Below, one piece after another: positions 1 to 64,000 of a stretch of 64,000 bases of DNA; position 1 is the first letter of the stretch, and every line of letters starts with the position of its first letter. Source of the stretch: Actinomycetota bacterium (GTDB taxonomy: Bacteria > Actinomycetota > Actinomycetes > S36-B12 > FW305-bin1); the NCBI GenBank assembly GCA_004297305.1, contig SCTR01000002.1:1-64000 (forward strand), written 5' to 3'. The notes under the pieces are model-generated. The model did no database searches, was not told where the DNA came from, and worked only from the letters and a program-made list of their open reading frames with translations. A program made the position numbers and the translations under genes.

Positions 1-561
1 GGACTCACCCTCATGGGCGCCCGCCTCTACAACCCGACCACCGGCCGATTCCAATCCACCGACCCCGTCCACGGCGGCAACGCCAACACCTACACCTACC
101 CGGTCAACCCCATCACCATGTACGACCTCAACGGCCAATGGGGATTCAGCGACCTGTGGAGCGGCATCCAATCAGTCGGAAGCTGGGCATGGGACAACCG
201 CGGAACGATCGCGACAGTCGTCGCCGTGGCAGGATGCTTCGGTGGACCAGCGCTATGTGCCGGTGCGATGGCGGGCGCCTACGCGGTCCGCGCTACCCAG
301 CGGATTGCGGATGTCGGATGGAGCGACAGTTGGCAGACAAACCTTGCCGACGGGATCGTCTCAGGAATGACGTTTGGAGTCGGCTCTGCATTCCGGGCAG
401 CAGCTCCCCGGATGGTGACTTGGTCCGGAAAGGCGATGCTGTCTAGGCCGAGGGTCAACCTGTCCAGGCAAAGCGCTTACACTCTGGCGTATCGTGGTGC
501 TTCTATGGGGCCCTACTACGGGATCAACCACCACTGGAACCGCAACCGCTCGAGATGGTAG
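1..561 (+). CDS. RHS repeat-associated core protein, C-terminal end (5' part outside window)
   Basis: The reading frame is open from the first base, so this is the last 187 codons of a longer gene. It opens with the hallmark end of the RHS core (MGARLYNPTTGRFQSTDP, then NPITMYDLNG), which in RHS/YD proteins closes the beta-cocoon shell and marks where the variable C-terminal domain begins. What follows is about 140 residues: a hydrophobic Ala/Gly/Val-rich stretch typical of RHS tails, then an Arg/Asn-rich end with HHWNRNRS. I do not recognise a named toxin domain in it. In this family the tail is usually a contact-dependent or secreted toxin, with immunity genes downstream. The RHS assignment is firm; toxin activity is inference. 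Confidence 0.85.
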   Translation, partial: GLTLMGARLYNPTTGRFQSTDPVHGGNANTYTYPVNPITMYDLNGQWGFSDLWSGIQSVGSWAWDNRGTIATVVAVAGCFGGPALCAGAMAGAYAVRATQRIADVGWSDSWQTNLADGIVSGMTFGVGSAFRAAAPRMVTWSGKAMLSRPRVNLSRQSAYTLAYRGASMGPYYGINHHWNRNRSRW

Positions 562-585
562 GTCAACGGCCCTTTTGGAGGAGCG

Positions 586-1083
586 GTGCACGGGGAGCGG
601 CTGCGCCTCAAGGCTAGTGCCTCGCGCATCGTGCCAATGGCGGGCACAAGCGGATTCATCCTGCTTGGCCTCGCTGGGCTGTTGCAGGGAGACGTGGGAA
701 GTGTTCTCGTGGGGGCGTCGATATTGATCCTCGGTGTCTTGATGACGACGGGGCTAGTCGTCAGGGGCCTCTCCGTGCGAGATGGCGCCGTGACTGAACG
801 CACCTTCATCTTCTGGACGAGGACGTGGCGCGCATCGGAGGTCCGCTACGTCGATGTCTGTCCAGCCGCTACAGCGTTTGGCGGTATGTTGCCCGCCGTC
901 GATATCGAGCTAGTTTTGGTTGACGGCGAGCGGGTTGCGCTGCGGACCGTCCGCGACTTCGCCTTCACGAAGCGAGGCGACCGTGCTGGGATCAGCAGGT
1001 GCGCGCGCTTGGGCCGTGCCCTGGATGTGCCGTACTCCCAAGATCTTGTGTGGGGCGACGAGGCGCCGCGGTCGGAGAAGTAG
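586..1083 (+). CDS. Small membrane protein with PH-like C-terminal part
   Basis: A 165-residue protein starting at GTG with GGAGG just upstream, 25 nt after the RHS stop. Two hydrophobic segments lie near residues 20-37 and 42-62, followed by a soluble beta-rich half (GLSVRDGAVTERTF, then WRASEVRYVDV). A membrane hairpin followed by this strand pattern resembles bacterial PH-domain (bPH) membrane proteins, but I cannot name a family with certainty. Its position directly behind an RHS toxin tail makes an immunity role possible; that is inference from context only. Codon use is less GC3-biased than in the genes further right. Confidence 0.6.
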   Translation: MHGERLRLKASASRIVPMAGTSGFILLGLAGLLQGDVGSVLVGASILILGVLMTTGLVVRGLSVRDGAVTERTFIFWTRTWRASEVRYVDVCPAATAFGGMLPAVDIELVLVDGERVALRTVRDFAFTKRGDRAGISRCARLGRALDVPYSQDLVWGDEAPRSEK

Positions 1084-1087
1084 CGAA

Positions 1088-1300
1088 CTATTCCATCCTC
1101 GATTGGACCACCCTGTCCAGGAGGAGTTTGCGTGCCTTTCGTCTTCCTGCCGTGCGCGGCTGGCGACACGGCTTCGTGACCCACCACGCTGCAGGAGCCC
1201 AAGCCAGTATTCCGATCAGAGCGTAGATCGGAGCCGGCCACGACATGCCGCTCAGGATCATGGCTGCAGGCATCGGGAAAGCTGCCACCATCCCGGCCAC
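1088..1300 (-). CDS. Possible small two-helix membrane protein (doubtful)
   Basis: A 70-residue minus-strand frame starting at GTG. It has two hydrophobic stretches (around residues 2-18 and 22-40, the second containing YALIGILAW) followed by a basic tail (RRKARK). The composition is more protein-like than anything on the other strand here. It would be the only minus-strand gene among the plus-strand orphans and it ends 5 nt past the previous gene. There is no convincing ribosome-binding site. It could equally be chance hydrophobicity or a decayed gene. Confidence 0.3.
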   Translation of the reverse strand: MAGMVAAFPMPAAMILSGMSWPAPIYALIGILAWAPAAWWVTKPCRQPRTAGRRKARKLLLDRVVQSRME

Positions 1301-1561
1301 GCCCTGCCGGACATCAACAATGCGCTGTTGGCGGCGCCGCCGACCGGAGCCGTCTCAAGGGGCTACTCGGTGATCGGTAGGAGGATGACGACGGTGAAGT
1401 CCAGGAGCGTCTCGACGTGGAGTTCGTATGTGAACCCGCGTTACCGGCGCGGTACGCTGACGCGAGCAGGTGGTCAGGTGGCCGCAACGAGCGTCAGCAC
1501 CTACGCCGGGATCTCTGATTGGAACCTGTGAGCAGGCGCTGCGACGGTTGGGAGCACGTCG

Positions 1562-1801
1562 ATGGTGTTCATGGTCCTAGCGGGCCTGGCGATGGCACTC
1601 GTCTTCTTCATCCGATGCCTGGCTCAGCCAGACGAGCCCAGCTTCAAATTCCTCGTTCCCATCGGTCTCTTTCTCATTTTCGTAGGACTCGGTGCTGACC
1701 TGGTGGTGGTTTGGGTGCCGGCGCTGATTGTCTTCGGCGTTGCGAGGGCACTTGACTACCGCTGGAGGGCGCTGAATGGAAGCAATAGGTGGCTGTTCTG
1801 A
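1562..1801 (+). CDS. Small two-helix membrane protein of unknown function
   Basis: A 79-residue protein with a good ribosome-binding site (GGGAG about 8 nt before ATG). It is almost wholly hydrophobic: one helix at residues 2-20, a short polar link (CLAQPDEPSFK), a second and third hydrophobic run at about 30-62, then a basic end. I do not recognise the family. It sits among several similarly small, unlinked genes behind the RHS tail, a pattern common where toxin tails and immunity genes have been exchanged. No function is assigned. Confidence 0.5.
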   Translation: MVFMVLAGLAMALVFFIRCLAQPDEPSFKFLVPIGLFLIFVGLGADLVVVWVPALIVFGVARALDYRWRALNGSNRWLF

Positions 1802-2232
1802 CGATGTCAGTACCCAAGGAATTGCGGCAGTGCGAGGCGGTCACATGGCACGCGAAGCCTTTGGCCGTCCCAGTCCACAACGGAGCCAGCGTATGGGTGC
1901 ACCGCCGTAGCCACGCCCTCGCCAGGTGGCCATTCGGCGCATAGGTGATCGTCTTGCACTGCATCAGAGGCTCCGTCCCATGACGGTACGTGACGTCCAG
2001 GCCGATCAGACCTGGTGCACGCTCACACCGGTCTCCCTGCCAGAACTCTGCAAGCCGGTGCTGCACTGCCTCCCGCGTCGTCCATCATTACCCATCGCCC
2101 GCCGTTGGACCTGAGCGGCCCACGATCTGATCTTCCCTCATGCCGATCATGTAGTAGAGCATGGTTCCACAGCTACTAGAGCATCTCGTCGTGGTCGAGG
2201 CTGGCGAGAGGTTGACCCGAAGGTGATGAAGC
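1802..2232. other. 431-nt stretch without a convincing gene
   Basis: Short overlapping frames exist on both strands but none has a ribosome-binding site, recognisable motif or sensible composition. No strong hairpin or repeat was seen. This may be decayed coding sequence in the region behind the RHS gene. Confidence 0.5.
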
Positions 2233-2661
2233 ATGGGCTTCGTTCCGCTCCCACGCTCAAGCGTCCGCTTTGCAGCCATCGCTGACGCGTGGAACGTGGT
2301 CCTGCGGGATCTATGGACGACCACCGGCCAGGCTGCGGACCTCGAAATCTACGTTCGCGAAGACGAGCGGAACACACTGTATGTCGGCAGACGCAGTCTG
2401 GACACTCGCAACGAGTCGTGGGTGTACGGGGCGGGTGGATGGGCGCCGAGTGGATCGAAGGGATTTCGTGTCGTGCAACTGGTAGCCGAGATTCAGGATG
2501 CGATCACCGACAGCCTGCTCGGCCTCCCGCACTATTGGCCGCTGTGCCCGGGGGACGGGTCAGGGCTCCACGCTCGGCTGATCGATGACGTAGCGGTGTG
2601 GGTCTGTCCCGAGGAGCCCCAACCAGTTGCACCGATCGGATTCCTGGGAGATCGGCGTTGA
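2233..2661 (+). CDS. Soluble protein of unknown function near RHS tail
   Basis: A 142-residue soluble protein starting at ATG with AAGGTGA about 6 nt upstream. The sequence looks globular, with alternating strands (LEIYVREDERNTLYVG) and a Trp-rich middle (WVYGAGGW); the second half has HYWPLCPGDG and WVCPEEP. There is no signal peptide or membrane segment. I do not recognise the family. Size, solubility and position in the tail region of an RHS locus would suit an immunity-type protein, but nothing in the sequence proves it. Confidence 0.55.
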   Translation: MGFVPLPRSSVRFAAIADAWNVVLRDLWTTTGQAADLEIYVREDERNTLYVGRRSLDTRNESWVYGAGGWAPSGSKGFRVVQLVAEIQDAITDSLLGLPHYWPLCPGDGSGLHARLIDDVAVWVCPEEPQPVAPIGFLGDRR

Positions 2662-2742
2662 TCGTCCTCGTGGGAGCAAGCGTGAAGTATGGCACTGGCT
2701 TGAATGATCCGACTGGCGGCTGCACCCCAGTCCTTGGATAGA

Positions 2743-3006
2743 ATGGTAGCCGTGCTCCAGATTCTCGCTGGCCTAGCGTGTGCAGCGCTTGGTATCTGGA
2801 TCGCAGTAGCTTGGCGTGGATTCTATCGAGCTCTCCGGCGGGCCAACAGCGGAATGGCGTTTAACGTGAGAGAAGTCGACAGGATCGTTGCGAGCATCGA
2901 ACGCAACCGGATCGCCTACGTCTACTACGTCGCTGTGCCGGCCGTACTGATGGTTGTGGTCGGTTTGGGCATCATCGTGGGTGGGTTCAGCTCGTTACGC
3001 GCTTGA
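2743..3006 (+). CDS. Small membrane protein of unknown function
   Basis: An 87-residue protein with hydrophobic segments at about residues 2-19 (VLQILAGLACAALGIWIAVAW) and 60-82 (VLMVVVGLGIIV), separated by a charged loop (RALRRANSG, VREVDRIVASIERNR). An upstream in-frame ATG at 2704 would add 13 residues. The later ATG was preferred because the first helix then starts at once, but neither start has a good ribosome-binding site. Family unknown. The two-helix plus charged-loop design repeats that of the gene at 1562. Confidence 0.4.
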   Translation: MVAVLQILAGLACAALGIWIAVAWRGFYRALRRANSGMAFNVREVDRIVASIERNRIAYVYYVAVPAVLMVVVGLGIIVGGFSSLRA

Positions 3007-3169
3007 TCTCCCTTTGCGTCAGGCGGCGACCGATGCGCAACGATCCCCGCATGGGTTTTGGAAGTAGAGATCGACGCGGGGAAGTCCGGCGTTCTCGGGC
3101 GGGAGGCCGGATCGGGTGCTAGCTTCCGGCCATGGCCCGGCGTATGACGGTTCGATTCAGGGATTCGAG

Positions 3170-3514
3170 ATGACCCGCGATACTCCATTGTTCTCATTTG
3201 CTGACCTGAGAGTGCAGAGCGTTGCGGGCCCGAACGACGTAGTCATCACGGTCGGTGTCTACGAGGATCACCCCACCATGGGTATCGATCGAGGTGCCTA
3301 CACCGACGGCTTGGCGCTCGTCGTCAGGAAGCTTTGCTTCTGGCTGACGCCACCACGTCGGCGACAGTGGCGGGTGGTCGCTACCAGGCCTGATACAGAT
3401 CGCGGTCGTGTCTTGCCTCCGGCCCTATTCGAACGAACATTTCCCACTCTGGCCGAGGCGGCCTCCGCGGCCGCCGGAATTGCCCGCTCTGTTGTCGAAG
3501 GGCAATTCCCGTAG
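3170..3514 (+). CDS. Small soluble protein of unknown function
   Basis: A 114-residue protein. The ATG at 3170 was chosen because GGGATTCGAG precedes it; an in-frame start at 3116 would add 18 residues. The sequence is soluble, with a likely strand-rich N-terminal half (LRVQSVAGPNDVVITVGVYED) and an Ala-rich helix near the end (LAEAASAAAGIARSVVEG). No motif is recognised and no signal or membrane segment is seen. It precedes the HEAT-repeat gene by 90 nt and may share its transcript. Confidence 0.5.
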   Translation: MTRDTPLFSFADLRVQSVAGPNDVVITVGVYEDHPTMGIDRGAYTDGLALVVRKLCFWLTPPRRRQWRVVATRPDTDRGRVLPPALFERTFPTLAEAASAAAGIARSVVEGQFP

Positions 3515-3604
3515 GCGCAGGAGGACGACACCGGCGCCGTCGGCAGGTCAGCCGCGGCGGTTCTGCGGGATGATCGGTCTAGCTAGCTCCAGAGGAGACG
3601 ACCG

Positions 3605-4609
3605 GTGGCTTCGTATCGAGACGTGGACGCGGAACTATCGACCTTGGTCGATGCGCGGACAACGCCGGATACCGGTGATGAGGAGGACGACGGAATCTCG
3701 GCCGCCTTGATCCGGCTGGCCGACGACGATCCGGATACGGCGATCGCCGTTTGCGCCGCAAAGATCGTCGAATCGAACGCCGCCTGCCGCGCAGTGGCGG
3801 CGGAGCTGCTCGGATACGCGGCCGACGCTGCGCATCGGTTGCGGCAGCCGGTAGCCGCGACGTTGGCAGCAGCGGCCGACATCGAATCCGATACCGAGAC
3901 GCTGGCCACCATGATCCGAGCGTTGGCGCGGACGGCGGAGCCCACGTGTGTTCCGTTGCTCCGCAAGTACGCAGTGTCATCCGGTAGTCAGGTGCGGCTC
4001 TCGGTCGTCCTGGCGCTGTCCGAACTTGTAGTCGGCGTACCAGATGAGGCGACGTCGGCTGTGCTGCTCGACCTGATGAGCGACTCGGATGATGACGTTC
4101 GTGAGTGGGCAACATTCGTCGTGGGGTACCAGATGGCGATGGACGGCGACAGACTTCGAAAGCTCCTCTACCGCGCCCTCAGCGATCCGTCGCCTGCGGT
4201 GCGGGAGGAAGCGGTTCGGGGTCTCGCCTGCCGGCGCGACCCCGTCGCGCTTCCCGGACTGTTTCAGCAACTCCAGGCCATCCCGGCACCGACTTTTGCC
4301 GTGGAGGCATGCGCTCGCATGCACCACGAGTCGCTCTTGCCCTCCCTACTCGACCACTACTACCGTGCCGGCGACGACGATGCCCTCTACGCCTATGCGA
4401 TGTGCGCCGACAATGTCTTGCGTACCGGCACGTTCGCGGCAAGTCTCCTGGGTGTTGTCTCGGAGAGTCTGGGACACAGCGGTATTGGCGCCTCGGCGAG
4501 CATTGCGTCACCGCTCTACGACTTCGGACTGGAACTCCACCTCGACGGGGCCGGCAACGAGCCCATTCCGATCCTGCGTACGCTCGAATCTGTTCGATTC
4601 GCGCTGTGA
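3605..4609 (+). CDS. HEAT-repeat protein
   Basis: A 334-residue protein starting at GTG with GAGGAGA 6 nt upstream. It is built of helical repeats of about 30-35 residues. The clearest units are around residues 120-150 (SGSQVRLSVVLALSELV), 152-185 (DSDDDVREWATFVVG) and 190-215 (DPSPAVREEAVRGLA), matching the HEAT/PBS-lyase repeat pattern with conserved Asp/Val/Arg. Such scaffolds bind proteins or nucleic acid; no catalytic residues are visible. HEAT proteins occur as immunity partners of polymorphic toxins and as general adaptors. Its place at the end of the RHS-associated run is suggestive only. Confidence 0.75.
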   Translation: MASYRDVDAELSTLVDARTTPDTGDEEDDGISAALIRLADDDPDTAIAVCAAKIVESNAACRAVAAELLGYAADAAHRLRQPVAATLAAAADIESDTETLATMIRALARTAEPTCVPLLRKYAVSSGSQVRLSVVLALSELVVGVPDEATSAVLLDLMSDSDDDVREWATFVVGYQMAMDGDRLRKLLYRALSDPSPAVREEAVRGLACRRDPVALPGLFQQLQAIPAPTFAVEACARMHHESLLPSLLDHYYRAGDDDALYAYAMCADNVLRTGTFAASLLGVVSESLGHSGIGASASIASPLYDFGLELHLDGAGNEPIPILRTLESVRFAL

Positions 4610-4856
4610 GTACTGGGACGTCTCGCGACGTCCCCGGTAGCGGTGTCCCGGTCCTGGCAATCAGACGTCCTTACCGAGGAGCATGATCTGGCGACCAGGT
4701 TGAATGCGATCGGCTCCGTCAAGGACGATCCGGCCACCCCAGCCCGCCGCGAGCGCGATCGGTTCGGCGGTGCCACCACAAGGGCTGGCAACTGGCCTGT
4801 GTTGTGGACCTTGCCGGTGGCACGGTGACCGTCGTGGGTGGACTACGGTCCCGAGC

Positions 4857-5996
4857 ATGAGTCCGGACCGAAGTGCGGAGCCGACGTCGAGTAGCCGGGA
4901 GCCGGCGTTGCGGCGTACACCGTTGGCCGACCGCCACGCCGCTTTGGGCGCGAAGACCGCGGATTTCGGTGGCTGGGAGATGCCGATCGAGTACGCCGGC
5001 GGTGGCGTGGTCGCCGAGCACACCGCGGTCCGCGAGCGAGTCGGCATCTTCGACGTGTCACACATGGGCAAGCTGGCCGCCCGCGGCCCCGGCGCCGTCG
5101 CGGTCCTCGACCGCCTGCTCACCAACGACCTGAATCGCATCGGGTCCGGCCAGGCGCAGTACTCGTTGCTGTGCAACGACTCCGGTGGCGTTGTCGACGA
5201 TCTCATCGTGTACCGGCGAACCGACCAGGACGTCCTGGTGATTCCCAACGCGGCGAACGCCGCCAAGGTCGCCGCGCTGGTCCGCGCGGCCGCTCGCGAC
5301 GACGACGTCGAGATCGCCGACGAGCACGACGCGCGGGGCATAGTCGCCGTGCAGGGCCCACGCTCCGCGCAGTTGCTGGACATCCTCGGTCTGCCGTCCT
5401 CGCAGGACTACATGGCCTTCGCCGACGCCACCTGGCGGGGCGAGCCCGTGGTCGTCTGCCGGACCGGATACACCGGCGAACACGGCTACGAACTGGTTGC
5501 CCCGTCCAGGCTCCTCGGCGCCTTGTGGGACGAGTTGCTCGAGCGTGGCGCCGGCCTCGGAATCGCCCCGTGCGGACTGGGGGCCAGGGACACCCTGCGC
5601 ACCGAGATGGGATATCCGCTGCACGGCCAGGACCTGTCGCCGGCGATCACCGTCGTGCAGGCACGGCTGGGTTGGGCCGTCGGCTGGGGCAAACCCGAGT
5701 TCGCCGGCCGGGACGCACTGCTGGCAGAACGTGCGGCCGGGCCGACGCGGTTGCTGTGGGGTCTGCGCTTCGTCGACCGCGGGATCCCGCGGCCGCACAT
5801 GGCCGTGACCGTGGACGGCGTCGCGGTGGGCGAGGTCACCAGCGGGACGTTTTCACCGACGTTGCGCACCGGCATCGCGCTCGCGCTGGTTTCCTCGTCG
5901 GTCGCCGAAGGCGACACGGTCGTGGTCGACGTGCGGGGCCGTCCGGCGCAGGCCACCGTCGTACGGCCGCCGTTCGTCCCGGCGGCCACGCGCTGA
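4857..5996 (+). CDS. gcvT: Glycine cleavage system T protein (aminomethyltransferase)
   Basis: A 379-residue protein beginning at ATG 4857. It transfers the methylene group from lipoyl-bound aminomethyl to tetrahydrofolate in glycine cleavage. Family motifs are GGWEMPIEY (near residue 40), the folate-site region YSLLCNDSGGVVDDLIVY with the conserved Asp, CRTGYTGEHGYEL (about 200-212), and the C-terminal beta-barrel. The length is normal. No gcvH or gcvP lies in the window, so it appears to be a stand-alone copy, as often seen in actinobacteria. An upstream in-frame start would add 51 residues of unlike sequence and was rejected. Confidence 0.95.
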   Translation: MSPDRSAEPTSSSREPALRRTPLADRHAALGAKTADFGGWEMPIEYAGGGVVAEHTAVRERVGIFDVSHMGKLAARGPGAVAVLDRLLTNDLNRIGSGQAQYSLLCNDSGGVVDDLIVYRRTDQDVLVIPNAANAAKVAALVRAAARDDDVEIADEHDARGIVAVQGPRSAQLLDILGLPSSQDYMAFADATWRGEPVVVCRTGYTGEHGYELVAPSRLLGALWDELLERGAGLGIAPCGLGARDTLRTEMGYPLHGQDLSPAITVVQARLGWAVGWGKPEFAGRDALLAERAAGPTRLLWGLRFVDRGIPRPHMAVTVDGVAVGEVTSGTFSPTLRTGIALALVSSSVAEGDTVVVDVRGRPAQATVVRPPFVPAATR

Positions 5997-6076
5997 ACTC
6001 AGGTTGACGACGGCGACCGGTCACGAAGTCGCGCAGGCACGCGAGGACCCGATCGGCGACGACGGGGAGTAGACCG

Positions 6077-6628
6077 TCAGGCCGCCACCGCAAGAGCTGC
6101 CAGGGCGCGCTCGTACCGCGTCGTCGCCATCGACTGGATCGCGCGACCGACAGGGCCGGCCCAACGCACAAGCGGGCCTCCCGGCCGGCTGAACGCGGTG
6201 ATGTCGAACCACACCGAACCGTTGTCGTCCAGCGTCACGACGAAGGCCTCCTCACCCTGCTCCGGGTGGTCCGGAAGGGTGCCGTAGGCGAAACCTTGAC
6301 GCGCGTGCTCGTCGACGACGTAGACGACCCGGCACGGGATCACCAGTGACAGGCCGAAACCGAGTCCGAGGACGACGGTCCGATCTTGCTCCACCGGTCC
6401 GTCGGTCGCGACGGCCAGTCCCGAGTGCCGGTGCATCTGCCAGCTGAGCAGGGCCTGCGACGCCCGGTCGAACGCCGCCTGGCCGCTGCCGAGGCGGACC
6501 CGGCGCCGGGTATGGCCGTACCCCAGCGGCAGGTCGCCGCTCGTGGCTCCGACCGGCTCATACGTCGGCTCCGTCTTGCGGTACGCCGCCAGGTGCCTGG
6601 GCAGGTCTCGCGTCGTCGTCAGCCGCAC
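6077..6628 (-). CDS. DUF1990 family protein
   Basis: A 183-residue protein; the GTG at 6628 was chosen because the conserved part begins right after it (TYEPVGAT). Motifs typical of DUF1990 are YGHTRRRVRLG, AFDRASQALLSWQMHRHSGL, PCRVVYVVDE, GFAYGTLPDHPEQGEEAFVV and the closing RYERALAAL. The family is a single-domain START-like fold of unknown function, common in actinobacteria and plants. It lies on the minus strand, convergent with gcvT and 97 nt downstream of the MFS gene, with which it may be cotranscribed. Confidence 0.85.
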   Translation of the reverse strand: MRLTTTRDLPRHLAAYRKTEPTYEPVGATSGDLPLGYGHTRRRVRLGSGQAAFDRASQALLSWQMHRHSGLAVATDGPVEQDRTVVLGLGFGLSLVIPCRVVYVVDEHARQGFAYGTLPDHPEQGEEAFVVTLDDNGSVWFDITAFSRPGGPLVRWAGPVGRAIQSMATTRYERALAALAVAA

Positions 6629-6725
6629 AGCTGAATCGTCCCATCGCCTATGCCGAGTTTGATCTGCCGGTGACACCCCACGACAGCGCCGGTGTCGATG
6701 CGTCGGGCGCTCGGTGCCCGTGAAC

Positions 6726-7985
6726 TCAGGGCACCGGATGGGCGCCGTCGTACGCGAGGAAGTCCCGCGACCAGGCGACCAGCCCGAGGGTGCAGGCGAT
6801 GCAGGCCAGGCCGCCGGAGACGACCGAAAAGCCCTCTCCGGCAACGGCGGCGACGGCTCCGGCCTCCACGTCGCCCAGCCGTGGTCCACCAGCCACGACG
6901 ACGGTGAAGATGCCCTGCAGCCGACCGCGGTAGTGGTCGGGTGCGGCTGCTTGCAGCATGGTGGAACGGAACACGGCGCTGACGTTGTCCGCGGCTCCGG
7001 CCACGGCCAGCAGGATCAGGGCCGCCGGCAGCCAGCGGACCAGGCCGAACGCCGCGATGCTGGCGCCCCACACCAGCACCGCGATCACGATGACGACACC
7101 TTGCCGGCGCACCTGGGTCAGCGGCCCTGACAGGACGCCAATGAGTACCGCACCGATCGCCGGGCTGGCCGACAGCAGCCCCACGATCACCGCGACGGCC
7201 CGCGGATCGCCGCCGTACCAGTCGGCCGCGATCGCCGGGAACAGCGCCCGCGGCATCCCGAACACCATGGCCACGATGTCCAGGTAGAACGACATCTGCA
7301 GGTTCCGCCGGCCCTTGAGGAAGCGCAGCCCTTCCATCACCGACGCCCAGCCCGCTCGCTGGACGGCTTGTCCCGCCAGCGGTTGCGGCCGCATCGCCGG
7401 CAACCGGGCCATGGCGTAGAACGTGCCGGTGAACGCGACGACGTCGACGACGTAGACCCACGTCGCCGAGCCGGTCGCGGCGATGACCGCGCCGCCCAGC
7501 AGCGGTCCCACAGTGAAGCCGAGGTTGAACGCGACCATGCTGAGCGCGTTGGCGGCCGGCAGCAGCTCGCGGTCGACCAGCCGCGGGACGATGGCCGCCC
7601 GGGCAGGGTTGCCGACGGCGAACAGCCCGGACTGTACGGCGACCACGGCGTACAGCAGGACCACGCTGTCGAGCGCGAGCGCGCCCTGCAGGACCAGGAC
7701 CACCGAACAGGCCGCCAGGCCCGCCGTCGCCACCATGCCGATGCGGCGTCGGTCGAGACTGTCGGACAGGGCGCCGCCGTACAGCCCCAGCCCGACCAGC
7801 GGGATGAGCTGGGCGAGGCCGACCAGGCCGACGGCCAGGCTCGATCCGGTGATCGCGTAGACCTGGATACCGACGGCCACCGCGGTCATCTGCTGGCCGA
7901 CGTTGCTGACGCCTTGGGCGAGCCAGAGCCGCCGGAAGTTGCGGCTGACCCGGATCGGGGTGACGTCGGCGAGCAGGCGGGGCAC
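6726..7985 (-). CDS. MFS transporter, EntS-like
   Basis: A 419-residue integral membrane protein with about 12 hydrophobic helices. It shows the MFS loop-2/3 signature in the form [14 protein letters not shown] (near residue 70-83) and a second [13 protein letters not shown] segment. The order and length match the exporter group that includes EntS-type siderophore exporters and MdfA-like drug pumps. No biosynthetic genes adjoin it, so the substrate is unknown. It is divergent from pgm, with 138 nt between the starts that must carry both promoters. Confidence 0.85.
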
Positions 7986-8123
7986 GTCGGGAGGCTACGC
8001 GCCGCCGAATGCGACCTCCGACCGGACAGCCGGGCTCGGGCGCGGCAGGATCGACGCACCAGTCGTGCGGTGCCACGGTCCGTGTCGTGGGTCGGCGCGG
8101 CAGCGACGATCGAGGGAGGGTCC

Positions 8124-9779
8124 ATGACCGTCAACGAGCGGGCCGGCCAGCCGGCGGAGGCCGCCGACCTCGTCGATGTCGCGGCGTTGGTCACCGCGTA
8201 CTACGCGCTGCATCCGGACGTCTCCGAGGTCGGCCAGCGGGTTTCCTTCGGTACCAGTGGACATCGTGGCTCGGCGTTCGACGCCGCGTTCAACGACGAC
8301 CACATCGCTGCGACGACGCAGGCGATCTGCGACCACCGTCGGGAGCAGGGGATCGCCGGGCCGCTGTTCCTGGGGCGTGACACCCACGCGTTGTCCGAGC
8401 CGGCCTGGACGACTGCGCTGGAGGTGCTCGCCGCCAACGGCGTCACCGTGATGATCGACAGCGTCGACGGTTACACGCCGACGCCTGCCGTGTCGCACGC
8501 GATCCTGACTCACAACGACGGCCGGTCCGCCGGCGACCCGCGCCGTGCGGACGGCATCGTGGTGACGCCGAGCCACAATCCGCCCCGCGACGGCGGCTTC
8601 AAGTACAACCCGCCCGACGGCGGGCCGGCGGGTTCTGACATCACTGCAGTGGTCCAGGATCTCGCGAACCGGTACCTGGCCGCCGGTCTCGCCGGCGTCA
8701 GGCGGGAAACGTTCACGACGGCGCTGCGGCGCGACACCACCCATCGGTACGACTACCTGACGTCGTATGTCGAGGACCTGCCGCACGTGGTCGACCTCGA
8801 CGCGGTCCGGGCCGCGGGGGTGCGGATCGGAGCCGACCCGCTCGGCGGTGCCAGCGTCGACTACTGGGGCGCCATCGCCGAACGGCACAAGCTCGACCTC
8901 ACTGTGGTGACACCGACGGTCGATCCCACCTGGCGATTCATGACGTTGGACTGGGACGGCCGGATCCGGATGGACTGCTCGTCGCCGTACGCGATGGCCC
9001 GGCTCATCGACGCGCGGCACGACTACGACCTGGCCACCGGCAACGACGCCGACGCCGACCGGCACGGCATCGTGACCCCGGACGGCGGACTGCTCAACCC
9101 CAACCATTTCCTCGCCGTGGCGATCGACTACCTGGCCCGCCACCGCGACGGCTGGAGCGCCGGTGCGGCGATCGGCAAGACGCTGGTGAGTTCATCCATG
9201 ATCGACCGGGTCGCGGAGTCGTTGGGGCGCAGGCTGGTCGAGGTCCCGGTCGGTTTCAAGTGGTTCGTACCCGGGTTGATCGACGGCTCGCTCGGCTTCG
9301 GCGGCGAGGAGAGCGCCGGCGCGTCCTTTCTGCGGCGCGACGGCCGGGTCTGGACGACGGATAAGGACGGAATCATCCTGTGCCTGTTGGCATCGGAGAT
9401 CCTCGCCGTGACCGGACGCAGCCCCAGTCAGTCGTACGCCGCGCTGACCGAACGCTTCGGCACTCCGGCGTACGCCCGGGTGGACGCCGCTGCCAGCCGA
9501 GAGGAGAAGGCCCGGCTCGCCTCGCTGTCAGCCGACCAGGTCTCGGCAACGACGCTGGCGGGCAAGGCGATCACGGCCAAGCTCACGACGGCGCCCGGCA
9601 ACGGCGCGCCGATCGGGGGGCTCAAGGTCGTCGCCGAGGACTGCTGGTTCGCGGCCCGGCCGTCCGGTACCGAAGACGTCTACAAGATCTACGCGGAGAG
9701 TTTCGACGGTCCCGACCACCTCGCGCGGGTGCAGGACGAAGCGCGCGACGTGGTCCGAGTTGCCCTGGCCGTGACCTAA
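8124..9779 (+). CDS. pgm: Phosphoglucomutase (alpha-D-glucose phosphate-specific)
   Basis: A 551-residue enzyme starting at ATG 8124 with a strong GGGAGGG site. It interconverts glucose 1-phosphate and glucose 6-phosphate, linking glycogen/trehalose and cell-wall sugar supply to glycolysis. Visible motifs are SFGTSGHRG near residue 47, the phosphoserine loop [18 protein letters not shown] (about 150-167), the metal-binding loop [10 protein letters not shown] (about 310-320), the sugar-binding [12 protein letters not shown] and the C-terminal phosphate-binding [14 protein letters not shown]. Length and order are those of the bacterial Pgm family. The longer frame extending upstream lies antisense to the MFS gene and was rejected. 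Confidence 0.95.
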
Positions 9780-9881
9780 CCGGCCGGCGAAACTCCCAGG
9801 CGGCGTAGCGAGTCTCCTCGTAGGGTCGGGCGGCCGACGGGGTACGCCGATCGGTCCGATTGGCCGACGGAGGAGGAGGCG

Positions 9882-11051
9882 ATGAGCCGCAGCATGGTCG
9901 CGCCCAACGTCCTGTCGTGGGCCAGCGATGTCGAGGCCGCCACCGTCGCGCAGGCCGCGCGGTCGGCGGCGATGCCGTTCGTGCGGGGACACGTCGCCCT
10001 GATGCCCGACGCGCACCTGGGCATCGGTGCGACGGTCGGGTCCGTTATCCCGACGCGGGGAGCGGTCATGCCGGCGGCGGTCGGTGTGGACATCGGCTGC
10101 GGCATGATCGCGGCTCGGACTGATCTCACGGCTGCCGATCTGCCGGACAGCCTCGACGGGCTGATGCCGTTGGTGGCCCGGGCCATCCCCGCGGGCGTCG
10201 GCCAGGGTCATGCCGACCGTTCCGCGGCGTTTGCTTCGGCAGCCGCGACCTGGCCGGCTCGGGCCATGGCGTTCACTGCGCGCCAGGAGGAGACGGCCGC
10301 GACCCAGTTCGGGACCCTGGGATCGGGCAACCACTTCGTCGAGGTCTGCCTGGACCAGGACGACGTGGTGTGGACGGTGCTGCATTCGGGATCCCGCGGC
10401 ATCGGCAACCAGATCGCGACGATTCACATCGAGGGTGCCCGGGCGCTGATGGCCCGGTACTTCATCACTCTCGACGATCCCGATCTCGCCTACCTCGTGC
10501 AGGGCACGGCCGAGTTCGACTCGTACATCGCCGACATGCTGTGGGCGCAGGCCTATGCGATGGGCAACCGGGAGGCGATGCAGGCGGCACTGACGCAGTG
10601 CTTGTTCAGCGTCGTCGGGAAGGGTGCCGTGGTCGACACCATCAACTGCCACCACAACTTCACGCAGCTCGAACACCATGGGCGACAGGACTTGTGGATC
10701 ACCCGGAAGGGGGCCATTCGCGCGAGGTCGGGGGACCGCGGTGTCATCCCGGGGAGCATGGGAACCCGGTCGTACATCGTCTCCGGCCTCGGTTCGACGG
10801 CGGCCTACCAGTCGTGTTCGCACGGCGCCGGCCGACGGATGAGCCGGAGCCAGGCGCGTCGGTCGTTGAGCACCGAGAGCCTGGTGGCAGCGATGGGGGA
10901 GCGCAGCTGGAACCGGGACGACGCCGCGGCGCTACTCGACGAGCATCCGTTGTCGTACAAGGACATCGACCAGGTGATGGCCGACCAGGCTGATCTGGTG
11001 ACCGTCACCCATACGCTGCGTCAGGTGTTCAACTACAAGGGAACCGGTTGA
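9882..11051 (+). CDS. rtcB: RtcB family RNA ligase
   Basis: A 389-residue protein starting at ATG 9882 after GGAGGAGG. RtcB joins RNA 2',3'-cyclic phosphate ends to 5'-OH ends using GTP and Mn. The active-site set is complete: VGVDIGCGM supplies the Asp and Cys metal ligands, GSGNHF and HSGSRG supply His, NCHHNF supplies another His, and SCSHGAGR carries the His that is guanylylated. KGAIRA and PGSMGTRSY are also typical. No rtcA or archease gene is adjacent. It is a single gene ended by a strong hairpin at 11097-11129. Confidence 0.93.
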   Translation: MSRSMVAPNVLSWASDVEAATVAQAARSAAMPFVRGHVALMPDAHLGIGATVGSVIPTRGAVMPAAVGVDIGCGMIAARTDLTAADLPDSLDGLMPLVARAIPAGVGQGHADRSAAFASAAATWPARAMAFTARQEETAATQFGTLGSGNHFVEVCLDQDDVVWTVLHSGSRGIGNQIATIHIEGARALMARYFITLDDPDLAYLVQGTAEFDSYIADMLWAQAYAMGNREAMQAALTQCLFSVVGKGAVVDTINCHHNFTQLEHHGRQDLWITRKGAIRARSGDRGVIPGSMGTRSYIVSGLGSTAAYQSCSHGAGRRMSRSQARRSLSTESLVAAMGERSWNRDDAAALLDEHPLSYKDIDQVMADQADLVTVTHTLRQVFNYKGTG

Positions 11052-11096
11052 CCGTCGTCCGCTGGGCCGCGACCCAGTCGGCGCGGGAAACACCGC

Positions 11097-11129
11097 GGCG
11101 GGCCATCACCGTGATGGTGATGGCCCGCC
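11097..11129. terminator. Bidirectional terminator hairpin
   Basis: A perfect 14-bp stem, GGCGGGCCATCACC (11097-11110) with its complement at 11116-11129 and a 5-nt loop GTGAT. It lies between the convergent ends of rtcB and the first secreted Ig-like gene. There is no long U tract, as is common in actinobacteria. Confidence 0.8.
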
Positions 11130-11175
11130 GGTCAGGGGTGGGACAGAAAGACTTTGGTCGACGTGACGTCGGGCG

Positions 11176-12966
11176 CTAGCGCTTCACCTTGACCGCAATC
11201 GCAGGCACGAGAATCTTGATCGAGCCCTTGTAGACCGCCGAGATGGCGTGCTTGCCGACAGCCAGCCCCCGGGTAGCGAAGACGGCCTTGCCCTTCTTGT
11301 TGACCGCCGCCGTCGTCAGCGTGTGGCGGCCGTCCTTGATGACGACCTTGCCACCGGCCACCGGACCGCCGGGGCCGGTCACGACGACCTTGATTGTGAT
11401 CTTGGCTCCATGCCGGATCTTCGTGGCCGACACCGTCAGCACCGCCGTCGGCGGTGTCACGACCGCGACCGGAGGCGGCACCGGAGACAGCGGCGGCGGA
11501 GTCGGACTCGCTGTCGGCGTGGGGGTCGGGGTAGGGGTGGGTGTCGGTGTCGGTGAGGTGGCCGGTACCACTGTCACGGTGATCGACGGTGAGGTGCTCG
11601 ACGCGTGGGTGGAATCGCCGCTGTAGACCGCGTGGACCTGCTTCGCACCGACGCCGGTCACGGCCGGCGGCGCGAAACTGGCGACGCCGCCGGACAGCGC
11701 GACCCCCGTCGCGACGGTGGTGCCGTTGACGACGAAGTCCACGGTGCCCGTCGGAGTTCCGCTGGCCGAGCTGACCGTCGCGGTGTAAGTGACCGACGCC
11801 CCTTCGGCGACGGTGGTCGGGTCGGCGGTCAGCGACGTCGTCGTGGCCGCGACGCCCGCGCCGCCACCGGTGACGAAGACCTGCTCGTAGCGCGGATCGG
11901 GTTCGTCCTCGGTCAGGTAGCTCGGTGAGTAGGTGCCCGCTGTGTAGTTGACGCCGGGGTTGACCCAGGTCGTCGTGGATCCCGGCGTCAGGCTGACCGA
12001 GTTGCTGGTGACCGCTCCCAGGTATTGCGAGGAGTAGCAGTGCATCCCGTTGCTCAGGCCCGACGTGGGTACGGAGAAGGTGGCGATCCCGTTCACGACC
12101 GTGCCGAGACCGAGGAATGTCCGCGCGTACGGGTACGTGGTGCAGTCGACCTCGTAGAAGCCGATGCTGCCGGTGACCCAGTTGGCCGAGGCCGCGTTCG
12201 CCGTGCTGACCGGCGCGGCGCACCGGACCGCCGAGCCGTAGCACTTGCGGTCGTAGAAGTTGTCGTGGTTGCTGTCCGGCTGGTAGGCCGGGTTCGGATT
12301 GCACACCGGGTCGCTGGCCATGGTGCAGTTCACGCCGGGGTCGTAGTTCGGGTTCGTGTAGTAGAAACTGCCGTCCCACGGATTCACGGTGGAGACCAGT
12401 GTCAGGCCGGCGCCGGCGGCGATCGTCGGCTGCTCGCTCTGAGCGCGGATCGGGATCTGCCCGGCGTCGACGGTCGCGGTGGAGACCGCCTGGGGGACAG
12501 CCCGGAAGCTGGTGATGTAGGTGCGCTTGCCCCACCACTGGTAGTCGACGGTGCTACCGGCCGCCACCGCGACGGTGCTCGGATTGAACGAGGTGTCGCC
12601 GGGGTTCTGCCAGGCGTTGTTGAAACCGGCCTCGTTGAGCTTCCCGAGTTTGCCCGCCCCGGTGTAGACGTACGAGGAACCGCCGGTGGTGTACGCAACA
12701 CGGTAGCTCTGCCCGGCGGTCAGCCCGCTGATCGTGTACGACCCGTTCGCCGCGGTCGTGGCCGTCGTCCCCACCTGATGGCCGGGTGTGTCGTAGGCCC
12801 GCACGGTCACCCCGGACAGTGCTGCACCGTTGAACGCGCGCGTCACGGTGCCGTCGATCTGGGTGCTGGTCGCCGCGTTCGCGATCGATCCGCCGGCCAG
12901 CGCGAACGCTGCCGCCGTGACGATGCCGAGTGTGCCGGCGATTCTCCGGACGGCGAACTTGCCCAT
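11176..12966 (-). CDS. Secreted modular Ig-like protein, module-A type (array gene 1)
   Basis: A 596-residue exported protein. The ATG at 12966 follows TAAGGAG. Order: signal peptide 1-31 (SIANA-A); carboxypeptidase-regulatory-like beta domain about 33-105 (GSYTISGLTAGQSYRV); an unnamed module A about 105-365 with YQWWGKRTY, NPWDGSFYYTN, QPDSNHDNFYDRKC, GMHCYSSQYLGA and EDEPDPRYE; a Big_3_5-type Ig domain 370-455; a Pro-Thr linker; and a Lys-rich Ig domain ending KVKR. Paired Cys in module A suggest disulfides. There is no LPxTG, transmembrane end or catalytic motif. The start lies 62 nt downstream of the next array gene, so the two may be cotranscribed. Likely a secreted or cell-surface adhesin or matrix protein; the function is unproven. 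Confidence 0.85.
   Translation of the reverse strand: MGKFAVRRIAGTLGIVTAAAFALAGGSIANAATSTQIDGTVTRAFNGAALSGVTVRAYDTPGHQVGTTATTAANGSYTISGLTAGQSYRVAYTTGGSSYVYTGAGKLGKLNEAGFNNAWQNPGDTSFNPSTVAVAAGSTVDYQWWGKRTYITSFRAVPQAVSTATVDAGQIPIRAQSEQPTIAAGAGLTLVSTVNPWDGSFYYTNPNYDPGVNCTMASDPVCNPNPAYQPDSNHDNFYDRKCYGSAVRCAAPVSTANAASANWVTGSIGFYEVDCTTYPYARTFLGLGTVVNGIATFSVPTSGLSNGMHCYSSQYLGAVTSNSVSLTPGSTTTWVNPGVNYTAGTYSPSYLTEDEPDPRYEQVFVTGGGAGVAATTTSLTADPTTVAEGASVTYTATVSSASGTPTGTVDFVVNGTTVATGVALSGGVASFAPPAVTGVGAKQVHAVYSGDSTHASSTSPSITVTVVPATSPTPTPTPTPTPTPTASPTPPPLSPVPPPVAVVTPPTAVLTVSATKIRHGAKITIKVVVTGPGGPVAGGKVVIKDGRHTLTTAAVNKKGKAVFATRGLAVGKHAISAVYKGSIKILVPAIAVKVKR
11503..11560. repeat. Short tandem repeat coding a Pro-Thr linker
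   Basis: Plus-strand GTCGGYGTGGG-type units of 6-12 bp in tandem encode (PT)n on the minus strand within the array gene at 11176-12966. Low-complexity DNA of this kind is prone to slippage. Confidence 0.8.
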
Positions 12967-13028
12967 CGGTCAGGCTCCTTAGCGACTCGTCGACCGCCCG
13001 CGGCGTGCCTCGCCGGCGGCAGCGAAGG

Positions 13029-14798
13029 TCAGGTGAGAGTGACGGTCACCGGGGCGGACGAACTGGCGCCGGCACCGCTGCTGCCGCCGTACGACGCCAC
13101 CACGACGTAGGCCCCGGCCGGCGCGCCGCTCGAGTTCACCGACAGCGTCGCGATGCCGTCAGGGCCGAGCGTGCCGGTGCCGAGGGTGAACGAGTACCCC
13201 GCCGGTGCCGTGGATCGGAACGTCACCGTCCCCGTCGGTGCCGTCGTCCCCCCGGCCACGGTTGCGGTGAGCACGAAGGTGCCGCCGCTGGGCAGGGTCT
13301 GCGGATTGGCCGTCACCGTCGTCGTCGTCGTACTGACCGAACCGGTCGGGGTCGGCGTGGGAGTCGGTGTCGGAGTGGGGGTTGGCGTCGGAGTGGGGGT
13401 TGGCGTCGGAGTAGGTGTTGGCGTGGGGGTTGGGGTCGGCGTCGACCCGCCGGTGGTCAGCGTCACCGTGGTGCTCGGCGACGTGCTGGCCGCTGTGGTG
13501 CTGTCGCCGCCGTACACCGCGGTCACGGTGTAGGCGCCCGCGGCCGCGGTGCCGGACGCCACAGTCAGCGTGGCCGCCCCACCGGTCACCGACGCGGTGC
13601 CGAGCGAGAACGAGAAACCGCCGGGAGCAACGGACCGGAAATTCACGGTGCCGGTCGCCGTGCCGCCGTCGGCGCGCGAGACGTTGGCAGTCAAGGTGAA
13701 CGAGCCGCCCTGTGGCAGCGTGGCCGGGTTCGACGACACCGTGGTCGAACTTGCCGAGACGGTCGGCGTCGTCCCGGTGACCGTGATCCGGGCATACCGC
13801 GGATCCGGCTCGTCGGCGGTCAGATAGCTCGGCTGGTACTCGGAACTGGTGTACACCACGCCCGGGTTCACCCAGCTCGTCGTGGAGCCGGGCGTGAGGC
13901 TGACCGTCGAGGTGGTCACCGCGCCGACGTACTGCGAGGTGTAGCAGTGGGTGCCGCCGCCAAGCGCGCCGGTTGCCACGGCGAAGGTCGCCACGCCGCT
14001 GGTGAGGGGTGCGGTGCCCAGCAATGTGCGGGCGTACGGATAGGTCGTGCAGTCCGTCTCGTAGAACGCGACCGAGCCGGTCGGCCACTTGCCGGTCTTC
14101 AGGTCGTAGAACCCGTTGCCGTCACGATCGGGCTGGTACTGCGGGTTCGGTCCGCAGCGTGGGTCGGTGGCGACGTTGCAGACCAGGCCCGGCGTGTACG
14201 ACGAGTTCGTGTAGTAGAACGCCCCGTCCTGCGGATTCACCGTCGAGATCAGCGTGACCGCACCGCCGGGCGCCACCGTCGGCTGATTGCCCTGCACCGG
14301 GACCGGGATCTGCGTCCCGGTGACAGCGGCGCCGAGGATCCGGAAACTCGTGAGATAGGTCTTGACCCCCGGCATCACGGCTGCGTTGACGTCCGCTCCG
14401 GCCGGGACCTCCACGGCGCCGGCGGCCCACGTGGTCCCGCTGAAGGAGGACGTCCACTCCGGCCCGGCGACCCCGGGACCGCCGTAGACGTAGTCGACCT
14501 GGTTGTGCGACGGGTTGGTGAAGCGCAGCCGGTACGCCTGTCCGGGCGTGAGGCCGGTGAGCGTAAACGTGCCGGTCGTCGAGGTGGTCGTGGTCGCGAC
14601 CAGAGTCGTCGGCGTCGAGTACGCCCGAACGGTCATCGCCCGGGCGTTCACGCCGGAGAAGGTGATCGTGACCTTGCCGGCGATGGCGTTCGACGCCGCA
14701 GCGGCAGCCGGACCGGCCGCCGCGATCGACGTGCCGACCAGTGCCAGGCCGGTGAGCGCCGCGGCGGCGGCGCGCAGCCCGATGGACGACTTCCTCAC
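13029..14798 (-). CDS. Secreted modular Ig-like protein, module A plus two Ig domains (array gene 2)
   Basis: A 589-residue protein. The GTG at 14798 was chosen because a signal peptide begins there (RKSSIGLRAAAAALTG to GPAAAAA). Order: signal; CarboxypepD_reg-like domain (TFTLTGLTPGQAYRL); module A with SFYYTN-like AFYYTNSSY, an Asp-rich loop QPDRDGNGFYDLKTG, GTHCYTSQYVGA and DEPDPRYA; a Big_3_5 Ig domain; a long Pro-Thr linker; and a second Ig domain ending VTVTLT. Both Ig domains match those of the gene at 22207 (VAPGGxxFxLGTA, AAGAYTVTAVYGG) rather than the Lys-rich ends of its neighbours, so it is a mosaic. The loop DRDGNGFYD resembles a dockerin/EF-hand calcium loop. Confidence 0.85.
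   Translation of the reverse strand: MRKSSIGLRAAAAALTGLALVGTSIAAAGPAAAAASNAIAGKVTITFSGVNARAMTVRAYSTPTTLVATTTTSTTGTFTLTGLTPGQAYRLRFTNPSHNQVDYVYGGPGVAGPEWTSSFSGTTWAAGAVEVPAGADVNAAVMPGVKTYLTSFRILGAAVTGTQIPVPVQGNQPTVAPGGAVTLISTVNPQDGAFYYTNSSYTPGLVCNVATDPRCGPNPQYQPDRDGNGFYDLKTGKWPTGSVAFYETDCTTYPYARTLLGTAPLTSGVATFAVATGALGGGTHCYTSQYVGAVTTSTVSLTPGSTTSWVNPGVVYTSSEYQPSYLTADEPDPRYARITVTGTTPTVSASSTTVSSNPATLPQGGSFTLTANVSRADGGTATGTVNFRSVAPGGFSFSLGTASVTGGAATLTVASGTAAAGAYTVTAVYGGDSTTAASTSPSTTVTLTTGGSTPTPTPTPTPTPTPTPTPTPTPTPTPTPTPTPTGSVSTTTTTVTANPQTLPSGGTFVLTATVAGGTTAPTGTVTFRSTAPAGYSFTLGTGTLGPDGIATLSVNSSGAPAGAYVVVASYGGSSGAGASSSAPVTVTLT
13346..13443. repeat. Tandem repeat coding a long Pro-Thr linker
   Basis: About 100 bp of GGAGTGGGGGTTGGCGTC-type units in tandem on the plus strand, encoding about 30 residues of alternating Pro-Thr between the two Ig domains of the gene at 13029-14798. 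G runs are frequent, so a G-quadruplex on the plus strand is possible. Confidence 0.8.
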
Positions 14799-15017
14799 GT
14801 TGTGAACCCCCAGGTTCCTCGACGCCTTCCCCAAGGCGTAGCCCCACTCGCGCCCATGACTATCAGGCGGAACGGGCGCAGGTCGACGCAACGTAGCGGC
14901 GACGAGCCAATCCGGACCGAACGGATGAGCCCGGATGGTCCAACGGCCGGACTGGCCGCCACGTGGAGTAGTCGTCGGTCGACCCGGGCGGAAGCCGTCG
15001 ACTCACCGGGCATCCCG
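14799..15017 (-). promoter_or_regulatory. Upstream region with shared motifs of the secreted array
   Basis: Reading on the minus strand, the box TCATCCGTTCGG (plus 14917-14928) lies about 50 nt before TGATAGTCATG (plus 14855-14865), which is about 57 nt before the GTG of the gene at 13029-14798. Both elements recur in front of other secreted-protein genes in the window. The second could be a -10 region of an alternative sigma factor; that is inference. Confidence 0.45.
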
Positions 15018-17684
15018 TCACCGCTTGATCTTCACGGTGACGGGACGGGTCGCCGACGGCTGTGCCTGCGCGTCGCCGCTGTAGACAGCCGAGATCCGGT
15101 GCGTTCCCTTGCCGAGGGACTTCGTGGTGAGGACTGCCCGGCCACCGGCGAGGAGCTTGACCTTCAGCAGCTTCGATCCGTCGTAGAAGGCGATGGTCCC
15201 GGCACTACCGTGCGGCTGCTTCAGCCGGACGGTGATCGTGACCTTGGCGCCGCGCCGGGCCTGCGTGGGGCTGACCTTGATCCCGAGGCTGCTGGCGGCC
15301 GCCGGCGGCGTCACCGGGACCGGTGCCACCGGCGGCGGAGTGGTGGTCACCGTTGGCGTGGGTGTCGCCGTCGGCGTGGGTGTGGCACTCGGCGTGGGTG
15401 TGACAGTGGGCGTCGGGGTCGCCGTCGGGGTCGGTGTGGCCGTCGGTGTCGGTGTGGCCGTGGGTGTCGGCGTCGCGGTGGGAGTCGGGGTCGGCGTTCC
15501 AGCCGTCACGTGGATGCGCTCGTAACGCGGGAGCGGCTCGTCCTCGGTCTGGTACGACGGCGCGTACGTCGACGCGGTGTAGTTGAGTCCCGGATCGACC
15601 CACCGGTCGTTGGAGCCGGGCGCGAGACTCAGTGTGGCGGTGTTGATCGCCCCGACGTACTGCGTCGAATAGCAGTGCACGCCGTCGGACAGTCCGGCGG
15701 TGTCCAGCGCGAACGTCGCAATCCCGTTGACCAGCGGCGCGACGCCCCGCAGCGTCCGGGGGTAGGGGTACGGCGTGGGCGCGCAGGACAACTCGTAGAA
15801 CGCGACGCTTCCGGTCACCCAGTTGTTGACGTTGGCAGCAGGGTTGGCGCAGATCACCGCGGCGCCGATGCACTTGCGGTCGTAGAACCGGTCGTGGTTG
15901 CTGTCGGGTTGATACTGCGCGGTCAGGATCGGGTAGAGGTCATTGCAGACCGGGTTGCTGGCGACGTTGCAGTTCACGTCGTCGTCGTAGTCGGAGTTCG
16001 TGTAGTAGAAGCTGCTGTTCCAGGGGTTGACGGTGGCGATGAGGGTGACTGGATCCCCGCCGTTGACGGCGGGCTCGTCGTACTGGTTCGGGACCGGGAT
16101 CTGCCCGGCGTTCACCTGTGCTTGGCTGACCGCGCCGTCGTAGCCACGGAAACTGGTGACGTAGGTCCTCGTACCCCACCACTGGTACGACAGGCTGGAG
16201 CCCGCCGGGACGCCAACGGTGTCCGTGCTGAATGCCGTGGCACCCTGCTGATAGGCGTTGTAGTCGCCAGGCTCGTTGAGGCGCCCCATCTTTCCCGGTC
16301 CGATGTACACGTACTCGGCGCCGCCGGATGCGAACGAGATCCGGTAGCTCCAGCCGGCACTCAGGCCGGTGATGGTGTAGCCGCCGCTGGCATTGGTCGT
16401 GGCGGTGGTGCCGACCTGGACCCCGGGACGCAGGTAGGCGCGGACCTGGACTCCGGACACGGCAGCACCGGTTTGCCCGCGGGTCACGACGCCGGTGATC
16501 CTGGTGGCCGCCGGATCGGTCGACGGTGTGCTGGCGAAGAAACTCGGCGCATAGTCGTCGTTGCGGAACTGCAGGGCGTTGCGGTCGACGCCGTTGCCGG
16601 TCGCGGCGACCACGGACCCCGGCTCGACGTCGCCGAGATACTCCGCCGACAGGACCTGGCCGCTGACCGCCGAGGCGGCGACCGCCCGCGTGACGACTGC
16701 GCCGGTCGCGGTGGACGTCCCCAGCAGGGTGCGAGCGCCGGCTGAGCCGCGGTAGAACGCGACGATCCCAGCTGTCGGCGCGAGGCCGTTCTGCGCGGTG
16801 ATCGTGGTTGACAAGGTGACGTTGCCGCCCTGGGCGGCGGACTGCGTCGGCGTGGCGGCCACGGTCTGGATCGAGGGCAGCACCACGTCGACAGTCGCCG
16901 ACGATCCGGCGAGCGTGATGGGCGACGGATGGGTGACATCGGCTGGGGCGCCGAGGGTCCGGTGCGCGTAGCGGGCGGTGTAGCTGACCAGATTGCCCGC
17001 GGCGTCGCGGATCGGCAGGCCGCCCAACGTGTACTCGCCCAGCGCCGGGTTGGGCTGGGAGTCGCCGTTGAAGTCCTCGCCCACGTCGAAGAACGGCCAG
17101 GGCCCGGTGGAGGCGACGGCCTTTCCGGAGGTCGAGACGAACACTCCGACGACTGAGCGCGGCAGCCCGGCGAACGAACCGGTCACATCGCCGGTGATCT
17201 GGCCGGCGTCCGACAGCGTCAGCGTGCCGAGGTCGACCGATCCGCTGGGCCCGACGGTGAGTGCGCTCGCGTCCGCCCGCGCGACGACCCACGGGGCGGT
17301 GTTCTGCGTGGTGGCCTGGTGCCACCAGGCGGTGCCGTACCGCGGGGTGACCCGGTTGAAGGTATCGACGAAAGCGATCTCGTACTTGCCCTCCGGCAGC
17401 GTCACCGCATAGCAGCCGTCACTGCCGGTCCCGCCGAAGACGGCGGCACTGGTATTGGTGTAGGCCGGGTTCGAGCCGATCGCGGCCGCGTCACCGGAGG
17501 CCGGCGAATAGAAGCCCACCGCGACATCGGTTGCGGCAGCGCCGGTTGCCGAGCGCAGGCAGCCGCGGACCTGGCCGTCGGCGGCCATCGCGGGGACGGT
17601 GACGGCCAGGGTGGCCGTCACCGCGACCGCCGCCGTTGCAGCGGTCAGCCGGAAGGCCCGGGTACGGACCGAGCTCGACACCAT
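15018..17684 (-). CDS. Secreted hybrid protein carrying module B and module A (array gene 3)
   Basis: An 888-residue protein; the ATG at 17684 gives a clean signal peptide (RTRAFRLTAATAAVAV to PAMAA). The N-terminal half is module B as in the next three genes: GCLRSATGA, GCYAVTLPEGKYEIAFVD, TPRYGTAWWH, a transthyretin-like beta unit, then an Ig domain. The C-terminal half is a CarboxypepD_reg-like domain plus module A (YQWWGTRTY, NPWNSSFYYTN, QPDSNHDRFYDRKC, GVHCYSTQYVGA, EDEPLPRYE), a hexapeptide PTPTAT linker and a Lys-rich Ig domain ending KIKR. It is effectively a fusion of both protein types in the array, implying that modules A and B act together. No enzyme motif or wall-sorting signal was seen. 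Confidence 0.85.
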   Translation of the reverse strand: MVSSSVRTRAFRLTAATAAVAVTATLAVTVPAMAADGQVRGCLRSATGAAATDVAVGFYSPASGDAAAIGSNPAYTNTSAAVFGGTGSDGCYAVTLPEGKYEIAFVDTFNRVTPRYGTAWWHQATTQNTAPWVVARADASALTVGPSGSVDLGTLTLSDAGQITGDVTGSFAGLPRSVVGVFVSTSGKAVASTGPWPFFDVGEDFNGDSQPNPALGEYTLGGLPIRDAAGNLVSYTARYAHRTLGAPADVTHPSPITLAGSSATVDVVLPSIQTVAATPTQSAAQGGNVTLSTTITAQNGLAPTAGIVAFYRGSAGARTLLGTSTATGAVVTRAVAASAVSGQVLSAEYLGDVEPGSVVAATGNGVDRNALQFRNDDYAPSFFASTPSTDPAATRITGVVTRGQTGAAVSGVQVRAYLRPGVQVGTTATTNASGGYTITGLSAGWSYRISFASGGAEYVYIGPGKMGRLNEPGDYNAYQQGATAFSTDTVGVPAGSSLSYQWWGTRTYVTSFRGYDGAVSQAQVNAGQIPVPNQYDEPAVNGGDPVTLIATVNPWNSSFYYTNSDYDDDVNCNVASNPVCNDLYPILTAQYQPDSNHDRFYDRKCIGAAVICANPAANVNNWVTGSVAFYELSCAPTPYPYPRTLRGVAPLVNGIATFALDTAGLSDGVHCYSTQYVGAINTATLSLAPGSNDRWVDPGLNYTASTYAPSYQTEDEPLPRYERIHVTAGTPTPTPTATPTPTATPTPTATPTPTATPTPTVTPTPSATPTPTATPTPTVTTTPPPVAPVPVTPPAAASSLGIKVSPTQARRGAKVTITVRLKQPHGSAGTIAFYDGSKLLKVKLLAGGRAVLTTKSLGKGTHRISAVYSGDAQAQPSATRPVTVKIKR
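15346..15500. repeat. Tandem repeat coding a PTPTAT linker
   Basis: About 150 bp of an 18-bp-periodic repeat (GTGGGTGTCGCGGTGGGA-type units on plus) encoding repeated Pro-Thr-Pro-Thr-Ala-Thr in the hybrid protein at 15018-17684. The period and length differ from the linkers of the neighbouring paralogues. Confidence 0.8.
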
Positions 17685-17723
17685 CGGATCTGTTCCTGTT
17701 CTCTCGCAGTGGGATGACTTGCC

Positions 17724-17811
17724 GATGGCCGTCACCGTCCGGCTGGGACGGTGACGGCCATCCGAACGGGCAGGGCCCGCCAGGCCAGCTGGCTCGGACG
17801 GGCTCTGCCCG
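17724..17811 (-). terminator. Two successive hairpins after array gene 4
   Basis: First hairpin: a perfect 17-bp stem GATGGCCGTCACCGTCC (17724-17740) pairing with 17746-17762, loop GGCTG. Second: CGGGCAGGGCCCG (17767-17779) pairing with 17799-17811, with one G-T pair and a 19-nt loop. Both lie just downstream of the minus-strand gene ending at 17818, so the paralogues are probably separate transcription units. Confidence 0.75.
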
Positions 17812-17817
17812 GCCGGG

Positions 17818-19770
17818 CTAGCGCCGGACCTTCACCACGATGACGCTGGTCGTCGCCGTACCGTCGCCGGAGTAGACCGCGACGAGCTTGTGCTTGCCGG
17901 GCTTGAGTTTCCGGGTGACGACGACGGCCTTGCCCTTCTTGTTCAGCTTCACTGTCGCCAGCTTCTTGCGGCCGTCCTTGATCGTGACGCGGCCGGCGAC
18001 CGGCGCGCCCGCCTTGCTCACCACCGTGACGATGGACAGCTTGGCGCCGCGCTTCACCGTGGCCTTCGACACCTTGAGCACGGCGATCGCCCGTGGCGCC
18101 GCAGCGACCGGCGGCGGCGACGTGACCCCGGCAGCCGCCACGACGACGGCGACCGAGCCCTGGCTGTCGGTGAATGCGGTGGAGATGTTGCTGGTGTAGG
18201 CCGCGGTGATCGTGTGATGCCCGGCACCCAGCGATGGCGTGACGAGCGTCGCGACGCCGGCGCCGTTGACCGACGCGGTCCCGAAGATCGTGCTGCCCTC
18301 GGCGAACGTGACGGTGCCGGTGGGGGTACCGGCCGAAGCGGACACCTTGGCCGACAGGGTGACCGAGCTGCCCGGCACCGTCGTGGCCGGCGTCGCGGTC
18401 AGCGTCGTCGTGGTGGCGACCGGCGTGGGCGGCGACACCGGGGCGGCGGACGCGGTGACGAGCACCGGAGTCGAGGGTGCGCTGGGCGCGTACTCGTCCT
18501 GCAGCAGGGTGGTGAGGTTGCCGGCGGTGACCACGCCGAGGTAGCGCGCGGTGATCGAATGCACCAGCGGCGAGCCGTCACCGTTGGCCGGCAACGAGTT
18601 GACGGTCAGCGTGGCGGTACCTGTCGACAGCGCGGCGCTGCCCAGCAGCGTTGCGCCCTCGTAGAAGCCCACCCGGCCGGCCGGGGACTGCGTGAGGTCA
18701 CCGGAACTCTGGTCGGATCGCATCACCGTCGCCGTCAACGACACCGGCTCGCCCTCGGTCACCGCCGCAGCGGAGGTCTCGAGGTTCGTCACGTAGGTCG
18801 ACACCGGCGGGAGCGCGAATGACAGCGGGCTCGGGTTGCTGCCCGCGACCAGCGTCACCGGCGACACGCCGGCCACCCAGGTGTCGTCCCACGGGTCGTT
18901 TTCGGTGCCGTGGTCATCGAAGGCCAGGAACGGCCCGTGCACGTTGTCGACTTCGGTCTGGACGCCACCGTTGGGGCCGTACATGTAGTCGGTGACCGCA
19001 CCGTGCCGGGTGTCGAAGATCCGGACCCGGTAGGTGACCGGCGTCGTCCCGTCGGACTGGTACGCCGGAACCCCGCCGATGGTCACGACGCCGTCCTCGC
19101 CGGCCGACTGGTACGGACCGCTGAGCGACCCGGTGTTGTTGACCACCTTGTGGACGTCGGTGTACAGCGCGACCCCGGCATACTCCCGGGGGATGTTCGC
19201 CAGCGCACCGGTGACATCGACGCGCAAGGTTGCCGCGTCCTGCAAGGTCGTGCGGCCCAACGCGACCGAGCCGCTGTCGGGCACGGTCACCGCCGTCACG
19301 CCCATGCCGTCGTCGCCGATGCGTGCCAGCGACGTCGTGACCGGTGAGGTCGTGTCGCCGTAGCCGTTGGCGGGGCCGTCGTACCAGGCCAGGCCGTATC
19401 GCGGTGTGGCGGCAGGGTTGACGAAGTCGAGGAACGCGAATTCGTAGTCCCCGGCCGGCATCGTGGCGGCGAAGCAGCCGTCCGCGCCGGTGACGGGGAA
19501 GTCGATACCGGCCTGGCCGGCCTGGTTCCACAGGTCGATGCCGATCTTCTGGTAGTCGACGCCGGGATGCTGCGGGTTGTCCGGCAGCGAGTGCACCGGT
19601 TTGAAGACCCCGACAAACACCCCCGCCGCCGGTGCGCCGGTCTTGTCGACCACGCAACCACTCACATTTCCGTCGGCGGCGTACGCCGCGGTCCCGATTC
19701 CTGACACCAGGGCCGCGGTCACCCCCAGCCCGAGCATTGCCGCGACCGTGCGCGGTGCGCGCATGCGCAT
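17818..19770 (-). CDS. Secreted modular Ig-like protein, module-B type (array gene 4)
   Basis: A 650-residue protein; the ATG at 19770 was chosen because GTGGGG lies 5 nt upstream (two earlier in-frame starts exist). Order: signal peptide ending AAYA; module B about 33-330 with GNVSGCVVDKTGAPAAGV, NPQHPGVDYQKIG, GCFAATMPAGDYEFAFLDF, TPRYGLAWYDG, YTDVHKVVNNTG, GPNGGVQTEVDN and DDTWVAGVSPVTL; an Ig domain with GRVGFYEGATLLG; a second Big_3_5 Ig domain (TPTGTVTFAEGSTIF); and a Lys-rich C-terminal Ig domain ending KVRR. Two Cys in the first 100 residues probably pair. Its own terminator follows. No catalytic motif is visible; a cell-surface or matrix role is likely. Confidence 0.85.
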   Translation of the reverse strand: MRMRAPRTVAAMLGLGVTAALVSGIGTAAYAADGNVSGCVVDKTGAPAAGVFVGVFKPVHSLPDNPQHPGVDYQKIGIDLWNQAGQAGIDFPVTGADGCFAATMPAGDYEFAFLDFVNPAATPRYGLAWYDGPANGYGDTTSPVTTSLARIGDDGMGVTAVTVPDSGSVALGRTTLQDAATLRVDVTGALANIPREYAGVALYTDVHKVVNNTGSLSGPYQSAGEDGVVTIGGVPAYQSDGTTPVTYRVRIFDTRHGAVTDYMYGPNGGVQTEVDNVHGPFLAFDDHGTENDPWDDTWVAGVSPVTLVAGSNPSPLSFALPPVSTYVTNLETSAAAVTEGEPVSLTATVMRSDQSSGDLTQSPAGRVGFYEGATLLGSAALSTGTATLTVNSLPANGDGSPLVHSITARYLGVVTAGNLTTLLQDEYAPSAPSTPVLVTASAAPVSPPTPVATTTTLTATPATTVPGSSVTLSAKVSASAGTPTGTVTFAEGSTIFGTASVNGAGVATLVTPSLGAGHHTITAAYTSNISTAFTDSQGSVAVVVAAAGVTSPPPVAAAPRAIAVLKVSKATVKRGAKLSIVTVVSKAGAPVAGRVTIKDGRKKLATVKLNKKGKAVVVTRKLKPGKHKLVAVYSGDGTATTSVIVVKVRR

Positions 19771-20215
19771 GCAGACCCCACCCATCCCCTGAACTGTGGC
19801 CACCACTCCCCGGGCGGCCGACGAATGAACACCACATGACTATCAACGATCCGTAATGACCGACAGCGCGCAGTGGGCGTGGCGGGGCAACTGGAACCGA
19901 ACGGCTGAACCCGGACGGGTGAGCGGGGGAGCAGGCCATGGCAGAACGTCACCATCGAGCCGACACTGGGGTGACGACAGGTGACCCTCGACGCCGGCTA
20001 CTGCACCGACGCCGCAGCGCGCCGACCGCCAATACCGGCGCCGCAGCCCGGCACCTCCGCCACCGCTGGCGCCGCAGCCCGGCACCTCAGATGCCCCCGG
20101 CCGGCGTGGGCCCCCGGGTTGCGCCGTACCCCTGTCGCCGTCCGACTCCCTCGGCCGCCCGGCGCCGGCCGGGGTTTGCGCCGTACCCCTGTGTGGCGCG
20201 CCTTGTGGTTGCTTA

Positions 20216-20233
20216 GCGGCCCTTAAGGGCCGC
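20216..20233. repeat. Perfect 18-bp palindrome
   Basis: GCGGCCCTTAAGGGCCGC reads the same on both strands. It could be a dyad protein-binding site or, less likely because there is no loop, a terminator for the gene ending at 20389. Confidence 0.7.
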
Positions 20234-20315
20234 AGATAGCGACCGTACGGCGCGCAACACCGGTACTGCGGTGGGCCGGTACCGCGGTGGCGCGTACTGC
20301 GGAGGCCGGTACTGC

Positions 20316-20375
20316 GGTGGGTGGGACGGCGGTGGGTGGGACGGCGGTGGGTGGGACGGCGGTGGGTGGGACGGT
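20316..20375 (+). repeat. Four tandem copies of a G-rich 15-bp unit
   Basis: Unit GGTGGGTGGGACGGC repeated four times (last base changed in the fourth copy), ending 13 nt before the stop codon of the minus-strand gene at 20389. Each unit has several G runs, so the plus strand could form G-quadruplexes. Copy number is probably variable between strains. Confidence 0.85.
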
Positions 20376-20388
20376 GGTGGGCCGGGAG

Positions 20389-21975
20389 TTAGGTTGCCTT
20401 GATGGTGAGTTTGGCGGCTCCGGACAGGGTGGTGCCGTCGCCGGAGTAGCCCACCGAGATCACGTGCTTTCCCTTCTTCAGCTTGACCTTGATCGCGGCC
20501 TTGCCATGCTTGATCTTGACGTTCTTCTTCAGCACCTTCTTGCCGTCCTTGAACGTCACCTTCCCGGTGGCGACGCCGCCGCCGTACCGGTTGACGATCA
20601 CGGTGAGGGTGATCTTCTTTCCGGCCTTGACCTTGCCCTTCTTGGCGGTGGACTTCAGCAGCGGGAGGGCGGCGGTCTTGGAGTCCTGGCCGACCTGTGC
20701 GGCCACGGCGGTCCCGTTCACCACGACCGCGGACGACATCGCGCTGGGCGCGTACTCGTCGGACGTGAACTGGTAGGACTGGTTGATCTGGCCGAGGTAG
20801 CGAGCAGTGATGGCGTGCGCTCCGGCGGCGAGCTTGGTGATCGTGATCGCCGCCGTACCGAGGTGGACTTCCTGCGTCGTCAACAGGGATCCGTTGTCGT
20901 AGAAGGCAACCGTGCCGGCCGGGCTGGAGGTTGCGTCGCCGGCGCCCTGGTCGGCCCGCTCGACGTGAGCCGACACCGTGACCGGCGATCCCGGGGTCGC
21001 GGTCGTGCCGTTGGCGCCGAACGCGGTGATGAAGGTCGGTACGGCGGGCAACGTGAAGTCGATGTCCACCGGTGTCGTCGAGAACGTCAGCCGGGATACC
21101 CCGGCAACCCAGGTGTCGTCGAACGGATCCGTGGTGCCGTGGTCGTCGAAGGCCAGGAACGGCCCGTTGACGTTGTCCAATTCGGTCTGCACGCCGCCGC
21201 CGGGGCCGTAGACGAAGTCCGTCGGCCAGCCGTGGCGGGTGTCGTAGTAGCGCAGGACGTATTGCAGCGGAGCCCCATTCGCGTCGGCGACGGGGAAACC
21301 GCCGATCGCGTAGTTGCCGCCCGCGTCAGAGGTCAGGTACGGCGGGTAGCGCAGGCTGTTGGTGACCACCTTGTGGACGTCGGTGTAGACCGCGACGCCG
21401 GCGTACTGGCGCGGCAGGCCGGCGAGGCGGCCGCTGATCGTGCCACTGAGAGTGACGGGGTCCTGCAGTCGCGCGGTGCCCAGCGACACGGTGCCGTTGT
21501 CCGCCACGGTCACCGCGGTGGCGTCGATCCGCTCCGGTTGCCATGCCACCACCGTGGCGTCCGACCCGGTGCCGGTTGCGCCGCCGCCGTACCAGCCAAG
21601 GCCGTAGCGCGGGGTTGCGCGGGTCACGAAGTCGAGGAACGCGAACTCGTACGACCCGGCCGGCAGGCTGATGGAGAAACAGCCCGCGGCGTTCGTCTGC
21701 GGCCACGCCACCGACGGTGCCTGGGTGCTGTCGGCGAAGATGTCGACACCGAGTTTCTGGTAGTCCACGCCGGGGTGCTGCGGGTTGTCGGGGAGTGCCT
21801 CGACTGCCGTGAAGACGCCCACCGTGACATCCACCGCGGGTGCGCCTGCCTTGTCGGTGACGCAGCCGGTCACCGTGCCCGCCGCGAACGCCGGGGGTGC
21901 GGTCATGGCAAGGCCGGCGGTCAGCAGGCCGGCCGTCGCGGCGATCCATGCCGCGCGGCGAGCGGGTACTCGCAT
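20389..21975 (-). CDS. Secreted modular Ig-like protein, module-B type (array gene 5)
   Basis: A 528-residue protein; the ATG at 21975 follows AAGGGGAAA and starts a signal peptide (RVPARRAAWIAATAGLL to PPAFAA). Order: module B about 32-310 (GCVTDKAGAPAVDV, NPQHPGVDYQKLG, GCFSISLPAGSYEFAFLDF, TPRYGLGWYGG, YTDVHKVVTNS, RHGWPTDFVYGP, GGVQTELDNVNGPFLAF); an Ig domain (AGTVAFYDNGSLL, ARYLGQINQ); then a very Lys-rich final Ig domain (KVKAGKKITLTVIV, VTFKDGKKVLKK, KLKKGKHVISVGYSGDG). It lacks the Pro-Thr linker and second Ig domain of its relatives and is the shortest module-B protein. The basic C-terminal domain may bind anionic wall polymers, which is inference. Confidence 0.85.
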   Translation of the reverse strand: MRVPARRAAWIAATAGLLTAGLAMTAPPAFAAGTVTGCVTDKAGAPAVDVTVGVFTAVEALPDNPQHPGVDYQKLGVDIFADSTQAPSVAWPQTNAAGCFSISLPAGSYEFAFLDFVTRATPRYGLGWYGGGATGTGSDATVVAWQPERIDATAVTVADNGTVSLGTARLQDPVTLSGTISGRLAGLPRQYAGVAVYTDVHKVVTNSLRYPPYLTSDAGGNYAIGGFPVADANGAPLQYVLRYYDTRHGWPTDFVYGPGGGVQTELDNVNGPFLAFDDHGTTDPFDDTWVAGVSRLTFSTTPVDIDFTLPAVPTFITAFGANGTTATPGSPVTVSAHVERADQGAGDATSSPAGTVAFYDNGSLLTTQEVHLGTAAITITKLAAGAHAITARYLGQINQSYQFTSDEYAPSAMSSAVVVNGTAVAAQVGQDSKTAALPLLKSTAKKGKVKAGKKITLTVIVNRYGGGVATGKVTFKDGKKVLKKNVKIKHGKAAIKVKLKKGKHVISVGYSGDGTTLSGAAKLTIKAT

Positions 21976-22138
21976 GAGTTTCCCCTTGGTCGAAGAAGCA
22001 CCGACAGTGGCCACATCCTGACTCTCGGTTCTGCTCGGGGGAAACACTCGATGAACGCAGAGTGAGCAAGCAGAGCCGATCAGGTAGCGGTTTTCCCCTG
22101 AGGATGCCAACGACACTCACCCGAACGGGTGACAACGC
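21976..22138 (-). promoter_or_regulatory. Upstream region of array gene 5 with dyad motif
   Basis: The minus strand carries TCACCCGTTCGG inside the dyad TCACCCGTTCGGGTGA (plus 22119-22134) and, about 45 nt before the start codon, CCGAGAGTC (plus 22020-22028), one base away from the CCGATAGTC seen upstream of the L,D-transpeptidase gene. The dyad suggests a dimeric regulator. Confidence 0.45.
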
Positions 22139-22176
22139 ACTGACGGCGCGTGACCGTTAGGTCACGCGCCGTCAGT
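22139..22176 (-). terminator. Strong terminator hairpin after array gene 6
   Basis: A perfect 17-bp stem ACTGACGGCGCGTGACC (22139-22155) pairing with 22160-22176, with a GTTA tetraloop, 30 nt downstream of the stop of the minus-strand gene at 22207. It isolates that gene from the next one. Confidence 0.85.
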
Positions 22177-22206
22177 CGCGTAGCGCGGCTCTGCTGCCGC
22201 GGCCCG

Positions 22207-24408
22207 CTACGTCAGGGTCACCGTGACGGTGCCGCCGGAGGTGCTGGCCGAGGTCGTGCTATTGCCGCCATACGCCGCCCGCTGCGTGTACGTCCCCGCC
22301 GGCGACGTCCCCGAGTTGATCGTCAGGGTGGCGACGCCGCTGGCGTTCAGTGCAGCCGTGCCCAGGGTGAAGGTGTAGCCGCCGGGGGCGACCGCCGTGA
22401 AGGTCACGGTGCCGGTTGCGGTACCGCCCGCGGCGCGGCTGACCGTCGCGGTCAAGGTGAAGCTGCCGCCGCGCGGGAGCGACGCCGGGGTGGCCGTCAG
22501 CGTGGTCGTGGACGCCGACGTCGTGCCGCCACCCGAGGTCACCGTGACCGTCCGCGCCGCCGACGTGCTGGCGGCGTAGCCGGTGGTCCCGCCGTAGGCC
22601 GCGGTGATCGAGTGCGAGCCGACCGCGAGCGCCGACGTCGTGAACGTCGCGGTCCCGCCCGAGAGCGTGCCGGCCCCGATCGTCGTCGAGCCGTCCCGGA
22701 AAGTGACTGTGCCCGTGGGGGTCCCGCCGCTGGAGGCGACGGTGGCTGTGAACGTCACCGCGGTCCCGGAGGTGACCGACGTCGCCGAGGCTGCCAGCGT
22801 CGTGGTCGTCGCTGCGGTGGTCGTCGTGCCGTTGGTCAGCGTCACGGTGATCGGCGTCGCGGTGCTGCCGGTCGTGGTCGCGTCCCCGCCGTAGCTGGCC
22901 GCCACGGTGTAGCTGCCGGCCGGCGACGTCCCGGAGTTCACCGTCAGCGTCGCGACGCCGCTGGTGTTGAGCGCTGCCGAGCCGAGGCTGAACGAGGACG
23001 TGCTGCCGGGCGCGGTCGCCGAGAAGGTCACCGTGCCGGTCGGGGTCCCGGCCGCCTTGCCGACGGTCGCGGTCAGCGTGAAGCTGCCGCCGCGGGCCAG
23101 CGACGTCGGGTTGGACGCCAGGGTGGTCGTACTCGCGCTCGTCCCACTCCCGCCGCCCCACGTCACCGTGACCGCGTTCGAGTTCGTGCTGGGCGCGTAC
23201 TCGTCACGGGTGTACGCCAACGTCGTCGCGTTGACCTCGCCGAGGTACCGCGCGCTGAGCGAGTGCGCGCCGGACGGCAGGCTGGCGGTGTACGTCGCCC
23301 GTCCCGTGGCCAGGGCCGACGTCCCGAGCAGCGTGGTGCCGTCGTAGAAGCCGACCCGGCCGGGCGGGGACTGCGACAGGTTGTTCCAGTCCTGGTCGGT
23401 ACGAACCACGGTGGCGCTCAACGTGACCGAGCCACCAGCCGCGGGCGACGTCGACGACGACGTGAACGCGGTGATCTGCGTCGGGACGCCGGGCAGCGAG
23501 AAGTTCAACGGTCCGGTCGGCAGCGTCACCGGAGTGACGCCGGCGACCCAGGTGTCGTCGAACGGATAGTCCGTGCCGTGGTTGTCGAAGCCGAGGAACG
23601 GCCCGTCGTCGTTGCTGAGTTCGGTCTGCACGCCGCCGTTGGGGCCGTAGAGGAAATCCGTCGGCCAGCCGTGCCGGCGGTCGACGAACCGCACGCGGTA
23701 CTGGATCGGGTTGCCGTTCGCGTCGACGCCCGGGACCCCCCCGATCGTGTACTGACCGTTGGAACCGGTGTCCGGGAAGGCGTAGTACCCGGTGTTCATC
23801 ACGACCTTGTGGACGTCGGTGTAGAGCACGACACCACCACGGTCGCGCGGGAATCCGGCAAGGCGGCCGGTCAAGACCCCGGACAACGACACCGCGTCCT
23901 GCAGTTTGGCTGTGCCGAGCTGGATCGCGACGTTCTGCGAGACCGTCACCGCGGTCGCATCGATACGCGGCAACACCGTCGGGGTCGCGGTGCCCTGCGA
24001 CGCCAGGCCGCCGGCTGCCCCGGCGTACCAGGACAGGCCGTACCGCGGCGTCGACCTGGTGACGAAGTCGAGGTAGGCAAAGTCGTACTGCCCGTTGGGA
24101 AGCGCGGCGGAGAAGCAGCCGTTGGCTCCGGTGGTCGGGTTGGCTACTCCCGCCATCGTCTCGGACCCCACGGCGTTGATGCCGATGCGCTGGTACAGGT
24201 CGTTGGGATGCACCGGGTCCGGCGGCAGGGTCTCGATCGCTTGGTAGACACCGATGGTGAGGCCCGCGATCGGGGCGTTGTTCTTGTCGACGACGCAACC
24301 GCTGACGGTGCCGTTGGCAGCCCAGGCAGGCGTGGCGACCACGACCCCCGCGGCAACGACCCCGAGCACGGCCCCCACGGACAACACACGACGCGCAACT
24401 GCGCGCAT
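22207..24408 (-). CDS. Secreted modular Ig-like protein, module B plus several Ig domains (most upstream array gene)
   Basis: A 733-residue protein; the ATG at 24408 follows GGTGGGG and gives a signal peptide (RAVARRVLSVGAVLG to TPAWAA). Module B spans about 32-310 (GCVVDKNNAPIAGL, GCFSAALPNGQYDFAYLDF, TPRYGLSWYAG, YTDVHKVVMNTG, RHGWPTDFLYGP, GGVQTELSND, DDTWVAGVTPVTL). It is followed by an Ig domain and then three Big_3_5 Ig domains in tandem at about 440-735 with no Pro-Thr linker, ending VTVTLT. The first and last of these three are nearly identical in pattern (SLARGGSFTLTATV and SLPRGGSFTLTATV), pointing to domain duplication. Its Ig type is shared with the gene at 13029 but not with its nearest neighbours. 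Confidence 0.85.
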   Translation of the reverse strand: MRAVARRVLSVGAVLGVVAAGVVVATPAWAANGTVSGCVVDKNNAPIAGLTIGVYQAIETLPPDPVHPNDLYQRIGINAVGSETMAGVANPTTGANGCFSAALPNGQYDFAYLDFVTRSTPRYGLSWYAGAAGGLASQGTATPTVLPRIDATAVTVSQNVAIQLGTAKLQDAVSLSGVLTGRLAGFPRDRGGVVLYTDVHKVVMNTGYYAFPDTGSNGQYTIGGVPGVDANGNPIQYRVRFVDRRHGWPTDFLYGPNGGVQTELSNDDGPFLGFDNHGTDYPFDDTWVAGVTPVTLPTGPLNFSLPGVPTQITAFTSSSTSPAAGGSVTLSATVVRTDQDWNNLSQSPPGRVGFYDGTTLLGTSALATGRATYTASLPSGAHSLSARYLGEVNATTLAYTRDEYAPSTNSNAVTVTWGGGSGTSASTTTLASNPTSLARGGSFTLTATVGKAAGTPTGTVTFSATAPGSTSSFSLGSAALNTSGVATLTVNSGTSPAGSYTVAASYGGDATTTGSTATPITVTLTNGTTTTAATTTTLAASATSVTSGTAVTFTATVASSGGTPTGTVTFRDGSTTIGAGTLSGGTATFTTSALAVGSHSITAAYGGTTGYAASTSAARTVTVTSGGGTTSASTTTLTATPASLPRGGSFTLTATVSRAAGGTATGTVTFTAVAPGGYTFTLGTAALNASGVATLTINSGTSPAGTYTQRAAYGGNSTTSASTSGGTVTVTLT

Positions 24409-24643
24409 GAACCCCACCACCCCTGAACCGGTCGCCCCCCGGCGACTCACTGGGCTGAAGGATGTCAGGTGTTCACGGCGAGTTAGCCGTTGCCGGGCTG
24501 TCTGAGACGGTCTGAGATCGATTTCAACCGATCAGGTGAACCCGTTCGGTCGAACGGCGACCCAGGTCGACAACTGAAGGTGACGGTGTCAGTAGCCCAG
24601 CGTGGCTGAGGACCTGCCGCAGCGCGTGCGGCGACCGGCTGGC
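24409..24643 (-). promoter_or_regulatory. Promoter region of the most upstream array gene
   Basis: 235 nt containing, on the minus strand, CCGTTCGACCGAACGGGTTCA and TTCACCTGATCGG (plus about 24527-24558), related to the TCANCCGTTCGG box before the other array genes. No clear GATAGTC box was seen here. No gene was found. Confidence 0.4.
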
Positions 24644-24841
24644 TCAGCGGTCGACGGTGAGGATCTTCGGCTCGGTGCGGAAGTCGCCGGCGTCCTCACC
24701 AGGCGCGGTCGAGGCGACGAGGAAGAAGGTCACCAGGGCGACGAGCATGCCCAAGGCCGCGGTCGCGAAGAGAATCCGGTCGGTCTTCTCGGTGCGCTCC
24801 AGCGACGGCATGTCGGCGGGCAGCGGTCGGGTGAGGGCCAT
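24644..24841 (-). CDS. Small single-pass membrane protein
   Basis: A 65-residue protein; the ATG at 24841 was chosen because GGGGAGGATT precedes it. It has a short acidic/basic N-terminus (PSLERTEKTDR), one transmembrane segment at about 24-43 (ILFATAALGMLVALVTFFLV) and a polar outside tail (PGEDAGDFRTEPKILTVDR). Family unknown. It lies 87 nt downstream of the transglutaminase gene on the same strand and could be the last member of that transcript. Confidence 0.6.
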   Translation of the reverse strand: MALTRPLPADMPSLERTEKTDRILFATAALGMLVALVTFFLVASTAPGEDAGDFRTEPKILTVDR

Positions 24842-24928
24842 GCGGGCAATCCTCCCCGGCGCTGCCGGGTGCTCGTCGCGCCGAGGGCCCTCCTGCGATG
24901 TGACCTGTGCCACACCAATACTGACCGG

Positions 24929-25816
24929 TCAGTCCTGCCGGACCATGTCGACGTACACCTGCAGCGAACTCTCGGCGCTCTCGGTGAAGATCACGCCCTT
25001 CAACGGCGGCACGTCGCCGTAGTCACGGCCCCACGCCGTGGTGACGTACCGGTCGTCGACGACCTGGTCGTTGGTGGGATCCAGGTCGAGCCAGCCCACG
25101 CCGGGCAGCGCGACGGATACCCACGCGTGGGATGCGTCGACGCCCTGCAGCCGGGATCCGCCCGGCGGCGGCCGGGTCTCGACGTAGCCGCTGACGTATC
25201 GAGCGGCCAGGCCCAGCGAGCGCAGGCCGCCGATCATCAGGTGGGAGAAGTCCTGGCAGACGCCGCGTCGCTGCCGCAGCACCTCGTCCAGGGTGGTGGT
25301 GACCGTGGTGACGCCGGGCTCGTAGCGGAAGTCGGTGTGGATCCGGGTCAGCAGGTCGGTGAGGCAGGCACGGATCGGCCGCCCGGCCGGGAACGACCCG
25401 GCGGCGTACGCCGACAGCGCCGGCGACGCCGTGACCAGTGGCGACGGTCGCGTGAACTCCCGCGCGGCGACCGGGTCGTCGTCGCCGGCGTCGAGTCCGT
25501 CGCGGACCCGTTCCCAGGGCGCGTCGTACCGCGACAGCGGGTGGTCGCCGCTACGGCCGTGGACCGTGACGGTGCTGGTCGAGGTCACCTGCAGCGCCCG
25601 ATGGGGGACGGTCACCTCGAAGTACGAGGAGCGGTTGCCGAAGTAGTCGCGGTGCTCGGTGACGACGTCTGGTGGGGGGTCGACGGTTAACGTTGCGCCG
25701 TCGCAGTCCTGGCCCGGCGTGGTCCGCGGCAGCAGGTGCATCCGGCCGTAGCTGGCCGACACCTCGTCGTCGTACTCGTAGCGGGTCCGGTGCACCACCT
25801 GGTACGTCGCACTCAC
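24929..25816 (-). CDS. Transglutaminase-like protein of the ATP-grasp/alpha-E cluster
   Basis: A 295-residue cytosolic protein starting at GTG. It has the N-terminal beta domain seen in bacterial transglutaminase-like proteins (YQVVHRTRYEYDDEVSASYGRMHLLPRT) and a papain-like catalytic triad: Cys in RRGVCQDFSHLM (about 188), His in GVDASHAWV (about 231) and Asp in WLDLDPTND (about 248). This family almost always sits with a circularly permuted ATP-grasp and an alpha-E protein, as here, and has been proposed to act in peptide tagging or amidoligation. The substrate is unknown. It follows the ATP-grasp gene by 45 nt on the same strand. Confidence 0.9.
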   Translation of the reverse strand: MSATYQVVHRTRYEYDDEVSASYGRMHLLPRTTPGQDCDGATLTVDPPPDVVTEHRDYFGNRSSYFEVTVPHRALQVTSTSTVTVHGRSGDHPLSRYDAPWERVRDGLDAGDDDPVAAREFTRPSPLVTASPALSAYAAGSFPAGRPIRACLTDLLTRIHTDFRYEPGVTTVTTTLDEVLRQRRGVCQDFSHLMIGGLRSLGLAARYVSGYVETRPPPGGSRLQGVDASHAWVSVALPGVGWLDLDPTNDQVVDDRYVTTAWGRDYGDVPPLKGVIFTESAESSLQVYVDMVRQD

Positions 25817-25861
25817 CGCCGACTCACCTGCACCTGAGGTTCAGCGTCATACTCGCCGCCG

Positions 25862-28441
25862 TCACCGCAGGCCCAACGCAGCGGACCGCGGCGCCTGCGC
25901 CCAGGATCGCGCGCTGATCAGCGGGCGCAGCGGTGCCAGGTGACTGAAGTGCAGAGCGTCCACCGCCAGGGCGAGGTCGGACAGCAGCGCGATGACGTCG
26001 CCCAGGAAGGCGTCCAGCTCGCTCCGTCGGCCGTCGGGGTCGGCCTCGGCCAGCACGGACAGGTCGGCCAGGGCGAGCAGGTCCCGCAACTCCTGCTGCA
26101 GCCGCTGCGGCCGGTCGCCCCCGGCCGACGCCGGGATCCGGTCGAGGTCCTGTCCGAGCTGGTCCAGTTGGAACGCCAGCGCCCGCGGATTGTCGCGGTC
26201 GGCCAGCAGAAGCTCCAGGACGGGCCGGACATGGGGCCGGGCCCGGTACCGGTGGCGGTAGGTCACGATGCTCTCCGCGGCGCCCAGCAACGACTCGATG
26301 ACCAGCCCTTCCTCGCTGGCCGGTCGCTGGTCGGCGAGCGTCGTCCGCATCGCCGCGGTCAGACCGAGGGCCCGTTCGAGGGCCCGGCCGATGCCCATGA
26401 ACCGCCATCTGGTGTCACGGACCAGGCTCTGCGAGGCCAGGCCGGCCAGCGCGAGCAGGGCCTCCAGCGCCCGGTCCAGCGACAGCAGCGCGGCGTCAGC
26501 GGTCAGCTCCGGGGTCCGTTCCAGCTCGACGAAGTGGCGGTCGAGGGTGCCCAGCACGAGCCAGGTGTCGACCGACAGCTGGTCGCGGACGTCGATGGCC
26601 GTGGCCAGCAGCCGGCGTACGGCGTAGGCGACCGTGCCCGGGCGCGTCGGGTCGACGACCAGCGAGCGCAGTTCGGCGCTGGGGTGCTCCAGCCGGGTAC
26701 CGGCGTCCGGGCCGGTGAAACCGGGGAAGGCCGTGGTGACCTCGGTCAGGGCGGCGAACAGCACGCGCAGCGCCGCGGCACCCGCCGGATCGGTGCCGCG
26801 CTGGAAGTCGTTGTAGCGGTTGTGGACCACCCGCAGCAGCCGGATCGTGGACTCGGCGCGCTCGGCGTACCGGCCCAGCCAGAACAGGTTCTCCGCGGCG
26901 CGCGGCGAGATGGCGCTCGAGCCGGCGCGGACGGTGACCGGCGCCTCGTCCTGCCAGCCTTCGCCGGGCTGCACCCGGTCGGGCGAGAGCACCCAGACGT
27001 CCTTGGACACCGCGCCGTCGGCGTTGGAGATCCGCACCGTGTCGACGGCCGGGGCGACCCGGACCAGCCCGCCCGGCAGCACCTCGTACCGGTCGCCGGC
27101 GGCGACGGCGAACGCTCGCAGCACCATCCGCCGCGGCTGTACGTCGTGGTCGCCGACCATCGGCACCTGGCTGCCGGGAAGCGATTCCTGGGCGACCCAG
27201 GCCGCGGGGTCGGCCAGCAGGCGCCGGCGTACCTCGTCGCGCTGGTCGCCGGACAGCGTCCAGCCGAAGCGGCTCGCGCGGGCGCCGCGCGCCAGCGGCT
27301 TGACCACGACCTCGGGCAGGTGGTCCAGGACGTAGCGCAGCGAGGCCGGATCGCCGCACCACCAGGTCCGCACGCTGGGCAGCAGCAGCGGCTCGCCGAG
27401 CAGCGCCTGGCACAGCCGCGGCAGGAACGGCAGCAGCCCGGCGTTCTCCAGCACGCCGCTGCCGAGGGTGTTGACCACCGACACGGTGCCCTGCCGGGTC
27501 GCCTCGATCAGGCCCGGTACGCCGAGCTGGGAGTCCGGGCGTAACTCCAGCGGATCGCTGAACGCCGCATCGACCCGGCGCGCGATGACGTCGACCGGTT
27601 CGAGGCGGCCCAGCGAACGCAACCAGACCCGGCCGCCCCGCACGGTGAGGTCCGCGGCCACCACCAGCGGGAAGCCGAGCCGGGAGGCGAGGAAGGCGTG
27701 CTCGTACGCGGTCTCGCTGGCCGCCCCCGGCGTGAGTACGACCACCCGGGGAGCCTCGACTCCCTCGGGAGCGACGTCCTGCAATGCGCTGCGCAACTGC
27801 TGGAAGAACGGGCTGAGGCGAGTGACCTTGGTGTCGCGGTACAGGTCCGGGAAGATCCGCGACACCACGACGCGGTTCTGCAGGGCGTAGCCCGCCCCCG
27901 ACGGCGCCTGCGCCCGGTCACCTTGCACCTGCCAGGAACCGTCGGCGTCGCGGGCCAGGTCGGCGGCGTAACTGAACAACTGCCGCGGGCCGGGCAGCGT
28001 GATGCCGTCGCAGGCGCGGATGAAGCCCGGGTGGCCGTACACCACGTCGGCGGGCAGCAGCCCCTGGCGCAGCGTCTCGCGGGGGCCGTACAGGTCGGTC
28101 AGCACGAGGTCGAGCAACTCGGCGCGCTGACTGACCGCCGCCTCCACCCGGGTCCACTCGTCGCGGGCCATAGGTACCGGGATCGGGTCCAGTGCCCACC
28201 GCGGGGTGCTGCTGTCGTGGGCGTGGTAGGTCACGCCGTCGGCCTCCAGCAGTCGCTCGGCTTCCGAACGGCGCCACTGCAACTCGGCCACGCCCAGGCC
28301 GTCGAAGGCGCCCAGCAGTCCCTGCCACGGACCGCGCAGTTGCCGGTCGCCGGTCACCGCCTCGTCAAAGACGTCCGGCGACGTGGGGTAGTCGCGCAGC
28401 AGGGCCGGCGCCGCCAGCTGGTCCACGTCGGATGCGGTCAC
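25862..28441 (-). CDS. Circularly permuted ATP-grasp / alpha-E fusion protein
   Basis: An 859-residue protein. The GTG at 28441 overlaps the stop of the upstream gene by 4 nt (GTGA). Residues 1 to about 480 are the circularly permuted ATP-grasp type 2 domain (YGHPGFIRACDG, LFSYAADLARDADGSW, GYALQNRVV, VVLTPGAASETAYEHAFLA, VVVKPLARGARASRFGWTL, ESLPGSQVP, RMVLRAFAV). Residues from about 500 are the helical alpha-E domain (AISPRAAENLFWLGRYAERAES, LVRDTRWRFMGIGRALERAL, NPRALAFQLDQL). In many genomes these are separate genes; here they are one. The domain is predicted to form an amide or peptide bond using ATP; the product is unknown. Confidence 0.92.
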   Translation of the reverse strand: MTASDVDQLAAPALLRDYPTSPDVFDEAVTGDRQLRGPWQGLLGAFDGLGVAELQWRRSEAERLLEADGVTYHAHDSSTPRWALDPIPVPMARDEWTRVEAAVSQRAELLDLVLTDLYGPRETLRQGLLPADVVYGHPGFIRACDGITLPGPRQLFSYAADLARDADGSWQVQGDRAQAPSGAGYALQNRVVVSRIFPDLYRDTKVTRLSPFFQQLRSALQDVAPEGVEAPRVVVLTPGAASETAYEHAFLASRLGFPLVVAADLTVRGGRVWLRSLGRLEPVDVIARRVDAAFSDPLELRPDSQLGVPGLIEATRQGTVSVVNTLGSGVLENAGLLPFLPRLCQALLGEPLLLPSVRTWWCGDPASLRYVLDHLPEVVVKPLARGARASRFGWTLSGDQRDEVRRRLLADPAAWVAQESLPGSQVPMVGDHDVQPRRMVLRAFAVAAGDRYEVLPGGLVRVAPAVDTVRISNADGAVSKDVWVLSPDRVQPGEGWQDEAPVTVRAGSSAISPRAAENLFWLGRYAERAESTIRLLRVVHNRYNDFQRGTDPAGAAALRVLFAALTEVTTAFPGFTGPDAGTRLEHPSAELRSLVVDPTRPGTVAYAVRRLLATAIDVRDQLSVDTWLVLGTLDRHFVELERTPELTADAALLSLDRALEALLALAGLASQSLVRDTRWRFMGIGRALERALGLTAAMRTTLADQRPASEEGLVIESLLGAAESIVTYRHRYRARPHVRPVLELLLADRDNPRALAFQLDQLGQDLDRIPASAGGDRPQRLQQELRDLLALADLSVLAEADPDGRRSELDAFLGDVIALLSDLALAVDALHFSHLAPLRPLISARSWAQAPRSAALGLR

Positions 28442-31400
28442 GTGCGGGGGGTCCGGCGCAGGTCGAGCGTGCGGCCGGACTCCGGAGCGGCGGCGAGGGC
28501 GGCGAAGCGGCTCAGGTCGATCGGGCCCGGGGTGTGGCCGCGAGGTTCGAACCGGCTGACCCGCCGGGCCTCGGCCTCGTTGGCGTTCACCGGCAGCCGG
28601 TCGTACGCGCGTCCGCCGGGGTGCACGACGTGGTGCGTGCATCCGCCGAGCGACCGGCCGTTCCAGCAGTCCACCAGGTCGAAGACGAGCGGCGCCTGCA
28701 CGGCGATGGTCGGGTGCAATGCCGACCAGGGTTGCCACGCCCGGTAGCGGACGCCGGCGACGGCGACGCCCTCGACCGGTCCGGGCCGCAACGGCAGCGG
28801 GACGCCGTTGCAGGTCACCACGTGCCGGCCCGGGGTCAGGCCGGTCACCTCGACCTGGACCCGCTCCAGCGAGGAGTCGACGTACCGCGCGGTGCCGGCC
28901 CCGGTCGCCTCCTCGCCCAGCACGTGCCACGGCTCGATGGCCCGGCGCAGCTCGATGCCGACCTCGCCGACCTGCACCCGGCCCAGGCGCGGAAAACGGA
29001 ACTCCAGGAACGGGTCCAGCCAGCCCAGTTCGAACGGCAGGTCGTGCGCGCGCAGGTCCTCGACCACGTCGCCGATGTCGGCTTCGACGTACGCCGGCAG
29101 CAGGAAGCGGTCGGTCAGCTCACTGCCCCAGCGCACCAGGCGTCCGGCGTACGGCGTTTCCCAGCACCGGGCGACCAGGGCGCGCACGAGCAGGGCCTGC
29201 ACCAGTCCCATCCGCGGATGCGGCGGCATCTCGAAGGCGCGCATCTCCAACAGTCCCAGCCGGCCGCGGACGCTGTCGGGGCTGTACAGCTTGTCGATGC
29301 AGAACTCCGCGCGGTGGGTGTTGCCGGTGATGTCGGTCAGCAGGTGGCGCAGCAACCGGTCCACCAGCCACGGCGGCGGGTCGTCGGCGAGCCGGTCGAG
29401 TTCGGCGAACGCGATCTCCAGTTCGTACAGGTTCTCGGCGCGGCCCTCGTCCACCCGGGGGGCCTGGCTGGTCGGGCCGATGAACCGGCCGGCGAACAGG
29501 TAGGACAGCGCCGGATGGTGCTGCCAGTACGTCACCAGGCTGCGCAGCAGGTCGGGGCGGCGCAGCAGCGGGCTGTCGGCCGGCGTCGGGCCGCCGAGGG
29601 TCAGGTGGCTGCCCCCGCCGGTCCCGGTGTGGACGCCGTCGAGGGCGAACTTCTCGGTGCCCAGGCGTACGGCGCGTGCCTCGGCGTGCAGGTCCTCGGT
29701 GGTGGCGACGAGTTCCGGCCAGCTCGCCGCGGGATGGACGTTGACCTCCAGCACACCGGGATCCGGCGCGACCACGACGGTGGGCGTCCGCGGGTCGGCC
29801 GGTAGCGGGTAGCCCTCGACGACGACGGCCTGGCCGAGCACGGCCGCGGTCGCCTCCACGACCGACACGAGGTGCAGTGCCGGGGCGAGGTCGGCGACCG
29901 GGGGCAGGAAGACGTGCAGCCGCCCGTCGCACAGCTCGACGCACAGTGCCGTGGTCGGCGCGCCCTCGCCGGGTACCACGGCCGCCGCCGGTGGTGTATC
30001 GGCGGCGTAAGGAGCCGTGGCCGGGGGCAGCGGCGAAAGCGGTTGCAGCGGAGACGGTTCCGGCAGGTACGGCGGCGCCGTCCACGACAGCGAGTCCAGC
30101 GGCAGCCGCAGCCCCATCGGCGAGGTGCCGGGCGCCAGGTACAGGTGCCGGCGGCGGGTCTGCCAGCGGGTGGTCGCCCAGCCCGGTTCCGCGTGCGAGC
30201 CGGTCTGTTCGGTGCGGTGCAACGGCAGGACCCAGCCCACCGGCTCGCCACGGCGCTCGTCGAGCGTGGCCAGGACCCGAGCGCTCGCCGCCGGGTCCGG
30301 GTCGGCGGGGTCGAGGGCCGCGTCGAGTCCGTCGTCGGCCGGCGGAGCGCCGTCGGGCAGCCGGGCCTCGGCCAGCAGCTGCGCGAGCGGGTCCTCGTAC
30401 GCCGGTATCGCGAACGTCGCCGGAATACCCAACGCGGCCGCGACGCCGCGGACGAACTCCGCGGCGTCGTCCGGTCCGGCGGTCCCGGCGACCAGCGGAT
30501 CGGCCAGCAGCGCGGCGTCACGCCATACCGGCTCACCGTCGGTGCGCCAGGTGAGGCCGAGCTGCCAGCGGGGCAACGGCTCTCCCGGGTACCACTTGCC
30601 CTGGCCGTGATGCACCAGGCCGCCGGGAGCCCAGCGTTCGCGCAGCGCCGCGACCAGTTCGCCGGCCCGTTCCCGCTTGGCGTCGCCGTGCGCCTCGGTG
30701 CTCCACTGGGCGCCGTCCATGTCGTCGATGGAGACGAACGTCGGCTCGCCGCCCATCGTCAGCCTGACGTCCCCGGCGGCCAACCGGGCGTCCACGGCGA
30801 GGCCGAACTCGTTGACCCGCGCCCACTGCTGGTCGGTGTAGGGCCGGGTGACCCGGGGGTCTTCGTGAATGCGCCGGACGGTGTTGCGGTAGGTCAGTTC
30901 CACCTCGCACGGCTCCACCACGCCGGTCACCGGCGCCGCGGTGGCCGGTTCGGGACTGGCGGCCAGCGGGATGTGGCCCTCCCCGGCGAACAGGCCGGAC
31001 GTCGGGTCCAGCCCCACCCAGCCGGCGCCGGGCAGGTAGACCTCGGCCCAGGCGTGCAGGTCGGTGAAGTCCTGCCGGGGGCCGGTGGGCCCGTCCAGCG
31101 CCTCGACGTCCGGCGCGAGCTGGACGAGGTACCCGGAGACGAAGCGGGCCGCCAGGCCGAGTTCCCGCAGGATCGCCACGAGCAGCCAGGCGCTGTCCCG
31201 GCAGGAGCCGATCGCCCGCTGCAGCGTGGTGTCCGGCGACTGCACCCCGGCTTCCAGCCGGACGTCGTACGCGACGCTCTGGTACACCCGCTGGTTCACC
31301 GCGACGAGGAAGTCGACGGTCCGCATCGGGGTGGTCGGCGGCCGGATGCCGTGCAGCCAGCGGCGGAGCAAGGGCCCGGGCTCGGAGCGGCCCGGCTCGG

Positions 31401-31764
31401 TCACCGGCCGCAGGTACGGCGCGAGGTCCGCGGCCAGGTCGCGGTCGTAGCCGAAGGGGTAGGTCTCGGCCTGCTCGGCGACGAAGAAGTCGAACGGATT
31501 GATCACCGTCATCGTGGCGACCAGGTCGACCGTGATCGACAGTTCCGTCGTGCGCTGCGGGAACACCAGCCGCGCCAGGTGGTTGCCGAAGGGGTCCTGC
31601 TGCCAATTCACGAACGCGTCGGCCGGTGACACGGTGAGGGAGTACGCCTCCACCGGAGTGCGGCAGTGCGGTGCCGGTCGCAGCCGTACGACGTGCGCAC
31701 CGAGCCCGATCAGGCGGTCGAACCGGTACGTCGTACGGTGCTCGAGGGCGACCTTGATGGTCAC
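28438..31764 (-). CDS. Transglutaminase / DUF2126 protein
   Basis: A 1108-residue protein; the GTG at 31764 was chosen at the start of the conserved beta domain (ALEHRTTYRFDR). Residues 1 to about 290 form a transglutaminase domain with Cys in AIGSCRDSAWLL, His in DLHAWAEVYLPG and Asp in WVGLDPTSG. The rest is DUF2126, with DVRLTMGGEPTFVSIDDMDG, KWYPGEPLPRWQLG, DGVHTGTGGGSHLTLGG, HPALSYLFAGRFIGPTSQAPR and HRAEFCIDKLYSPDS, including likely metal- or substrate-binding His/Glu/Asp. It is the first gene of the cluster and is coupled by a 4-nt overlap to the ATP-grasp/alpha-E gene. The system is widespread in bacteria but its product is not known to me. Confidence 0.9.
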   Translation of the reverse strand: MTIKVALEHRTTYRFDRLIGLGAHVVRLRPAPHCRTPVEAYSLTVSPADAFVNWQQDPFGNHLARLVFPQRTTELSITVDLVATMTVINPFDFFVAEQAETYPFGYDRDLAADLAPYLRPVTEPGRSEPGPLLRRWLHGIRPPTTPMRTVDFLVAVNQRVYQSVAYDVRLEAGVQSPDTTLQRAIGSCRDSAWLLVAILRELGLAARFVSGYLVQLAPDVEALDGPTGPRQDFTDLHAWAEVYLPGAGWVGLDPTSGLFAGEGHIPLAASPEPATAAPVTGVVEPCEVELTYRNTVRRIHEDPRVTRPYTDQQWARVNEFGLAVDARLAAGDVRLTMGGEPTFVSIDDMDGAQWSTEAHGDAKRERAGELVAALRERWAPGGLVHHGQGKWYPGEPLPRWQLGLTWRTDGEPVWRDAALLADPLVAGTAGPDDAAEFVRGVAAALGIPATFAIPAYEDPLAQLLAEARLPDGAPPADDGLDAALDPADPDPAASARVLATLDERRGEPVGWVLPLHRTEQTGSHAEPGWATTRWQTRRRHLYLAPGTSPMGLRLPLDSLSWTAPPYLPEPSPLQPLSPLPPATAPYAADTPPAAAVVPGEGAPTTALCVELCDGRLHVFLPPVADLAPALHLVSVVEATAAVLGQAVVVEGYPLPADPRTPTVVVAPDPGVLEVNVHPAASWPELVATTEDLHAEARAVRLGTEKFALDGVHTGTGGGSHLTLGGPTPADSPLLRRPDLLRSLVTYWQHHPALSYLFAGRFIGPTSQAPRVDEGRAENLYELEIAFAELDRLADDPPPWLVDRLLRHLLTDITGNTHRAEFCIDKLYSPDSVRGRLGLLEMRAFEMPPHPRMGLVQALLVRALVARCWETPYAGRLVRWGSELTDRFLLPAYVEADIGDVVEDLRAHDLPFELGWLDPFLEFRFPRLGRVQVGEVGIELRRAIEPWHVLGEEATGAGTARYVDSSLERVQVEVTGLTPGRHVVTCNGVPLPLRPGPVEGVAVAGVRYRAWQPWSALHPTIAVQAPLVFDLVDCWNGRSLGGCTHHVVHPGGRAYDRLPVNANEAEARRVSRFEPRGHTPGPIDLSRFAALAAAPESGRTLDLRRTPRT

Positions 31765-31862
31765 GCGGACGGCTCCCACAACAGCGGCGACGGGCGAGGC
31801 AGCGCCCACCCTAGGGCTCGCCGCCGCCGCGTCCGGCGGTGTAACGCCGCGTTCACAAGGCG

Positions 31863-32717
31863 TCAGGCGGCCGCGACGACCAGCAGCGTCACGCAGCCGG
31901 CGATCTCGACCACGGCACCCAGGACATCGCCGGTCACCCCGCCCAGCCGGCGCCGGGCGAGCCGTACCAGGACCAGCCCGGCGAGCACCCCGACGGCGGG
32001 GGCGACCGTCGTCACCACGTCGGATCGCAGCGACGCGTCGTCGTCGTGCCAGGCCACCACGGCCACGGCCGCCAGGCTCGCCAGGGTCACCGCCACGGCG
32101 GCGAGCGTGCCGACGGTGCCGGCGACCGACGCGCCCAAGCCGTCCGTCCGGGCCGCCGGGATGCGGCGATGACACGCCCAGACCACGGCGAGCCGGCTGC
32201 CGATACCGGCCGCGATCAGCGCTTGGGTGCCGTGACCGGCCGAGATGCACGTCGCCAGGGCGGCGGCGTCCAGCAGGAGTACCAGGACCAGCGTGGTGAC
32301 CCCGAACGGGCCGATGTCGGAGCGGCGCATGAGTTGCAGCGCTTCGTCGCGGGGCCGGCGGGAGCCCAGGCCGTCGGCGGTGTCGGCCAGCCCGTCCAGG
32401 TGCAGGCCGCGGGTCGCGACGGCCAGGGCGGCGATGCCGAGGGTGGCCGCGACGAGGTCGGCAAGTACGGTCGCCGTACCGCGATCGGCTCGGTCCAGCA
32501 GCAGGCGCGCGGCGAACACGATCAGCGCGGCGATCACCGCGAGCCCGGCTCCGACCAGCGGTGCGGCCAGTACGGCGGCCCGGGCGGTACGCCGGTCCAC
32601 CGACCGCGGCGGCGGCACGCGGATCGCCGTCAGCGTGCCGACGGCGAGCAGCAATCCGTCGACCCGGCGGGGTGCTGCGGTGCGCTCGCCGTCGCCGGAG
32701 CGGGCGGGCCGGCTCAT
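31863..32717 (-). CDS. cobS: Adenosylcobinamide-GDP ribazoletransferase (cobalamin synthase)
   Basis: A 284-residue membrane enzyme. The ATG at 32717 overlaps the cobT stop (ATGA). CobS joins adenosylcobinamide-GDP and alpha-ribazole (phosphate) to give adenosylcobalamin (phosphate). Motifs: the acidic metal-binding loop [37 protein letters not shown] near residues 100-140 and several hydrophobic helices after it. It is the last gene of the riboswitch-led operon; 98 nt separate its stop from the next minus-strand start. Length is slightly above the usual 250 residues because of the N-terminal extension ([14 protein letters not shown]). Confidence 0.95.
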
Positions 32718-33808
32718 CCCGGCGGGGGAGCAGCGGCGGGGCCGCTCACTCCGGCCTCGTCGAAGGTCGCCATGTCGCGCAGCGTCGCCGCCGCGGCCTG
32801 CACCAGCGGGAGGGCCAGCAGACCGCCGGTGCCTTCGCCGAGGCGCAGGTCGAGGTCGAGCAACGGGGAGAGCGCGAGGGCGTCGAGGGCGAGCCGATGC
32901 GCCGGCTCCGTCGACCGGTGACCGGCCTGCCACCACAGCGCCGCGGTCGGGCAGAGCCGAGCCGCGACCAGCGCGGCGGCGCCGGACACCACGCCGTCGA
33001 GGATCACCGGCGTCCGGCGTACGGCCGCCTGCAGCAGGAACCCGCTCATCGCCGCGACGTCGGCGCCGCCGACGGCCGCCAGCAGCGCTGCCGGGTCCGC
33101 CGTGTGTGGCCGGCCACGCCGCATCGCGTCTCGTACCGCCGCGCACTTGCGCATCCAGGTGAGGTCGTCGATGCCGGTGCCGCGCCCGACGACCTCGAGC
33201 GGCCCGGCGCCGGTGAGCAGCCCCACCAGCGTGGCGGCGACCGTGGTGTTGCCGATGCCCATGTCGCCCGGGATCAGCAGGTCGGCTCCGGCGTCGATCT
33301 CGTCGTCGGCGATCGCGAGCCCGGCGCGCAGTGCGGCGTCGGATTCGGCCGCGCTCATGGCGTCCTCGCGGTCGATCGAGCCGCTGCCGCGCCGGACCTT
33401 CCAGTGCCGGACCTCGTCGGGCAGCGCGGCGTCGTCGTCGGCATCCACCGCCAGGTCGAGGACACGGACGCCGGCTCCCAGCGCGGCGGCCATGACGGTG
33501 ACCGCCGCGCCACCGCCGACGAGGTTGTGGACCATCTGGGCGGTGACCTCGGGCGGGTACGCCGAGGTCGCCGCGGTGCGCGCGACGCCGTGGTCGCCGG
33601 CGAAGACGACGACCCGAGCCCGCTGCGGCGGCTGCGGCGGGCAGCGGCCGGTGGTCGCGGCCAGCCAGACCGACAGCGGTTCGAGCCGGCCGAGTGCTCC
33701 CGCGGGCTTGGTGAGCCGGTCCTGCCGCTCGCGCGCCTGCGCCGCGACGGTCTCGTCCGGCGGACGGACCTGAGCCGCCAGTGCGGCGAGGTCGAGCGGA
33801 GCGCTCAT
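32714..33808 (-). CDS. cobT: Nicotinate-nucleotide--dimethylbenzimidazole phosphoribosyltransferase
   Basis: A 364-residue enzyme making alpha-ribazole phosphate from the lower-ligand base. Motifs: [13 protein letters not shown] (N-terminus), [61 protein letters not shown] and the catalytic-Glu region [15 protein letters not shown]. The start overlaps the MBL-CobU stop by 4 nt (ATGA) and the end overlaps cobS the same way, so translation is coupled along the operon. A short Ala/Pro tail ([10 protein letters not shown]) follows the conserved end. Confidence 0.96.
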
Positions 33809-35340
33809 CGGGCCGACCCGCCGGCGCTGCCGGACAGCGGCGTACGGCCGCCCGCCGAGGTCGTTGGCGCCGCCGCAGGCGCGGCGCTGCCGGACAGCGG
33901 TACGGCGCGGCCGGCCACCAGCAGCGTCACGTCGTCGCACGCGGCGGCCACGCGGGTATTGAGGATGCCGAGGTGGTCCCGGCACAGCCGCCCGGAGGCG
34001 GTGGCCGGTACGACACCCATGCCGGTCTCGTTGGATACCAACACGATCCGGGCGCGGCTACGTCGGAGCGCGTCCAGCAGGCCGGCGACCGCGGCGTCGA
34101 GCGCGGCGGGGACCGCGGCGCCGCCGCCGTCCCAGGCGCCGTGCCGGTCGAGCAGGCCGGCCAGCCACAACGACAGGCAGTCGACGAGCACGGCCTGCCC
34201 CGGTCCGGCGGCGGCGACGACCTCGGCGATGTCCAGGGTCTCGATCGTGGTCCACGCCGCCGGGCGCCGGGCCTGGTGCGCGGCGATCCGGGCCGACCAT
34301 TCCGGGTCCGCCGGTGCGTCGGCCGGACCGGCAGTGCCGGCCGCCGCGGTCGCCACGTAGATCACGTCGTCGCGGTCGGCGAGCAGCCGCTCGGCGGTCA
34401 CCGACTTCCCGCTACGGGCGCCACCGAGCAGCAACGTCCGGCGCGCCGGTGGGGGCTGCGGCACTTCGGCTGCCGCCGTACCGGGCTGTGGCGCTTCGGC
34501 TGCCGCCGTACCGGGCTGCCGCCCGCTGCCCAGCTGCAGCGTGGTCAGGTCGTCCACGACGCTGACGCCCCAGGCGCCGAGGCGGTCACGCAGCACGGGC
34601 ACATCCGGATTGTGGTGGCCGAGGTGGACGGCGACGACGGCGGTGTGGTCGACGACGGCGCCGACGCGGCGGAGGTCCGCGAGCACCCGGGGGAAGGTCA
34701 CCAGGTCGAGATGGCCGGTGCCGTGGTCGGTGTGGTCGCCGAAGCTCTCCTCCAGGGCCACCAGGTCGTACGCCGTGTCCCGCAGGCTGTCGACGGTGGC
34801 CGCTGGGAGCGGGCCGGTGTCGGTCGCCCACAGCACCCGGGCGCCGTCCGGCCCGGTGACGTCGTACAGCAATGCCTCGGCCGCCAACGGGTCCGCGCCT
34901 CCCGGCGGGCAGTGCGCGGCCGGCACGGCGCGCACGCGGTAGCCCTCGCAGACCAGCGTCTCGCCGGGGCGCAGCGGGTGGAGGCTCACGCCGGACTGCG
35001 GTGCCAGCCAGTCCCGGCAGGCCGCGACGACCCCGGGCGGTCCCGCGACGGTCAACGCCGGTGCGCCGGCCCACGCGTGCCACAACAGGAACGCCGGGTC
35101 CAGGTGGTCGGGGTGGGCGTGGGTCACCAGGACGAGGCGGACGCCGTCGAGCACCCGGCCCGCGCGGGCGGCGGCCCGCAGCGTCTCCGGGCCGCATTCG
35201 AGCAGCACCGCGTCGTCGAGGAGGGCCGCCGGTTGTCCGCGCACCTCGCCGCGGGAGCGCAACGCCGTACAGGAAGCGCAGCGGCAGAACGGGTTCGGCC
35301 AGCCGTCGGCTCCCGCCGTACCGAGCAGGGTGACCTTCAT
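33805..35340 (-). CDS. cobU: Fusion of PhnP-type metallo-beta-lactamase hydrolase and CobU
   Basis: A 511-residue two-enzyme protein. Residues 1 to about 270 are a metallo-beta-lactamase-fold hydrolase close to PhnP-like phosphodiesterases: [20 protein letters not shown], the metal motif [18 protein letters not shown] and HLGHHNPD. A linker made of two 10-residue repeats ([10 protein letters not shown]) leads to CobU from about 320: Walker [56 protein letters not shown] and [15 protein letters not shown]. CobU phosphorylates adenosylcobinamide and transfers GMP to it. What the hydrolase half does for corrinoids is open. 4-nt overlaps lie on both sides. Confidence 0.93.
33823..33900. repeat. 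Direct repeat with mini-palindrome at the cobU end
   Basis: The 18-bp GGCGCTGCCGGACAGCGG occurs at 33823-33840 and 33883-33900, each containing the inverted repeat CGCTG-N5-CAGCG. A related CGCTGTCGGGCAGCG lies at about 35351, at the end of the ECF S gene. They encode the low-complexity C-terminal tails of these proteins. Confidence 0.7.
34465..34518. repeat. 30-bp tandem repeat coding the MBL-CobU linker
   Basis: TTCGGCTGCCGCCGTACCGGGCTG occurs at 34465-34488 and 34495-34518, a 30-bp period. It encodes the duplicated decapeptide linker between the hydrolase and CobU. Confidence 0.8.
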
Positions 35341-36308
35341 CCCGGCCGCCCGCTGTCGGGCAGCGCGTCGGCCGGAGTTTCCCTGCGCGGAGTTTCGTCG
35401 GCCGGAGTTTCCTTGCGCGGAGTTTCGCCGCCCACGGGGTTGCGGCCGGTGTCGGGCAGGGCGTCGCCGGCGGGGACGGCGGGCCTGAAGCGGACGTCGG
35501 CGTCGAAGCAGGCCCGACGGGCGGCGCGCCGCAGCGCGAGCAGCACCGGGCCGCCGGCGACGAGGATCAGCGCAGCGGTCAGCACGCCGCGGGGCAGGTC
35601 GTAGCCCAGCGACGTCGTCAGGTCGAACACGATCCAGCGCCGCAGGTTCGCCAGGACCGGATCGCCGGGGACGAACGAGACCTGGCTGGCGATACCGGAC
35701 AGGAACGGCCAGAACCACAGGTTCAGCAGCCAGCCGTAGAGCACCGCCGCGCCGGCGCCGTACGCCGCGCACATCACGACCTCGCGCCGGCCGCGGACCG
35801 GCGGCAGCAGGCCGGCTCCCAGTCCGACCCAGGCCGCACCGAGCATCTGGAACGGCAGCCAGGGCCCGACGCCGCCGGTGATCAGCGCCGAGGCGAACAT
35901 CGACACCGAGCCGAGTGCGAAGCCGAAACCCGGCCCCAGCGCCCGGCCACCGAGAACCACGACGATCCAGACCAGTTCGAGGCCGGCGACGCCGGCGGAC
36001 AGCGGTCGTACTGCGGCGACGACGGCGCTGAGCACCGCCAGTACGGCAATCCCCTTGGCGTCCAGGCCGCCGTCGGCCAGCGTCGCCAGCACCACGCCGA
36101 GGACCAGCGGCAGCAGCAGCGCGAACAGCCACGGCGCGTCGGCGGCGTGATCGACGGTGAACGACGTCGGATCCGCCAGGAACGGCCAGCCGAAGGCGAA
36201 GACGCCGACGACGCTGACCGCGGCCAGCGCCAGGACGGACCGGCGGCCCAGCGGCAACGCCCGCACCCGGGCCGGCGCCGGGGCAGGCCCGGCGGTCGTC
36301 GCCGTCAC
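35337..36308 (-). CDS. ECF transporter S component, probable cobalamin/cobinamide binder
   Basis: A 323-residue membrane protein; the GTG at 36308 overlaps the ATPase stop by 4 nt. It has about six to seven hydrophobic helices between residues 25 and 270 (including LELVWIVVVLGGRALGPGFGFALGSVSMF and VGPWLPFQMLGAAWVGLGAGLLP). The pattern is that of actinobacterial ECF S proteins located between cob genes and EcfA/EcfT. ECF S subunits bind the vitamin in the membrane and dock on EcfT. Cobalamin or cobinamide as substrate is inferred from the riboswitch and the neighbours. The C-terminal 50 residues are a repetitive hydrophilic tail (ETPADETPRRETPAD). Confidence 0.85.
   Translation of the reverse strand: MTATTAGPAPAPARVRALPLGRRSVLALAAVSVVGVFAFGWPFLADPTSFTVDHAADAPWLFALLLPLVLGVVLATLADGGLDAKGIAVLAVLSAVVAAVRPLSAGVAGLELVWIVVVLGGRALGPGFGFALGSVSMFASALITGGVGPWLPFQMLGAAWVGLGAGLLPPVRGRREVVMCAAYGAGAAVLYGWLLNLWFWPFLSGIASQVSFVPGDPVLANLRRWIVFDLTTSLGYDLPRGVLTAALILVAGGPVLLALRRAARRACFDADVRFRPAVPAGDALPDTGRNPVGGETPRKETPADETPRRETPADALPDSGRPG
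35368..35427. repeat. 30-bp tandem repeat in the ECF S tail
   Basis: Two adjoining copies of GTCGGCCGGAGTTTCCYTGC-GCGGAGTTTC (35368-35397 and 35398-35427) encode a duplicated decapeptide (ETPRxETPAD) at the C-terminus of the S component. Confidence 0.8.
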
Positions 36309-37915
36309 GGCCGCACCGCGGCGGTCACGGCGTCGAGGGTGAGCCACGGTTGCGGGCCGAGCACCTTGGACACCTGCGGGGCGAACATCGGCGAGGACAC
36401 GACGACCTCGCCGGTCGGCCCGTCGGCGACGATCTCACCGTCGGCCAGCAGTACTACCCGGTCGGCGACGTCGGCGACGAGCTCGACGTCGTGGGTGGCC
36501 ATGACGACGGCGTGGCCGCGCCCGGCGACCGCGCGCAGGATGTCCACGAGCCGGTCCTTGGCGGCGTAGTCCAGCCCGCGGGTCGGCTCGTCGAGCAGCA
36601 CCACCGGCGGCTCGGCGACGAGCACGACAGCCAGCGCGAGGCACAGTCGCTGCCCTTCGGACAGGTCGCGCGGATGGATGTCGTCGTCGATGTCGGGCGC
36701 GAGCAGGGCCAGCAGTGCCCGGGTCGAACCCGGGCTGACACCCGCGTCGGCGTCGGCTGCGCGGCACTCCTGGGCGACCCGGTCGCTGACCAGCAGGTCG
36801 CCCGGCTCCTGCGGCACCAGCCCGACCTGGCGGACCAGGTCGGGTCCGGCGAGGCCGGCGGGGTCGGCGTCGCCGACGCGGACCCGCCCGGTGTCGGGAC
36901 GCCGTAGCCCGACGAGCGTGGCCATGAGGGTGCTCTTGCCCGCCCCGTTGCGGCCCATGAGCGCGAGGACCTCGCCGGTGGTCACGGTCAGCTCGACGTC
37001 CCGCAACGCCTGGACCGCGCCGTACCGGACACTCACCCGTTCCAGTCGCGCCGCGGTGCCGGCCGGCGTCGTCACGGGCCGCGGCGCCGGGGGATCGAGG
37101 GCGGCCAGCGTCTCGCGCAGCGATACGGCGGCCCGGCGGGCGTCGCGGACCGACAGCGGCAACGGGGACCAGCCGGCCCACCGGCCCAGCCGGACGACCG
37201 GTGGCGCGACCGGGGCGTCCCGCATCACCTCGGCGGGTGCGCCGACCAGCAGCGGAGCGCCGCCACCGGGGACGACCACCACGCGGTCGGCGTACTGCAC
37301 GACGCGCTCCAGCCGGTGCTCGGCCAGCAGGATCGTCATGCCGAGGTCGTGCACCAGCCGCTGCAGTGCGGCCAGGACCTCTTCTGCCACAGCGGGATCC
37401 AGCGCGCTGGTGGGTTCGTCCAGCACCAGCACGGCCGGGTGTGACGTCAGAGCGGCGCCGATGGCGACCCGCTGCCGCTGCCCGCCGGACAGCCGGCGCA
37501 GCGGCCGGTCGCGCAGGGCGGCCAGGCCCAGCAGGTCCAACGTCTCCTCGACGCGGCGTCGCATCACCTGCGGGGCGACGCCGAGCGACTCCATGCCATA
37601 GGCCAGTTCGTCCTCGACGGTGTCGGTGACGAACGAACTCAGCGGGTCCTGCGGTACGTAGCCGACGACGTCGGCGAGGTCGCGCGGTGGATGCGTCGCG
37701 GTGTCGCGCCCGGCCACGCACACCCGGCCGTGCAGCGTCCCGCCGGTGAAGTGCGGGACCAGGCCGTTCACCGCACCGAGCAGTGTCGACTTGCCGCTGC
37801 CGGTGCTGCCGACCACCAGGACCAGTTCGCCCTCGGGGATCTGCAGGTCGACGTCGCGGAGGACCGGGGCCGGCGCGTCGAGGTACGTCACGGTGACGGA
37901 CTCGAAGGTGATCAC
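36305..37915 (-). CDS. ecfA: ECF transporter double ATPase (two EcfA domains fused)
   Basis: A 536-residue protein with two complete ABC ATPase domains. The first, about 1-230, has Walker A GSTGSGKST, Q-loop PQDPLSSFVTD, signature LSGGQRQRVAI and Walker B VLVLDEPTSALD. The second, about 290-520, has GRNGAGKST, PQEPGDLLVSD, signature LSEGQRLCLALA and VVLLDEPTRGLD. The H-loops are ILLAEHR and VMATHD. It energises vitamin uptake with EcfT and the S component. The GTG at 37915 overlaps the EcfT stop (GTGA), and the end overlaps the S component in the same way. The second signature (LSEGQ) deviates from LSGGQ, as often in heterodimer-like pairs. Confidence 0.95.
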   Translation of the reverse strand: MITFESVTVTYLDAPAPVLRDVDLQIPEGELVLVVGSTGSGKSTLLGAVNGLVPHFTGGTLHGRVCVAGRDTATHPPRDLADVVGYVPQDPLSSFVTDTVEDELAYGMESLGVAPQVMRRRVEETLDLLGLAALRDRPLRRLSGGQRQRVAIGAALTSHPAVLVLDEPTSALDPAVAEEVLAALQRLVHDLGMTILLAEHRLERVVQYADRVVVVPGGGAPLLVGAPAEVMRDAPVAPPVVRLGRWAGWSPLPLSVRDARRAAVSLRETLAALDPPAPRPVTTPAGTAARLERVSVRYGAVQALRDVELTVTTGEVLALMGRNGAGKSTLMATLVGLRRPDTGRVRVGDADPAGLAGPDLVRQVGLVPQEPGDLLVSDRVAQECRAADADAGVSPGSTRALLALLAPDIDDDIHPRDLSEGQRLCLALAVVLVAEPPVVLLDEPTRGLDYAAKDRLVDILRAVAGRGHAVVMATHDVELVADVADRVVLLADGEIVADGPTGEVVVSSPMFAPQVSKVLGPQPWLTLDAVTAAVRP

Positions 37916-39141
37916 GTCGTCGTCCCGGTTCTCGCAGCTGAGGTGCCGATGGTGGCAGCTCCGGTACGGACGTCGCCGTCAGCGGCCTGAGGCATTCGCA
38001 CCGGCCGCTGCCGGGGCGGCATCGGCAATCGCGCCGGCCGCTGCCGGGGCGGCATCGGCAATGGCACCGGCGGGGCGGCGACCGCGGGCAGCAGCGCCAG
38101 CAGGATCCCCGCGGCCGGCAGCAGCGGCAGCGCCGGCCACGCCGGCGGGTCGACGGGAGTCTGCAGACCGGCGACGCCGAGTACGCCGGCGGCGACCAGT
38201 GCCAGGGCGGCCGCGGCACCGGAGCCGGCGACCACCCACTCCGGCCAGGCCCACGGATCCGGGCGGTAGCGGGTCCGCACCCGGCTCCGCCCGCCGAACC
38301 CGAGCCCGACCAGCGCCGCGGCGAGGCCGAGCGCCAGGACGGGCAACCCGAACGCGCCGGGCGAGCCGCCGTCCAGCAGCCCGTACACCCCGACGCAGAC
38401 GCCGAGCAGGCCGCCGAGCACGAGTACCTGAGAGGTCAGCGCGGTACGCCGCGGCAGCGCCGCGACGCGGCCGTAGCCGCGCGAGTCCATCGCCGCCGCC
38501 AACGTCACAGACCGCTCCAGCGCCCCTTCCAGGACCGGCAGCGCGGCTCCGGTGATGCCTCGGAGGCCGGTGGAAGGGCGGCCCCGCAACCGCCGGGCGT
38601 CGCGAATGCGATGCAGGTCGCCGACCAGGGTCGGCGTGAAGCTCAGCGTCACCACGACGGTGACCCCCAGCGTGTACAGCGCGGCCGGTACCGAGCGCAG
38701 CAGCCGGCTGGGGGAGGCGAGCGAGGTCGCCGCACCCACGCAGGCGAGCAGCGTCGCCAGCCGGAGTCCTTCGTACACCGCGAACAGCAGGGCCTCGACC
38801 GTGAAGTCACCACCCAGCCGCACTCCGGCCAGCCACTCCGGCAGCGGCACGCTGGGTAGGCCCAGCAGGGTGTGCGTACCCATCGGGGCGCCCAGCAGCG
38901 CCTGGAAGATCACCCGTACGCCGATCACGATCAGACCGAGCCGCAGCAGGACGGCGAACGAGCGCGACCACGGCGCGTCCGGCCGGCGCGCAGCCACGAC
39001 GTAGCCGGCCACGCCCAGGATCAACAGCAACAACAACGGATTCGTGGTGCGGCTCGCCGCGGTGGCCAGGCCGAGCGCCCAGAGCCACCAGGCGCCCGGA
39101 TGCAGCCACCGGGGGGCCCGGATCGTGCTCGCCGGCGTCAA
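37912..39141 (-). CDS. ecfT: ECF transporter T component (CbiQ family)
   Basis: A 409-residue membrane protein; TTG at 39141 is the best start, in frame and 28 nt after the previous stop. It has multiple helices, SRTTNPLLLLLILG near the N-terminus and the two Arg-containing coupling motifs LHRIRDARRLRGR (about 183) and AMDSRGYGR (about 218) that dock on the ATPases. It is longer than typical EcfT (about 260 residues). The extra C-terminal part adds three or four helices and then a basic Pro/Arg tail made of an 11-residue repeat (LPMPPRQRPAR). The tail overlaps the ATPase start by 4 nt. Confidence 0.9.
   Translation of the reverse strand: MTPASTIRAPRWLHPGAWWLWALGLATAASRTTNPLLLLLILGVAGYVVAARRPDAPWSRSFAVLLRLGLIVIGVRVIFQALLGAPMGTHTLLGLPSVPLPEWLAGVRLGGDFTVEALLFAVYEGLRLATLLACVGAATSLASPSRLLRSVPAALYTLGVTVVVTLSFTPTLVGDLHRIRDARRLRGRPSTGLRGITGAALPVLEGALERSVTLAAAMDSRGYGRVAALPRRTALTSQVLVLGGLLGVCVGVYGLLDGGSPGAFGLPVLALGLAAALVGLGFGGRSRVRTRYRPDPWAWPEWVVAGSGAAAALALVAAGVLGVAGLQTPVDPPAWPALPLLPAAGILLALLPAVAAPPVPLPMPPRQRPARLPMPPRQRPVRMPQAADGDVRTGAATIGTSAARTGTTT
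38001..38062. repeat. 33-bp tandem repeat in the EcfT tail
   Basis: CCGGCCGCTGCCGGGGCGGC-ATCGGCAAT occurs at 38001-38029 and 38034-38062, a 33-bp period, encoding the repeated undecapeptide at the EcfT C-terminus. Confidence 0.8.
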
Positions 39142-39169
39142 GGCGCACCGCCGCCGTGCCGGCGATCGG

Positions 39170-40150
39170 TCATTGCCGCCGACCCCGCGAACGCCACCAG
39201 GCGGCGGTGCCGAGGCCGCCGGCCAGCACGACCACGACCGCAGCGGTCAGCGGGCCGGCCAGGGTGCTGCTCGCGGCGACTGGTGCCGCGCCCAGGGACA
39301 GGCTGACCGAGGGCTCGGCTTGGGGTTGGTCGGACGAGGACGACGAGTCGCTGGTCGTCGGCGTGCTGCTCGCGCCAGCGTCGACGCCGGTGGGCGCGCC
39401 GCTGCTCGACGACCCGGTCGGTGCCGCGGAAGTGCCTGGGGGAGTACCGGTCGCGCCGCTCGGCTTCGTGGTCGACGCCGTCGCCCGGCCACTGGCCGAC
39501 GGCCCCGTCGTGGTGGGATCCGGCGTCGCGCGGCGCGGTGACGAGCTGGCGCGGGGTGGGCTGGTGGTGGCCGCTGCGGTCGGCGTGGTCCCGACGACCA
39601 CCGCGCACTCACCGGACGGATAGCCGTCCAGTCCGCAGACGAGCCCCCCGGGGCCGGTGCGGACCGCCGCCGCGGCGGACAGGACCTGTGCCCCGGTCCA
39701 TGCCGGGGGCGCCACGACGCAGCTGCCGCGCAACGCCCCGGGCGGGCTCTGCCCGTCGGGGGCGTCGGCCGGGACGCCGTAGTCGACGACGACCGCGACC
39801 CGCTTGCGACCGTCCTGCGCCGGCGTCGACCCGCAGACCTCGGCGAAGGCGGTCGACGCCGGCTGCCGCGGGACCAGGCCCGACGTGGTCCCGGTCGACA
39901 CCCCGAACCGCCAGCCCTCCGCGGTCCCGTCGGCCGGGACCCGGTACGCCGGGCCCTGCTGGGCGAACACCCAACTGGTCCCGGTCGAGGACCAGTACGT
40001 CCAGTACCGGTACGCGGCGGCCTGCGCCGCCCCCGCGGCCAGGACGCCGATCACCAGCCCGGCTGCCGCGGCCAGCAGCCCGGCCGCGGCACGCCGACGA
40101 ACCCGGCCGGCGGGCAGCCGGCCGGGTTCGGTGCGAGCGGAACTGGTCAC
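39170..40150 (-). CDS. Exported, membrane-anchored protein of the ECF-toroid locus (SCO2322-like)
   Basis: A 326-residue protein; the GTG at 40150 lies 14 nt after the previous stop. It has a signal peptide at about 18-45 (AAAGLLAAAAGLVIGVLAAGAAQAA), a compact extracellular domain of about 130 residues with AYRYWTYWSSTGTSWVFAQ, GTAEGWRFGVS and two Cys pairs (CGSTPAQDGRKR, GSCVVAPPAW, VCGLDGYPSGECAVV), a Ser/Thr/Pro-rich stalk of about 90 residues and a final transmembrane helix with a basic end (WWRSRGRRQ). As I recall, a protein of this kind neighbours the same ECF genes in Streptomyces. A role as surface partner of the toroid protein is inference. Confidence 0.8.
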   Translation of the reverse strand: MTSSARTEPGRLPAGRVRRRAAAGLLAAAAGLVIGVLAAGAAQAAAYRYWTYWSSTGTSWVFAQQGPAYRVPADGTAEGWRFGVSTGTTSGLVPRQPASTAFAEVCGSTPAQDGRKRVAVVVDYGVPADAPDGQSPPGALRGSCVVAPPAWTGAQVLSAAAAVRTGPGGLVCGLDGYPSGECAVVVGTTPTAAATTSPPRASSSPRRATPDPTTTGPSASGRATASTTKPSGATGTPPGTSAAPTGSSSSGAPTGVDAGASSTPTTSDSSSSSDQPQAEPSVSLSLGAAPVAASSTLAGPLTAAVVVVLAGGLGTAAWWRSRGRRQ

Positions 40151-40164
40151 GTCCGGGTCGACGC

Positions 40165-41361
40165 TCAGCGGCGCCGGCTGGTCTTCAGCGTCGTGATCAG
40201 GTTGACGCCACCGAAGTTCTTCGGGTTGAGGTTCCGGGAGTCGGTGACCAGCAGCAGCGTGCCCAGCGCGCCGGCGCTGGCCTGACCCTGCAGGTCGGTG
40301 GCGTACGCCGAGACATGCTGGGCCAGTTGGGTTGTCGCCTTCTTCACCGCCGTACGCCCGTAGCCGGAGCCGACCAGCGACAGGACCGAGTACGCCGTGG
40401 TGTTCCAGTCCGTGCCAGGCCCGAAGGCGTTGGGAATCGTGCCGTTGCCGCTGTTGAGGGTGCGGGCGAGCCAGCCTGCGGCACTCATCGCCACGGTCGT
40501 CCCGGCGGCCGCCGTACCGGCGCACGCGTTTGGCGTGACCTTGCTGACCGGCTGGGCGGGCCGGGGCAGCGCGGTGGTCAGCCCGGCCAGACCCTGGGCG
40601 GTGGCGTAGGCGTTGGCCAGCAGCGGCGCCGGGCCCTGGTAGGCCAGCGCGCCGGCGTCGGCACCGGCCGCGCATCCGAGCGCCACGGTGCGCAGGAACG
40701 CCGCGCCGTTCTTGCCGTTCGTCTTCGTCTTGCCCACCGGCGTCGCCGTACCGCGGAACGCGCTCAGCACGATCCCGGTCGAGTTGGCGTCGGACTGCCC
40801 GCCGTCGTAGTAGGGGAAGCCGCCGTCGGGGTTCTGCGCCCGCTTCACCCAGCCGATCGCCCGGGCGGCCTTGCCGGACCGGCCGACGGCCGCCAGCGCC
40901 AGGGCCGCCGCAGCGGTGGAGTTCGTGTCCTCCCCGGTGAACGTCGCCAGGTCGGTCGCCGGGCACGGTGCGGTGAGGTCGGCGCGGAACGCCACGAAAC
41001 CGCCGTCGGCGCACTGCTGGCGGACCAGCCAGTCGATCGCCGATGTCGGGACCGCCGAGTCGGCAGCGACCAGGCCGAGGATGGCCAGGCTCTGCCGGTA
41101 GACGCCGTCGTACGTCGGGTCCTGGGCACCGAACAGGCCCTTGGTGGCCGGGCCGTTGGCGCTCAGTGCCGTCGCGACCGGCGTCGCGCTGTTTGCCGTC
41201 GCGACCGTGGTGGCGGTGCTCGGTGCGGGGGCTGCGGCGGCCGGCAGGACCGGCACGAGCAGGCTGGCGGCGACGGCGGTGGCCGCGACGCCGGCGAGGG
41301 CTGTCGTACGACGCGGCCTCGCGGCTGGGACAGCAGGAGTGGCAGGGGACGGGCCGGGCAT
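40165..41361 (-). CDS. Secreted alpha/alpha-toroid protein (prenyltransferase/terpene-cyclase repeats), candidate corrinoid capture protein
   Basis: A 398-residue exported protein, first gene of the riboswitch operon; the ATG at 41361 follows AAAGG. Signal peptide about 1-45 (RRTTALAGVAATAVAASLL to LPAAAAP). The body has the repeat pattern of the prenyltransferase/squalene-cyclase family: SAIDWLVRQQCADGGFVAF, NSTAAAALALAAVGR, AIGWVKRAQNPDGGFPYYDGGQSDANSTGIVLSAF, ATAQGLAGLTTAL, NTTAYSVLSLVGSGYG. The DxDD acid motif of true cyclases is absent. Animal intrinsic factor and transcobalamin share this alpha6/alpha6 barrel fold, so extracellular corrinoid binding is an attractive inference given the B12 riboswitch and ECF genes. 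Confidence 0.85.
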   Translation of the reverse strand: MPGPSPATPAVPAARPRRTTALAGVAATAVAASLLVPVLPAAAAPAPSTATTVATANSATPVATALSANGPATKGLFGAQDPTYDGVYRQSLAILGLVAADSAVPTSAIDWLVRQQCADGGFVAFRADLTAPCPATDLATFTGEDTNSTAAAALALAAVGRSGKAARAIGWVKRAQNPDGGFPYYDGGQSDANSTGIVLSAFRGTATPVGKTKTNGKNGAAFLRTVALGCAAGADAGALAYQGPAPLLANAYATAQGLAGLTTALPRPAQPVSKVTPNACAGTAAAGTTVAMSAAGWLARTLNSGNGTIPNAFGPGTDWNTTAYSVLSLVGSGYGRTAVKKATTQLAQHVSAYATDLQGQASAGALGTLLLVTDSRNLNPKNFGGVNLITTLKTSRRR

Positions 41362-41472
41362 GGCAGGGCCTTTCGAAGCACGGTCTGAGGAGCCGCCCCG
41401 GCCGGCCGGTGCCTGGTGCGACCACTGCGGACGCACGTCGTCCCCCGGCATCGCTGCTGCGACGGCGAGGGA

Positions 41473-41500
41473 CGGAGGCTCGGGCGTGACCCGGGCTCCG
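41473..41500 (-). promoter_or_regulatory. Leader hairpin, possible riboswitch expression platform
   Basis: On the minus strand CGGAGCCCGGG pairs with CCCGAGCCTCCG (one bulge, one G-U pair) around a TCACG loop, between the aptamer and the start codon at 41361. There is no U tract. It could be a terminator or an alternative pairing partner; which one cannot be decided by eye. Confidence 0.4.
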
Positions 41501-41520
41501 CCTCGTAGACCTCGACGGAT

Positions 41521-41620
41521 GGAGCCGATCGTGACCGCCAGGTGCTCCGGCTTGCCGCAAAGGCGGCTCACGGTTGCGGGTCAGCGCCGGAATCGCACCG
41601 GCTTCCCCTGGATCTCGGAC
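41521..41620 (-). ncRNA. Cobalamin riboswitch (short, class-II-like)
   Basis: The minus strand carries the conserved core in order: AGGGGAAGCCGGTGCGATTC, then GGCGCTGACCCGCAACCGTG, then GCCGCCTTTGCGGC and the B12 box GCCGGAGCACCTGGC. CCGAGATC at the 5' end can pair with GATCGG at the 3' end as P1. It is compact, lacking the long peripheral arms of class I. It sits 160 nt upstream of the secreted toroid gene and so should repress the whole capture-transport-assembly operon when adenosylcobalamin is plentiful. A frame starting at 41571 runs through the aptamer and was rejected as the start. Confidence 0.93.
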
Positions 41621-41765
41621 ACGTGAATTCAGTTGTGGACCAACGGACCTTCCCACGACCGCGGCGGCGCCGTCAAAGCAACCCCCGGATCGGTACGGCG
41701 GCCCGCCGGGTACCGTCGGCGTCGCCGTGGCACTGCTCGTCACGGCTGGACGGGAGGCGGCGGCA

Positions 41766-41993
41766 ATGTCCTGGACCTGGCGCTACGAGCGGGTCGACGG
41801 CAGTCCCGTCGCGCTGCACGACGGGATCGAGCCGGCCGCACCGGCCGAGGGTTTCCCGAGCCAGAGTGACGCCGAAACGTGGGTGGGCGAGGTCTGGCGG
41901 GACCTGCTGGGCGCCGGGGTCGACGCGGTGACTCTGCTCGAAGGCGACCGTGTGGTGTACGCCGGAATGAGTTTGCACCCACCCGCGTCCTAG
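41766..41993 (+). CDS. Small conserved actinobacterial protein
   Basis: A 75-residue soluble protein starting at ATG with GGGAGG 8 nt upstream. The sequence (WTWRYERVDGSPV, FPSQSDAETWVGEVWRDLLGAGVDAVTLLEGDRVVYAGMSL) has the strand-helix-strand look of a small alpha/beta protein of a kind seen beside DUF3043 and pspA in other actinobacteria. Function unknown. It is divergent from the riboswitch operon, so the about 145 nt between 41620 and 41766 must hold promoters for both directions. Confidence 0.7.
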   Translation: MSWTWRYERVDGSPVALHDGIEPAAPAEGFPSQSDAETWVGEVWRDLLGAGVDAVTLLEGDRVVYAGMSLHPPAS

Positions 41994-42046
41994 CAGTTCG
42001 TCGTCGCTCGCCCGGACCGGGTGCGGTTCGCCGGACCGGTTGCTGC

Positions 42047-42646
42047 TCAGCGGGTCCGGGGCTCGACCGGTCGCCCGCCGGGACGGAACCGCGGCGGCGG
42101 CAACCGCAACCGGCGAAACTGCAGGCAGCGCATTCCGGCGTACAGCAACGTCCCCTTGCGGTCCTTCGGATCCGGCCATTGCGCCTTCATCGCCCGGCTC
42201 ATCCGGAACAGCAGGATCGCGGTGTCGATGACGATGACCGCGGTCATGACGAACCAGATCAGCGTGACGAACGCCTGCAGCCCGGGCAGCCGGATGAAGT
42301 TCAGGACGAGCACGACGACGGCCAGGATGATGAAGAACTCGGCCAACGTCCGGCGGGAATCGACGAAGTCGCGGGCGAAGGCGCGCACCGGGCCACGGTC
42401 GCGGGCCGGTAGCGCCCGTTCGTCACCGGCCGCCAACGCCGCCCGCGCTGCGACCCGGGCCGCGCGGTCGCGTTCGCGAGCCGCCCGCCGCGCCGCCTTG
42501 GGGTCGGCCGGCACCTTGATCGCGTGCCGCCGGGCCGCTTCGGCCTCCTTGCGGCTCGGGGTGGGCCGGCCCTTCGCCGCCCGCGAGGGGTCGACGGTGG
42601 CCTCGGAGACGGGCGCCTCGGGTTCGGGCGTACGGCGCTTGAACAC
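42047..42646 (-). CDS. DUF3043 membrane protein
   Basis: A 199-residue protein starting at GTG 42646. It has a long basic N-terminal region (FKRRTPEPEAP, GRPTPSRKEAEAARR, KAARRAARERDRAAR), then DRGPVRAFARDFVDSRRTLAEFFI, a first helix (IILAVVVLVLNFI), a second (FVTLIWFVMTAVIVIDTAILLF) and a basic tail. These are the hallmarks of DUF3043, an actinobacterial family of unknown role. It ends convergent with the small gene at 41766 and is divergent from pspA. Confidence 0.88.
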   Translation of the reverse strand: MFKRRTPEPEAPVSEATVDPSRAAKGRPTPSRKEAEAARRHAIKVPADPKAARRAARERDRAARVAARAALAAGDERALPARDRGPVRAFARDFVDSRRTLAEFFIILAVVVLVLNFIRLPGLQAFVTLIWFVMTAVIVIDTAILLFRMSRAMKAQWPDPKDRKGTLLYAGMRCLQFRRLRLPPPRFRPGGRPVEPRTR

Positions 42647-42963
42647 GGCAGCAGCGTAGTCGGGCGGTGCGGGGGGCGGCGCCACCGCGATGACGGCACG
42701 CAGTCGGCGAGAGGCACCGGGCGGCTGGTCGTGATTCGGTGGTGCGCGTCGTCGCTGCCGGGGAAGGCGCACCCGTCGGGTCGCGTCGTCGCCGTCGGAG
42801 CGGGGAGCGCCCTAGTGTGGAGGCGGGCCGGCTCCGTTCGACGCGCTGTCGACGTGTCGACCGCTGGCAATGCGCCGGACCGGCATGTCGATGCGGCAGC
42901 ACATCGATGGACCGCAAGGCGATGGACCAGCAACCGCCGACGTCGCGAGGGAAGGAGCAGGCG

Positions 42964-43719
42964 ATGGGCCTGTGGCAGCGCTTCACCCTGGTCTTCAAGT
43001 CCAAGGCCAACCGGGTTCTCGACAAGGCCGAGGACCCGCGCGAGACGCTCGACTACTCCTACGAGAAGCAGCTCGAACTGCTGCAGAAGGTCCGTCGTGG
43101 CGTGGCCGACGTGGCCACCAGCCGCAAGCGCCTGGAGTTGCAGATGCAGGGCCTCAACCAGCAGAGCGACAAGCTGGAAGGCCAGGCCAAGGCGGCCCTT
43201 GGTGCCGGTCGCGAGGATCTCGCGCGCGAGGCGCTCACCCGGCGCAGCGGCCTGCAGACCCAGGTGGCCGACCTGCAGAGCCAGCTCGCCGGCCTGCAGG
43301 CGCAGGAGGAGAAACTGGTCCTGGCTTCGCAGCGGCTGCAGACGAAGGTGGAGACCTTCCGCACCAAGAAGGAGACCATCAAGGCGACGTACACCGCCGC
43401 CGAGGCCCAGACCAAGATCAACGAGGCGTTCTCGGGCATCTCCGAGGAGATGGGCGACGTTGGGCTGGCGATCCAGCGGGCCGAGGACAAGACCGCGCAG
43501 ATGACGGCCCGCGCGGGAGCGATCGACGAGCTGATCGCCTCCGGCGCGCTGGAGGACGCCACCGGCACGTCGAAGGACAACCTCACGCTGGAGCTGGAGC
43601 GGCTGGCCAGCAGCAACGACGTCGAAGCCCAGCTGGCATCGATGCGGGCTGAACTCGGCGGTGCTCCGGCCACCCCGGCCATCGAAGGGACGAACGGCTC
43701 GAAGGGTGCGGCGTCGTGA
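42964..43719 (+). CDS. pspA: PspA/IM30 family envelope-stress protein
   Basis: A 251-residue coiled-coil protein; the ATG at 42964 follows AAGGAG. The N-terminal MGLWQRFTLVFKSKANRVLDKAEDPRETLDYSYEKQ is the PspA amphipathic helix and start of the ESCRT-III-like fold, followed by about 180 residues of heptad-like helices (KRLELQMQGLNQQSDKLEGQ and onward) and an acidic/Ala tail. PspA binds and protects stressed membranes. It overlaps the PspAA gene by 4 nt and heads a four-gene set with htpX and pspAB, the actinobacterial and archaeal form of the phage-shock system. Confidence 0.95.
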   Translation: MGLWQRFTLVFKSKANRVLDKAEDPRETLDYSYEKQLELLQKVRRGVADVATSRKRLELQMQGLNQQSDKLEGQAKAALGAGREDLAREALTRRSGLQTQVADLQSQLAGLQAQEEKLVLASQRLQTKVETFRTKKETIKATYTAAEAQTKINEAFSGISEEMGDVGLAIQRAEDKTAQMTARAGAIDELIASGALEDATGTSKDNLTLELERLASSNDVEAQLASMRAELGGAPATPAIEGTNGSKGAAS

Positions 43720-43991
43720 TCGTCCGGATCTCCGGCGAGGGGCAGTACCGCCTCGCCGACGACGTCATCGACCAGGTCAACCAGCTGGACGCGGCGCTCG
43801 AGGGCGCGCTGGGTGGAACCGAGCAGGAGTTCCGTACGGCGTTGTCCGCCCTGCTGTCGCGGGTCCGCGCCGACGGCCAGCTGCTCGACGACGAGGAACT
43901 GCTGGAGAGCGACGTGATCCTGCCCGGCGAGGACGCGTCGGCGGACGACGTGCGGGGGATGCTCACCGACGAAGGGCTGCTGCCGGGCTGA
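43716..43991 (+). CDS. pspAA: PspA-associated protein PspAA
   Basis: A 91-residue protein whose GTG overlaps the pspA stop (GTGA). IVRISGEGQYRLADDVIDQVNQLDAALE at the start and LLDDEELLESDVILPGEDASADDVRGMLTDEGLLPG at the end are the family pattern. PspAA is a small partner domain found encoded directly behind PspA in actinobacteria and archaea. It is predicted to work with PspA at the membrane; no catalytic residues are visible. Confidence 0.88.
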   Translation: MIVRISGEGQYRLADDVIDQVNQLDAALEGALGGTEQEFRTALSALLSRVRADGQLLDDEELLESDVILPGEDASADDVRGMLTDEGLLPG

Positions 43992-44034
43992 GGTGGTTGG
44001 CCCGCAGCAGCAACGCACGATCGGAGGACGGCTC

Positions 44035-44934
44035 GTGGCACGGACCCGGTACGCCAGCGACAGCGGCCTGACCCGCCGGATGGCCGGAACGATGGGCGGG
44101 TTGCTGCTGCTGTACGTCGCGGTCGCGGTCGTCCTCATCATCGTCGGCGTCAACGCGATCGTCGTCGTGGTGATCGCCGCGGGGCTGCTGTGGGGGCAGT
44201 GGTTCTTCTCCGACTCGATGGCCCTGGCCGCGATGCGTGCGCACGTCGTCACTGCGGAGCAGGCACCGCAGCTGCACGGCATCGTGGACCGGCTCTGCGC
44301 CTTGGCGGACATGCCCAAACCGCGGGTCGCGATCGCCGACAGCGACGTCCCGAATGCCTTCGCGACCGGCCGCAGCCCGCACCGGTCCGTGGTCTGCGTG
44401 ACCACCGGGCTGTTGCGCCGGCTGGATCGCGACGAGCTCGAAGGCGTGCTGTCCCACGAGTTGTCGCATGTCGCCCACCGGGATGTGACGGTGATGACCG
44501 TCGCATCCTTCGCGGCGGTGCTGGCCGGTCTGCTGGCGCGTACGGCGATGTGGGGCGGACTCGGGGGCAACCGCCGGGACAACAACGCCGCGGTGGTGGC
44601 GCTGGTGGTGATCCTGGTCAGCGCGGTGGTCTACATCGTGTCGTTCGTGCTGACCCGCGCACTGTCGCGCTATCGGGAACTGGCCGCCGACCGCGGGGGA
44701 GCGCTGCTGACCGGCAACCCCTCGGCGCTGGCTCGGGCCCTGCAGAAGGTCTCCGGCGATATGGCGCAGATCCCGAACCGGGACCTGCGGTCGATGGAGC
44801 CGGTCAGCGCCTTCGCCTTCATTCCGGCGCTGTCCGGCAAGGGCATGGACCTCGCGCACCTGTTCGCCACTCATCCGCCGCTGGAGCGGCGGCTAGCCAA
44901 CCTCGCCCGGATCAGTACCGAACTGGGCCGCTGA
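44035..44934 (+). CDS. htpX: HtpX-like M48 membrane metalloprotease
   Basis: A 299-residue protein; the GTG at 44035 follows CGGAGGAC. Two N-terminal helices (GTMGGLLLLYVAVAVVLIIVGVNAIVVVVIAAGLL), the zinc motif VLSHELSHVAHRDV (HExxH with E), a second helical pair (VALVVILVSAVVYIVSFVL) and the distal Glu in RYRELAADRGGALL complete an M48 site. The end has the conserved LFATHPPLERRLANL. It degrades damaged membrane proteins. It is embedded between pspAA and pspAB, so it is probably part of the same stress response. Confidence 0.95.
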   Translation: MARTRYASDSGLTRRMAGTMGGLLLLYVAVAVVLIIVGVNAIVVVVIAAGLLWGQWFFSDSMALAAMRAHVVTAEQAPQLHGIVDRLCALADMPKPRVAIADSDVPNAFATGRSPHRSVVCVTTGLLRRLDRDELEGVLSHELSHVAHRDVTVMTVASFAAVLAGLLARTAMWGGLGGNRRDNNAAVVALVVILVSAVVYIVSFVLTRALSRYRELAADRGGALLTGNPSALARALQKVSGDMAQIPNRDLRSMEPVSAFAFIPALSGKGMDLAHLFATHPPLERRLANLARISTELGR

Positions 44935-44938
44935 GCCG

Positions 44939-45514
44939 ATGGGCTTGTTCGACAGCGTGTTCGGTCGCCGTAAGGCGGTACCGCCGGATCTGGACCAGCT
45001 GTTCGCGATCCCTTCTGCGGCATTGACTCTCGAGGCCTCGCTCGGCCTGCGGCCGACCGGCGTGGGTTCGGTCGCCTTCCGTCCGCCGGAGGGCCGGGCC
45101 TTCGCCGAGCTGCAGTCCGACGTACGGGCGCTGCTGGACGCCGACGCCGGACCGGCCGTGGAGTTGACGCCGGACTCGTTCGGCTATACCTGGCTGGTCG
45201 TCCGTACCGATCCGCCGGACGTCTCGGCGCTGGTGACCGATCTGCACGCGGTCAACGTGTCGTTGCAGGACAGTGGATTCGGCCCGACGTTGCTGTGCTC
45301 GCTGGTCGGCTTCGTCGGAGCCGACGGCCGGCGGCTGGGGCTAGTGTACCTGTTCAAGCAGGGCACGTTCTATCCGTTCGCTCCCGACGTCTCCGGGGCT
45401 GAGCGACGCGACAACATCCTGGAGCTGCAGGTACGCGACGAGCTCGGGTCCGATCTGCGGATCGAACCCGAGCTCGCGCGCTGGTTCGCCGTCTGGGGCG
45501 CACCGGGCTGTTGA
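44939..45514 (+). CDS. pspAB: PspA-associated protein PspAB
   Basis: A 191-residue soluble protein starting 4 nt after htpX. It begins MGLFDSVFGRRKAVPPDLDQLFAIPSAA and continues with LRPTGVGSVAFRPPEGR, DSFGYTWLVVRTDPPD, FKQGTFYPFAP and REELARWFAVWG-like ends, the pattern of the PspAB family. Its biochemical role is unknown, but it is consistently linked to PspA, PspAA and HtpX. It closes the cluster before a convergent hairpin. Confidence 0.9.
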   Translation: MGLFDSVFGRRKAVPPDLDQLFAIPSAALTLEASLGLRPTGVGSVAFRPPEGRAFAELQSDVRALLDADAGPAVELTPDSFGYTWLVVRTDPPDVSALVTDLHAVNVSLQDSGFGPTLLCSLVGFVGADGRRLGLVYLFKQGTFYPFAPDVSGAERRDNILELQVRDELGSDLRIEPELARWFAVWGAPGC

Positions 45515-45565
45515 GCCCGGCGGCCGCCGGCGAACCTCCCCTCTCCTCCGCCCCCTGGTCGTGGC

Positions 45566-45590
45566 GACGGGCACGGTGATCGCGCCCGTC
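45566..45590. terminator. Terminator hairpin between pspAB and the RTX gene
   Basis: GACGGGCACG (45566-45575) pairs with CGCGCCCGTC (45581-45590) with one A-C mismatch and a GTGAT loop, between convergent genes. The loop matches the loop of the hairpin at 11097. Confidence 0.65.
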
Positions 45591-45616
45591 AACTGCGGGA
45601 GAGGCGTTCCCCCTCG

Positions 45617-46363
45617 TTAGCTGTCGGTACGACGGTCGTCGCCACCGCGGTCGTCGACGCCACGGTGGTCGTCGCCCTTGTGGTGCGCCTTGTTCTTGTG
45701 GTGCCGGGCGTCGCCCTGCCGGACCACGTCGTCGGAGGTCGCCCCGACGATGGTGTCGCGGCCCTTCCCGCCGTACGCCCGGTCCGCGCCCGGCCCGATG
45801 ACGAGCGTGTCGCGGCCGGCGTCCCCGGCGACCACGTCGTCGCCCTCGCCGCCCACGATCGTGTCGTTGCCGCGGCCACCGCTGACCCGGTCGTCGCCGG
45901 CACCGGCGTCGATGACGTCGTTGCCGCCGTCGCCCAGGATCTTGTCGTCGCCGAGGCCGCCGGCCAGCGTGTCGTTGCCACCGCTGGAGAAGAACCAGCC
46001 GGCCTTGTGGTGGTGGCGGAAGCCGAACCAGCCCATGTCACCGATGACGAGGTCGTCCCCGGCACCCGCGTCGACCCAGTCCGCGCCTGCGCCGGCGAGG
46101 ATCACGTCCCGCTCGGCGGAGCCGCAGATCGTGTCGTTCCCGGCACCGGCCAGCACGACGCCGGGTCCGGTCAGCACGATGACGTCGTCACCGCTGGTTC
46201 CCTTGACCTTCCCGGAACCGGTGATGGTGGCTGCCAGCCCGTTGCAGCTGACCGGTGCGGGGGTTGGGTCGTTGGCTGCCTGTGCCGGTGCCGCGAGAAG
46301 TGTTCCGGCGGCGATCATGCCGAGACCGGCGATACCGCCGAGTCCTGCCCGGACGATGCTCAT
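45617..46363 (-). CDS. Secreted RTX-type calcium-binding protein with His/Asp-rich tail
   Basis: A 248-residue protein; the ATG at 46363 follows GAAGGGG. Signal peptide about 1-30 (MSIVRAGLGGIAGLGMIAAGTLLAAPAQA). Residues 50-215 contain about eight nonapeptide repeats GGxGxDxxx (GAGNDTICG, GAGADWVDAG, GLGDDKILG, GGNDVIDAG, GRGNDTIVG, GEGDDVVAG), forming a calcium-dependent beta-roll. The roll is interrupted by an aromatic/His insert GWFGFRHHHKAGWFFSS. The C-terminus is a charged tail rich in His and Asp (RHHKNKAHHKGDDHRG). It uses Sec export rather than a type-1 system. A metal-buffering or cell-envelope role is inference. Confidence 0.88.
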   Translation of the reverse strand: MSIVRAGLGGIAGLGMIAAGTLLAAPAQAANDPTPAPVSCNGLAATITGSGKVKGTSGDDVIVLTGPGVVLAGAGNDTICGSAERDVILAGAGADWVDAGAGDDLVIGDMGWFGFRHHHKAGWFFSSGGNDTLAGGLGDDKILGDGGNDVIDAGAGDDRVSGGRGNDTIVGGEGDDVVAGDAGRDTLVIGPGADRAYGGKGRDTIVGATSDDVVRQGDARHHKNKAHHKGDDHRGVDDRGGDDRRTDS

Positions 46364-46411
46364 GGTGACCCCTTCCGTCACATGCCGGCGCTCCGTCGCG
46401 CCAGTGCGGCC

Positions 46412-46422
46412 CATGACTACCC
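46412..46422 (-). promoter_or_regulatory. GGGTAGTCATG box upstream of the RTX gene
   Basis: Minus-strand GGGTAGTCATG lies about 50 nt before the start codon. It shares TAGTCATG with the boxes upstream of two secreted Ig-like genes (14855-14865 and 19835-19845). Confidence 0.4.
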
Positions 46423-46563
46423 GGGGTCAGGGACCCGATCACGCGTCCCCCGGCTGCCTTGTGACGTCCTTGTCCGGCTCTTAGCCGACGTACGGAATGC
46501 GGTACGGCGTTACTCCGAAGGTGCACGCCGGCCTGGCGGGTCGCCGCCCCCGTGCCCCCGGTG

Positions 46564-46644
46564 CCGGCCGCTCCGGCCACTGCCGCAGCGGGCGGCTATC
46601 CGGCTACTGCCGCTGCAGGCGGCTATCCGGCCGCCGCCGCGGGG
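46564..46644. repeat. Three degenerate 27-bp repeats at the nadA 3' end
   Basis: Units begin at 46564, 46591 and 46618; the last two share GGCGGCTATCCGGC exactly, and the last contains the nadA stop codon. The repeat reads as if the 3' end of the gene had been duplicated into the intergenic space. Confidence 0.65.
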
Positions 46645-47804
46645 AGTGCGAGCATGCGGTCGAGAGCGACTCTCGCCCAGTGCGCGACCTCGGGGTCGAC
46701 GTCGATGCGGTTGACCACCGTGCCGGCGACGAGGTTTTCCAAGGCCCACACCAGGTGGGGCAGGTCGATGCGATTCATGGTGGAGCAGAAGCACACCGTG
46801 CGGTCGAGGAAGACGATCTGCTTGTCCGGGTGCCGCAGCGCCAGTCGCTTCACCAGGTTGAGCTCGGTGCCCACCGCGAACGCGGTCCCGGCCGGGGCGG
46901 CGTCGATGGTCGCGATGATCCGCTCGGTCGATCCGACGATGTCGGCGGCCCGGACCACCTCGTGGCGGCATTCGGGGTGAACGATGACCGTCACGCCCGG
47001 GATCCGTTGCCGGACATCGTGAACCGAGTCCTCGCTGAATCGGCCGTGGACCGAGCAATGGCCGCGCCACAGGATCATCCGCGCCGCTTGCAGCTGCTCG
47101 ACGGTCAACCCGCCGCCGGGCCGGTGCGGGTCGAACACCACGCAGTCCGCAGCGGACATCCCGAGGTCGAGGATGGCGGTGTTGCGCCCGAGGTGCTGGT
47201 CGGGGAGGAACAGCACCTTCTCGCCGCGTTCGAAGGCCCACTGCAGCGCCTGCCGCGCGTTGCTCGACGTACAGACCGCGCCGCCGTGACGCCCGGTGAA
47301 TGCCTTGATCGCCGCCGTCGAGTTCATGTACGTGATCGGCACCGTCCGGTCGGCCACGCCGGCGTCGACCAGGACATCCCAGGCGTCCTGCACCTGGCCG
47401 ATCGCGGCCATGTCGGCCATCGAGCAGCCGGCGGCGAGGTCGGGAAGGACGACCTGTTGCGACGGCGAGGTCAGGATGTCGGCGCTCTCGGCCATGAAAT
47501 GCACGCCGCAGAAGAGGATGTACTCCGCCTCCGGATGCGCGGCGGCCTGCTGCGCGAGTTTGAAGGAGTCGCCGGTGGTGTCGGCGAAGGCGATGACCTC
47601 GTCGCGTTGGTAGTGGTGACCCAGCACGTAGACCCGCGAGCCGAGGGCTTCCTTGGCCCGCTGCGCCCGCGCGACCAGGTCGGGGTCGGAGGCGGCGGGG
47701 AGTGCGCCGGGACATTCCACGCCCCGCTCGCTGTCCGGGTCAGCGCCGCGGCCCAGGAGCAACAGGGCGAGCGGAGTCGGCGACGGCTCGGTCCAGGCTG
47801 TCAT
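46623..47804 (-). CDS. nadA: Quinolinate synthase A
   Basis: A 393-residue enzyme that condenses iminoaspartate with dihydroxyacetone phosphate to quinolinate in NAD synthesis; the ATG at 47804 follows AGGATCC. The three [4Fe-4S] Cys are visible in ILFCGVHFMAES, VHPECRHEV and DRTVCFCSTMNR, with YVLGHHYQRDEV, SMADMA, YMNSTAAIKAF, TSSNA and GTELNLV also conserved. No nadB or nadC is in the window. It is divergent from the glycerate kinase gene. An Ala-rich C-terminus (LALPAAAAG) overlaps the tandem repeat. Confidence 0.95.
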   Translation of the reverse strand: MTAWTEPSPTPLALLLLGRGADPDSERGVECPGALPAASDPDLVARAQRAKEALGSRVYVLGHHYQRDEVIAFADTTGDSFKLAQQAAAHPEAEYILFCGVHFMAESADILTSPSQQVVLPDLAAGCSMADMAAIGQVQDAWDVLVDAGVADRTVPITYMNSTAAIKAFTGRHGGAVCTSSNARQALQWAFERGEKVLFLPDQHLGRNTAILDLGMSAADCVVFDPHRPGGGLTVEQLQAARMILWRGHCSVHGRFSEDSVHDVRQRIPGVTVIVHPECRHEVVRAADIVGSTERIIATIDAAPAGTAFAVGTELNLVKRLALRHPDKQIVFLDRTVCFCSTMNRIDLPHLVWALENLVAGTVVNRIDVDPEVAHWARVALDRMLALPAAAAG

Positions 47805-47991
47805 CGGATCCTGCCGGGGGTCTCGGAGGTGGGTTGCTCCCGTGCAACGCGATGCTCGCACAGCACCTTCCGGCTGATCGCCGCGGTAGGCAGATCCGTC
47901 GAGGCGGCACGCCATCGGTCGCCGCGACAGTTAGCTCGGTCAGTCGGATCGGTCGCAGCGCGACGGTGTGCTCGCCGGATACGGTCGGCCG

Positions 47992-49242
47992 GTGCGCGTG
48001 CTGGTGGCTCCCGATGCCTTCACCGGCACGCTGACGGCGACGCAGGCGGCCGTCGCGATCCGCCGAGGCTGGGCGCGCAGCGCTCCGGCCGACGAACTCG
48101 ACCTCGCTCCGCTCTCGGACGGGGGGCCCGGTTTCGTCGAGGTCATGTACGCCTCGCTGGGCGGGCAGCTCGTGTCCGAGACGGTCACCGGTCCGCTGCG
48201 CGAGCCCGTGCAGGCCACCTGGCTGCTGGGCCCGGACGGTACGGCGTACGTCGAGGCCGCCAGTGCCTGCGGCCTGCACCTGATCCCGGACGCTCGCCGC
48301 GATCCTGCCGTCACCACGAGCGCCGGGGTCGGCGACCTGATCGCCGCTGCCGTGGCCCGCGGTGCTCGCCGCGTGATCGTCGGAGTCGGCGGTACGGGGA
48401 CCACCGACGCCGGCGCCGGACTGCTGGCGGCGCTCGGTGCGACGGCGGACCACCCGGAGGTACTGACCGGCGGCGGTGGCGGCCTCCGGTCGGTGACGGC
48501 GGTCGACCTCGCGCCCGCCCGGGCGGCGATGGCCGGCGTCGAGCTCGTCGTGGCGTCCGACGTCGACGTACCTCTGCTCGGCCTGCGCGGTGCCAGCAAC
48601 GGATTCGCCCGGCAGAAAGGCGCCGACGACGCGTCGGTGATGCTGCTGGAGGGCTCGCTCGAGGCCTTCGCCGCCGCCGTGGGCCGGCAGCCAGCGGACG
48701 ATGCGCCGGGCGGGCGCGATCCGGCGGTGGCGCTGGGCGCCGGCGCCGGTGGTGGACTCGGGTATGCCCTCCTGGCGCTGGGTGGCCGTCGCGTGCCCGG
48801 CATCGCCACGGTGACCGAAGCCGTGGGGCTGACCGGTCGGGCCGCCGCGGCAGATCTCGTGCTGACCGGCGAGGGCACGTTCGACTGGCAGTCGCTGCGG
48901 GGCAAGGTCGTCGCCGGGGTCGCCGCCGCCGCGTTGCCGTCCGCCCGGCCGGTGGTGGTGCTCGCCGGTCGGGTGGCGGTCGGCCGACGCGAGTGGGTCG
49001 CGATCGGGGTGTCGGCGGCGTACGCCGTATCCGACATCGCACCCACGGAAGCCGTACCTCCGCCGCCCGGCGCCGCCGCGCCCAGGTCCGGGGACGCCGC
49101 GCCCAGGTCCGACGACGCCGGGCCCGGATTCGACGACGTTGTGGCCGGGTCCGGGGAGGCCGTGCCCGGCCCGCCCGAGGGCGACCCGGCCGAGTTGCTG
49201 GCCGCCCTGGCCGCCCGGGTGGCCAAGTCCTGGTCGCGCTGA
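47992..49242 (+). CDS. Glycerate kinase (GlxK/GarK type)
   Basis: A 416-residue enzyme phosphorylating glycerate with ATP; GTG at 47992. Motifs: VLVAPDAFTGTLTATQAA, the substrate loop DLAPLSDGGPGFVE, GVGGTGTTDAGAGLLAALGA (about 130-150), FARQKGA (about 207) and GAGAGGGLGYALLALG, with LVLTGEGTFDWQSLRGKV near 290-310. The last 70 residues are a Pro/Asp-rich extension with AAAPRSGDAAPRSDDAG repeats before a closing helix. Mycobacterium has a glycerate kinase in the same neighbourhood beside the ErpA and PfkB genes. Confidence 0.93.
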   Translation: MRVLVAPDAFTGTLTATQAAVAIRRGWARSAPADELDLAPLSDGGPGFVEVMYASLGGQLVSETVTGPLREPVQATWLLGPDGTAYVEAASACGLHLIPDARRDPAVTTSAGVGDLIAAAVARGARRVIVGVGGTGTTDAGAGLLAALGATADHPEVLTGGGGGLRSVTAVDLAPARAAMAGVELVVASDVDVPLLGLRGASNGFARQKGADDASVMLLEGSLEAFAAAVGRQPADDAPGGRDPAVALGAGAGGGLGYALLALGGRRVPGIATVTEAVGLTGRAAAADLVLTGEGTFDWQSLRGKVVAGVAAAALPSARPVVVLAGRVAVGRREWVAIGVSAAYAVSDIAPTEAVPPPPGAAAPRSGDAAPRSDDAGPGFDDVVAGSGEAVPGPPEGDPAELLAALAARVAKSWSR

Positions 49243-49604
49243 GTCCCGGTCGGGCTGGGCCGGTCACGGAGCCTTGGGTCGCGCTGCCGCGCCACCCAAG
49301 CCGCCGTGCCACCACAAGGGTCGTCATCGTCGGCGCGATAGCAGCCCTTCTGGTGGCACGACGGCTGGTGGCACGGCGCCCGAGCCAGGACGGCGGCTGG
49401 TGGTACGGCGGCCGGAGCTGGGCCGTGATCATGCCGGGCGCCTGGTCACGCTGAGTCCCGGTCGCGCTGGGCCGTGGTCACGCCGGTGGGGCGTCGGCAC
49501 CGCGTGAGCGGCCCGGGTGTGCGATCCTGGGAATCGCCGTGCGCGACGCTGCGTTGGCGCTCGTACCAGCCCGTCCACGTGGATCCAGTCCGGGAGTTCT
49601 CGAC
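49243..49604. other. 362-nt gap with a long direct repeat
   Basis: A 40-nt direct repeat (49229-49268 and 49441-49482, core CTGAGTCCCGGTCG) brackets the gap. Its first copy includes the glycerate kinase stop codon. The DNA between is rich in TGGTGGCACGG-like short repeats. No gene with a start and ribosome-binding site was seen. The promoter of the erpA-like gene should lie near the right end. Confidence 0.6.
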
Positions 49605-49973
49605 ATGACCGCTGACACCACCCTGCAGATCCTCAGCACGCAGCCGACCGACGGCATCGTCCTCACCGAGGTCGCCGCCACCAAGGTCAAGGCGCTGCTG
49701 GAAGCTGAAGGTCGCGACGATCTCGCGCTGCGGGTCGCGGTGCAGCCCGGCGGTTGCTCGGGCCTGCGCTACCAGCTCTTCTTCGACGACCGTTCGCTCG
49801 ACGGCGACGTGGTCAAGGACTTCGGCGGCGTCGGCGTGGTGACCGACCGGATGAGCGCGCCGTACCTCATGGGCGCGACCATCGACTTCGTCGACACGAT
49901 CGAGAAGCAGGGCTTCACCATCGACAACCCGAACGCCACGGGCTCGTGCGCCTGCGGCGACTCGTTCCACTGA
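49605..49973 (+). CDS. erpA: Iron-sulfur cluster insertion protein, HesB/ErpA family
   Basis: A 122-residue protein starting at ATG 49605. The A-type carrier motif is complete: Cys in VQPGGCSGLRYQL and the C-terminal CxC in GSCACGDSFH; ILTEVAATKVKALL-like (IVLTEVAATKVKALL) and TIDFVD are also typical. It hands Fe-S clusters to apo-enzymes such as NadA and the Rieske protein QcrA, both encoded in this window. It has its own rho-independent-type terminator at 49988. Confidence 0.93.
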   Translation: MTADTTLQILSTQPTDGIVLTEVAATKVKALLEAEGRDDLALRVAVQPGGCSGLRYQLFFDDRSLDGDVVKDFGGVGVVTDRMSAPYLMGATIDFVDTIEKQGFTIDNPNATGSCACGDSFH

Positions 49974-49987
49974 GCGAACCCGCTCCC

Positions 49988-50018
49988 AGCGGCCGGCGCA
50001 ATCGCGCCGGCCGCTTTG
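49988..50018 (+). terminator. Terminator after the erpA-like gene
   Basis: A perfect 12-bp stem AGCGGCCGGCGC (49988-49999) pairs with 50004-50015 around an AATC loop, followed by TTGTC. It is 15 nt downstream of the stop codon. Confidence 0.85.
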
Positions 50019-50067
50019 TCGCCTGCTGGGGTCGGTCTGGCAGGCCCGGTAGCCCTGCAGGAGCGAC

Positions 50068-51054
50068 GTGCCCATCGCGGTAACCGGCTCGATTGCCACC
50101 GATCACCTGATGACCTTCCCGGGCCGGTTCGCCGACTCGTTCATCGCGGACAAGCTCGACAAGGTGTCGCTGTCGTTCCTCGTCGACGAGCTCGAGGTAC
50201 GCCGCGGCGGCGTGGCCGCCAACATCGCCTTCGGGATGGGGTGCCTGGGGCTGCAGCCGGTCCTGGTCGGCGCGGTCGGCTCGGACTTCGCGGACTACCG
50301 CTCCTGGCTGCAGCGGCACGGCGTCGACACCGAGTCCGTGCTGGTGTCCGACGTCCGGCACACCGCGCGCTTCGTCTGCACCACCGACGCCGACCACAAC
50401 CAGATCGCCTCCTTCTACGCCGGGGCGATGCACGAGGCGCGGGAGATCGAGCTCAAGCCCGTCGTGGATCGCACGGGCACGCTGGATCTCGTCGTGATCG
50501 CCGCCAACGACCCGGCCGCGATGGTGCGCCATACCGAGGAGTGCCGGTTCCGCGGCTATCCGTTCGCCGCCGACCCCAGCCAGCAACTGACCAGCATGGA
50601 CGGCGCCGAGGTCCGTGAGCTGCTCGACGGTGCGGCGTACCTGTTCTCCAACGAGTACGAGTCCGCGCTCATCGAATCGCGCACCGGCTGGTCCAGCGAC
50701 GAGGTGCTCGCACGGGTCGGTGTGCGGGTGACCACGCGGGGAGCGGCCGGCGCCCAGGTGGAGCGCGCCGGCCAGCCGCCGGTCGTCGTCGCGGCCGCAC
50801 CCGAGCAACGCAAGGCCGACCCGACCGGCGTCGGTGACGCGTTCCGGGCCGGGTATCTGGCCGCAGTGGGCTGGGGACTGTCGGACCAGCGTTGTGCGCA
50901 GGTCGGCTCGCTGCTGGCGGCGTACGTCATCGAGACCGTCGGGACGCAGGAGTACGAGTTCACGCCGCGTGAGTTCCTCGACCGGCTGGCCGCCGCGTAC
51001 GGCGACGACGCGGCCGCCGACGTCGCCGGCCCGCTGGAGGGCGCGCGGCGGTGA
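50068..51054 (+). CDS. PfkB family kinase, adenosine-kinase-like
   Basis: A 328-residue ribokinase-fold enzyme; the GTG at 50068 follows CAGGAG. Motifs: ITGSIATDHLM-like start (VTGSIATDHLMTFPGRF), the glycine pair RRGGVAANIAFGMG (about 47-60), VGAVGSDFADYR and the catalytic anion hole ADPTGVGDAFRAGYL (about 250-265, Asp as base). SFLVDELEVRRGGVAANIA is like mycobacterial adenosine kinase (Rv2202c), which occupies the same position near ctaC. Substrate (adenosine versus another nucleoside or sugar) is not proven. Confidence 0.9.
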   Translation: MPIAVTGSIATDHLMTFPGRFADSFIADKLDKVSLSFLVDELEVRRGGVAANIAFGMGCLGLQPVLVGAVGSDFADYRSWLQRHGVDTESVLVSDVRHTARFVCTTDADHNQIASFYAGAMHEAREIELKPVVDRTGTLDLVVIAANDPAAMVRHTEECRFRGYPFAADPSQQLTSMDGAEVRELLDGAAYLFSNEYESALIESRTGWSSDEVLARVGVRVTTRGAAGAQVERAGQPPVVVAAAPEQRKADPTGVGDAFRAGYLAAVGWGLSDQRCAQVGSLLAAYVIETVGTQEYEFTPREFLDRLAAAYGDDAAADVAGPLEGARR

Positions 51055-51097
51055 ACGGCCGCCGGTCGCGACAGCCACCCCGGCTGCGACGTCGACC

Positions 51098-51802
51098 GTG
51101 AGTCCGTCGCCGTTGCCGCACAGCCGCTGGGTCCTACCCGACCCGCTGCGGGCCGAGCCCGGCCAGGACCTGCTGGGCGTCGGGGCCGACCTTGCGCCCG
51201 GGACGCTGGTGGCGGCGTACCGTGCCGGGCTGTTCCCGATGGGGGTCGATGCCGCCGACCCCGAACCGGGCCCGCCGTCGGCGGAGCGGCCCGGCCTGCT
51301 CGGCTGGTGGTCGCCTGACCCCCGCGGCGTGCTGCCGCTGTGGGGCCTGCGGGTGAGCCGGTCGCTGGCACGGTCCTGCCGGCGGTTCGAGGTCACTGTC
51401 GACACGCAGTTCGACGCGGTCGTCGCCGGTTGCGCCGATCCGGCTCGCGACCACGGCTGGATCACGCCGCAGTTCGCCGTGGCGTACGCCGACCTGCACG
51501 CCCGCGGCTGGGCGCACTCCATCGAGGTCCGTGACGGCGGTGAACTCGTCGGCGGGCTGTACGGCGTCGAAGTCGGCGGTCTGTTTGCGGGGGAGTCGAT
51601 GTTCCACCGTCGCCGCGACGCCTCCAAGGTCGCGCTGGTCGCGCTCGTCGAGGTGCTGCGGGCCGCACCCGCGCCGGCCGACCGGTTGCTCGACGTGCAG
51701 TGGCTCACCGACCACCTGGCGACCTTGGGCGCCGTCGCCGTACCGCGAGCCGAGTACCTGCGGCGCCTGTCCCGCGCGCTCACCCTGCCGCCGGCGTTCT
51801 GA
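51098..51802 (+). CDS. aat: Leucyl/phenylalanyl-tRNA--protein transferase
   Basis: A 234-residue enzyme, the usual length, that adds Leu or Phe to basic N-termini for ClpS/ClpAP degradation (N-degron pathway); GTG at 51098. Motifs: YRAGLFPMG and LGWWSPDPRGVLPL (active-site Trp/Tyr region), VSRSLARSCRRFEVTVD, WITPQFAVAYADLHARGWAHSIEV, GELVGGLYGVEVGGLFAGESMFH and LLDVQWLTDHLATLGAVAVPRAEYLRRL. It follows the PfkB gene by 43 nt and may be cotranscribed. Confidence 0.95.
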   Translation: MSPSPLPHSRWVLPDPLRAEPGQDLLGVGADLAPGTLVAAYRAGLFPMGVDAADPEPGPPSAERPGLLGWWSPDPRGVLPLWGLRVSRSLARSCRRFEVTVDTQFDAVVAGCADPARDHGWITPQFAVAYADLHARGWAHSIEVRDGGELVGGLYGVEVGGLFAGESMFHRRRDASKVALVALVEVLRAAPAPADRLLDVQWLTDHLATLGAVAVPRAEYLRRLSRALTLPPAF

Positions 51803-51966
51803 CCGGCGCCCGGCCACCTGCCGAGGTCCGCGGCCGCCGACGCCAGTGACCCTGACCGAGGCCCGCGGCCCTGCCGAGGTCCGCGACCCTGACCGACGCC
51901 AGCGATCCTGACCGATCCGCAAGCGACCCTGACCGATCCGCGACGACGCCCGAGATCCGCGACGAC
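51803..51966. repeat. Degenerate tandem repeats between aat and the tusA-like gene
   Basis: About eight imperfect copies of GACCCTGACCGAYSC and CCGAGGTCCGCG-like units fill the space between two convergent genes. No simple terminator hairpin stands out. Confidence 0.6.
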
Positions 51967-52371
51967 TCAGTCGGAGCGCGGTGCGGTAGCGCCCGGTTCC
52001 AGCCGTACGCCGTACGCCGTCGCACCGCTCGCCTCGGAGGGCTCGGCTTCGCCGAGCGGGACGTCGCCGAGATAGGTGTGCCCGCGCAGCTGGCACCACG
52101 CGGGAATGTCGTGCCGAGCCGCGGGGTCGTCGGCCACCACCACCAGCACCGCCCCGGCCAGCACAGTCCCGGCTGGCTCAGTCCCCGCCGGGTCGGCCTC
52201 CGCCGGGCTGCCCTCGGTCTTGGCAGCGGCGGCGGTCCGGTCGGCGGCGGCGCGGGCCAGGGCGATCACCGGCAGCGGACAGGCGTGACCGCGTTCGTCC
52301 ACCAGGTACGGCGTCGGCCCGCCCGGCTCGGTGAACGCTGCGGCCGCAACGCGCAGCGGGTCGCCGGTCAC
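51967..52371 (-). CDS. TusA-like sulfurtransferase with internal insertion
   Basis: A 134-residue protein whose GTG overlaps the cysteine desulfurase stop by 4 nt. The TusA/SirA catalytic motif is present (ERGHACPLPVIALARAA, with the persulfide Cys near residue 31), and the second half has VVVADDPAARHDIPAWCQLRGHTYLG, typical of the fold. A low-complexity insert of about 30 residues (AAAKTEGSPAEADPAGTEP) lies between the first helix and the central strand, making it longer than the usual 75-80 residues. Together with the desulfurase it should relay sulfur from cysteine; the acceptor is unknown. Confidence 0.88.
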   Translation of the reverse strand: MTGDPLRVAAAAFTEPGGPTPYLVDERGHACPLPVIALARAAADRTAAAAKTEGSPAEADPAGTEPAGTVLAGAVLVVVADDPAARHDIPAWCQLRGHTYLGDVPLGEAEPSEASGATAYGVRLEPGATAPRSD

Positions 52372-53648
52372 AGCCCGCCGGCGCCGAGGGCGTCGCGGAC
52401 CCGGGCCACCGCCGCTGGCAGCACTGCCAGCAGCCGGTCGATGTGACGGTCGGGGCAGTCCGGGGGGAGCGAGATCCGCAGGTTGCCCTCGGTCAGTACC
52501 CCCATCGCGGCGAGCACATGACTGGGCCGGCGGGTGTCCGACGTACAGGCCGATCCGCTGGACACCGCGATGCCGGCCCGGTCCAGTTCGCCGACGAGCG
52601 CTTCACCGTCGACATAGAGGAAGGAGAACGTCGCGACGTGCGGCAGCCGGTCCACCGCGTCGCCGACCGCGACCGCATCGGGCACGGTCGCCACGACCTC
52701 CCGGCGGAGCCGGTCGACCTGCGCCTGCAGCCGCGGCTCGGTGCTGGCCCGGCTTTCGGTCACCGCCTCCAGCGCCGCCGCGGCGGCCACGATCGCGGGC
52801 ACGGCGGGGAAGCCCGGGACGCGGCCCGCCTCCCGCTCGTCGGCCGGCTGCGGTGAGCGCCACCGCACCGCGGTCCGTACCGCCAGCAGGCCGACCCCGG
52901 CCGGGCCGCCCCACTTGTGCGCGCTGGCCGTCAGCAGATCCCAGCCGGCCGGGACACCCGCGACCCCGAGGCAGGCCGCGGCGTCCACCAGCAACGGCAC
53001 GTCCCGGACGCGCAGTTCGGCGGCCACCGGCTCGACCGGCTGTCGGGTGCCGACCTCGTGGTTGGCCGCTTGCAGGCACGCGACCGCCGTCCCCGGTTCG
53101 GCGGCGGCCACGAACTGCGGGACGTCGACGCGGCCCAGCGAGTCGACGCCCACGACCACCACCTCGCCGCCGGCCGCTTCGTGCCGATCGGCGGCGCGCA
53201 GTACGGCGGAATGCTCGACTGCGCTGACCACCACCCGCCGACCCGTCCTGGCTCGGCCCAGCACGGTCCCGGCCAGCGCGAGGTGCAGCGCCTGGGTGCC
53301 GGACGACGTGAACGACACCTCGTCCGGGCGGGCACCGAGGACGGTCGCCACGGACTCGCGAGCGGCATCGAGCAGCTGCCGGGCGCGGCGGCCGTCGCGG
53401 TACAGCCGGACCGGGTCCGCCCAGCCCTCGTCGAGGGCGACCAGCAACGCAGCGCGGGCCGCCGGATGCAGCGGCAGGCCGGCCGTCGCGTCGAGGTAGG
53501 CGACCTCGGGGCCGGCCGATGCCGGTTCTCCGGCACCGGATCGCTGCGATCGGACAGGTGTCGTGGAGGTGGACCGGCCCGGTTCACCGCGCCGTCCCGA
53601 CGGCGTCGTCGCGGCGCCGGTCGTCCGGTCAAAGCCGGTGTCCGACAT
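52368..53648 (-). CDS. Cysteine desulfurase, NifS/IscS-like class V aminotransferase
   Basis: A 426-residue PLP enzyme. An N-terminal low-complexity extension of about 45 residues precedes the fold (AYLDATAGLPLHPAARAALL). PLP and catalytic residues: TSSGTQALHLAL, SAVEHSAVLRAA (His), VDAAACLG (Asp), the Lys in LLTASAHKWGGPAGVG and the persulfide Cys in AVSSGSACTSDTRRPSHVL. It ends LRISLPPDCPDRHIDRLLAVLP. It lies divergent from ctaC with only 61 nt between starts and is coupled to the TusA-like gene. It probably feeds a dedicated thiolation or Fe-S route; no iscU or sufU is next to it. Confidence 0.93.
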   Translation of the reverse strand: MSDTGFDRTTGAATTPSGRRGEPGRSTSTTPVRSQRSGAGEPASAGPEVAYLDATAGLPLHPAARAALLVALDEGWADPVRLYRDGRRARQLLDAARESVATVLGARPDEVSFTSSGTQALHLALAGTVLGRARTGRRVVVSAVEHSAVLRAADRHEAAGGEVVVVGVDSLGRVDVPQFVAAAEPGTAVACLQAANHEVGTRQPVEPVAAELRVRDVPLLVDAAACLGVAGVPAGWDLLTASAHKWGGPAGVGLLAVRTAVRWRSPQPADEREAGRVPGFPAVPAIVAAAAALEAVTESRASTEPRLQAQVDRLRREVVATVPDAVAVGDAVDRLPHVATFSFLYVDGEALVGELDRAGIAVSSGSACTSDTRRPSHVLAAMGVLTEGNLRISLPPDCPDRHIDRLLAVLPAAVARVRDALGAGGL

Positions 53649-53709
53649 GCCGTGAACCTACCGCCCCCTCCGCACGTCGGCGCCGGTGCGCTGCGCTAGT
53701 CTCGCGGCC

Positions 53710-54576
53710 ATGTCCGGCTCGGCAGGAAGGCCACGCGTGGGCTCGACTCGATCCTCCCGTCGGCGCATCGTGCTCGGCGTCGGCGGCGCCGCTGCGGTCA
53801 TGTTGTCGGCCACCGGATGCACGGCCAACGAGGCATTCTTCTTCGACATGCCTGAGGGCGTGACGAACCTGACCGACCGGATCCGGCATCTGTGGGAAGG
53901 CGCCTGGATCGCAGCCTGGGCGGTCGGCGTCCTCACCTGGGCGCTGATCATCTACGCGATCATCGTGTACCGGCGCCGCCGCGGGGCGCCGACGCCGGTC
54001 CAGACCCGCTACAACCTGCCCATCGAGATCATGTACACGGTCGCGCCGCTGATCATGATCTTGGGCCTGTTCTTCTTCAGCACCCGCGACCAGTTGGCCA
54101 TCCAGGAGTTGAGCCCGGAGCCGGACAACACCGTCAACGTGGTGGCCTTCCGGTGGAGCTGGGGCTTCAACTACCTGGACGAGCAGGTCTACGACGTCGG
54201 GACGCCCGGCCAGCGTCCGACGCTGTGGCTGCCGGTCGACGAGTCGGTGCGATTCGAGCTGACCTCGCCGGACGTAAACCACTCGTTCTGGGTGCCGCAG
54301 TTCCTCTACAAGATGGACGTCATCCCCGGCCGGGTGAACCGCTTCGAGGTGACTCCCACCAAGGAGGGGACCTACGCCGGCAAGTGCGCGGAACTGTGCG
54401 GCGTCGACCACTCGCGGATGCTGTTCGACGTCCGTGTCGTGTCGCGGGCGCAGTACGCCGCGCACATGGCCGAGCTACGGGCCAAGGGTCAGACCGGTGT
54501 CTTCGGGTCTGACCGGGAGCTGGAGAACGCCGACAACGTGGAGAAGACCCAGAACCAGAACGGTGGTCGGGGATGA
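53710..54576 (+). CDS. ctaC: Cytochrome c oxidase subunit II
   Basis: A 288-residue lipoprotein-type subunit of the aa3 oxidase; ATG at 53710. The lipobox LSATGC at about residue 37 gives an exported lipid-anchored N-terminus. Two helices follow ([23 protein letters not shown] and [18 protein letters not shown]), then the CuA cupredoxin domain with [19 protein letters not shown] and the ligand set [24 protein letters not shown] is typical of the family. It receives electrons from QcrC in the actinobacterial supercomplex. The stop overlaps ctaD by 4 nt. Confidence 0.96.
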
Positions 54577-56330
54577 CGATCCTGGAGGAGCCGGTCACCG
54601 ATACCGGCGTGACCTCGCCGGTCTTCCTCACCACGCCGAAGCGGCGCCGCTGGGGCAAGGTCATCGTCACGTGGGCCACCTCGACTGACCACAAGACGAT
54701 CGGCTACCTCTACCTGATCACGTCGTTCGTGTTCTTCCTGCTCGGCGGCATACTGGCGCTGGGCATCCGCGCCGAACTCGCGCAGCCGGGCCTGCAGTTC
54801 TTCTCCGCCGAGCAGTACAACCAGCTGTTCACCATGCACGGCTCGATCATGCTGCTGCTGTTCGCGACGCCGCTGTTCATCGGCTTCACCAACGTGATCA
54901 TGCCGTTGCAGATCGGGGCGCCGGACGTCGCATTCCCGCGGCTGAACATGTTCGGCTACTGGCTGTTCCTGTTCGGCGGCATCATCGTCATCCTGGGTTT
55001 CTTCATGCCGGGCGGTGCCGCGTCGTTCGGCTGGTTCGCGTACGCCCCGCTGTCCAACATCGTCAACTCGCCGAACCTCGGATCCGACCTGTGGATCATG
55101 GGCTTCGCGTTGACCGGGCTCGGCACCATCCTGTCGGCCGTCAACTTCGTCACGACGATCTTCTGCATGCGCGCCCCGGGTATGACGATGTTCCGGATGT
55201 CGATCTTCACGTGGACGTCGCTGCTGACCAGCGTGCTGGTCCTCATGGCCTTCCCGGTGCTGGCCGCCGCCCTGGTCGTCCTCGAGGTCGACCGCAAGTT
55301 CGGCGCGGTCGTCTTCGACGCGTCGAACGGCGGCGCGATCCTCTGGCAGCACCTGTTCTGGTTCTTCGGCCATCCGGAGGTCTACATCCTGGCGTTGCCG
55401 TTCTTCGGTATCGCCTCGGAGATCATCCCGGTGTTCAGCCGCAAGCCGATCTTCGGCTACAAGGGCTTGGTCTTCGCGACGATCGGCATCGCGGGGCTGT
55501 CGGTCGCGGTGTGGGCCCACCACATGTACGTGACCGGCTCGGTCTTCCTGCCGTTCTTCGCCCTGATGACCATGCTGATCGCGGTGCCGACGGGGGTGAA
55601 GTTCTTCAACTGGATCGGCACGATGTGGGGCGGCTCGATCTCGTTCGAGACCCCGATGCTGTGGGTTCTGGGCTTCCTCGTCACGTTCCTGTTCGGCGGC
55701 CTGACCGGCATCATCCTCAGCGCGCCGCCGCTGGACTTCCCGGTCTCCGACAGCTACTTCGTCGTGGCCCACTTCCACTACGTCGTGTTCGGCACGGTCG
55801 TGTTCCTGATGTTCGCCGGGTTCTACTTCTGGTGGCCGAAGTGGACCGGCCGGATGCTCAACGAGCGGCTCGGCAAGGTGCATTTCTGGCTGCTGTTCAT
55901 CGGCTTCCAGACGACTTTCCTGGTGCAGCACTGGCTCGGCGTGCAGGGCATGCCGCGGCGGTACGCGGACTATCTGGACAGCGACAACTTCACCACCTTG
56001 AACACCGTGTCCACGATCGGGGCGACGATCCTGGGTGCCTCGACCCTGTTCTTCTTCTGGAACGTCTACATCACCTGGCGTCATGCGCCGAAGGTGACCG
56101 TGGACGACCCGTGGGGCTGGGGCAGGTCGTTGGAGTGGGCGACCTCCTGCCCGCCGCCGCGGCACAACTTCAGCTCGCTGCCGCGGATCCGATCCGAGGC
56201 GCCCGCGTTCGACCTGCACTACCCGGAGTACGCCGCGCTGTCCGCGCACGGGCCGCAGTCCCATCCGGTCCCGGGCTCGCAGCCGGCCACCGCCGCAGGC
56301 GAGGCAGTAAAGGAGGTGAACGAGCGATGA
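54573..56330 (+). CDS. ctaD: Cytochrome c oxidase subunit I
   Basis: A 585-residue, 12-helix catalytic subunit. Heme and copper ligands are visible: [21 protein letters not shown] (low-spin heme a His), [19 protein letters not shown] (CuB His and cross-linked Tyr), [10 protein letters not shown] (CuB His pair) and [10 protein letters not shown] (heme a3 and heme a His). K-pathway residues fit an A-type oxidase. It starts inside the end of ctaC (ATGA) and overlaps ctaF by 4 nt, so the three are translationally coupled. Confidence 0.97.
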
Positions 56331-56722
56331 AGATGGAGGGGTATCTCTTCGCCGGAGGCTGCCTGTTCTACGGCCTCGTCGCATTGGTGTACTGGCTGCT
56401 GTCGTACGACGTCGCCGGGACGACGACCCTCGCCCTCACCGGCGCCCTGGCCTTCCTGGTCGCCTTCTACGCGCTGTTCACCTCACGGCGGGTGTATCCG
56501 CGACCGGAGGACCGCACCGACGCCGAGGTCGACGACGCCGACCCGGACTACGGTTTCTTCAGCCCGCACAGCTGGTGGCCGCTGCCGACAGCCTTCGGCG
56601 CGGCGTGCATCTCGTTCGGCTTCGTGTTCGCCGCGTGGTTGGTCGTCTTCGGCGTCTTCATGCTCTTCGTCGGGCTGGTGGGCTGGGTCTTCGAGTACTA
56701 CCGCGGCGACTTCGCCCACTGA
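56327..56722 (+). CDS. ctaF: Cytochrome c oxidase subunit IV (actinobacterial CtaF)
   Basis: A 131-residue membrane protein with four helices. [28 protein letters not shown] at the start, [38 protein letters not shown] in the middle and [18 protein letters not shown] at the end are the CtaF signature found only in actinobacterial aa3 oxidases. It overlaps ctaD by 4 nt. It stabilises the oxidase in the bc-aa3 supercomplex. Confidence 0.93.
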
Positions 56723-57022
56723 CCCGCTCGCTGCGCCGCCTGGCTGCGGTTGACCGCCGCTCACCCGCACGGCCGAGCGTGGTCAGCTGGGCGGGTCCAT
56801 TCGGTGAACGTCCGACCACGCTTGCCCCGCTCGGCTGGACTCGTCGGCGCTGTCCTGCGCAGGATGTCCTCGGCGGTCCCGCGCCCACCGACGATGTCCG
56901 ATAGTCGTTCGGTAGCAGCGGGACCGACGTCTCCCGGGCAACAGCGCCGGAGGGTGGACAGGCTCCGCGATCCGGAGCTGCGGCAGACGGGCCCGGCGTG
57001 GCCCAGCAGAAGGGGCAGGGCC
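56723..57022 (+). promoter_or_regulatory. Leader and promoter region of the L,D-transpeptidase gene
   Basis: 300 nt without a supported gene. It contains CCGATAGTC (56898-56906) about 117 nt before the start codon, matching the boxes before secreted-protein genes in this window, and TCACCCGCACGGCC plus CATTCGGTGAAC further upstream, which resemble the TCANCCGTTCGG element loosely. Confidence 0.4.
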
Positions 57023-58237
57023 GTGGGCCAGGCAGGTCGAACTGTCGTGCGGGTGCGGGCGGTCGCCGCGGGTGCTGCCGCGGTTGCGGCGATCGTGGCG
57101 GTCAGCGCGTGCGGTCCGGCGCTGCGGTTGTCCACCTCGCCCAGCGGTACCCAGAGCAGCGCGACGATCGACGCCCCCGTGCTGGGCCAGACTGACGTGG
57201 CGGTGGACGAGCCGGTCGTGCTGACCGCCGAGGACGGTTGGCTGACGTCGGTGTCGGTGACCGGCCCGAAGGGCGTGGTGGTCGCCGGCGCCATCTCCGA
57301 GGACGGCGCCACCTGGACCTCCGCGTCGACGTCGCTGGCGTTCGGGACGACATACCGGGTCAAGGCTGACGCTGTCGACAGCCGCGGTGTGCCGACGACG
57401 ACGCAGAGCGAGTTCACCACCTTGACGCCGACCCGGCTGCTGCGCGTGGCGTCGGTGACTCCGGCGGCCGACGCCGTCGTGGGCGTCGGGATGCCCATCA
57501 CCGTCACCCTCGATCGTGCGGTCGCCGGGCAGGCGGCGCGCGCGGCCGTCGAGCGCAACCTGATCGTCACGTCGTCCGTCCCGGCCGCCCCGGGGGCCTG
57601 GTCCTGGCAGAGCGACACGGTCCTGCAGTACCGGCCGCAGACGTACTGGCCGGCGAACTCCACGATCTTGGTTGCCGCGAACCTGCGTGGCGTGCGGCTG
57701 GGTAACAGCGACAACTACGGGGCCAAGGACGAGACGTACACCTTCCGGACCGCCGACGCCATGATCATCAACGTCGACGCGGCCAAGCACCGGATGACGG
57801 TGCAGGTCAACGGCAAGACGGTCCGCACCGCGGGCATCACGACCGGCAAGTCGGGTTTCGAGACCCGTAGCGGCATCAAGGTGATCATGACCCGGGAAGT
57901 CAGCCGGGTGATGGACGCGGCGTCCGGCGGTACGGATCACAGCGACCCCGAGTACTACCGGGTGACCGCCCCGTACGCCATGCGCATCACGAACTCCGGC
58001 GAGTTCCTGCACGGTGCACCCTGGTCGACCGGCTCGCAGGGATCGGCGAACGTCAGCCACGGCTGCGTGGGGATGAGCGTGACCAACGCGAAGTGGTTGT
58101 ACGACAACACGCATCTGGGCGACGTCGTGGTGGTCACCGGCACCAGCCGGCAGCAGGACCTCGGCAACGGCATCACGGTGTGGAACGAGTCCTGGGCCGA
58201 CTGGCTCAAGGGTTCCGCCCTGGCGTCCAGTCACTGA
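57023..58237 (+). CDS. L,D-transpeptidase lipoprotein (Ig-YkuD type)
   Basis: A 404-residue exported protein; the GTG at 57023 follows AAGGGGCAGGG. Lipobox near residue 30 (VAVSACG). Two Ig-like domains follow (about 45-160 and 160-260), as in mycobacterial LdtMt2 (LTAEDGWLTSVSVTGPKG, FTTLTPTRLLRVASVTPAADAVVGVGMPITV). The YkuD catalytic domain starts near 265 with FLHGAPWSTGSQGSANVSHGCVGMS, giving His and the catalytic Cys. It forms 3-3 crosslinks in peptidoglycan. It lies between the oxidase and bc1 genes and ends convergent with qcrB. Confidence 0.95.
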   Translation: MGQAGRTVVRVRAVAAGAAAVAAIVAVSACGPALRLSTSPSGTQSSATIDAPVLGQTDVAVDEPVVLTAEDGWLTSVSVTGPKGVVVAGAISEDGATWTSASTSLAFGTTYRVKADAVDSRGVPTTTQSEFTTLTPTRLLRVASVTPAADAVVGVGMPITVTLDRAVAGQAARAAVERNLIVTSSVPAAPGAWSWQSDTVLQYRPQTYWPANSTILVAANLRGVRLGNSDNYGAKDETYTFRTADAMIINVDAAKHRMTVQVNGKTVRTAGITTGKSGFETRSGIKVIMTREVSRVMDAASGGTDHSDPEYYRVTAPYAMRITNSGEFLHGAPWSTGSQGSANVSHGCVGMSVTNAKWLYDNTHLGDVVVVTGTSRQQDLGNGITVWNESWADWLKGSALASSH

Positions 58238-58264
58238 GGACGCCGGACCGCCGCGGCAACGAGA

Positions 58265-58289
58265 AGCGCGGGGCACGACTGCCCGCGCT
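58265..58289. terminator. Bidirectional hairpin between ldt and qcrB
   Basis: AGCGCGGGGCA (58265-58275) pairs with TGCCCGCGCT (58280-58289) with one bulged G and a CGAC loop, between the convergent ends of the transpeptidase gene and qcrB. Confidence 0.7.
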
Positions 58290-58308
58290 GGGCCCGGCCG
58301 AGCTGGGG

Positions 58309-59985
58309 TCAGTTGTGTGAGCTGCCGTCCCCGGACGTGATCGCCTGACGCTCGGACTCGTCTTCGAGGGCGGCCTCGTGTGCGGCGTGGTCAGCAGCCG
58401 CGGCCAGTTCTGCGGCCGACGGCTTCTGAACGTTGTCGGAGTACCAGAAGCGCGACAGACCGGCCCGGATCTTGCCGGTACGGGCGCCCGGGTTGGCCAC
58501 GCCGTTCTCGTCGGTTGCCGGCGGTTCCGGCAGCGGCACGATGTCGGGCTTGGACAGCAGGACCGCTTGCTCCTGCTCGCCGATCGGCTCGTGGATCTCG
58601 ATGAACTCACCGTGCGGCAGCCGCAGGATCCGGCCGGTCTCGCGACCGTGCAGCAGCTTGTCGCGGTCGCGGCGCTGCAGGCCGAGGCACACCCGCTTGG
58701 TGATGACGAACACGATCGGCGGGATCACGAACAGCGAGATCCGCAGGAACCAGATCACCGTGTTGAACGACAGCCCGAACGCGTAGGCAATCGTGTCGTT
58801 GCCGCCGCCGATCCACAGCAGCAGGTAGAACGAAATCGCCATGGCGCCGAACGCCGTACGGGTCGGTGCGTTGCGCGGCCGGTCCAGCAGGTGATGCTCG
58901 TTGTTGTCGCCGGTGACCCATTTCTCGATGAACGGGTAGGCGCCGAGGATCGTAAAGAGGATCCCGGGGACGATGATCGTCGGAATGAAGACGTTCATGC
59001 TCCATAGCCCGCCGAACAGCGAGAACTCCCAGTTCGGCATCAGCCGCAGCGCGCCGTCGAGGAAGCCGATGTACCAGTCAGGCTGTGTGCCGGCCGACAC
59101 CTGATCCGGGGTATACGGCCCGAAGAACCAGATCGGGTTGATCTGTATCAGCGCCGAGATCAGGATGATGATCCCGAAGACGACGAAGAAGAAGCCGCCG
59201 GCCTTGGCCATGTAGATCGGCATCAGCGGGTAGCCGACGACGTTGTCCTGCGTCCGCCCGGCTCCCGGGAACTGGGTGTGCTTCTGGTACCAGACGAGCA
59301 TGAGGTGCACCGTCACCAGGGCGAGGATCAGCCCGGGCATGAGCAGGATGTGCACGGTGTAAAGCCGGGGAATGATGTCCGACCCTGGGAACTCTCCACC
59401 GAAGAGCAGGAACCCGAGCCAGGTGCCGACGATGGGAATGCCCTGCACGATGCCGGAGGCGATCCGCAGGCCGGAGCCGGACAGCAGGTCGTCCGGCAGC
59501 GAGTAGCCGGTGAAACCCTCGAGGATCCCCAGCGTGAGCAGCCCGGTGCCGATGGCCCAGTTCAGTTCGCGCGGCTTGCGGAATGCGCCGGTGAAGAAGA
59601 CCCGGAACAGGTGGACCATCATCGCCATGATGAAGATCAAGGCGGCCCAGTGGTGGATCTGCCGGATCAGCAGCCCGCCGCGGACGTCGAACGAGATGTC
59701 CAGTGTCGAGGCGTACGCCTCGGAGACGTGGATGCCGCGCAGCGGAGCGTACGAACCGTCGTAGATGACCTCCGCCATCGACGGCTTGAAGAACAGCGTC
59801 AGGTAGGTGCCGGTGAGCAGCAGGACGATGAAGCTGTAGAGCGCGATCTCACCGAGCATGAACGACCAGTGGTCGGGGAAGACTTTGTTCAGGTTGCGGC
59901 GCAGCCAGCGGTTGGTCGAGGCACGCTCGTCGACGTAGGTGGCCAGGCCGCCACCGATCTTCTCCGGGGCCGTGTTGGCGCTCAT
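58309..59985 (-). CDS. qcrB: Cytochrome bc1 complex cytochrome b subunit
   Basis: A 558-residue membrane protein. The heme-binding His pairs are visible in RQIHHWAALIFIMAMMVHLFRV and YTVHILLMPGLILALVTVHLML; the quinol-site motif is the actinobacterial PDWY form (TQPDWYIGFLDGALRLMP). The N-terminus NRWLRRNLNKVFPDHWSFMLGEIALYSF and the long cytosolic C-terminal extension of about 130 residues (LQRRDRDKLLHGRETGRILRLPHGEFIEIHEP) are typical of actinobacterial QcrB. It starts 4 nt inside the end of qcrA and is the last gene of the minus-strand ctaE-qcrC-qcrA-qcrB operon. Confidence 0.97.
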   Translation of the reverse strand: MSANTAPEKIGGGLATYVDERASTNRWLRRNLNKVFPDHWSFMLGEIALYSFIVLLLTGTYLTLFFKPSMAEVIYDGSYAPLRGIHVSEAYASTLDISFDVRGGLLIRQIHHWAALIFIMAMMVHLFRVFFTGAFRKPRELNWAIGTGLLTLGILEGFTGYSLPDDLLSGSGLRIASGIVQGIPIVGTWLGFLLFGGEFPGSDIIPRLYTVHILLMPGLILALVTVHLMLVWYQKHTQFPGAGRTQDNVVGYPLMPIYMAKAGGFFFVVFGIIILISALIQINPIWFFGPYTPDQVSAGTQPDWYIGFLDGALRLMPNWEFSLFGGLWSMNVFIPTIIVPGILFTILGAYPFIEKWVTGDNNEHHLLDRPRNAPTRTAFGAMAISFYLLLWIGGGNDTIAYAFGLSFNTVIWFLRISLFVIPPIVFVITKRVCLGLQRRDRDKLLHGRETGRILRLPHGEFIEIHEPIGEQEQAVLLSKPDIVPLPEPPATDENGVANPGARTGKIRAGLSRFWYSDNVQKPSAAELAAAADHAAHEAALEDESERQAITSGDGSSHN

Positions 59986-61055
59986 CCGATCTCCCAGAAG
60001 CTCGGGCCCACAGGCTCGGCAAAGTCCCCGCGCGCCACCAGGTATCCCTGCGCGTCCACACCGATGTGCAACTGCGGCATGCGCCGGGCGGCCGGTCCGA
60101 AGACCACGACGCCGGAGTCAGCCAGGTCGAACGTCGACTGGTGGCACGGGCAGAGCAGGTGATGGGTCCGCTGCTCGTACAACGAGATCGGGCAGCCGAC
60201 GTGAGTGCAGATCTTCGAGAAGGCGAGGATGCCCTGGTAGTCCCACGGGTCCTCCGGCGTACCGCCCTGCTGGCTGCGGATCTCGTCCGGCGTCATCCGC
60301 ACGAGGATGATCGCGGCCTTCGCCCGGGCGTTCTGGGTGCCCTCTTCCTCCTGGACCTCCTGCAGGCTGGCCGGTACGGCGTTCACCAGGCCGCCCTGCG
60401 GGATGTCCTCGGGGCGGATCGGGTCGTTCGTCCCGTCGACGACGATCCGCTCGCCGTCCGCCCACATCGTCTTCTTGAGAATGGCGCCGGGGTTCTCGTT
60501 GCCGTCGGCCGGCGACCACAGGCCGCGCAGCAGCACGATCAGCGGGATCGGGAAGATCGCCATCGCCGCCAGCAGGGAGCGGCGGATGATCGGCCGGGCG
60601 ACGAAGCCGGAGTCGTCGCGACCCTGCTCGTAGATCGCGATCGTTTCCTCGGTGACCTCCGGCTCGGACTTCAGCAGATGCCGGTCGGCCACGACCTCGA
60701 TATCGGGCATGAGCTTCTTCGCCCACTGAATGGCCGCGGCGCCGATGAACAGCGTGCCCAGCCCGAAGGTCAACCCCAGGACGAGGTTCATCGTGCTCGT
60801 CGTCCCGAACAGCCAGAGGTCGATCGTGGCGTGCTTGTCGATGCCGACGTAGCCGGCGACGAAGAGCACGACCATGACGATCGACAGCCCGAACAGCGTG
60901 GCGACCTGGCGCTCGGCGCGCCGGGCGGCCGCCGGGTCGACGTCGGTCCGGCGCGGCCGGTGCTGGTGGTGGGCGATCTGCTGCGACCCGTGGCGCTGCT
61001 CGGGCGTGCCCTGCTCGGCCGGGACGACGTCTCCGCTGGGAGTGCGCTCGGTCAT
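59982..61055 (-). CDS. qcrA: Cytochrome bc1 complex Rieske iron-sulfur subunit
   Basis: A 357-residue protein, start ATG 61055 overlapping the qcrC stop (ATGA). A His/Arg-rich cytosolic N-terminus (QQIAHHQHRPRRTDVD) is followed by three helices (ATLFGLSIVMVVLFVAGYVGI, LVLGLTFGLGTLFIGAAAIQW and LLAAMAIFPIPLIVLL), the actinobacterial arrangement, and then the Rieske fold with cluster ligands CTHVGCPI and CPCHQSTFDL (2 Cys, 2 His). It passes electrons from quinol to the diheme QcrC and depends on Fe-S insertion, for which the erpA-like gene is close by. Confidence 0.97.
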   Translation of the reverse strand: MTERTPSGDVVPAEQGTPEQRHGSQQIAHHQHRPRRTDVDPAAARRAERQVATLFGLSIVMVVLFVAGYVGIDKHATIDLWLFGTTSTMNLVLGLTFGLGTLFIGAAAIQWAKKLMPDIEVVADRHLLKSEPEVTEETIAIYEQGRDDSGFVARPIIRRSLLAAMAIFPIPLIVLLRGLWSPADGNENPGAILKKTMWADGERIVVDGTNDPIRPEDIPQGGLVNAVPASLQEVQEEEGTQNARAKAAIILVRMTPDEIRSQQGGTPEDPWDYQGILAFSKICTHVGCPISLYEQRTHHLLCPCHQSTFDLADSGVVVFGPAARRMPQLHIGVDAQGYLVARGDFAEPVGPSFWEIG

Positions 61056-61843
61056 CGTGACTTGACCCCGATCCACACGGCCGCGGCGATGAGCGCGGCG
61101 AGTCCGGCGACCCAGATGAACAGACCCTCGTTGACCGGCCCGAGCCGGCCGAGCCCCATCCCGCCGACGTCCGGCGCGGTCTTGAGCGCCTCGATGTAGG
61201 CGATGATGTCGCGCTTGTCGTCGGGCGTGAGCGTGCCGTCGCCGAACACGGGCATGTTCTCCGGGCCGGTGAGCATCGCCTCGTAGATCTGTTCGGGCGT
61301 GGCGTTCATCAGCGACGGTGCGTAGGCACCGTTGGGCAGCGGACCGCCCTGGCCCATCGCCTGGTGGCACTGCGAGCAGTTCAGCCGGAACAGCTCGCCG
61401 CCCAGTGCGAGGTCGGCCTTGGCGAAGTCGAGGTCGTCGAAGGTCGGCCGGGCGGGGCCGGGCGCCAGCGACGCGATGTACGCCGCGATCTGGCTGATCT
61501 CTTCCTCGGTGTACTGCCGTGGCTTGACCGGTGCCTGGACACCGGACGTGGCCAGCGGCATCCGCCCGGTCGACATCTGGAAGTGAACGGCGGCCGCGCC
61601 CACGCCGATCAGGCTGGGGCCGCTGGAGGTGCCCTGCGCTGCCAACCCGTGGCAGCTGGAACATCCTTCGAGGAACAGCTGCTTGCCCGACTCGACCGCG
61701 GTCGCGCTGCCGACGGTGGCAGCGGCGTCGGCGGTGCCGGCCGAGCTCACGGCGGCGTACAGACCGCCGGTCGCCAGCAATGCGCCCAGCAGCAGCGCGG
61801 CTGCCACCACGGGGTGGCGCCGCCGCGGGGTTCGGGACTTCAC
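61052..61843 (-). CDS. qcrC: Cytochrome bc1 complex diheme cytochrome c subunit
   Basis: A 263-residue exported cytochrome; GTG start with AGGTCTCC upstream. A signal/anchor helix (RHPVVAAALLLGALLATGGLYAAV), two heme-c motifs (CSSCH at about 61 and CSQCH at about 158) each with a distal Met region (TGRMPLA, ENMPVFG), and a C-terminal helix (LFIWVAGLAALIAAAVWIGV). This fused two-heme form replaces both cytochrome c1 and soluble cytochrome c in actinobacteria, enabling the bc-aa3 supercomplex. Confidence 0.96.
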   Translation of the reverse strand: MKSRTPRRRHPVVAAALLLGALLATGGLYAAVSSAGTADAAATVGSATAVESGKQLFLEGCSSCHGLAAQGTSSGPSLIGVGAAAVHFQMSTGRMPLATSGVQAPVKPRQYTEEEISQIAAYIASLAPGPARPTFDDLDFAKADLALGGELFRLNCSQCHQAMGQGGPLPNGAYAPSLMNATPEQIYEAMLTGPENMPVFGDGTLTPDDKRDIIAYIEALKTAPDVGGMGLGRLGPVNEGLFIWVAGLAALIAAAVWIGVKSR

Positions 61844-61892
61844 CTGGAGACCTCGATCGCGAGGGGACGGGGACGGCGAGGACGAGGCGCCG

Positions 61893-62504
61893 TCATTTGA
61901 GCACGTAGATCATGAAGAACAGCGCGATCCAGACGACGTCGACGAAGTGCCAGTAGTACGACACGACGATGGCACGCGTCGCCTGGTCGTGGGTGAACCG
62001 GCGTGTCACGTAGGTGGTGGCCAGCACGAACAGGAAGGCGACCAGACCGCCGGTCACGTGCAGGCCGTGGAACCCGGTCGTGAGGTAGAAGACCGAGCCG
62101 TATCCGTTGGCGGAGAGGGTCAGTCCCTCTTTGACGAGCTCGGCGTACTCCGTGATCTGACCGGCGACGAACACCGCGCCCATGACGAAGGTGATGACGA
62201 ACCAACGGCGCAGTCCCTTGACGTCGCCGCGCTCGGCGGCGAAGACGCCCAGCTGGCAGGTCACGCTGGACAGCACCAGGATCGTGGTGTTGACCGTGGC
62301 GAACGGGACGTTGAGGAGCTTGGTCTCCTCGGCCCACAGGTCCGGGTTCACCGAGCGGACGGTGAAGTACATCGCGAACAGGGCCGCGAAGAACATCAAC
62401 TCGCTGGACAGCCAGACGATGGTGCCAACCGCCGTCATGTTGGGACGTGCTGCGGCAGTGTGGACGCGAGGTTCTACAGCCGATGCGGTCGCCACGCGGC
62501 GCAT
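61893..62504 (-). CDS. ctaE: Cytochrome c oxidase subunit III
   Basis: A 203-residue five-helix protein; the ATG at 62504 was chosen by family length. It opens [32 protein letters not shown] and has [18 protein letters not shown] and [22 protein letters not shown] at the end, all diagnostic. It is the first gene of the minus-strand bc1 operon (ctaE-qcrC-qcrA-qcrB), 49 nt before qcrC. It is divergent from the receiver-like gene with 283 nt between starts. Confidence 0.96.
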
Positions 62505-62787
62505 TCTGGCAGGTCTGGGCCCACCGCACCGCACGACCCCCCACCTTCGTCGGCGGCGTGTCCGGACCGTGTCGAGCGGTCGTTTCTGAGCGGCGGCGGG
62601 CCGGTACGTCGGCCGGCCGGGCAGCCACAGTGATTGCGACGGTGAGCGGGTGAGCCGGTGTGGGCGAGCCGATCTCACGAGGCGGGCGAGCGCCGTGACC
62701 GGCGGCCCCAGGCGGCGAGGCCGACCGATACGATCGCGGCGCTCCGCCGGCGTCGTCGGACGGACCGGCTCGACACGCGAGGGGACC

Positions 62788-63216
62788 ATGAGCACCGAGG
62801 CACCGCGGCCGTCGCGCACGCTGACCGTCCTCGTCTACAGCGACGACGTCACCGTGCGCGAACACGTCCGGCTCTCGCTGGGCCGTCGTCCCGCTGCCGA
62901 GTTGCCGGCGGTGTCGTACGTCGAGTGCGCCACCGAGCCCGCCCTGATCCGGCGGATGGACGCCGGCGGGATCGACGTGGCGATCCTGGACGGCGAGGCG
63001 GTCCCCGCCGGCGGGATGGGGATCTGCCGGCAGCTGAAGGACGAGATCTTCCGCTGCCCGCCGATCCTGGTCCTGACCGGCCGCCCGCAGGACGCCTGGC
63101 TGGCGACCTGGTCCCGGGCCGACGCGGTCGTACCGCATCCGATCGACCCGCTGTCGTTGGCTGAGGCGACGGCGTCGCTGCTGCGGCGACGGGTCGTCGA
63201 ACTGCCCGCTGGGTGA
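62788..63216 (+). CDS. Degenerate response-regulator receiver-like protein
   Basis: A 142-residue single-domain protein; ATG 62788 after GAGGGGACC. It has the CheY fold: acidic pair in [18 protein letters not shown], the candidate phospho-acceptor Asp in [25 protein letters not shown], and the Thr of [14 protein letters not shown]. The conserved Lys is replaced: [14 protein letters not shown] has His-Pro where Lys-Pro is expected. There is no output domain or partner kinase. A regulator of this type stands at the same spot in other actinobacteria, before trpD. It probably acts by protein contact rather than normal phosphotransfer. Confidence 0.8.
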
Positions 63217-64000
63217 TCGTGAACGGCGTCGGCGATACGCCCGGGTTCGCTGGTACGGCAGCGGCTGTCGGTGCGAGGGAGACGGCGGCCGCCTGGCCCG
63301 ACGTCCTGGCCGGCCTGCTGCGCGGTGAGGACCTGCCGGCGCCGGTCTCCCGTTGGGCGATGGAGCAGGTCATGACGGGCGCGGCCACGCCGGCCCAGGT
63401 GGCGGCCTTCGTCGTGGCGTTGCGGGCCAAGGGGGAGAGCGCCGCCGAGATCGGCGCGCTGGTCGAAGTCATGCTGAATCACGCCGTGGCCGTCGACGTC
63501 CCCGGCACCGCGCTGGACGTCGTCGGTACCGGCGGCGACCGGGCCCACACGGTCAATATCTCGACCATGGCGGCCCTGGTGTGTGCCGCGGCCGGGGTCC
63601 GGGTCGTCAAGCACGGGAACCGGGCGGCGTCGTCGCTGACCGGTACCGCGGACGTCCTGGAGCGGCTCGGGCTCCCGCTGGCCCTCGGCCCGCGGGAGGT
63701 CGCCGCCTGTGTCGACGCCGCGGGGATCGCGTTCTGCTTCGCTGCGGCGTTCCATCCGGCGCTGCGGCACGCGGGTCCGGTACGCCGGGAGATCGGCGTA
63801 CCGACGGTGTTCAACGTCCTGGGACCGTTGGCCAACCCGGCCCGGCCGGCTGCGGCGCTGGTCGGTTGCGCCGACCGGCGGCTGGCGCCGGTCCTCGCCG
63901 CGGTCCTGGCGGGTCGGGGCGTATCGGCGCTGGTCGTCCGTGGCGAGGACGGTCTGGACGAGATCACGGTGTACGGCGCTACCCGAGTCTGGGACGCCAC
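63213..64000 (+). CDS. trpD: Anthranilate phosphoribosyltransferase, 5' part (runs off window)
   Basis: An open frame from GTG 63213, overlapping the previous stop by 4 nt (GTGA), to the window end: 262 codons and still open. TrpD makes phosphoribosyl anthranilate in tryptophan synthesis. Motifs: [24 protein letters not shown], the PRPP loop [37 protein letters not shown] and [16 protein letters not shown], then [13 protein letters not shown]. About 80-90 C-terminal residues are missing. Its position next to ctaE is shared with Mycobacterium. Confidence 0.95.

Follow-up and report, generated by a model that had tools for sequence, protein, structure and literature searches.

The window analysed here, a 64,000-nucleotide stretch of an Actinomycetota genome (contig SCTR01000002.1, assembly GCA_004297305.1), carries a run of minus-strand genes with an AdoCbl-II cobalamin riboswitch upstream (RF01689, positions 41532 to 41621, minus strand; 38.4 bits in cmscan, gathering score 36.5). 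A gene for a secreted, SCO2321-like alpha/alpha toroid (40165 to 41361) precedes the gene under study (39170 to 40150), which starts with GTG and encodes a 326-residue protein of the SCO2322 family, hereafter called the head protein after its folded domain. The stop codon of the toroid gene (40165 to 40167) leaves a gap of 14 nt (40151 to 40164) to the head gene, exactly the distance given in the sequence-only reading. Downstream of the head gene, further genes encode a CbiQ-type transmembrane subunit EcfT (37912 to 39141; Pfam CbiQ, 31.9 bits), an EcfA with two ATPase domains in a single chain (36305 to 37915) and the substrate-specific component EcfS (35337 to 36347, start approximate; Pfam ECF_trnsprt PF12822, 32.2 bits). 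They are followed by an ORF in which CobU sits behind a PhnP-like metallo-beta-lactamase domain (33805 to 35319; NF004469, 161.5 bits), by CobT (32714 to 33985; TIGR03160, 404.7 bits) and by CobS (31863 to 33146; NF001279, E 2e-43, below the cut-off of this model); the positions of CobT and CobS are ORF limits and the true starts probably lie inside. Judged from these assignments, the gene set looks like an operon for the uptake and salvage of corrinoids. Elsewhere in the window, a secreted protein with RTX-type calcium-binding GGxGxD repeats (45617 to 46414, minus strand), whose family matches all stay far below cut-off, is unrelated to the B12 operon.

The arrangement is not peculiar to the window. 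In 80 loci from named genomes (Streptomyces, Kribbella, Nocardioides, Terrabacter, Phytoactinopolyspora, Nanopelagicales and others), the order (toroid)-head-ecfT-ecfA-ecfS holds as far as the contigs reach, with overlapping open frames blurring the order of the last genes in two of them, and the window agrees with it. EcfT accompanies the head at every locus where the contig is long enough, and the toroid is present in 64 of the 80 loci and absent in 16. Cobalamin riboswitches were found at most of the related loci tested; at the toroid-less loci L050, L096, L109 and L148 the riboswitch directly precedes the head gene, and five other toroid-less loci showed no cobalamin riboswitch above the gathering score. 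The most reduced form occurs in a genome of 1.35 Mb (L050), which keeps head, EcfT, EcfA and EcfS and has neither toroid nor stalk nor anchor; its head gene (4998 to 5770, minus strand) stands immediately after the AdoCbl riboswitch.

The head protein of the window begins with a signal segment (residues 1 to 43, approximate; 40022 to 40150), of which residues 21 to 42 are hydrophobic with a Kyte-Doolittle 19-mer mean of 2.27. The head domain follows (residues 45 to 190; 39581 to 40018), predicted by AlphaFold2 from 55 homologues as one compact domain (mean pLDDT 94.9, pTM 0.90). The model is rich in beta structure, with strands at 2-11, 16-18, 32-41, 72-79, 97-103, 119-121, 127-130 and 140-143 of the head numbering and two short helices at 54-62 and 109-116. 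The aromatic segment YRYWTYWSSTGTSW (YRYWTYW) starts at residue 47 of the protein. In the family alignment the aromatic strands are invariant, and so are, across 56 homologues, all four cysteines (residues 106, 144, 172 and 182 of the protein; 62, 100, 128 and 138 of the head). Next comes a stalk of Ser, Thr, Pro, Ala and Gly (residues about 190 to 292; 39275 to 39583), previously estimated at about 90 residues and measured here at about 100, with 74% S/T/P/A or 83% if G is counted. The chain ends in a single hydrophobic helix (19-mer mean of 1.92 at residue 291), the transmembrane anchor (residues about 293 to 318; 39197 to 39274), and an Arg-rich tail. Thus, hydropathy, composition, cysteine conservation and the structural model bear out the earlier description of an exported protein with a small, aromatic- and cysteine-rich beta head, a Ser/Thr/Pro/Ala stalk and one C-terminal helix. 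A C-terminal segment above the same hydropathy threshold was found in 71 of 72 homologues, and the stalk ranges from 14 to 128 residues among them (median 30), so it is the anchor alone that is conserved, not the stalk.

As to its family, the head reaches 155.2 bits against NF040672 (cut-off 85) over profile positions 1 to 143 of 144, which is more than a chance match. By this profile, the head is a member of the already catalogued, unnamed SCO2322 family, from which nothing sets it apart: the entire head domain matches and the neighbouring genes are the same in Streptomyces and others. Within the class, 103 of 296 sampled genomes carry a head above the NF040672 cut-off. The Pfam search of the head gave no match, with the gathering score of PF14478 (DUF4430) not reached.

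The first sign of an unusual history were weak, split matches in which profile positions 97-141 lay ahead of 5-65 within one ORF. The search with the head profile then yielded nine cases with swapped halves about four residues apart, both halves being significant in eight of them, besides further, weaker cases. A profile of unpermuted relatives (20 sequences) was compared with that of the permuted head family (56 sequences). Uncut, the two aligned over 42 columns with a score of 80; when the permuted profile was doubled, the alignment extended over 101 columns across the junction (probability 99.5, E 8e-23). A rotation scan peaked at 143 when the permuted profile was cut at columns 40-64, corresponding to the loop between the EGWRF strand and KRVAVVVD, while the best score of 60 column shuffles was 21.9. 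The YWxYW strand, the VVVDYG strand and the cysteine-containing turn after the latter are kept in both orders. These profile comparisons identify the head as a circularly permuted form of its unpermuted relatives, with the halves in opposite order: its first half (YRYWTYW to EGWRFGVS; 39881 to 40012) corresponds to their C-terminal half, and its second half (KRVAVVVDYG to GLVCGLDGYPSGEC; 39590 to 39805) to their N-terminal half and to that of DUF4430. Viral contigs searched with the unpermuted head gave no match.

The unpermuted relatives provide the bridge to DUF4430. Against a DUF4430 profile built from 23 domains, their profile aligned over 94 columns, i.e., the entire domain (probability 93.6, E 2e-7), compared with 1.2 for an unrelated toroid profile used as control; an earlier DUF4430 set had given 37.0 against at most 18.8 for shuffles. 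The DUF4430 profile in turn found, in the PDB, 3U7Z, the beta region of transcobalamin-1 (4KKI, residues 360-430) and the beta domain of transcobalamin-2 (5NO0, 2BB5), at E values of 0.001 to 0.05 at which a few unrelated matches also occurred. DUF4430 is known to cover the C-terminal part of transcobalamin (PMC4350170). Through this two-step profile chain, the head is homologous to DUF4430 and to the beta domain of transcobalamin, intrinsic factor and haptocorrin, from which it differs in its circularly permuted strand order, its four invariant cysteines and the missing PF14478 match. The canonical linear order of DUF4430 is not that of the head, as its halves are reversed, and only the second half matches DUF4430 directly (70-86%). 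The comparison with DUF4430 and transcobalamin beta domains, proposed along with the first reading, was therefore positive at the profile level, as a circular permutant, but not in direct fold searches: Foldseek and VIA runs of the permuted head model against the PDB reached at best an E of 2.0 and a Z of 2.3 and brought up neither a DUF4430 nor a transcobalamin structure. Since both programs align in sequence order, this outcome is uninformative for a permutant. Likewise, PDB sequence searches with the permuted or the unpermuted head profile returned nothing relevant, and Pfam gave no DUF4430 match for the unpermuted relatives. The permutation thus creates a blind spot, because of which sequential fold searches and Pfam miss the relationship. 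Few genomes in the class carry DUF4430 itself (4 of 296); in the phylum's other classes it is common (76 of 396 overall).

The neighbouring toroid aligns with NF053823, the SCO2321 family, over profile positions 6-352 of 405 with 214.3 bits, below the cut-off of 300. Among 142 genomes with a match, only 26 pass this cut-off, and the model therefore leaves most such toroids without a name. The AlphaFold2 model (pLDDT 91.6) has an SHC-type fold, and its closest solved structures among the matches listed are squalene-hopene and drimenyl cyclases (Z 23). No transcobalamin was among the matches listed in the toroid structure searches, which is not evidence against a relation to transcobalamin. Unlike the prenyltransferase/squalene cyclase toroids, the window toroid lacks the catalytic DxDD, as do 41 of 42 toroids, and the toroid alignment shows no conserved His. 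A membrane anchor is present in most toroids of the Streptomyces type (41 of 64) and is missing in the window, where the anchored head could retain the anchor-less toroid.

The toroid, too, occurs in two orders. Its profile matched linearly in all 64 toroids adjoining SCO2322 heads, whereas in 20 of 20 genomes with heads in the unpermuted order the toroid was swapped, with profile positions of about 220-335 ahead of about 10-215. The corresponding rotation scan climbed without breaks from 308 to its one peak, 443, reached with a cut near 220 and 292 aligned columns, so that a repeat slip is excluded. The head and the toroid of one of the 20 genomes (G008) are located on separate contigs. On the evidence of these alignments, the toroid is permuted in step with the head, the order of the window toroid being permuted relative to that of toroids beside unpermuted heads; the pair is a natural example of partner proteins rearranged together. 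The correlation probably reflects few events, and joint inheritance within a single operon, not mechanical coupling, may account for it.

Among the relatives, a single ORF of 1228 residues (L036, 5736 to 9419, minus strand), with a cobalamin riboswitch just upstream, joins an unpermuted head, an Ig-like region, two toroid units and a C-terminal transmembrane segment. By its domain content this fusion is a one-chain bacterial transcobalamin-like protein. It is the sole fusion seen, and within its family one genome alone carries unpermuted heads; no toroid-head fusion was seen beside permuted heads among the loci examined.

These results bear on the idea, raised from the sequence of the window, that the toroid is the alpha domain of an intrinsic-factor-like binder and the head its missing lid. 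The homology, the strict adjacency, the matching permutation and the natural fusion support it in part, but the direct fold searches with the head gave no usable match, the toroid is nearest to terpene cyclases, and 37 of the 103 head-bearing genomes have no SCO2321-type toroid match anywhere. The toroid is not obligatory for the head, whose role therefore goes beyond covering that toroid as a lid. We consider it moderately probable that the product of the head gene is the anchored partner in a transcobalamin-like corrinoid trap made of two chains, which serves the ECF importer. Besides the points just named, the restriction of the direct DUF4430 match to one half of the head and the lack of a conserved His in the toroid weigh against it. 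More tentatively, and falling somewhat short of an even chance in our estimation, the pair would be a two-chain actinobacterial transcobalamin, i.e., a toroid and a tethered lid, both co-permuted in the main lineage and feeding an ECF transporter. In terms of physiology, the gene content suggests that the head probably helps actinobacteria to catch vitamin B12 and to pass it to the importer.

A mechanism may be outlined as follows. The head is a circularly permuted domain of the DUF4430/transcobalamin beta type, and the upstream toroid a permuted, presumably non-catalytic alpha/alpha barrel. The head might bind the corrinoid on its aromatic strand face (Y3, Y5, W6, Y8, W9 and W16, head numbering), either alone or with the ligand sandwiched between head and toroid. 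Given the downstream cobU, cobT and cobS, cobinamide would be an alternative ligand to cobalamin. Anchor and flexible stalk could hold the trap over the membrane while permitting transfer of the ligand to EcfS, and adenosylcobalamin rising inside the cell would shut the operon by means of the riboswitch.

The most serious alternative has the head act on the transporter, as an extracellular cap or chaperone positioning or gating EcfS/EcfT, with the corrinoid being bound by the toroid where there is one. We regard it as unlikely, yet it draws on the fact that the head is tied more closely to the ECF genes than the toroid is: ecfT stands beside it wherever the contig suffices, toroid-less loci included, and in the toroid-less 1.35-Mb genome the head has lost even stalk and transmembrane segment. 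Opposed to this are the homology of the head to a ligand-contacting domain and the invariant aromatic strands, which suggest a ligand face; moreover, no conserved transporter-docking surface was identified. Much less probable is a head of the ordinary wall or adhesion type, which came into the operon by chance and resembles DUF4430 by convergence; the low-complexity stalk and transmembrane segment are typical of wall proteins and the head has no significant match among PDB structures, but the linkage to ecfT and cobalamin riboswitches is fixed across Actinomycetes and the profile matches lie far above shuffled and unrelated controls. The least probable reading makes head and toroid a surface enzyme for corrinoid processing instead of a transport trap, with the toroid derived from type II terpene cyclases, as its nearest solved folds and the remodelling genes cobU/T/S in the operon might suggest, but the catalytic motif is missing in nearly all toroids and head and ECF genes are kept at many loci that have no toroid.

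If the favoured reading of an anchored corrinoid trap holds, it has consequences for the understanding of ECF importers. The current view is that transporters of this class need no binding protein outside the cell, and a trap of this kind would challenge it. The homology of the head also links the B12 carriers of animals to a bacterial uptake operon and gives an unnamed family an evolutionary identity and a testable job. Compared with transcobalamin and intrinsic factor, toroid and head are here two genes, the head being a separate, membrane-anchored chain. ECF-CbrT is likewise an ECF importer, transporting cobalamin and cobinamide, and moves cobalamin in proteoliposomes without added extracellular binder (PMC5997447); hence, the head may raise affinity or selectivity and not be essential. 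What differs in the window is the dedicated single operon with an extracellular head and, usually, a toroid, and an EcfS assigned by PF12822 alone. By description, the trap may also be likened to BtuG and BtuH of Bacteroides, where surface capture of corrinoids feeds an importer, these surface proteins serving the TonB-dependent BtuB (PMC10404256, PMC8941943). The permuted relation to transcobalamin and DUF4430 and the co-permuted partner appear to be new: searches for SCO2322, SCO2321 and a permuted transcobalamin found no paper in the literature covered, which excluded most subscription journals.

Unpermuted heads also occur in settings of their own. In a Streptomyces-type genome (L064, 7134 to 14137, plus strand; L065 is similar), a second ECF system comprises an unpermuted head, EcfT, EcfAA, EcfS and a swapped toroid, followed within the cluster by a separate PF14478 DUF4430 protein. 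At another locus (L034, 173 to 11899), a 12-kb stretch contains four cobalamin riboswitches, with two unpermuted heads and two swapped toroids next to them.
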